A stretch of DNA of 24,220 nt, taken from IMG/VR virus record IMGVR_UViG_3300009433_000053, positions 1 through 24,220 of that record. One strand, given 5' to 3'. The stretch comes from a virus. Made by a program: the position numbers and the translations under genes. Under the pieces are notes generated by a model. It was given only the letters and a program-made list of their open reading frames with translations, searched no databases and was not told the origin of the DNA. Every line of letters starts with the position of its first letter. Position 1 is the stretch's first letter. This document shows positions 1 to 24,220 of the stretch, piece after piece.

Positions 1-1
1 T

Positions 2-979
2 CATAAAGTAAAAGCAAGTGCTTCTGTATGGCCGTCAGCATATGCCTCTGGAAGACTCGTACAGTGCCGTAAGAAGGGTGCTAAGAACTATGGTAATAGT
101 ACTAAGAAAGAGGAGTTTGAGAACCTTCCAGAACTCTCTCAAATGCAAATCAATGCAATGAGAAATGCTGGTATTGAGGTTGATGTTCTTAATGAGAAAT
201 GCTGGGTTGGATATACTCAAAAAGGCATGAAGAAGAAAGGTAAAAAGACTGTACCTAACTGTGTTCCTGTCGGTGAAGAAGTAAAAGAAGTTACAGAGGC
301 AATGAGAGTGCCTGCTCAAAATGGAAATGTATACCTTGTAGCATTTACCTGGAAAGGTAAGTATATGATGATGAAGTTATTCTTCCCTGAGATTAAAAAA
401 CCATCTAGAAAAGAAGTTCAGTCTGCACTTGATAAAGTCTATCCTGGTTCAATGATTTCCAGATTTGATCTATCTGCTCTTGACAATAAAGAACTGTATA
501 TCAACGTATCTTGTTCAGAAGAAACTGAGGTTGTTGAGGCAGTAAAAGGTCAAGATACTGATATGAGAAAAGCAGCATCTGCTGAAAGAAAATCAGGCGA
601 AAAACGTCTTGCTCCTTCAAAAGGAAAAGGATATGCTGACCAGCAAAAGCAATCCATCAATTATATGGATAAAAAAACCAAAAATAATAAAATTATTGTT
701 GGTATGACTCACGAAGAAACTGAAGTATCTGAAGGTGCTGCATGGACTAAGAAGTCTGGTAAGAACAAAGAAGGTGGTCTCAATGAAAAAGGACGTAAGT
801 CCTATGAAGCAGAGAATCCTGGTTCCGATCTAAAAGCACCTTCCAAGAAAAAAGGTAATAAGAGAAGAGCATCATTCTGTGCAAGGATGAAAGGTATGAA
901 GAAAAAACTCACTTCTGCCAAAACTGCTAGAGACCCTGATAGCAGAATTAATAAATCACTAAGAGCCTGGAATTGCTGA
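2..979 (+). CDS. Lysine-rich multi-module phage protein, 5' end outside window
   Basis: The frame is open from base 2 and contains no in-frame ATG before 143, so the true start lies upstream of the window. Three blocks are visible. The first is an N-terminal basic segment starting KVKASASVWPSAYASGR with a Cys (VQCRKKG), a type common in marine phage proteins. The second is a central segment (encoded about 300-500) with alternating hydrophobic residues, NGNVYLVAFTWKGKY. The third is a C-terminal segment with EGAAWTKKSGKNKEGG, SFCARMKGMKKK and a final WNC, resembling the DUF6321-type module as I remember it. The protein is strongly basic (many Lys). It ends 7 bases before gp17, where T4 has the small terminase gene 16, but nothing in it looks like gp16. 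Its function is unknown. A nucleic-acid-associated or virion role is only a guess from its charge and neighbours. Confidence 0.75.
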   Translation, partial: HKVKASASVWPSAYASGRLVQCRKKGAKNYGNSTKKEEFENLPELSQMQINAMRNAGIEVDVLNEKCWVGYTQKGMKKKGKKTVPNCVPVGEEVKEVTEAMRVPAQNGNVYLVAFTWKGKYMMMKLFFPEIKKPSRKEVQSALDKVYPGSMISRFDLSALDNKELYINVSCSEETEVVEAVKGQDTDMRKAASAERKSGEKRLAPSKGKGYADQQKQSINYMDKKTKNNKIIVGMTHEETEVSEGAAWTKKSGKNKEGGLNEKGRKSYEAENPGSDLKAPSKKKGNKRRASFCARMKGMKKKLTSAKTARDPDSRINKSLRAWNC

Positions 980-986
980 GTAACTT

Positions 987-2693
987 ATGAGTAATGATGT
1001 TTATTTGGGTAATCCCCTTCTTAAAAAGGCAAATTCCCCTATTGAGTTTTCGCAAGAAAATATTGAAGAATATATTAAATGCAAAAATGACCCAGTTTAT
1101 TTTGCACAACATTATGTAAAAATTGTAACTCTTGATCATGGTCTTCAACCATTTAAGACTTATGATTTTCAAGAGAAGTTAATCAATAATTTTCATAATA
1201 ATAGATTCAATATTTGTAAGATGCCTAGGCAGACTGGTAAGTCTACCACTTGTGTATCTTACTTATTGCATTATGCATTGTTTAACGACAGCGTAAACAT
1301 TGGTATTCTCGCAAACAAAGCAACTACTGCTAGAGAACTTCTTGCTAGATTAGCAACTGCTTATGAGAATCTACCTAAGTGGATGCAGCAAGGTATTCTT
1401 GTATGGAATAAAGGTAACATTGAACTAGAAAATGGATCAAAGATTCTGGCTGCTTCTACGTCTGCAAGTGCTGTCCGAGGCATGTCGTTTAACATCCTCT
1501 TCCTTGACGAATTTGCTTTCGTTCCAAACCATATCGCAGATGCTTTCTTTGCCTCCGTTTATCCTACTATTACTTCTGGTCAAAGTACAAAAGTAATCAT
1601 TGTATCCACGCCTCACGGCATGAACCACTTCTACAGGATGTGGCATGATGCAGAAAAAGGTGCTAACGAATATATTCCAACAGATGTTCATTGGTCTGAA
1701 GTTCCTGGTAGGGATGATATTTGGAAAGAACAGACCATTGCTAACACATCAGAACAACAGTTTAAGATTGAGTTCGAGTGTGAGTTTCTAGGTTCTGTTG
1801 ATACCTTGATTGCTCCTAGTAAACTCAAAAACTTAGTATATGATAGTCCTATTCAAAGAAATGCGGGTCTAGACATTTATGAAGGACCTAAAGAAGATAG
1901 AGATTATATTTGTACAGTTGACGTTGCAAGAGGAGTCGGAGGAGATTACTCTGCGTTTGTAGTCATAGACATAAGTCAGTTTCCTCATAAACTGGTAGCA
2001 AAATATAGAGATAACACAATTAAACCAATGTTATTTCCAAGTGTTATCTACCAAGTATGTAAGAGTTATAATGATGCCTATGTTTTGTGTGAGGTCAATG
2101 ATGTTGGAGATCAGGTAGCAAGTATTCTTCAGTATGATTTAGAATATCAAAATCTTTTGATGTCTTCAATGAGAGGTAGAGCAGGTCAAGTTGTTGGTCA
2201 AGGATTTTCTGGATCTAAAACACAGTTAGGTGTTAAGATGTCCAAGACAGTCAAAAAAGTTGGGTCTCTCAACCTTAAGACGATGATTGAGGAAGATAAA
2301 CTTATCTTCAATGATTATGAAGTCATTTCAGAGTTAACCACCTTCATTCAAAAACATGGTTCTTTTGAGGCGGAAGAAGGATGCAATGACGACCTTGCTA
2401 TGTGTTTGGTCATCTATGCTTGGTTAGTAGCACAAGATTATTTTAAGGAGTTGACTGATCAAGATGTTAGAAAAAGAATTTACGAAGAACAGAAGGATCA
2501 CATTGAGCAAGACATGGCACCCTTTGGTTTTATTAACGATGGATTCGATGATTCTACTTTTGTGGATAATGACGGAGATAGATGGACTGTCGAACCAAAT
2601 GGAGAAAAATACCTTCAAAGATTAGGTAACACTCCAGATACATGGAATGTGGATGAGTATGGTGATATGTCCCATATGTGGGATTATAGGTAA
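987..2693 (+). CDS. gp17: Terminase large subunit gp17 (DNA-packaging ATPase/nuclease)
   Basis: This is the motor that drives DNA into the prohead through the portal and cuts the concatemer. The 568-aa protein has an N-terminal ATPase domain with a Walker A-like PRQTGKSTT (about residues 80-88), a Walker B ILFLDEFAF with D174/E175, and a coupling motif STP at about 207. The C-terminal RNase H-like nuclease domain starts at TVDVARGVGGDYSAF, giving candidate metal ligands D312 and D320. Further acidic residues follow in CEVNDVGD and in EGCNDDLAM. The length is close to T4 gp17 (610 aa). The start at 987 has no clear Shine-Dalgarno sequence but lies 7 bases after the previous stop. The stop TAA overlaps the next ATG (TAATG). 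Confidence 0.97.
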   Translation: MSNDVYLGNPLLKKANSPIEFSQENIEEYIKCKNDPVYFAQHYVKIVTLDHGLQPFKTYDFQEKLINNFHNNRFNICKMPRQTGKSTTCVSYLLHYALFNDSVNIGILANKATTARELLARLATAYENLPKWMQQGILVWNKGNIELENGSKILAASTSASAVRGMSFNILFLDEFAFVPNHIADAFFASVYPTITSGQSTKVIIVSTPHGMNHFYRMWHDAEKGANEYIPTDVHWSEVPGRDDIWKEQTIANTSEQQFKIEFECEFLGSVDTLIAPSKLKNLVYDSPIQRNAGLDIYEGPKEDRDYICTVDVARGVGGDYSAFVVIDISQFPHKLVAKYRDNTIKPMLFPSVIYQVCKSYNDAYVLCEVNDVGDQVASILQYDLEYQNLLMSSMRGRAGQVVGQGFSGSKTQLGVKMSKTVKKVGSLNLKTMIEEDKLIFNDYEVISELTTFIQKHGSFEAEEGCNDDLAMCLVIYAWLVAQDYFKELTDQDVRKRIYEEQKDHIEQDMAPFGFINDGFDDSTFVDNDGDRWTVEPNGEKYLQRLGNTPDTWNVDEYGDMSHMWDYR

Positions 2694-2923
2694 TGGACTT
2701 AGACAAACAGATCAGACTTGGGCACTTACTTCTAGATGATAGAAAGTGTAGAACCTGTGGACAAGTTAAAAATCTGATTGAGTCTTTCTACAGAACAAGA
2801 AAAGATAGAGGTCCGGTCTCATCATCATTCTCATATGAATGTAAAGACTGTACGATCAAAAGAATTATTAGTAGCAGAAAAAATACACACCCTTCTATCG
2901 GGGAATCCTATCCAGATTGGTAG
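2693..2923 (+). CDS. Small zinc-finger protein between gp17 and gp18
   Basis: This 76-aa protein starts within the gp17 stop codon (TAATG), so it is probably translationally coupled. It has two Cys pairs, CRTCGQ (about residues 19-22) and CKDC (about residues 50-53), in a layout typical of a small zinc ribbon or knuckle. Basic residues lie between and after the pairs (RTRKDRG, KRIISSRK). Such zinc ribbons often accompany HNH endonucleases, but no HNH catalytic His/Asn cluster is visible here. I infer a small nucleic-acid-binding protein. Its position directly behind the terminase could suggest an accessory packaging or nuclease role, which the sequence does not prove. Confidence 0.7.
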   Translation: MDLDKQIRLGHLLLDDRKCRTCGQVKNLIESFYRTRKDRGPVSSSFSYECKDCTIKRIISSRKNTHPSIGESYPDW

Positions 2924-2968
2924 TTCACTATATTCACGTCGTATTTCCCCGCTCAAAACTCATATTTT

Positions 2969-2976
2969 CATAAATA
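2969..2976 (+). promoter_or_regulatory. T4-type late promoter for gp18
   Basis: CATAAATA matches the T4 late -10 consensus TATAAATA at 7 of 8 positions. It lies about 35 bases before the gp18 ATG. A Shine-Dalgarno-like GGAG (3001-3004) sits 6 bases before the start. Recognition by the gp55 sigma encoded in this window is inferred. Confidence 0.6.
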
Positions 2977-3010
2977 TTTTTAGTTAATTTGAGACATTTA
3001 GGAGAAAAAC

Positions 3011-5197
3011 ATGGCGACTCCTCAATTATCTCCAGGCGTAATAGTCAGAGAAGTTGATCTAACAGTAGGAAGAGCTGAAAACGTTCTTGATAATATTGGT
3101 GCGATTGCTGGTCCATTTAAATTGGGACCTATCGATGAACCATATGATATTTCTACTCAACAAGAACTGATCAACACTTTTGGTACTCCTATAAGTACTG
3201 ATAGACAATACGAATACTGGATGACAGCTTCAGAATACCTCTCCTATGGTGGTGTTCTTAAGGTTGTAAGAACAGATGGTACTACACTGAACAATGCTAA
3301 CGCAGGTGTTGGTGCTGCAAGTACAACCGCATCGAAGATTAAAAACTACGATGACTATGAGGAGAACTATTCTTCTGCTACAAACTTCACGTATGCTGCT
3401 AGAAATCCTGGAACCTGGGCAAATAGTCTTAAGGTTTGCACGATTGATAACTTTGCAGACCAGACTCTAGGAATTACGACTACTAGTCCTTCTGCTCTTG
3501 GAGTTGCTGTTGGGTATGGTGTTACATCCGCCCTTTCTAGTGTTCCCATTCCTGGTGCTGGTACAACCTCAACCTTTAATGGATATCTGAAAGGAATCAT
3601 TACAGGTGTCAGCACGGATGCAACGAACAGCAAGAGTTCGATTGACGTTAGAATCGTATCAAGAGTTTCAACTGCTGGAACTGTTTATCCTATCGTATAT
3701 CAGGAAAACAATCCTTCTCAAGCATTTGAAGCAGCGGATACTCTTTCGTTTGTTACTAATGCTGGCGTAACTTCAACAACGACAATCGCTGCACTCGATG
3801 CAAATGATTGGTATGATTCGCAAACTTTGAATCTATCCAACTCAACAATCTTCTGGAAGTCGATTGCTCCAAGACCTGTAACTAGCAACTACGTCTCCAC
3901 AAGAGGAGGAAAGAATGATGCTATGCACGTTGCTGTCGTAGATGATACTGGTGCAGTAACTGGTATTTCAGGAAATCTATTAGAATCTTGGACTGGTTTG
4001 TCTAAGGCAATAGATGGTGAAGCAGATGGCGATTCACCAACCAAAACATATTATAAGAGTTATCTTGCTAATAATTCTAACTGGATTTATGCAGGATATA
4101 ATCCTTCATCCGCAACTGATTCTTATCACGGTACAACTCCTGTTGCTACTGGATTCTCAACTGCCTACACTGCAGTTAGTAGAGGAGACGGTCTATGGGG
4201 TCAGGAAGCAAGTGGTGTAACCTACAGTGCTATTGGAAACAAGACATATGCCTTCGGTGGCGGTGTTGACTATTCTGCTAGCGGCGGTATGGGTGCAACT
4301 CTTGGATCCCTATCTACTTCATATGAACTGTTCGCAAACAGAGATGAAATTGCTGTTGATTATTTGATGATGGGTCCTGGACTTGGTTCGGAACTCGAAT
4401 CTCAAGCAAAAGCAAACAAACTCATTTCTATTGCTGAACTAAGAAAGGATTGCATGGCAACCATTTCTCCTCATAGAGCAAATGTTGTTAATGTATCAAA
4501 TCCAACTACACAAGTTAATAATCTTCTGAAGTTCTATTCGCCTGTAACATCATCCTCTTACGCTGTATTGGATAGTGGTTACAAGTATGTTTATGATAGA
4601 TTCAATAATGAGTTCCGTTATGTCCCATTGAATGGTGATATTGCTGGATTGATGGTAAGAACATCTATTGAGGCATTCCCTTGGTTCTCGCCAGCTGGTC
4701 AGCAAAGAGGCAACATTAATAATACTATTAAACTTGCTCTCAATCCAAACAAAGCACAGCGTGATATCCTATACGGATCAAGAATCAACTCTGTAATCAA
4801 TCAAAGCGGACAGGGCGTAATCCTGTTTGGTGATAAGACTGCTCTTGGTTATGCTTCTGCGTTTGATAGAATCAATGTTCGTCGTCTGTTCCTCACAGTT
4901 GAGCAAGCACTTGAAGAAGCAGCAAATGATCAACTCTTTGAAATCAACGATGATGAAACGAGGGCAAACTTCGTTAACATTGTCGAACCTTACCTGAGAG
5001 ATGTTCAGGCACAAAGAGGTATTCAAGAGTTCTCAATCGTCTGTGACGAAACAAACAACACCCCTGCTATCATTGATAACAATGAGTTTAGAGCAGATAT
5101 CTTCATCGCTCCTACACGTTCCATCAACTACGTCACACTGACGTTTGTTGCTACCAGAACTGGAGTAAGTTTTGAAGAAGTCGTTGGTTCAGTTTGA
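3011..5197 (+). CDS. gp18: Tail sheath protein gp18
   Basis: This is the contractile tail sheath subunit, which surrounds the tail tube and shortens at infection. The 728-aa protein starts MATPQLSPGVIVREVDLT, the typical N-terminus of T4-like sheath proteins. The C-terminal part (from about residue 480) contains the conserved assembly region with PWFSPAGQQRG, NPNKAQRDILY and NSVINQSGQGVILFG, and ends with FVATRTGVSFEEVVGSV. The middle (about residues 100-400) is rich in Ser, Thr, Gly and Ala and is the usual variable, surface-exposed part. It is longer than T4 gp18 (659 aa), as is common in cyanophages. The start is supported by GGAG six bases upstream. Confidence 0.97.
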   Translation: MATPQLSPGVIVREVDLTVGRAENVLDNIGAIAGPFKLGPIDEPYDISTQQELINTFGTPISTDRQYEYWMTASEYLSYGGVLKVVRTDGTTLNNANAGVGAASTTASKIKNYDDYEENYSSATNFTYAARNPGTWANSLKVCTIDNFADQTLGITTTSPSALGVAVGYGVTSALSSVPIPGAGTTSTFNGYLKGIITGVSTDATNSKSSIDVRIVSRVSTAGTVYPIVYQENNPSQAFEAADTLSFVTNAGVTSTTTIAALDANDWYDSQTLNLSNSTIFWKSIAPRPVTSNYVSTRGGKNDAMHVAVVDDTGAVTGISGNLLESWTGLSKAIDGEADGDSPTKTYYKSYLANNSNWIYAGYNPSSATDSYHGTTPVATGFSTAYTAVSRGDGLWGQEASGVTYSAIGNKTYAFGGGVDYSASGGMGATLGSLSTSYELFANRDEIAVDYLMMGPGLGSELESQAKANKLISIAELRKDCMATISPHRANVVNVSNPTTQVNNLLKFYSPVTSSSYAVLDSGYKYVYDRFNNEFRYVPLNGDIAGLMVRTSIEAFPWFSPAGQQRGNINNTIKLALNPNKAQRDILYGSRINSVINQSGQGVILFGDKTALGYASAFDRINVRRLFLTVEQALEEAANDQLFEINDDETRANFVNIVEPYLRDVQAQRGIQEFSIVCDETNNTPAIIDNNEFRADIFIAPTRSINYVTLTFVATRTGVSFEEVVGSV

Positions 5198-5233
5198 TTT
5201 AATATCGTAATAATCGTATAAGAGGACACAACC

Positions 5234-5872
5234 ATGGCACAAACAAAAACCTTATCACAGTTTAAGAACAGATTAGCGGGCGGTGGGGCCCGCCCCAATC
5301 TCTTTGAAGTTTCTATTCCTGCATTCCCTGCTGCTGTCGGCAGAAGAGTTTGGAGAAATGGAGGCAACAAAGAGAGTGGTCAGTTTAGATTTTTATGCAA
5401 GACCGCACAACTTCCAGCATCAACCATTGCTGAAGTACCCGTTCCTTTCAGAGGTCGTATCTTAAAAGTTGCTGGAGACAGAACTTTTGATACATGGACT
5501 GTTACCGTCATCAATGACGAAGACTTCCAACTGAGAACTGCTTTTGAAGTTTGGATGAATACACTTAGCAAGTTAAACGATGCTACTGGTGTTACCAATC
5601 CTTCTTCATATATGACTGATGCTTATGTCCAGCAACTGGGCAGAGGTAGACAGGCAGAATCAACCAGAAACAGCAGAGGCGGAAGAAGTTCAGAACTTAG
5701 AAATTACAAGTTCTATGATATCTTCCCAACTGAAGTATCTGCTATTGACCTGAGTTATGATAGCACTGATACCATTGAGGAGTTCACAGTAACTTTCCAG
5801 GTTCAGTACTTCACTATCGGTAACTCTCTCCAGAGAAACAGAGGCGCTAGAGGACAGACTCTGGTACAGTGA
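5234..5872 (+). CDS. gp19: Tail tube protein gp19
   Basis: This is the subunit of the inner tail tube through which DNA passes. The 212-aa protein begins MAQTKTLSQFKNRLAGGGAR and continues with PNLFEVSIPAFP, the tube-fold opening strand. It then has the segment FRFLCKTAQLPASTIAEVPVPFRGR, cited here only by its key features: a CxTAxLP-type loop and PFRGR. It ends with FTVTFQVQYFTIGNS. The order sheath-tube is that of T4. A purine-rich AGAGGA (5220-5225) upstream serves as the ribosome binding site. The stop TGA is immediately followed by TAA and overlaps the gp20 late promoter. Confidence 0.95.
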   Translation: MAQTKTLSQFKNRLAGGGARPNLFEVSIPAFPAAVGRRVWRNGGNKESGQFRFLCKTAQLPASTIAEVPVPFRGRILKVAGDRTFDTWTVTVINDEDFQLRTAFEVWMNTLSKLNDATGVTNPSSYMTDAYVQQLGRGRQAESTRNSRGGRSSELRNYKFYDIFPTEVSAIDLSYDSTDTIEEFTVTFQVQYFTIGNSLQRNRGARGQTLVQ

Positions 5873-5878
5873 TAAATA
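5871..5878 (+). promoter_or_regulatory. T4-type late promoter for gp20
   Basis: GATAAATA followed by AC overlaps the gp19 stop codon and lies 28 bases before the gp20 ATG. It matches the late consensus TATAAATA at 7 of 8 positions. The GATAAATAAC form recurs before the gp3-like gene. Confidence 0.65.
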
Positions 5879-5905
5879 ACTAGAACGGTCGTTTCTATTC
5901 TAATA

Positions 5906-7588
5906 ATGTCGAGATTATTTGGTTTCTCAATTGAAGATGATGATAAAGACTCGTCTGGTGTAGTATCTCCGATCCCTCCTAATAACCAGGATGGATCTGA
6001 GCACTACGTCACGACGGGTTTTTATGGTTCATATGTAGATATTGAAGGTGTATATAAGAACGAAAACGAACTTATCAGAAGATATCGTTCAATGTCGCTC
6101 TATCCAGAATGTGATAGTGCTATTGAAGATGTCGTAAATGAAGCAATTGTTGCTGATACGAATGATAGTCCTGTAAGTATTGAACTATCAAACTTAAACG
6201 CAAGCGATGGAATTAAAAAGAAAGTAAGAGAAGAGTTCAAACGTATTTTAGAACTTCTTGATTTTGATAAAAAGGCACATGAAATCTTCCGTAATTGGTA
6301 TATTGATGGAAGACTATATTACAATAAAGTTATTGATCAAAAGAATCCCACTGCTGGTATTCAAGAATTAAGATATATTGACGCATCAAAAATGCGTTAT
6401 GTTCGTCAGGTAAAGAAACCAAAAAACGGCAATAATCCTCTTTCAAATGTTAAAAGAGAAGATCCTGCAACATATGATTTTCCAGAAATTGAAGAGTTTT
6501 TTGTATATGCTCCTGGTGGATCTGGATCAACTGGAGGATATAATACAGGAACAATGTCAATGGGTGGTGCTTCAAAAGGCATCAAAATGACAAGAGATTC
6601 AATAACATATTGTACCTCAGGATTAGTAGATAGAAATAAGGGATCAACTCTTTCTTGGTTGCATAAAGCAATCAAACCACTCAATCAATTAATGATGATT
6701 GAGGATTCTCTTGTTATCTACAGACTTTCAAGAGCACCAGAAAGAAGAATCTTCTACATTGATGTTGGCAATCTACCTAAGGTAAAGGCAGAACAGTATC
6801 TTCGTGATGTGATGATGCGTTATAGAAATAAACTTGTCTATGATGCTAACACTGGTGAAGTTCGTGATGATAAGAAGTTCATGTCTATGATGGAAGACTT
6901 CTGGCTTCCTAGACGTGAAGGTGGTAGAGGAACTGAGATTACAACTCTACCAGGTGGTCAAAATCTCGGAGAAATTACTGATATCAACTACTTCCAAAAG
7001 AAGTTATATAGAGCACTCAATGTACCTGAAACTAGAATTCAAGGAGAAACTGGTTTCTCAATGGGTCGTTCATCAGAGATTCTAAGAGATGAGATCAAGT
7101 TCTCCAAGTTTGTTGGAAGAATGAGAAAGAGATTCTCAGATATGTTTAGCGACATGTTGAGAACACAACTGATTCTTAAGAATATCATTACTCCTGAAGA
7201 CTGGGAGTCAATGTCAGATCATATTCAATATGATTTCTTGTATGATAACCATTTTGCTGAACTCAAAGAAGCAGAACTTACTACTGAAAGAGTTAATCTT
7301 GCTCAATTGGTTGAACCATATGTTGGCAAGTACTATTCTAATGATTATGTTAGAAGAAATATCCTGCGTCAAAGCGACCAAGAAATTCAAGAGCAGGACA
7401 AACTAATCGAGAACGAAATCGAAAGTGGTTTGATTCCAGATCCAGCATCTATGGATATTGATCCTGCTACAGGTCAACCGATGGCACCAGTTCCTGGAGA
7501 TACTTCGGGAAGTGTTATGGGTGCTACTCCTCAGGCACCAGAGATTGATGAAACAAAATTTGAAACACCCACAGGTGGAGAAATCTAA
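5906..7588 (+). CDS. gp20: Portal vertex protein gp20
   Basis: This protein forms the dodecameric portal at one vertex of the head, which nucleates prohead assembly and is the channel for packaging. The 560-aa protein begins MSRLFGFSIEDDDK and has the typical N-terminal block with YRSMSLYPECDSAIEDVVNE. A central Gly/Ser-rich loop (about residues 205-225) follows. The conserved core contains RAPERRIFYIDVGNLPK, the block with MMRYRNKLVYDANTGEV, then WLPRREGGRGTEITTLPGG and NVPETRIQGETGFSMG. This gene is the usual marker for cyanomyovirus diversity. Its length is close to T4 (524 aa). There is no clear Shine-Dalgarno sequence before the ATG; the leader instead reads TCTAATAATG. Confidence 0.97.
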   Translation: MSRLFGFSIEDDDKDSSGVVSPIPPNNQDGSEHYVTTGFYGSYVDIEGVYKNENELIRRYRSMSLYPECDSAIEDVVNEAIVADTNDSPVSIELSNLNASDGIKKKVREEFKRILELLDFDKKAHEIFRNWYIDGRLYYNKVIDQKNPTAGIQELRYIDASKMRYVRQVKKPKNGNNPLSNVKREDPATYDFPEIEEFFVYAPGGSGSTGGYNTGTMSMGGASKGIKMTRDSITYCTSGLVDRNKGSTLSWLHKAIKPLNQLMMIEDSLVIYRLSRAPERRIFYIDVGNLPKVKAEQYLRDVMMRYRNKLVYDANTGEVRDDKKFMSMMEDFWLPRREGGRGTEITTLPGGQNLGEITDINYFQKKLYRALNVPETRIQGETGFSMGRSSEILRDEIKFSKFVGRMRKRFSDMFSDMLRTQLILKNIITPEDWESMSDHIQYDFLYDNHFAELKEAELTTERVNLAQLVEPYVGKYYSNDYVRRNILRQSDQEIQEQDKLIENEIESGLIPDPASMDIDPATGQPMAPVPGDTSGSVMGATPQAPEIDETKFETPTGGEI

Positions 7589-7614
7589 ATACATAATAAA
7601 TCATTATTTTAAAC

Positions 7615-7800
7615 ATGGAAGAACTAATGGATTTGCTTGTTGCCGATGAGTCACCAGCACAAGTAAGTGATAAAATCAAAGATATTTTATTTGCTAAGTC
7701 AGCAGAAAAAATATCAGACGTGAGACCCCAAGTGGCTGCTTCTGTTTTTGATGATCCTCAGTTAGAAACAGAGGTTGATTCAGAGGAATCTGAAGAATAA
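7615..7800 (+). CDS. gp67: Prohead core protein gp67-like
   Basis: This 61-aa acidic protein lies directly after the portal gene, where T4 has gene 67. The N-terminal half is helical and amphipathic (MEELMDLLVADESPAQVSDK), and the C-terminus is very acidic (ETEVDSEESEE), as in T4 gp67 (80 aa). In T4 gp67 is a minor scaffold component cleaved by the gp21 protease. The assignment rests on position, size and charge, because the similarity of such short acidic proteins is weak. It ends in TAATAA, where the late promoter of the next gene begins. Confidence 0.7.
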   Translation: MEELMDLLVADESPAQVSDKIKDILFAKSAEKISDVRPQVAASVFDDPQLETEVDSEESEE

Positions 7801-7806
7801 TAAATA
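7799..7806 (+). promoter_or_regulatory. T4-type late promoter before the 188-aa protein
   Basis: AATAAATA followed by AC matches the late consensus at 7 of 8 positions and overlaps the gp67-like stop. The ATG is 28 bases downstream, the same spacing as at gp20. The leader also shares a GTCGT...TCTA...AATAATGTC pattern with gp20. Confidence 0.6.
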
Positions 7807-7834
7807 ACATTAATAAGTCGTCTACTCTATAATA

Positions 7835-8401
7835 ATGTCTGCTTTAACTCCAGTAGGAATTTCGCAATCAGTTTCATCTTCTGACTCTTCAACTGCTGTA
7901 ACTTTACCTATCAGTCAAAAAACTGATACTATTAGGGTAGTTGCTGAAACTGCAGGAGTTCATGTTGCTATTGGAGTTACTCCTACAGCAACTAATTCAA
8001 ACTTTTATGTTTCTACAACTGGAGCATCAGAGATTGCTATTGGTAAACCAGCATCTCAAAGAGTTGTGGGTATTACTACGGGTGTTACCACGATTATTGA
8101 TTTCCCAGAAGGAACAGGTTCTCCTTTTGCCGTAGGTGATGCAGTAACACTTACATCGGGAACTCAAATCTCTCAACCATACTACAACTTTACTCACAAA
8201 GTTGTAACGGCGATTAACACTGGAAACATTCAATCTGGTGGATTTTTTAATACCAGAATTACTGTTAATAATGATTCTTCAGGAATAGTTACTGCTTTCA
8301 ATCCAGATAATTACACTGAACTTAGAAAATCAATATCGGTTGCCGTCAAAACTCAAAGCGGTACTGGTTTAGCACACATCCAACAAGTACAGGTATCTTA
8401 A
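7835..8401 (+). CDS. Unknown beta-rich protein between gp67 and gp21
   Basis: I do not recognise a named family for this 188-aa protein. It is rich in Thr, Val, Ser and Gly, with alternating hydrophobic strands (TIRVVAETAGVHVAIGV, VVGITTGVTTIIDFPEG). It has no signal peptide, no membrane segment, no cysteine and no enzyme motif. That composition is typical of a beta-sandwich virion protein. Its position inside the head-assembly cluster, where T4 carries gene 68, and its own late promoter indicate a late structural gene. It does not resemble the short gp68 of T4. A head decoration or minor capsid role is an inference from context only. Confidence 0.85.
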   Translation: MSALTPVGISQSVSSSDSSTAVTLPISQKTDTIRVVAETAGVHVAIGVTPTATNSNFYVSTTGASEIAIGKPASQRVVGITTGVTTIIDFPEGTGSPFAVGDAVTLTSGTQISQPYYNFTHKVVTAINTGNIQSGGFFNTRITVNNDSSGIVTAFNPDNYTELRKSISVAVKTQSGTGLAHIQQVQVS

Positions 8402-8406
8402 GAACA

Positions 8407-9057
8407 ATGAAACTTATCAGAGAAGAAATCGAATCAGTAGATTTTATCGTTGAAGAACGCAACGGTAAGAAGCATATGTTCATTGAAGGCATCTTTCTTC
8501 AAGGTGAGATGCAAAATAGGAATGGAAGAATGTATCCTATGAGTGTCCTGAGAAAGGAAGTTCAAAGATACAATGAGAATCATATTCAGTCAGGTAGAGC
8601 ACTTGGAGAACTTGGACATCCAGATGGTCCAACTGTTAATTTGGACCGCGTTAGTCACAAAATCGTTTCGCTAAAGGAAAACGGAACTAACTTTATTGGT
8701 AAAGCAAAAATCCTTTCTACTCCAATGGGTAAGATTGCAGAATCTCTCATCGGTGAAGGAGTCAAACTTGGCGTTTCTTCTAGAGGAATTGGATCTCTAA
8801 AAGCAACAAGAGAAGGTATAAATGTTGTTGGCGATGACTTCATGCTTTCTACTGCTGCAGATATTGTAGCAGACCCTTCTGCACCTGATGCTTTCGTTGA
8901 AGGTATCATGGAAGGTAAAGATTGGGTATGGGATGGAGGCATTCTTCGTGAGAGGGCAGCCGTCAAAACATACAAACAGATCAATACTTTAGTTGATCAA
9001 GGTCAATTGGATGAACAGAAATTGAATCTGTTCAATAATTTCCTTAATAACCTGTAA
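8407..9057 (+). CDS. gp21: Prohead core protease gp21
   Basis: This serine protease (T4-type family S77, herpesvirus-protease-like fold) matures the prohead by cleaving scaffold and capsid proteins. The 216-aa protein is the same length as T4 gp21 (212 aa). The conserved RALGELGHPDGP supplies the candidate catalytic His71, and LGVSSRGIGSL supplies the candidate nucleophile at Ser124/Ser125. The following ADPSAPDAFVEGI is also typical of the family. The start follows the previous stop by 5 bases with no good Shine-Dalgarno sequence, so coupling with the upstream gene is likely. Its substrates, gp22 and gp23, follow immediately. Confidence 0.95.
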   Translation: MKLIREEIESVDFIVEERNGKKHMFIEGIFLQGEMQNRNGRMYPMSVLRKEVQRYNENHIQSGRALGELGHPDGPTVNLDRVSHKIVSLKENGTNFIGKAKILSTPMGKIAESLIGEGVKLGVSSRGIGSLKATREGINVVGDDFMLSTAADIVADPSAPDAFVEGIMEGKDWVWDGGILRERAAVKTYKQINTLVDQGQLDEQKLNLFNNFLNNL

Positions 9058-9068
9058 GGTTACTAAAT

Positions 9069-9076
9069 TATAAATA
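9069..9076 (+). promoter_or_regulatory. T4-type late promoter for gp22 (perfect consensus)
   Basis: TATAAATA matches the T4 late -10 consensus at all 8 positions. It lies 37 bases before the gp22 ATG, in the gap after gp21. GGAG (9101-9104) provides the ribosome binding site 9 bases before the start. Confidence 0.75.
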
Positions 9077-9113
9077 AATATAGATTAAATAAGGTTAATC
9101 GGAGTAAGTTCAA

Positions 9114-9827
9114 ATGTCTCGTGGAGATTTACAAGAAATGGAGCAATCTAAAACTGCTGTGAACGCGAACGCTAAAGCTGGTGATGCCATGCCTAAAATG
9201 GTTGATCCAGGCACACAACTAGCGTCTGTTGAAGATCTCGGTGGTCCAACCCCCGAGAACTACAAGCCAGATAATGATTCAGCAAAACTCAAAGAACCCA
9301 AGATTAAGACCGTCCATGACGTTGTTAATCGTGGTGCCAAGGCTGCTGATGCAATGGCAAAAATGTCCAAAGAAGAAACTGAAGTCGAAGAGGAGGTCCT
9401 TGAAGAGGATCAAGTTGATGAGACTGAAGAAGTCATCGAAGAGGAATCCTCTGAAGATGATGGTATTGATATCGATGAAGATGTCAATGCTCTTCTTGGT
9501 GGCGAAGAACTCTCCGAAGAGTTTAGAGAAAAAGCAAAGGTTATCTTTGAAGCCGCTCTTAACTCTAAAGTAAAGGAAATCCAGGAAGCTCTGGAAGTCC
9601 AATATGCAGAACAACTGCAAGAAGAAAAAGAAGGTCTTAAGGAATCACTCACTACAAGAGTTGATTCGTATCTTGAGTACGTCTGCGAAGAGTGGATGAC
9701 CGAGAATGCACTTGCTGTTGAAGCAGGTCTTAAAACCGACATGACCGAATCATTCCTTGCCGGAATGAAGGGTCTTTTTGAAGAACATTATGTAACAATC
9801 CCTGAAGAAAAATATGATGTGCTGTAA
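9114..9827 (+). CDS. gp22: Prohead scaffold gp22, N-terminal part (interrupted by in-frame TAA)
   Basis: The main scaffolding core protein of the T4-like prohead is degraded by gp21 before DNA fills the head. This 237-aa part starts MSRGDLQEMEQSKTAVNANA. It holds a degenerate internal repeat (NAKAGDAMPKM and GAKAADAMAKM), a very acidic stretch (about residues 87-130) and a helical, Glu-rich coiled-coil-like segment. Translation ends at TAA 9825-9827 after KYDVL. One codon later the same frame reopens with ATG and continues the helical scaffold sequence for 118 aa. Read through, the product would be 356 codons, a normal size for a cyanophage scaffold. I therefore regard this as one ancestral gene broken by a nonsense change, a recent split, or a sequence error. 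Confidence 0.9.
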   Translation: MSRGDLQEMEQSKTAVNANAKAGDAMPKMVDPGTQLASVEDLGGPTPENYKPDNDSAKLKEPKIKTVHDVVNRGAKAADAMAKMSKEETEVEEEVLEEDQVDETEEVIEEESSEDDGIDIDEDVNALLGGEELSEEFREKAKVIFEAALNSKVKEIQEALEVQYAEQLQEEKEGLKESLTTRVDSYLEYVCEEWMTENALAVEAGLKTDMTESFLAGMKGLFEEHYVTIPEEKYDVL

Positions 9828-9830
9828 AGC

Positions 9831-10187
9831 ATGGTAGACAAACTTGATGAAATGGAGACCAAGCTCAACGAGCAGATCGATAAGAATATTTCCCTAAACA
9901 AGCGTCTCGCAGAGTCGGTTGCCGATGGTATCTTAGATCAAATTTCTGAAGGTCTTGCACAGACCCAGAAAGAGAAGCTCGCTTCACTTGCCGAAAGTGT
10001 TGAGTTTGAAAGTGAAGAAGAATATCGTGGAAAGCTGGAAACATTGAAGGAGTCATATTTCTCCTCAACAACAACTTCAGCCCCTAAAGCATCCCAACAA
10101 ACCCTTTCTGAGGGAGTAGATACTACAGATGCACCTGTTAAAGCAGGTATGGATCAGTATCTTAAAGCACTGGGTGCTTTTAAATAG
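9831..10187 (+). CDS. gp22: Prohead scaffold gp22, C-terminal part (same frame after TAA)
   Basis: These 118 aa begin MVDKLDEMETKLNEQIDKN, a heptad-like coiled coil that directly continues the scaffold helix of the upstream ORF. The segment ends with LKALGAFK. The frame is the same as the upstream part, separated only by TAA AGC. No Shine-Dalgarno sequence stands before this ATG, so if it is made separately it probably depends on termination and reinitiation by the ribosome that finished the first part. It has no late promoter of its own. The gp23 gene follows after 55 bases. As a family gp22 is a single polypeptide, so the two-piece state is unusual. Confidence 0.8.
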   Translation: MVDKLDEMETKLNEQIDKNISLNKRLAESVADGILDQISEGLAQTQKEKLASLAESVEFESEEEYRGKLETLKESYFSSTTTSAPKASQQTLSEGVDTTDAPVKAGMDQYLKALGAFK

Positions 10188-10242
10188 TGAACACAAAATT
10201 GATTCAAACAAACACTAAAAATTTTTAAAAGAGGTAAAGCAA

Positions 10243-11682
10243 ATGTTCCAATCCGAACATCTGCAGGAAAAGTGGAGTCCCCTTCTCGATTATGAGGGTC
10301 TTGATCCAATCAAAGACGCTCATCGTAGATCGGTAACCGCAGTCCTGCTCGAAAACCAAGAAAAGTTCCTTAAAGAGGAAGCAGCATTTAGTCAGGGTAT
10401 CAACCTGATGGAAACCCCCACCAATAGCGGCAATGCTGCTGGTGCGTCTGGTGGTTTCAGTGGTTCTGCCCCCGCAACCGGCCCTGTTGCTGGTTTCGAC
10501 CCCGTACTGATCTCCTTGATCAGACGCGCAATGCCTAACTTGGTCGCATATGACCTTGCTGGCGTTCAACCGATGAACGGTCCTACTGGACTGATCTTCG
10601 CAATGCGTTCCCGCTATAACAATCAGAGCGGAAACGAGACATTCTTCGATGAAGTCGATACCGCATTCTCCGGTCAGGACGACGGTTTCAACCTGGAAGC
10701 AGGTTTTGCCGATGGCCCTGTTGGTCTTGGTACTACTTCACAAGGTTCAGGCGGTAATCCTTCCGTTCTTAACCCCGTTGGTACTGCAACCACGAACCCC
10801 TCACCATACAACGTTGGTGAAGGTATGGTTACAGGTGACTCTGAGAACCTGGGAGCAGGTACTGGAGATCACTTCAACCAGATGGCATTCTCGATTGAGA
10901 AAGTCACTGTAACCGCCAAGTCAAGAGCTCTGAAAGCAGAGTACTCCTTGGAACTGGCACAAGACCTTAAGGCAATTCACGGTCTTAACGCTGAAGCAGA
11001 ACTTGCTAACATCCTCTCTACTGAAATCCTTGCGGAAATCAACAGAGAAGTTATCAGAACCATCTATAAGGTTGCTGAACAGGGTGCTGTTTCTAACACC
11101 GCTACTCAAGGCGTATTTGACCTTGACGTTGACTCCAACGGTCGTTGGTCTGTTGAGAAGTTCAAAGGACTTCTTTTCCAAATCGAAAGAGACGCCAACG
11201 CGATTGCCCAGCGCACTCGTAGAGGGAAGGGCAACATGGTTCTGTGTTCCGCAGACGTTGCTTCCGCTCTGACTATGGCAGGAATCCTGGATTATACCCC
11301 TGCTCTGAACTCCAACCTTAACGTTGACGACACCGGCAATACTTTCGCTGGTACTATCAATGGTAAGTTTAAGGTCTACATCGACCCATACGCTGCAAAC
11401 TTGACCAGTGGGAATGCTCCTTCTGCCTCCGGTAACCAGTATTACGTCGTTGGTTATAAGGGTTCTTCCCCTTATGACGCTGGACTGTTCTATTGTCCTT
11501 ATGTTCCTCTCCAGATGGTTCGCGCCGTTGGTGAGAACACCTTCCAGCCCAAAATTGGCTTTAAGACCCGTTATGGTCTTGTTGCTAACCCATTCGCTGA
11601 AGGAACCACTCAGGGACTTGGCAGACTTCGTATTAACTCTAACCGTTACTACAGAAGAGTTGCTGTTAAGAACCTTATGTGA
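10243..11682 (+). CDS. gp23: Major capsid protein gp23
   Basis: This is the main shell protein of the head. The 479-aa protein begins MFQSEHLQEKWSPLLDYEG and has the hallmark segments of T4-like capsids: LISLIRRAMPNLVAYDLAGVQPM (quoted by its key part RRAMPNLVAYDL), then GPTGLIFAMRSRY, then SRALKAEYSLELAQDLKA, and a C-terminus with KIGFKTRYGLVANPF and NRYYRRVAVKNLM. The N-terminal ~60 residues form the helical propeptide normally removed by gp21; LKE near residue 46 would fit the T4 cleavage preference, which is an inference. Codon choice is shifted toward C-ending codons (AAC, GAC, TTC, ACC, CCC) compared with neighbours, as expected for the most highly expressed late gene. GAGG (10231-10234) is the ribosome binding site. 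A strong terminator follows. Confidence 0.98.
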   Translation: MFQSEHLQEKWSPLLDYEGLDPIKDAHRRSVTAVLLENQEKFLKEEAAFSQGINLMETPTNSGNAAGASGGFSGSAPATGPVAGFDPVLISLIRRAMPNLVAYDLAGVQPMNGPTGLIFAMRSRYNNQSGNETFFDEVDTAFSGQDDGFNLEAGFADGPVGLGTTSQGSGGNPSVLNPVGTATTNPSPYNVGEGMVTGDSENLGAGTGDHFNQMAFSIEKVTVTAKSRALKAEYSLELAQDLKAIHGLNAEAELANILSTEILAEINREVIRTIYKVAEQGAVSNTATQGVFDLDVDSNGRWSVEKFKGLLFQIERDANAIAQRTRRGKGNMVLCSADVASALTMAGILDYTPALNSNLNVDDTGNTFAGTINGKFKVYIDPYAANLTSGNAPSASGNQYYVVGYKGSSPYDAGLFYCPYVPLQMVRAVGENTFQPKIGFKTRYGLVANPFAEGTTQGLGRLRINSNRYYRRVAVKNLM

Positions 11683-11703
11683 TCCATTAGGATACACAAC
11701 ACT

Positions 11704-11726
11704 GGGACCCGCAAGGGTCCTTTTTT
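11704..11726 (+). terminator. Intrinsic terminator after gp23
   Basis: GGACCC (11705-11710) and GGGTCC (11715-11720) form a perfect 6-bp GC-rich stem closed by a GCAA tetraloop, followed directly by six T. It lies 22 bases after the gp23 stop and 10 bases before the next late promoter, so it insulates capsid transcription from the downstream gene. Confidence 0.92.
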
Positions 11727-11735
11727 ATGTCAAGA

Positions 11736-11743
11736 GATAAATA
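11736..11743 (+). promoter_or_regulatory. T4-type late promoter before gp3-like gene
   Basis: GATAAATA followed by AC matches the late consensus at 7 of 8 positions. It stands right after the gp23 terminator and 20 bases before the ATG. With the expected start point about 12 bases downstream of the element's centre, the leader would be very short. Confidence 0.65.
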
Positions 11744-11755
11744 ACTAAAAAGATT

Positions 11756-12397
11756 ATGGCAGGTCAATCACGAAAACTTGGAACTGCTGCTCAAGTAAGA
11801 ACCAGACAACCAATTAGAGGTGGTTCTTTAGAAAAAGAAAGAGTAGCAAAATTAAAACAAGTTGCTGATAGAAACTTTCTTCAACCTTCTGGGTTTAAGA
11901 TGATTATATCAAGATCGCCTAAAGTTGCTTTCTTTGGTAATGCAGTAAATATTCCTGAGTTGATTTTAGGAACTACTATACAACCAACTGCTGGTCTTAA
12001 GAACATCAATAGACCTGGAGAGATTATTGAGTTTGGTGATTTAAATTTAAGGTTTTTGGTAGATGAAAACTTAGAAAACTATATTGAAGTACAGAACTGG
12101 ATAAGAGGTATTGGTTTTCCAGAATCGCTAGATCAAATTTATGATTTTCAAGACAATACAGAAGGAGTTGCTAGACCAGACTTACAAACAGGTCTGAATC
12201 TATATTCTGATGGAACTCTTCTAGTGTATGATTCGATGATGAATCCAAACTTCAAAGTTCATTTTCAAGATATGTTTCCTTACTCTTTGACTACTCTACA
12301 GTTTGATGCTACACTTTCCGACACGGAATACTTTACAGCAGAGGTTAGTTTCAAGTATACTATATACAACATTGAATCCGTTGGTTGTTGTGCATGA
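11756..12397 (+). CDS. Tail protein, candidate gp3 tail completion or tube-fold protein
   Basis: This 213-aa protein has a basic N-terminus (residues 1-45). The following domain has the pattern of tail-tube-like folds: FKMIISRSPKVAFFGNAVNI with a PELILGT loop, then RPGEIIEFGDLNLRFLVDEN, then NYIEVQNWIRGIGFPES. The DEN...W...GFPES signature recurs in marine T4-like phages. The gene after gp23 in cyanophages is, from memory, usually called gp3 (tail completion and sheath stabiliser, 176 aa in T4). The fold hints could equally indicate a tube-initiator protein of the gp54/gp48 type. A late promoter and the neighbours support a virion role. The stop overlaps the UvsY start (ATGA). Confidence 0.8.
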   Translation: MAGQSRKLGTAAQVRTRQPIRGGSLEKERVAKLKQVADRNFLQPSGFKMIISRSPKVAFFGNAVNIPELILGTTIQPTAGLKNINRPGEIIEFGDLNLRFLVDENLENYIEVQNWIRGIGFPESLDQIYDFQDNTEGVARPDLQTGLNLYSDGTLLVYDSMMNPNFKVHFQDMFPYSLTTLQFDATLSDTEYFTAEVSFKYTIYNIESVGCCA

Positions 12398-12828
12398 TTG
12401 ACCTTGTGACTATACAAGGCATGTGGGAAAAGGACTCAAAGATTGATCCAGATAATTTACATACTGAATCACTCAATATTCCAGTTCTACATGCCAAATA
12501 TTATGATGTATATAATAACTTAATGCTTCTGAGGAAGAAAGCAGAGCAACAAAGAAAAAATACTAGACACGAAAGATATGAGTACTATTCTGGAAAAGCA
12601 GACCTAGATGTATATGCAGAGAATCCATTTCCTAAAAAGATTAGAGATAAGGACACTATGCAAAAATATTTGGACGCGGATACAAAACTCTCAGGATTTT
12701 CGTTGAAGATAGAATATTATGATACGATGTTGAGGTATATTGAAGAGATACTCAAACAAATAACTAATAGAACATATCAAATTAAAAACGCCATAGAGTT
12801 TATGAAGTTTTCTTCAGGGTTAGGATAA
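12394..12828 (+). CDS. uvsY: Recombination mediator UvsY
   Basis: UvsY loads the phage recombinase UvsX onto single-stranded DNA covered by gp32. From ATG 12394 the protein has 144 aa, close to T4 UvsY (137 aa). It matches that family in the segment LRKKAEQQRKNTRHERYEYY followed by SGKAD, and in the helical C-terminus (YDTMLRYIEEILKQITNRTY, then QIKNAIEFMKF). The ATG overlaps the preceding stop as ATGA. Upstream in-frame TTG codons at 12385/12388 are less likely starts. The product is cytoplasmic and acts in recombination-dependent replication together with the UvsW helicase encoded just downstream. Confidence 0.9.
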   Translation: MIDLVTIQGMWEKDSKIDPDNLHTESLNIPVLHAKYYDVYNNLMLLRKKAEQQRKNTRHERYEYYSGKADLDVYAENPFPKKIRDKDTMQKYLDADTKLSGFSLKIEYYDTMLRYIEEILKQITNRTYQIKNAIEFMKFSSGLG

Positions 12829-13028
12829 TGGAGGAGGAGCAACCGGAATATGATTATACTGTAAACTTAACCATACAGGATATTCATCTTCTACATCATT
12901 GTGTTCTTGAGCGCATACGATTATGGGAAGGTTCTCCGTCTAGGCATCCAACAGAACAAGAACATCTTTGGTATTTGAGAGATTCATTATACCGAATGAT
13001 ATTAGAATATAAGTTTGATAATATGTAA
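12828..13028 (+). CDS. Small unknown protein between uvsY and uvsW
   Basis: This 66-aa protein starts at an ATG overlapping the uvsY stop (TAATG), so it is translationally coupled to it. It begins MEEEQPEYDYTVNLTIQDIH and is probably mainly helical, rich in His, Leu and Glu (LLHHCVLERIRLWEG, HPTEQEHLWYLRDSLYRM). There is no Cys pair, signal peptide or membrane segment. The downstream late promoter overlaps its stop. I do not know a function. The tight packing between two recombination genes suggests a role in the same process, without direct evidence. Confidence 0.7.
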   Translation: MEEEQPEYDYTVNLTIQDIHLLHHCVLERIRLWEGSPSRHPTEQEHLWYLRDSLYRMILEYKFDNM

Positions 13029-13034
13029 TAAATA
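13027..13034 (+). promoter_or_regulatory. T4-type late promoter before uvsW
   Basis: AATAAATA overlaps the stop of the 66-aa gene and lies 20 bases before the uvsW ATG. It fits the late consensus at 7 of 8 positions. In T4, uvsW is expressed from a late promoter, which agrees with this reading. Confidence 0.6.
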
Positions 13035-13054
13035 TTTCCAGGTAAGAGTATATT

Positions 13055-14518
13055 ATGGCTGACCTGGTGATACAGAAGGTGAACGAAGTTTACCTGAAGA
13101 TTAATACTGAACCTCATGTCGAATATGAACTGAGAGATAGATTCACTTTTGAGGTTCCAAATAAAAAGTTTATGCCTCAGTACAGAAGTAAGTACTGGGA
13201 TGGATATGTACACTTATTCAATATGAAGACTAAGAGAATCTATGTTGGTCTCTTGGATAAGATTGTAGCATTTTGTGAGCAGGCAGGATATTCATATCAG
13301 TTTGAAGATAATAAATTTTATGGTCCTCCATTTGAAGTCAATCAAATGATTTCAGAGGAAGGAGTCAAAGACTTTATGGGGACAATCACTAATCTCAAAC
13401 CAAGAGATTATCAGATTGATGCTGTTCATGATGCATTGAGATATAATAGAAAACTTCTTATATCTCCAACTGCATCTGGCAAGTCATTCATGATCTATAC
13501 GATTGTGAGATACTTTGTTAACTCAGGCAGAAAGATACTTCTTGTAGTACCCACTACATCGCTTGTAGAGCAGATGTTTAAGGACTTCCAGGACTATGGG
13601 TGGGATGCGGAGAACTACTGCCATAGAATCTATGCAGGACGTGAGAGAATCAATACTAATGAAGTAACTATTACTACCTGGCAGTCTGTGTATCAGTTAG
13701 ATAGAAAGTTCTTTGAGGACTATGATGTGGTGATTGGTGATGAGGCGCACCTTTTTAAAAGTAAGTCTCTTGTTGGGATCATGGACAAGTTACACCATGC
13801 TAAGTATAGATATGGATTCACAGGTACTTTAGACGGCACACAGACGCATAAGTGGGTGTTAGAGGGTCTCTTTGGTCCATCATACAAAGTCACTCAAACA
13901 AAGAAACTAATTGATCAAGGTCATCTTGCTACGCTTGATATTCAATGTCTTGTATTGAAGTACAAACCAAAGAAGTTTCAAACTTATGAAGATGAGATTC
14001 AGTTTCTTATATCACATGAAAAAAGAAATAACTTTATTAAAAATCTATCAATAGATCTGAAAGGCAATACCTTGATTCTATTCAGTCGTGTTGAAGCTCA
14101 CGGTAAGGTACTTTTTGAATTAATAAATAAAAATGTAGATGAAGGAAGAAAAGTATTCTTTATTCATGGTGGTGTAGACGCCCAAGATAGAGAAAACGTA
14201 AGAGCGATTACTGAACTGGAAAAGGATGCAATCATTGTTGCTTCTTACGGAACATTCAGTACAGGAATCAATATCAAGAACCTTCATAACGTAATATTTG
14301 CCTCTCCATCCAAATCTCGTATACGCAACCTACAAAGTATTGGTAGAGTCCTACGAAAAGGCAAAGATAAGACTAAAGCAAAACTTTATGATATTGCTGA
14401 TGACTTAACTATTGGTTCTAGGAAAAACTATACCTTAAACCATTTTATTGAAAGAGTGAAAATATATGTTCAAGAACAATTTAACTATGACATCATATCC
14501 ATTGATATAAAAGACTAG
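13055..14518 (+). CDS. uvsW: UvsW helicase (SF2, recombination and replication)
   Basis: UvsW is a superfamily 2 helicase that unwinds branched DNA and R-loops and shifts T4 replication from origin- to recombination-dependent mode. The 487-aa protein is close to T4 UvsW in size. Visible motifs are the Q-like RDYQIDAV (about 117), Walker A PTASGKS (138-144), the DEAH box IGDEAHLF (D229-H232), motif III FTGTLDG (about 255) and motif VI QSIGRVLRKGK (about 426-436). The N-terminal ~110 residues are the small DNA-binding domain, including YRSKYWDGYVHLF. A late promoter precedes it. The gene is followed by AAGGAG and the Sm-like gene. Confidence 0.95.
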   Translation: MADLVIQKVNEVYLKINTEPHVEYELRDRFTFEVPNKKFMPQYRSKYWDGYVHLFNMKTKRIYVGLLDKIVAFCEQAGYSYQFEDNKFYGPPFEVNQMISEEGVKDFMGTITNLKPRDYQIDAVHDALRYNRKLLISPTASGKSFMIYTIVRYFVNSGRKILLVVPTTSLVEQMFKDFQDYGWDAENYCHRIYAGRERINTNEVTITTWQSVYQLDRKFFEDYDVVIGDEAHLFKSKSLVGIMDKLHHAKYRYGFTGTLDGTQTHKWVLEGLFGPSYKVTQTKKLIDQGHLATLDIQCLVLKYKPKKFQTYEDEIQFLISHEKRNNFIKNLSIDLKGNTLILFSRVEAHGKVLFELINKNVDEGRKVFFIHGGVDAQDRENVRAITELEKDAIIVASYGTFSTGINIKNLHNVIFASPSKSRIRNLQSIGRVLRKGKDKTKAKLYDIADDLTIGSRKNYTLNHFIERVKIYVQEQFNYDIISIDIKD

Positions 14519-14534
14519 CAAAGGAGATTAATTT

Positions 14535-14921
14535 ATGATTGAAGATGATTTTTATGCAACAATAAAACTTAAATGTGGGGAAGAGATATTTGCTAAGGTA
14601 GCAGCCTCTGAAGAAGATAATAGGACAATGTTAATTGTTTCTAATCCAATTATGGTTGAAGAGATAAAAATAAGAGGAACTGCAACTGGATATAAGTTTG
14701 AACCTTGGTTGAAAACTACTAAGGAAGATATGTTTATTATTAATCTAGACGATGTTCTTACATTGTCTGAATCAGAGGATATTGAAATGATCTTGTATTA
14801 TCAAGATTATATTCGTAAAATGTTTAAAGGTAACAACTCTAAACTAGATAGGAAGATGGGATACTTATCATCTGTCCATGAAGCAAAAGAGGTTTTAGAG
14901 AAACTCTATAATAATAGCTAG
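14535..14921 (+). CDS. Putative Sm-like (LSm) protein of cyanophages
   Basis: This 128-aa protein has a strong Shine-Dalgarno sequence AAGGAG (14521-14526) 8 bases before the ATG. Its N-terminal 80 residues read like a small beta-barrel: TIKLKCGEEIFAKV, TMLIVSNPIMVEEIK, and KFEPWLKTTKEDMFIINLDD. The KLKCGEEI opening resembles the Sm1 motif. I recall an Sm-like protein of cyanophage origin with a determined structure, and this sequence type seems to belong to it, but a structure-based search is needed to confirm. The C-terminal part (YYQDYIRKMFK, KEVLEKLY) is helical. It sits between uvsW and the late sigma gene. A role in RNA binding or late transcription is possible but not shown. Confidence 0.75.
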   Translation: MIEDDFYATIKLKCGEEIFAKVAASEEDNRTMLIVSNPIMVEEIKIRGTATGYKFEPWLKTTKEDMFIINLDDVLTLSESEDIEMILYYQDYIRKMFKGNNSKLDRKMGYLSSVHEAKEVLEKLYNNS

Positions 14922-14970
14922 AACCTTTTCTTCAAAGGCGACAAACCTATTCTATAGGATAATTGTATTC

Positions 14971-14999
14971 TTGTCAACTACTTGTTTTTCTGTTATAAT
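14971..14999 (+). promoter_or_regulatory. Sigma-70 promoter of gp55 (TTGTCA-17-TATAAT, extended -10)
   Basis: The -35 box TTGTCA (14971-14976) matches the TTGACA consensus at 5 of 6 positions. It is separated by exactly 17 bases from the perfect -10 box TATAAT (14994-14999), which also carries the extended TGn at 14991-14993. The expected transcript starts near 15006. This excludes the in-frame TTG at 14982 as a start of gp55 from this promoter. Confidence 0.85.
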
Positions 15000-15023
15000 A
15001 TTAAAAACAGATTTGGATATATT

Positions 15024-15527
15024 ATGATTAAAAACAATGCGTATGGGATTATGCCTAGACCTAAGAAATCAGAACACTACGTTAATAACAAAGAATTCCT
15101 CAATGCTCTAGAGGATTATTTTATTAAAGTAGAAAGAGCAAAGTTAAACGATCAACCCAAACCTCAGATTCCTAGGTATATTGGAGAGTGTTTTCTCAAG
15201 ATTGCTAATCATTTATCATACAAACCAAACTTCGTGAACTATATGTTCAAGGATGATATGATTTGTGATGGTATTGAAAACTGTGTACGATACGTCCATA
15301 ACTTCAATCCAGAGAAGTCAAAGAATCCATTTGCATATTTCACCCAGATCATCTACTATGCTTTCCTGAGAAGGATCCAGCAAGAGAAGAAGCAGTTAGA
15401 AATTAAAAACAAGATTCTTGAGAAGACCAACTTTGATGAAGTCTTTGATGCGAACGACCTTGACTCCGCTAACTATAGCGAGTACAATAGCATCAAAGAT
15501 GCCGTTCATTCAAAACTTCGTAACTGA
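15024..15527 (+). CDS. gp55: Late sigma factor gp55
   Basis: gp55 is the divergent sigma-70-family factor that directs host RNA polymerase to late promoters of the TATAAATA type. From ATG 15024 the product has 167 aa (T4: 185). The alternative ATG at 15051 begins MPRPKKSEHYVNNKEFL, which also looks like a family N-terminus; neither start has a strong Shine-Dalgarno sequence. The sigma region 2-like core is clear: LSYKPNFVNYMFKDDMICDG, then IENCVRYVHNFNPEKS, then NPFAYFTQIIYYAFLRRIQ. Its own sigma-70 promoter fits expression before late genes. The stop overlaps the gp47 start (TGATG), so gp55, gp47, the DUF3110-like gene and gp46 form one transcription unit. Confidence 0.93.
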   Translation: MIKNNAYGIMPRPKKSEHYVNNKEFLNALEDYFIKVERAKLNDQPKPQIPRYIGECFLKIANHLSYKPNFVNYMFKDDMICDGIENCVRYVHNFNPEKSKNPFAYFTQIIYYAFLRRIQQEKKQLEIKNKILEKTNFDEVFDANDLDSANYSEYNSIKDAVHSKLRN

Positions 15528-16570
15528 TGCGTGTTGCTATTATTACTGATACCCATTACGGAGCACGTAAGGGTTCTAGATTATTTCATGATTACTTTGA
15601 GAAGTTTTACAATGATATCTTCTTTCCTACTTTAGAAAAAGAAAAAATTACTCATGTTATTCACATGGGTGATGCTTTTGATAGCAGGAAAGGAATAGAG
15701 TTTAAATCATTAGACTGGGCAAAGAGAGTAGTATTTGAACCACTGAAAAAGATGGGCATTACTATGGACCTGATGGTCGGTAATCATGATGCGTACTATA
15801 AAAATACCAACTCTATCAATGCGGTAGAACTTCTACTCAAAGAGTATGACAATGTAATCACATATTCTAGTGCTACTGAAGTAGAAATAGATGGACGCAA
15901 ACTACTATACATTCCCTGGATATGTGAAGACAATGAAGAAGAAACTTATGAACTTATTAAAAGTTCAACTTGCGAGTGCGCGATGGGGCACCTTGAACTC
16001 GCAGGATTTAGAGTTAGTAAACAACTCGTCATGGATCATGGTCATGCAAGCGAGTTATATTCAAAGTTCACCAAGGTCTACTCCGGTCACTATCACACTA
16101 GATCGGATGATGGACGAATCTATTACTTGGGCAATCCCTACGAGATGTTTTGGAACGATGTCGGAGATCGAAGAGGATTCCACATCTTTGATACAGAAAC
16201 TCTGGAACATACTCCAGTAGATAATCCATATACTCTGTTTCATGTTCTTTACTATGAAGATACAAATCATCAACTATTTGATGCTACCAAATATGAAAAC
16301 AAAATTGTAAAAGTTGTTGTTCGTAAGAAAACTGATAGCGTTAAGTTTGAAAAGTATATTGATAAGTTATACAGTGCAAACGTTGCGGATTTAAAAATTG
16401 CTGAAAACTTTATTCTTAATGATGAAGACGTAGATGTTGGCGATGTAGAAACAGAAAACACTCTTTCTATTCTTGATAGATATATTGAAGAGGCAGACAT
16501 TAGTTTGGATAAATCTACTGTTAAAAGCTTCATGCGAGAGACCTATCAAGAAGCATGTGAACTGATCTAA
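15527..16570 (+). CDS. gp47: Recombination nuclease subunit gp47 (Mre11/SbcD-like)
   Basis: gp47 is the metal-dependent nuclease subunit that, with gp46, resects double-strand ends to create substrates for UvsX. The 347-aa protein (T4: 339) has the calcineurin-like phosphoesterase motifs in order: TDTHYG (D8, H10), HMGDAFDSR (D49), VGNHD (N86, H87), MGHLELAG, and the final metal-binding YSGHYHTRS. The ATG lies in the gp55 stop codon (TGATG) and the gene's own stop overlaps the next ATG (TAATG). All catalytic motifs are present, so the enzyme should be active. Confidence 0.97.
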   Translation: MRVAIITDTHYGARKGSRLFHDYFEKFYNDIFFPTLEKEKITHVIHMGDAFDSRKGIEFKSLDWAKRVVFEPLKKMGITMDLMVGNHDAYYKNTNSINAVELLLKEYDNVITYSSATEVEIDGRKLLYIPWICEDNEEETYELIKSSTCECAMGHLELAGFRVSKQLVMDHGHASELYSKFTKVYSGHYHTRSDDGRIYYLGNPYEMFWNDVGDRRGFHIFDTETLEHTPVDNPYTLFHVLYYEDTNHQLFDATKYENKIVKVVVRKKTDSVKFEKYIDKLYSANVADLKIAENFILNDEDVDVGDVETENTLSILDRYIEEADISLDKSTVKSFMRETYQEACELI

Positions 16571-16842
16571 TGTTTATTCTTACAGTAGCAGGTAAAGAAA
16601 AAGAAGGAGCATACTCCGTAATTGATGATGACGGAGAACAAGTTCTTTATTTGTTTGAACAAGAAGATGATGCAATGCGTTATGCTATGCAACTAGAAGA
16701 AATCGAATACCCTGAGATGCACGTTCTTGAAGTGGACGATGAATTGATGGTAAAGACCTGTGAAATGCATGGTCATCGCTATGCTATGATTTCTAAAAAT
16801 GATATTGTAATTCCACCTGACGACGCTAATGATTATCTTTAA
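16570..16842 (+). CDS. DUF3110-like small protein between gp47 and gp46
   Basis: This 90-aa acidic protein overlaps both neighbours: its ATG lies in the gp47 stop (TAATG), and its last 14 bases overlap the gp46 start. The segment GAYSVIDDDGEQVLYLFEQE followed by DDAMRYAMQLEEIEYP is typical, as far as I remember, of DUF3110, a family of short cyanobacterial and cyanophage proteins of unknown function. No catalytic motif or membrane segment is visible. Being locked between the two subunits of the end-resection nuclease, it is likely made together with them and may modulate the complex, which is an inference from position. Confidence 0.85.
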   Translation: MFILTVAGKEKEGAYSVIDDDGEQVLYLFEQEDDAMRYAMQLEEIEYPEMHVLEVDDELMVKTCEMHGHRYAMISKNDIVIPPDDANDYL

Positions 16843-18541
16843 GACCATTACTTGGCAAAACTTTCTTTCTACCGGACAACATCCTACTACTGTAAATCTA
16901 AACAATTCATCTACAACTCTTATTGTTGGAACAAATGGTGCTGGTAAGTCAACCATTTTGGATGCTCTTACATTTTCTTTGTACGGTAAATCTTTTCGTA
17001 AAATCAATAAAGGTCAATTAGTAAATAGCGTAAATGACAAAGGATGTCTTGTAAATATTGAGTTTAGTGTTAACAATACTGATTGGAAAGTTGAAAGAGG
17101 AATCAAACCTAATATCTTTAAGATATATCGAAATGGTGAAGAACTAAATCAATCGCACTCTGCTATTGATCAACAGAAGTGGTTAGAACAGAATGTTCTA
17201 AAGATGAACTATAAAAGTTTTACTCAAATTGTAATTTTGGGTAGCAGTACTTTTGTTCCCTTTATGCAATTGCCAGTATCAAGTCGTAGAGAAGTTGTTG
17301 AAGACCTTTTAGATATTAAAATCTTTTCCTCAATGAATGAGATCATCAGGACAAAGATTCGTATGATTAGAGATGAGGTTAAAACATTAGAACTCAAGAA
17401 AGAATCTGTTAAAGATAAAGTTGATATGCAGAAAGACTTTATTAAGAAAATTGAAAACCAAAGCAAAGAAGATATTGACTCTAAACTAAACACTATTGAT
17501 AGTATCAATTTAGAAATTGAAAAAGCATTCCAATGGGGATTAGATAAAGATCTTGAACTGAATAATATTCGTGAACAGGTAACAAAGTTTGAAGATTCTG
17601 GGTCTAGGCTTCGTGAGTTTGGTAGTATTAAGGGGAAGATGTCCCAAAAAATATCTACTATTGTAAATGAGCATAAGTTTTTCACAGACAATACGGTATG
17701 CCCCACCTGCGATCAAAGTATCGAAGAGTCATTTCGTGTAAATAGAATCAGGGACTCACAAAATAAAGCAGAAGAATTGCGTAAGGGGTTCGATGATCTC
17801 CAAAAAGCGATTAAAGACGAAGAGTTGAGAGAGTCCCAATTTAAACAATTATCCAAGGAACTTAGTAACTTACTTAATGGCATTTCTACGAACAATGCTC
17901 AGATCACTGGGCATCAAAGACAGGTCAAACGACTGGAATCAGAAGTTCAAACTATTACCAGTCAGATCGAAAATAGAAATACTGAACATGAAAAACTAGA
18001 AACGTTCAGAGAAAGTCTTCAGGAGACTTATGATAGACTTGCTGAACGTAAAGAGAAAGTTACTTACTATGATTTTATACACACCCTCTTGAAGGACGGT
18101 GGTGTCAAAGGAAAAATCATAAACAAATATCTGCCTCTGATTAATCGACAAGTTAATCGGTATCTTCAGATGATGGACTTTTACATCAACTTTAAACTTG
18201 ATGAAGAGTTCAATGAGTCTATTGAAACTCCAATTCACGAAGACTTTACATATGCATCTTTCTCTGAAGGAGAGAAAATGCGAGTAGACTTATCTCTTCT
18301 ATTCACTTGGAGAGAGATCGCTAGACTTAAAAACTCAGTCAATACTAATCTTTTAATCATGGATGAAGTATTTGATTCATCTCTTGATGGTTTTGGAACA
18401 GATGAGTTCCTTAAGATTATCAGATATGTAATCAAGGACGCTAACATCTTTGTTATTTCTCACAAGACTGGTATGGAAGATAAGTTTGATGAAGTAATAA
18501 AGTTTGAAAAAGTTAAGGGATTTTCTAAAATGTTAAGTTGA
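16829..18541 (+). CDS. gp46: Recombination nuclease ATPase subunit gp46 (Rad50/SbcC-like)
   Basis: gp46 is an SMC-like ABC ATPase that partners the gp47 nuclease. The 570-aa protein (T4: 560) has Walker A GTNGAGKST (34-42), a long coiled coil (about residues 175-430) interrupted by the zinc hook CPTCDQ (C291, C294), the ABC signature SFSEGEKMR (about 478-486) and Walker B LLIMDEVFDSS (about 507-517). It ends with the H-loop region FVISHKTG. The start ATG overlaps the preceding gene by 14 bases, with no separate promoter. All ATPase motifs are intact. Confidence 0.97.
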   Translation: MIIFKTITWQNFLSTGQHPTTVNLNNSSTTLIVGTNGAGKSTILDALTFSLYGKSFRKINKGQLVNSVNDKGCLVNIEFSVNNTDWKVERGIKPNIFKIYRNGEELNQSHSAIDQQKWLEQNVLKMNYKSFTQIVILGSSTFVPFMQLPVSSRREVVEDLLDIKIFSSMNEIIRTKIRMIRDEVKTLELKKESVKDKVDMQKDFIKKIENQSKEDIDSKLNTIDSINLEIEKAFQWGLDKDLELNNIREQVTKFEDSGSRLREFGSIKGKMSQKISTIVNEHKFFTDNTVCPTCDQSIEESFRVNRIRDSQNKAEELRKGFDDLQKAIKDEELRESQFKQLSKELSNLLNGISTNNAQITGHQRQVKRLESEVQTITSQIENRNTEHEKLETFRESLQETYDRLAERKEKVTYYDFIHTLLKDGGVKGKIINKYLPLINRQVNRYLQMMDFYINFKLDEEFNESIETPIHEDFTYASFSEGEKMRVDLSLLFTWREIARLKNSVNTNLLIMDEVFDSSLDGFGTDEFLKIIRYVIKDANIFVISHKTGMEDKFDEVIKFEKVKGFSKMLS

Positions 18542-18560
18542 GTTTGATTGTTACAAATGT

Positions 18561-18591
18561 TTGTTAAGTTAGGAAACCCTGACTATATAAT
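18561..18591 (+). promoter_or_regulatory. Sigma-70-like promoter before the 56-aa gene
   Basis: A perfect -10 TATAAT (18586-18591) stands 19 bases after TTGTTA (18561-18566). The spacer is longer than the optimal 17. The predicted start near 18598 gives a leader that just covers the GGAGG ribosome binding site (18601-18605). It lies in the gap after gp46. Confidence 0.5.
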
Positions 18592-18610
18592 ACAGTGAAT
18601 GGAGGATACC

Positions 18611-18781
18611 ATGCATAACTTAATATCACGCAATGAACTTGCGTCTTGGACATGGGAGGATAAAGAAACAGTCACCGAAAAATATGATCAGGTGTCTGAT
18701 TACTTCCAATGTATTTCAGAATGTGGTATTATCGATCAAACTGCACGGAGGTTCTGCAGACACATACTAACCGAAGAATAA
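18611..18781 (+). CDS. Unknown 56-aa protein after gp46
   Basis: The start ATG 18611 is chosen because GGAGG (18601-18605) lies 5 bases before it; the ATG at 18599 would place this site inside the coding sequence. The product begins MHNLISRNELASWTWEDK. It has three Cys (FQCISEC, RRFCRH) and a Trp-rich N-terminus, and looks helical. No known domain is recognisable. It has its own candidate sigma-70 promoter, so it is probably an early or middle protein, as many small host-takeover or regulatory phage proteins are; that role is speculation. Confidence 0.65.
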   Translation: MHNLISRNELASWTWEDKETVTEKYDQVSDYFQCISECGIIDQTARRFCRHILTEE

Positions 18782-18821
18782 CTACTTAACTTTTAAACCC
18801 CTCTTAGGAGTATAAAACTAA

Positions 18822-18854
18822 AGTCCCCTGCATCTTAAATAGGTGTGGGGGATT
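18822..18854 (+). other. Long G/C-run hairpin in the gap before the CobT-like gene
   Basis: Bases 18824-18835 pair with 18841-18852 over 12 bp, including G-U pairs, around a 5-base loop TAAAT. Two further pairs at the outside are possible. The arms carry CCCC and GGGGG runs, which stand out in this AT-rich DNA. No T-tract follows, so it is not a standard intrinsic terminator. A second small hairpin, CAGTT-GTGG-AACTG, lies at 18866-18879. They could protect the 3' end of the upstream mRNA or act in processing. Confidence 0.6.
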
Positions 18855-18889
18855 GGTCTATGTGCCAGTTGTGGAACTGTCTAACTCCC

Positions 18890-18918
18890 TTCAAAAATGG
18901 ATTTGACTGCGGTATGAT
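18890..18918 (+). promoter_or_regulatory. Candidate promoter of the CobT-like gene with a dyad over its -10
   Basis: TTCAAA (18890-18895) and TATGAT (18913-18918) are separated by 17 bases. The -35 is weak. The -10 differs from consensus at one position. A perfect 6-bp inverted repeat GGTATG (18911-18916)/CATACC (18924-18929) covers the -10 and the expected start near 18925, which is a typical place for a repressor operator. A TTGACT at 18903 is too close to the -10 to be its -35. Confidence 0.45.
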
Positions 18919-18941
18919 ATTCACATACCAGCAAAGCAACG

Positions 18942-21062
18942 ATGCCTGTTAACTACCAAATCAAATCACAGCTCGCTAAACTGCTCGCTACAGAAGACCT
19001 GGTTGTAGAGAATCGGAATGTAGAGACTGCTCAGTTTAATGTAGATACCCGTGTGCTGACTCTTCCTAACTGGAAACGCGCAAGTGAGAGCGTGTATGAT
19101 ATGCTTGTCGGGCATGAAGTGGGACACGCATTATACACTCCCAATGTAGATCCTCCTAGACATATTCCACATCAGTTTGTTAATGTAACTGAGGATGCTC
19201 GTATTGAGAAATTAATCAAACGACGTTATCCTGGATTGTCTAAAACATTTTACAAAGCATATAATGAACTTTCTGATGATGATTTCTTTTGTTTAGAGGA
19301 TGAAGATGTAGACGCAATGAACCTTGCTGATCGGGCAAACCTCTGGTTTAAGATTGGTGGGTTTATTGATCTAACCTTTACAGAAGATGAGCAAAAAATC
19401 ATTGATGTTATTGGGGCATCTGAGACTTACAATGATGCCTGTATAGCAGCAGAGATGCTCTATGCTTATTGTAAGGACCAACATGAGCAGCAACAGCAAC
19501 AACAAAGTAAATCTCAGCAACCTGATAAAGAAACAAAAAGTAATTCAGAAAATCAACAAATCGAATCATCACCATCTTCTGAGATGGAAGAAGGAGAAGT
19601 TGATACTGAATCTAAGTTTGAGCAAGAACAAGAAGAAAACACCGAGACTTCTAATAGTAATATCAAAGTCCAAACCGATGAAACGTTTCAAGAGGGTGCT
19701 CAAGAATTCAATAGTGCTGCTGACTTTGGACAATCTCTTTATTGTGAAGTTCCTAATGTTGATTTAAGTCAAATTGTAATTAGTAATCAAGATGTTCATG
19801 ATGAACTTGGTGGAAACTGGATTGCTGAGGCATTAGATAAACCATGGTATGGTCGTGATGGTCGGGTTGAGCAAATCTTAAAAGGTTCTGACTACAGCAG
19901 TGTTGATACAGAATATGCCAAGTTTAAAAAATCAGCACAGAAAGAAGTAAGTTATATGGTAAAAGAGTTTGAGTGTAAAAAATCTGCTGATGCATATTCT
20001 CGTTCTGCAGTATCTAGAACTGGTGTTTTGGACTGCACCAAACTTCATACTTACAAGTATAATGAAGACTTATTCCGAAAGGTAACTGTTGTTCCCGATG
20101 GAAAGAATCATGGATTGATTTTTATTCTTGATTGGTCTGGTTCAATGCAGGACTGTCTTCTTGATACCATCAAGCAACTTTATAATCTGATTTGGTTTTG
20201 TAATAAAGTCAATATTCCTTTTGATGTTTATGCCTTTACTAACAACTATCAGAAGAAATCTTTTGAATGGAAGCATGACCTATCCGAATATACTCATTCA
20301 GAAATGAAAGAAGGTATGTTTACTATAGATCCTCAGTTCAGTCTGATGAAATTCTTTACCAGTGATGTGAAACGTAATGAACTGGAGAAGCAACTTCTTT
20401 CTATCTGGCGAGTTGCTTATAGTATTAATAAGTGGGTTAACTATACTATTCCTTCTAATTTTGGACTTTCTGGAACTCCTTTGAATGAATCATTGATTTG
20501 TCTCCACTCTATTATTCCTGAGTTTAAAAAAACAAATGGGGTTCAGAAAGCGCATTGTGTAATCCTGACCGATGGTGAAGCAAATCATCTCTCTGTGCTT
20601 ACTAACTATCAGTACAAGGGTGAAGAACGTTTGGGGTCAACCCGACTCACTATGAACTCATATGTTCGTAATAGGAAAACTGGATACACTTATGCAGTTC
20701 CAAAAGAATACTATAACTTTACTGGAATCCTTTTAGAAGATCTTCAACAGTCATTTCCTGAGGTAAACTTTATCGGTATTCGTTTGACCTGTGGTCGTGA
20801 GTTGCGTAGTTTTATTCGTAGGTATCATATCCTTACCGAGACAGAAGAAAAGATGATTCGTAAAGAAAAATCTTTTACCATTAAAGATTCTGGATACACT
20901 AAGTACTTCGGTATCCTTACAAGTTCTCTTCATATGGATACTGATTTTGATGTTGATGAGGGAGCATCTAAGGCAAAAATCAAATCTGCCTTTGTTAAGA
21001 ATCTTAAAGCAAAAGCACTAAATAAAAAAGTGCTGAGTCAGTTCATGGATCTGGTCTGCTGA
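18942..21062 (+). CDS. CobT-like protein: HExxH metallopeptidase-like domain plus VWA domain
   Basis: The protein has 706 aa. The N-terminal ~170 residues contain MLVGHEVGHALY, a zinc-metallopeptidase-like HExxH (H58, E59, H62), followed by NVTEDARIEKLIKRRYPG, where E84 could be the third ligand. A Gln-, Glu- and Ser-rich linker (about 180-262) is low-complexity. The C-terminal half is a von Willebrand A domain with a full MIDAS: FILDWSGSM (D397, S399, S401), a later SGTPLNES and VILTDGEAN. This order, with ExARxE segment, acidic linker and VWA, resembles CobT, the partner of CobS in aerobic cobaltochelatase. The next gene encodes a CobS-like ATPase, so the two probably act as one machine. 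The real target in the phage is unknown. The leader lacks a Shine-Dalgarno sequence. Confidence 0.88.
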   Translation: MPVNYQIKSQLAKLLATEDLVVENRNVETAQFNVDTRVLTLPNWKRASESVYDMLVGHEVGHALYTPNVDPPRHIPHQFVNVTEDARIEKLIKRRYPGLSKTFYKAYNELSDDDFFCLEDEDVDAMNLADRANLWFKIGGFIDLTFTEDEQKIIDVIGASETYNDACIAAEMLYAYCKDQHEQQQQQQSKSQQPDKETKSNSENQQIESSPSSEMEEGEVDTESKFEQEQEENTETSNSNIKVQTDETFQEGAQEFNSAADFGQSLYCEVPNVDLSQIVISNQDVHDELGGNWIAEALDKPWYGRDGRVEQILKGSDYSSVDTEYAKFKKSAQKEVSYMVKEFECKKSADAYSRSAVSRTGVLDCTKLHTYKYNEDLFRKVTVVPDGKNHGLIFILDWSGSMQDCLLDTIKQLYNLIWFCNKVNIPFDVYAFTNNYQKKSFEWKHDLSEYTHSEMKEGMFTIDPQFSLMKFFTSDVKRNELEKQLLSIWRVAYSINKWVNYTIPSNFGLSGTPLNESLICLHSIIPEFKKTNGVQKAHCVILTDGEANHLSVLTNYQYKGEERLGSTRLTMNSYVRNRKTGYTYAVPKEYYNFTGILLEDLQQSFPEVNFIGIRLTCGRELRSFIRRYHILTETEEKMIRKEKSFTIKDSGYTKYFGILTSSLHMDTDFDVDEGASKAKIKSAFVKNLKAKALNKKVLSQFMDLVC

Positions 21063-21084
21063 CCACCCATTAAACTGTCCAAAC

Positions 21085-21107
21085 GAGGGGGGAAATTGAC
21101 CTCCTTT
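21085..21107 (+). other. G-run hairpin just upstream of cobS
   Basis: GAGGGGGG (21085-21092) can pair with CCTCCTTT (21100-21107) over 8 bp with three G-U pairs and a 7-base loop. It is upstream of the cobS -10 box, so only transcripts reading through from the CobT-like gene would carry it. No T-tract follows, so a terminator role is uncertain. Confidence 0.4.
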
Positions 21108-21111
21108 GTCC

Positions 21112-21117
21112 TATAAT
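21112..21117 (+). promoter_or_regulatory. Candidate -10 box of the cobS-like gene
   Basis: A perfect TATAAT lies 24 bases before the cobS ATG. No good -35 is found at 17 bases: a TTGACC at 21096-21101 is only 10 bases away. The promoter may be activator-dependent or use a different spacing. The predicted leader is short, about 18 bases, with no Shine-Dalgarno sequence. Confidence 0.45.
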
Positions 21118-21141
21118 ATCTTTGTTGAACAAACCAAGCAC

Positions 21142-22239
21142 ATGGCACTTTCTACTGAATACGTCGTTACGTCCCTTCAAAATCTTTATGGTGATTCAAT
21201 CACTGCTGCTGATGTTCGTGCATGGTGCAGTATGAATGGGAGCACTTATCAGACGGTTTCTAAAAAACTTGATACATATAAGTCTGGTCGTGGTCGCTGG
21301 AATCTCACTGCTCAAGAAAAACTGGAACAATCATATCAAGCACCTTCTTCTACTCCTCCTATCGAACAGACTCTTATTCCTGAAAAAGATGATACTTTCG
21401 TCAAGTTTGGTACGTTTGGTGATGTTAAGAAGATTATTCAGTCCGGTTTATTCTATCCTACGTTTATCACAGGTCTTTCTGGGAATGGCAAAACCTTCTG
21501 TGTTGAACAAGCATGTGCTCAACTCAAGAGGGAACTGATTCGTGTCAACATTACCATCGAAACTGATGAAGACGATCTTATTGGTGGGTTTCGTCTTATT
21601 AATGGCGAAACTGTTTGGCATAACGGTCCTGTCATCGAAGCTTTGGAACGTGGAGCTGTGTTGCTTTTAGATGAAGTTGACCTTGCTTCTAATAAAATTC
21701 TTTGCTTACAATCTATTCTTGAAGGTAAAGGTGTTTTCCTGAAGAAGACTGGATTGTTTGTTAAACCCATGGAGGGATTCAATGTTATTGCAACTGCAAA
21801 TACTAAAGGTAAAGGCAGCGATGACGGTCGCTTTATTGGAACTAACGTTCTCAATGAAGCATTCTTAGAACGCTTCTGCGTAACCTTTGAACAGTCTTAT
21901 CCAACACCTTCTACCGAGCAGAAGATCTTAGAAGGCATCTCTTCAGATCTTGGTATTGATGATAATAAGTTCTGTAAGAACCTTGTTGATTGGGCAGACA
22001 TCATTCGTAAGACATTCTTTGATGGGGGCATTGAAGAAGTCATTAGTACTCGTCGGTTGGTCCACATCATTCGTGCCTATAGTATTTTTGGTGATAAGTC
22101 AAAAGCAATTCAAGTTTGTGTAAATCGTTTTGATGAAGAAACCAAAGCATCTTTCTTGGAACTTTATGATAAAGTTGATGTTGACTTTCAGATGAACACC
22201 GATAAAATCTATGCAATTGACGGGGGTTCTAATATTTGA
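21142..22239 (+). CDS. cobS: CobS-like AAA+ ATPase (MoxR type)
   Basis: The cyanophage CobS family is named after the ATPase subunit of aerobic cobaltochelatase, but its role in phages is unproven. From ATG 21142 the protein has 365 aa; the frame is open further upstream only through a TTG that overlaps the -10 box. The N-terminal ~85 residues are a small helical domain. The AAA+ core has Walker A GLSGNGKT (111-118), Walker B VLLLDEVDLA (D177, E178), sensor 1 NVIATANT (N220) and an arginine-finger region EAFLERF (R244). The adjacent CobT-like VWA gene makes a MoxR-VWA pair. No CobN-like chelatase subunit is in the window. Confidence 0.92.
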   Translation: MALSTEYVVTSLQNLYGDSITAADVRAWCSMNGSTYQTVSKKLDTYKSGRGRWNLTAQEKLEQSYQAPSSTPPIEQTLIPEKDDTFVKFGTFGDVKKIIQSGLFYPTFITGLSGNGKTFCVEQACAQLKRELIRVNITIETDEDDLIGGFRLINGETVWHNGPVIEALERGAVLLLDEVDLASNKILCLQSILEGKGVFLKKTGLFVKPMEGFNVIATANTKGKGSDDGRFIGTNVLNEAFLERFCVTFEQSYPTPSTEQKILEGISSDLGIDDNKFCKNLVDWADIIRKTFFDGGIEEVISTRRLVHIIRAYSIFGDKSKAIQVCVNRFDEETKASFLELYDKVDVDFQMNTDKIYAIDGGSNI

Positions 22240-22245
22240 TATAAT
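22217..22245 (+). promoter_or_regulatory. Strong sigma-70 promoter at the end of cobS (TTGACG-17-TATAAT)
   Basis: TTGACG (22217-22222) lies inside the last codons of cobS. Exactly 17 bases later comes a perfect TATAAT (22240-22245) with the extended TGn formed by the cobS stop codon TGA. The transcript should start near 22252. It would drive the DUF3310-like gene and, by overlap, gp45 and the genes behind it. Confidence 0.85.
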
Positions 22246-22247
22246 AT

Positions 22248-22269
22248 GGGGAGGTAAATATGTCTCCCC
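22248..22269 (+). promoter_or_regulatory. Inverted repeat holding a Shine-Dalgarno-like GGGGAGG
   Basis: GGGGAG (22248-22253) pairs perfectly with CTCCCC (22264-22269) across a 10-base loop that contains an ATG (22260). In transcripts from further upstream this would hide the ribosome binding site of that ATG. It lies right at the predicted start point of the promoter above, so it could instead be an operator. Confidence 0.5.
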
Positions 22270-22307
22270 GAATGAATGCCTGGTCTTTACTTTATGAGGA
22301 ATTGAAA

Positions 22308-22901
22308 ATGAGTGAAAATTTTGAAGATCGATACGAAGATGGTATCAAGTCAAAACATTATTATGAGTATGATAGAAACGATATTAACAGAGCAAATCCA
22401 TTTAGTTCAGTAAGTGAAGCATCATCGAAGGATTATCAATCTTTCTGGGGAGCTGGAGACTACATTCTTGCTGGTATGTCTGGAAGTGATTCTTCAGATA
22501 CGATTAGTTTTGGAGCAGCACAAGCAGCACAATCAACACCGACAGTAGTGGGAGGGCAAGACGTTATTAGTTTTGATTTTAATCCACCTGCTGCTCGTCC
22601 ATCATCCACTAATAACAGAAGAAAGTATGATGAAGATGTAATCATTAAAGAGTTACAAGAATACATTGGTAGAACATATGACCAGCATTATTCTGCTGGT
22701 TCTGATAAGATTCAGACTCTTGATCTTATTGAAGCATGTGGTGATGGTGAGGCATTCTGTCGCAGCAACATTCTTAAGTATGCATCACGATATGATAAGA
22801 AGGGAACTGCCCGTCGTGACATTATGAAGATTCTGCATTATGCTGTTCTTCTAATGCATTTCAACGATAAAAACGCAAACCGCGAAACCTATCCTCAGTG
22901 A
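22308..22901 (+). CDS. DUF3310-like (T7 gp1.7-related) protein
   Basis: The start at 22308 (MSENFEDRYEDGIKS) is preferred. It has GAGGA (22296-22300) 7 bases upstream and leaves a leader of about 56 bases from the predicted transcript start. The longer ATG 22260 would have a leader of only about 8 bases. The 197-aa product has a disordered, Ser/Ala-rich middle (about residues 40-110). Its C-terminal domain carries DQHYSAGSDKIQTLDLIEAC and FCRSNILKYASRYDKKGTAR, then DIMKILHYAVLL. This matches the DUF3310 pattern (HY...D.I...N..KY..R...KG...D..K), found in phage proteins such as T7 gp1.7, reported as a nucleotide kinase. Catalytic ability here is not evident. Confidence 0.8.
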   Translation: MSENFEDRYEDGIKSKHYYEYDRNDINRANPFSSVSEASSKDYQSFWGAGDYILAGMSGSDSSDTISFGAAQAAQSTPTVVGGQDVISFDFNPPAARPSSTNNRRKYDEDVIIKELQEYIGRTYDQHYSAGSDKIQTLDLIEACGDGEAFCRSNILKYASRYDKKGTARRDIMKILHYAVLLMHFNDKNANRETYPQ

Positions 22902-22923
22902 TATGAAACTCAAATCAAAAACC

Positions 22924-23589
22924 ATGAAACTATCCGAATCTACTGTCAACCTTCTCAAGAACTTTTCAACAATCAATCCATCAATCCTGTTCAAGCAGGG
23001 TAGTAAGTTGCGTTCTATTTCTGTACTGAAGAACATTTTGGTTGAAGCAACTATCGTTGAAGAGTTTTCCAAAGACTTTGGAATCTATGACCTTAATCAG
23101 TTTCTCAACGGACTTTCACTGCACCATAATCCTGAACTAGATTTTACTAGTAATGATTTTGTTGTCATCAAAGAAGGTAAGATGCGTTCTAAGTATTTCT
23201 TTGCCGATCCTTCAGTGATTGCTTGCCCTCCTGATAAGGAGATTTCTCTCCCAACTGAGGATGTGTGCTTTACATTGAGCAGTCAACAACTTGAGAAACT
23301 TAAGAAGGCAGCATCTGTATATCAACTTCCTGATATTTCTGCTATCGGTGAGAACGGTGTCGTCAAAATGGTAGCTCGCGATAAGAAGAATGATACTTCT
23401 AATGACTTCTCTATCATTGTAGGTGAAACCCAAGATGATTTTATTTTCAACTTTAAGGAAGAGAATCTGAAGATTGTTCCTGGTTCTTATGATGTAGTAG
23501 TATCTTCAAAACTTTTATCTCGGTTCAGTAATCAAAATGTCGATGTCACGTATTACATTGCCCTTGAACCTGACTCGTTCTTCAATTGA
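22924..23589 (+). CDS. gp45: DNA polymerase sliding clamp gp45
   Basis: gp45 is the trimeric ring that tethers DNA polymerase to DNA and also activates late transcription with gp55 and gp33. From ATG 22924 the product has 221 aa (T4: 228), and MKLSESTVNLLKNFSTINP aligns with the T4 N-terminus (MKLSKDTTALLKNFATIN). An in-frame ATG at 22903, one base after the previous stop, would add seven residues that look like a duplicate of the start (MKLKSKT). Further clamp features are FGIYDLNQFLNGLSL, FFADPSVIACPP, LKIVPGSYDVVVSSKL and VTYYIALEPDS. No Shine-Dalgarno sequence is evident, so coupling with the upstream gene is likely. Confidence 0.95.
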   Translation: MKLSESTVNLLKNFSTINPSILFKQGSKLRSISVLKNILVEATIVEEFSKDFGIYDLNQFLNGLSLHHNPELDFTSNDFVVIKEGKMRSKYFFADPSVIACPPDKEISLPTEDVCFTLSSQQLEKLKKAASVYQLPDISAIGENGVVKMVARDKKNDTSNDFSIIVGETQDDFIFNFKEENLKIVPGSYDVVVSSKLLSRFSNQNVDVTYYIALEPDSFFN

Positions 23590-23596
23590 TGTTTGG

Positions 23597-23788
23597 ATGA
23601 GAGTAATAGGCAGTTCTCTTGCGATTGTTGCCTATTTTATTGTTATTCATGTTGACGTGATGATGGGTGTAATGGCTCATTTCATTGCTGATTTTATTTC
23701 AGTTCCTTACTTTGTTCGCACAAAGTCTTGGGATGTGGTTATAATGTTAGTATTCCTATTGACGATTTCTCTGTCAAAATTGTTATGA
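23597..23788 (+). CDS. Small membrane protein after gp45
   Basis: From ATG 23597 this is a 63-aa protein. An earlier in-frame ATG at 23537 would overlap gp45 by 53 bases and is less likely. It has a hydrophobic first segment (about residues 3-18, VIGSSLAIVAYFIVIHV), a weaker middle segment and a hydrophobic C-terminal segment (VVIMLVFLLTISL) after a basic loop (VRTKSWD). It would thus cross the membrane two or three times. I recall similar short membrane proteins near gp45 in cyanophages. The function is unknown. Its stop overlaps the next start (ATGA). Confidence 0.7.
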   Translation: MRVIGSSLAIVAYFIVIHVDVMMGVMAHFIADFISVPYFVRTKSWDVVIMLVFLLTISLSKLL

Positions 23789-24220
23789 ACATCTTTGTAA
23801 CTGATCCTAGTCCATACGAGTCTGCCAGGGTTCTCCCTGACAAGCACATCGTCAAGATGCCTCTAGAGACTTGTCAGATGCTTGCTATTGTATGCTCCGA
23901 TAAGTGGGGACATAACTTTGGCACTCTTCCTAGAGCAGACGGTACTCCCTATGCTACTGAGAAGGGTGCTTTTCGTAATCATCCCTGTACTATCTGGGCA
24001 AATGAGTTTGTGACTAACTGGCAGTGGTTGCTTGCTCACGGACTTGCTATGTGTGATGAATACACCGCTCGCTATGGCAAGGTCCACACCTGCCAGAAGA
24101 CGCTTCTAGCAGCAAAAGAGATACTTCCTACAGCAGATGTACAAGGTCGCAGTGGGAAGGATACAACACCCTTTGTATTTGCAGGACCTGATGAGTTCAA
24201 GTTAGATACTTCAATATCCA
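23785..24220 (+). CDS. Pyrimidine-dimer-glycosylase-like protein, 3' end outside window
   Basis: The frame opens at ATG 23785, overlapping the previous stop as ATGA, and runs without a stop to the window end (145 codons visible). It begins MNIFVTDPSPYESARVLPDK, followed by HIVKMPLETCQMLA, then GTPYATEKGAFRNHPC and ARYGKVHTCQKTLLAAKEI. The MNIFVTD...DKHIVKM.LET start is common in cyanophage proteins that are often labelled pyrimidine dimer DNA glycosylase (Pyr_excise-like) or left hypothetical. If correct it would repair UV damage, which makes sense for a sunlit-ocean phage. Similarity to T4 endonuclease V itself is not obvious, so the function is tentative. Confidence 0.75.
   Translation, partial: MNIFVTDPSPYESARVLPDKHIVKMPLETCQMLAIVCSDKWGHNFGTLPRADGTPYATEKGAFRNHPCTIWANEFVTNWQWLLAHGLAMCDEYTARYGKVHTCQKTLLAAKEILPTADVQGRSGKDTTPFVFAGPDEFKLDTSIS

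Follow-up and report, generated by a model that had tools for sequence, protein, structure and literature searches.

A single in-frame stop codon in the head scaffold gene 22 of a T4-like cyanophage contig

Introduction

Gene 22 is essential in phage T4 (PMC9576892), and its product gp22 is the major core protein, with about 580 copies per prohead (PMC9958956). For T4 gp21, a short form (gp21s) that is initiated internally, at Met45, is reported to be essential, and the published gp21 cleavage motif is L/I-X-E (PMC9026906). Among cyanophage isolates, gp22 was found as one intact gene flanked by gp21 and gp23 in P-TIM68, S-SM2, P-SSM2, S-BM3, S-CAM7, S-ShM2, Bellamy and RN05-S. A single unbroken frame is a trait of these genes, which are members of PHROG 237 (head scaffolding protein). 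The copy of gene 22 analysed in this study departs from that trait by a TAA at 9825-9827. Literature on cyanophage gp22, internally initiated scaffolds, cyanophage recoding and G-to-T library artefacts contained nothing that settles the case.

Results

The window (the whole stretch of DNA that was analysed, a virus record of 24,220 bases) carries the T4-like head and recombination gene block of a cyanophage. The phage is an ordinary T4-like cyanophage of the Kyanoviridae type. The genes are listed below, as named by position and by match to an annotated isolate.

987-2693, large terminase
3011-5197, tail sheath
5234-5872, tail tube
5906-7588, portal
8407-9057, + strand, gene 21 (gp21, prohead protease), intact, upstream neighbour of gene 22; ends as in the closest relative and is 97.7% identical to it
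9114-10187, + strand, gene 22 (gp22, head scaffold), read through, between gp21 and gp23
10243-11682, + strand, gene 23 (gp23, major capsid protein), intact, downstream neighbour of gene 22; full length and 97.5% identical to the closest relative
11756-12397, gp3-like
12385-12828, UvsY
13055-14518, UvsW

Beyond UvsW lie gp47, gp46 and then a gene that we take to be gp45-like, the name gp45 being our own assignment.

The closest relative found is an 83-kb contig (L002), 93% identical to the window across 22.6 kb. In a gene-by-gene comparison that ran up to the incomplete 3' end of the window, the other comparable genes are open and end as in L002, save for a few whose ends differ slightly. Some features of the window stand apart from this general agreement. 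Its first gene (2-979) has about 430 bp of extra sequence relative to L002, at 538-970, with a DUF6321 domain in the C-terminal end of the gene inside the extra sequence; L002 runs directly into the terminase gene. At 18942-22239 a 706-aa protein with no Pfam match ('peptidase' in a relative) adjoins a CbbQ/MoxR-type AAA ATPase, the final residues of which are unlike those of L002. A pyrimidine dimer DNA glycosylase domain (Pyr_excise, PF03013) is found at 23788-24219, within a gene truncated where the contig stops.

Gene 22 occupies the same position between gp21 and gp23 as in the isolates. Its frame starts at 9114, runs into TAA at codon 238, continues through AGC at 9828-9830 and ATG at 9831, and closes with TAG at 10185-10187. 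These coordinates, given in an earlier note made from the window's sequence, proved right on translation of 9114-10190, in which one internal stop was found (...IPEEKYDVL*SMVDKLDEMETKLNEQ...). The parts of the gene and the region around the stop are as follows.

9114-9827, + strand, N-terminal 237 codons of gene 22, ending at the TAA; PHROG 237, E=8.8e-67, profile positions 9-242 of 364
9825-9827, + strand, in-frame TAA, codon 238; GAA or GAG in nearly all relatives and His, Asp or Asn in a few
9831-10187, + strand, C-terminal part of gene 22, 118 codons read in frame with the first part, from an internal Met codon; PHROG 237, E=9.1e-37, profile positions 245-361 of 364
9741-9959, + strand, run of 219 bp in which the sole difference from L002 is G-to-T at 9825

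The two parts thus match adjacent stretches of one family profile. Read through, the gene has 357 codons, close to the median of 358 among 108 distinct intact relatives (323-379 codons), which bears out the earlier note's view that the joined parts have the normal length of a scaffold. In a structure model of the intact L002 protein (mean pLDDT 62.6 overall, about 72-91 around codon 238), a helix is predicted for residues 231-295, with codon 238 at its eighth position, and this prediction agrees with the note's further view that one continuous helix runs over the stop site. Its proposal of a single G-to-T change in a GAA codon fits the comparison with L002, in which the codon at this place is GAA and the rest of the surrounding 219 bp is identical.

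Survey of related loci revealed that the stop is confined to the window. At codon 238 no stop was found in the 79 of 80 first-search loci where the site could be read; nearly all have GAG or GAA and a few have CAT. A 26-base context allowing G or T at the site occurs in 109 contigs, and every copy fetched, apart from the window, has G. A pattern requiring TAA or TAG at the site had no match in 2.9 million viral contigs, a public collection that may omit near-copies of the window, so that recurrence of TAA within the same population could be hidden. Nor was any further in-frame stop in gp22 detected among 191 matching sequences. Alignment of gp22 from related cyanophages, a check put forward in the earlier note, consistently gave a sense codon, nearly always Glu, at codon 238. 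Two separate scaffold genes in relatives, which the note had named as a finding that would refute its reading, were not found: the isolates have a single gp22, the searched contigs have no stop at the site, and a natural split gene in relatives was accordingly rejected. The stop is present in the given sequence, and the relatives have no gene boundary at that place.

These results bear directly on the possibility that translation stops at 9825 and restarts 3 nt further on at ATG 9831, giving proteins of 237 and 118 residues that assemble together. The TAA-AGC-ATG spacing permits termination-reinitiation in principle, the essential second start inside T4 gp21 (PMC9026906) demonstrates that extra starts exist in head genes, and the break falls just 8 residues into the predicted helix, so that the C-terminal piece would retain nearly the whole of it. 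Against this, none of the relatives is split, the sequence around the stop shows no accompanying change, and the Met at 9831 is invariant in all 129 aligned gp22 rows (the window being one row, distant isolates included). The Met therefore predates the stop and is an ancestral internal residue. No Shine-Dalgarno match was found in the 18 nt upstream of 9831, whereas the gp22 and gp23 starts have one (a GGAG upstream of the gp22 start); on its own this is a weak point, since several other window genes also have no such match. A conserved internal start was also considered from reduced synonymous variation near codon 240. Entropy there is low (lowest 3-18% of windows along the gene), yet other parts of the gene have lower values still, and the choice of loci relied in part on DNA patterns covering the spot; this low value is thus no evidence for a start and the candidate was rejected. 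The earlier note's suggestion of two proteins made by termination-reinitiation gained no positive support, and we regard a two-piece scaffold as highly improbable.

Another way to a full-length gp22 would be natural readthrough of the stop, a suppressor tRNA or a reassigned TAA. The window is part of a genome, and a suppressor may be encoded elsewhere in that genome or in the host; neither the window nor the 83-kb contig of L002 yielded a tRNA gene. The AGCATG that follows the stop matches, on inspection, no known readthrough motif. At least nine other genes of the window terminate in TAA exactly where their L002 counterparts end; TAA is therefore a normal terminator here and its reassignment was rejected. 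Readthrough or suppression, which the earlier note had also listed, likewise found no positive support and is very unlikely, if marginally less so than a two-piece scaffold.

Decay of gene 22 as an old pseudogene, its role having been taken over by another scaffold, has nothing in its favour besides the stop itself. The C-terminal part is as conserved against L002 as the N-terminal part (18 synonymous and 14 nonsynonymous codon differences in the N-terminal part, five and five in the C-terminal part), the gene has a single stop and no frameshift, and no other gene of the window was recognisable as a scaffold. This is the least credible of the explanations considered. The stop site was also compared with the gp21 cleavage motif; most relatives have V-L-E at this place, unlike L/I-X-E, and a cleavage site was rejected.

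In-frame stops of this kind are rare per codon. Eight core genes in the loci compared, which are partly non-independent, add up to about 296,000 codons, and two such stops were found in them: the one in the window's gp22 and one in gp23 of a 2.5-kb contig (L120), where codon 9 has changed from GAA to TAA (L120:1185-1211). This codon is GAA in 106 relatives. Loss of the major capsid protein should make a phage non-viable. The gp23 case therefore indicates that lone nonsense bases in essential genes do occur in assembled contigs, as noise or as defects, and such cases are to be expected when many windows are scanned.

The window is not generally error-rich. Of 1,415 positions that are otherwise invariant, one has a private residue in the window, which ranks 58th of 181, and an error-rich contig was rejected as an explanation. 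A general error problem is thus unproven, which leaves room for a real rare variant. Many private residues at otherwise invariant core-gene positions were observed in three other contigs, L139, L145 and L154 (for example 38 of 926 in L139), which are either divergent phages or error-rich assemblies.

Discussion

Overall, our analysis suggests that the stop is very probably an isolated G-to-T nonsense substitution in codon 238 of gene 22, arising from a consensus error or carried by a defective or rare genome. Since none of the roughly 190 related loci has the stop, an error or a defective genome is a better account than a new two-part scaffold. Between these two sources we infer that a wrong base in the assembled consensus, introduced by a read error, by amplification or by low coverage, is the more probable and would on balance explain the stop.

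A less likely but serious alternative is that the nonsense variant is real and belongs to a defective or rare genome in the natural population sampled, where it would be present by chance or be rescued by complementation during co-infection. The contig is otherwise clean, and non-viable genomes exist in metagenomes. On the other hand, no second contig has TAA at the site, and an allele that kills the phage should be scarce among virions and not often end up as the consensus of an assembly. With a real stop and no suppression, the phage would make a truncated scaffold of 237 residues that lacks the greater part of its last long helix; since T4 cannot do without gene 22, a failure of head assembly would be expected.

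As one unshared nonsense base in one contig, the stop carries little biological weight. Were it real and fixed, it would mean that a T4-type scaffold could work in two pieces. The case also counsels caution: when an essential gene in a metagenomic virus contig has a lone premature stop, it should be compared with its relatives before anyone proposes that the gene is split or recoded.

Comparison with known systems places the window's gene as follows. The T4 gene 22 amber mutants, which are conditional lethals, resemble it in having a nonsense codon within an essential scaffold gene; they are laboratory mutants grown on suppressor hosts, whereas the window phage is known from sequence and not from culture, and gives no evidence of a suppressor. 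The internal start of T4 gp21 is similar in that an in-frame Met inside a head gene could serve as a start, and differs in that the Met of the window is an ordinary conserved residue with no ribosome-binding site. The closest likeness is to cyanophage gp22 of PHROG 237 (Synechococcus phages RN05-S, S-B05, S-SM2 and Bellamy; Prochlorococcus phages P-SSM2 and P-TIM68), with which the window shares the 21-22-23 gene order, the read-through length, the sequence on both sides of the stop and the profile positions; these phages have a sense codon, nearly always Glu, where the window contig has TAA.
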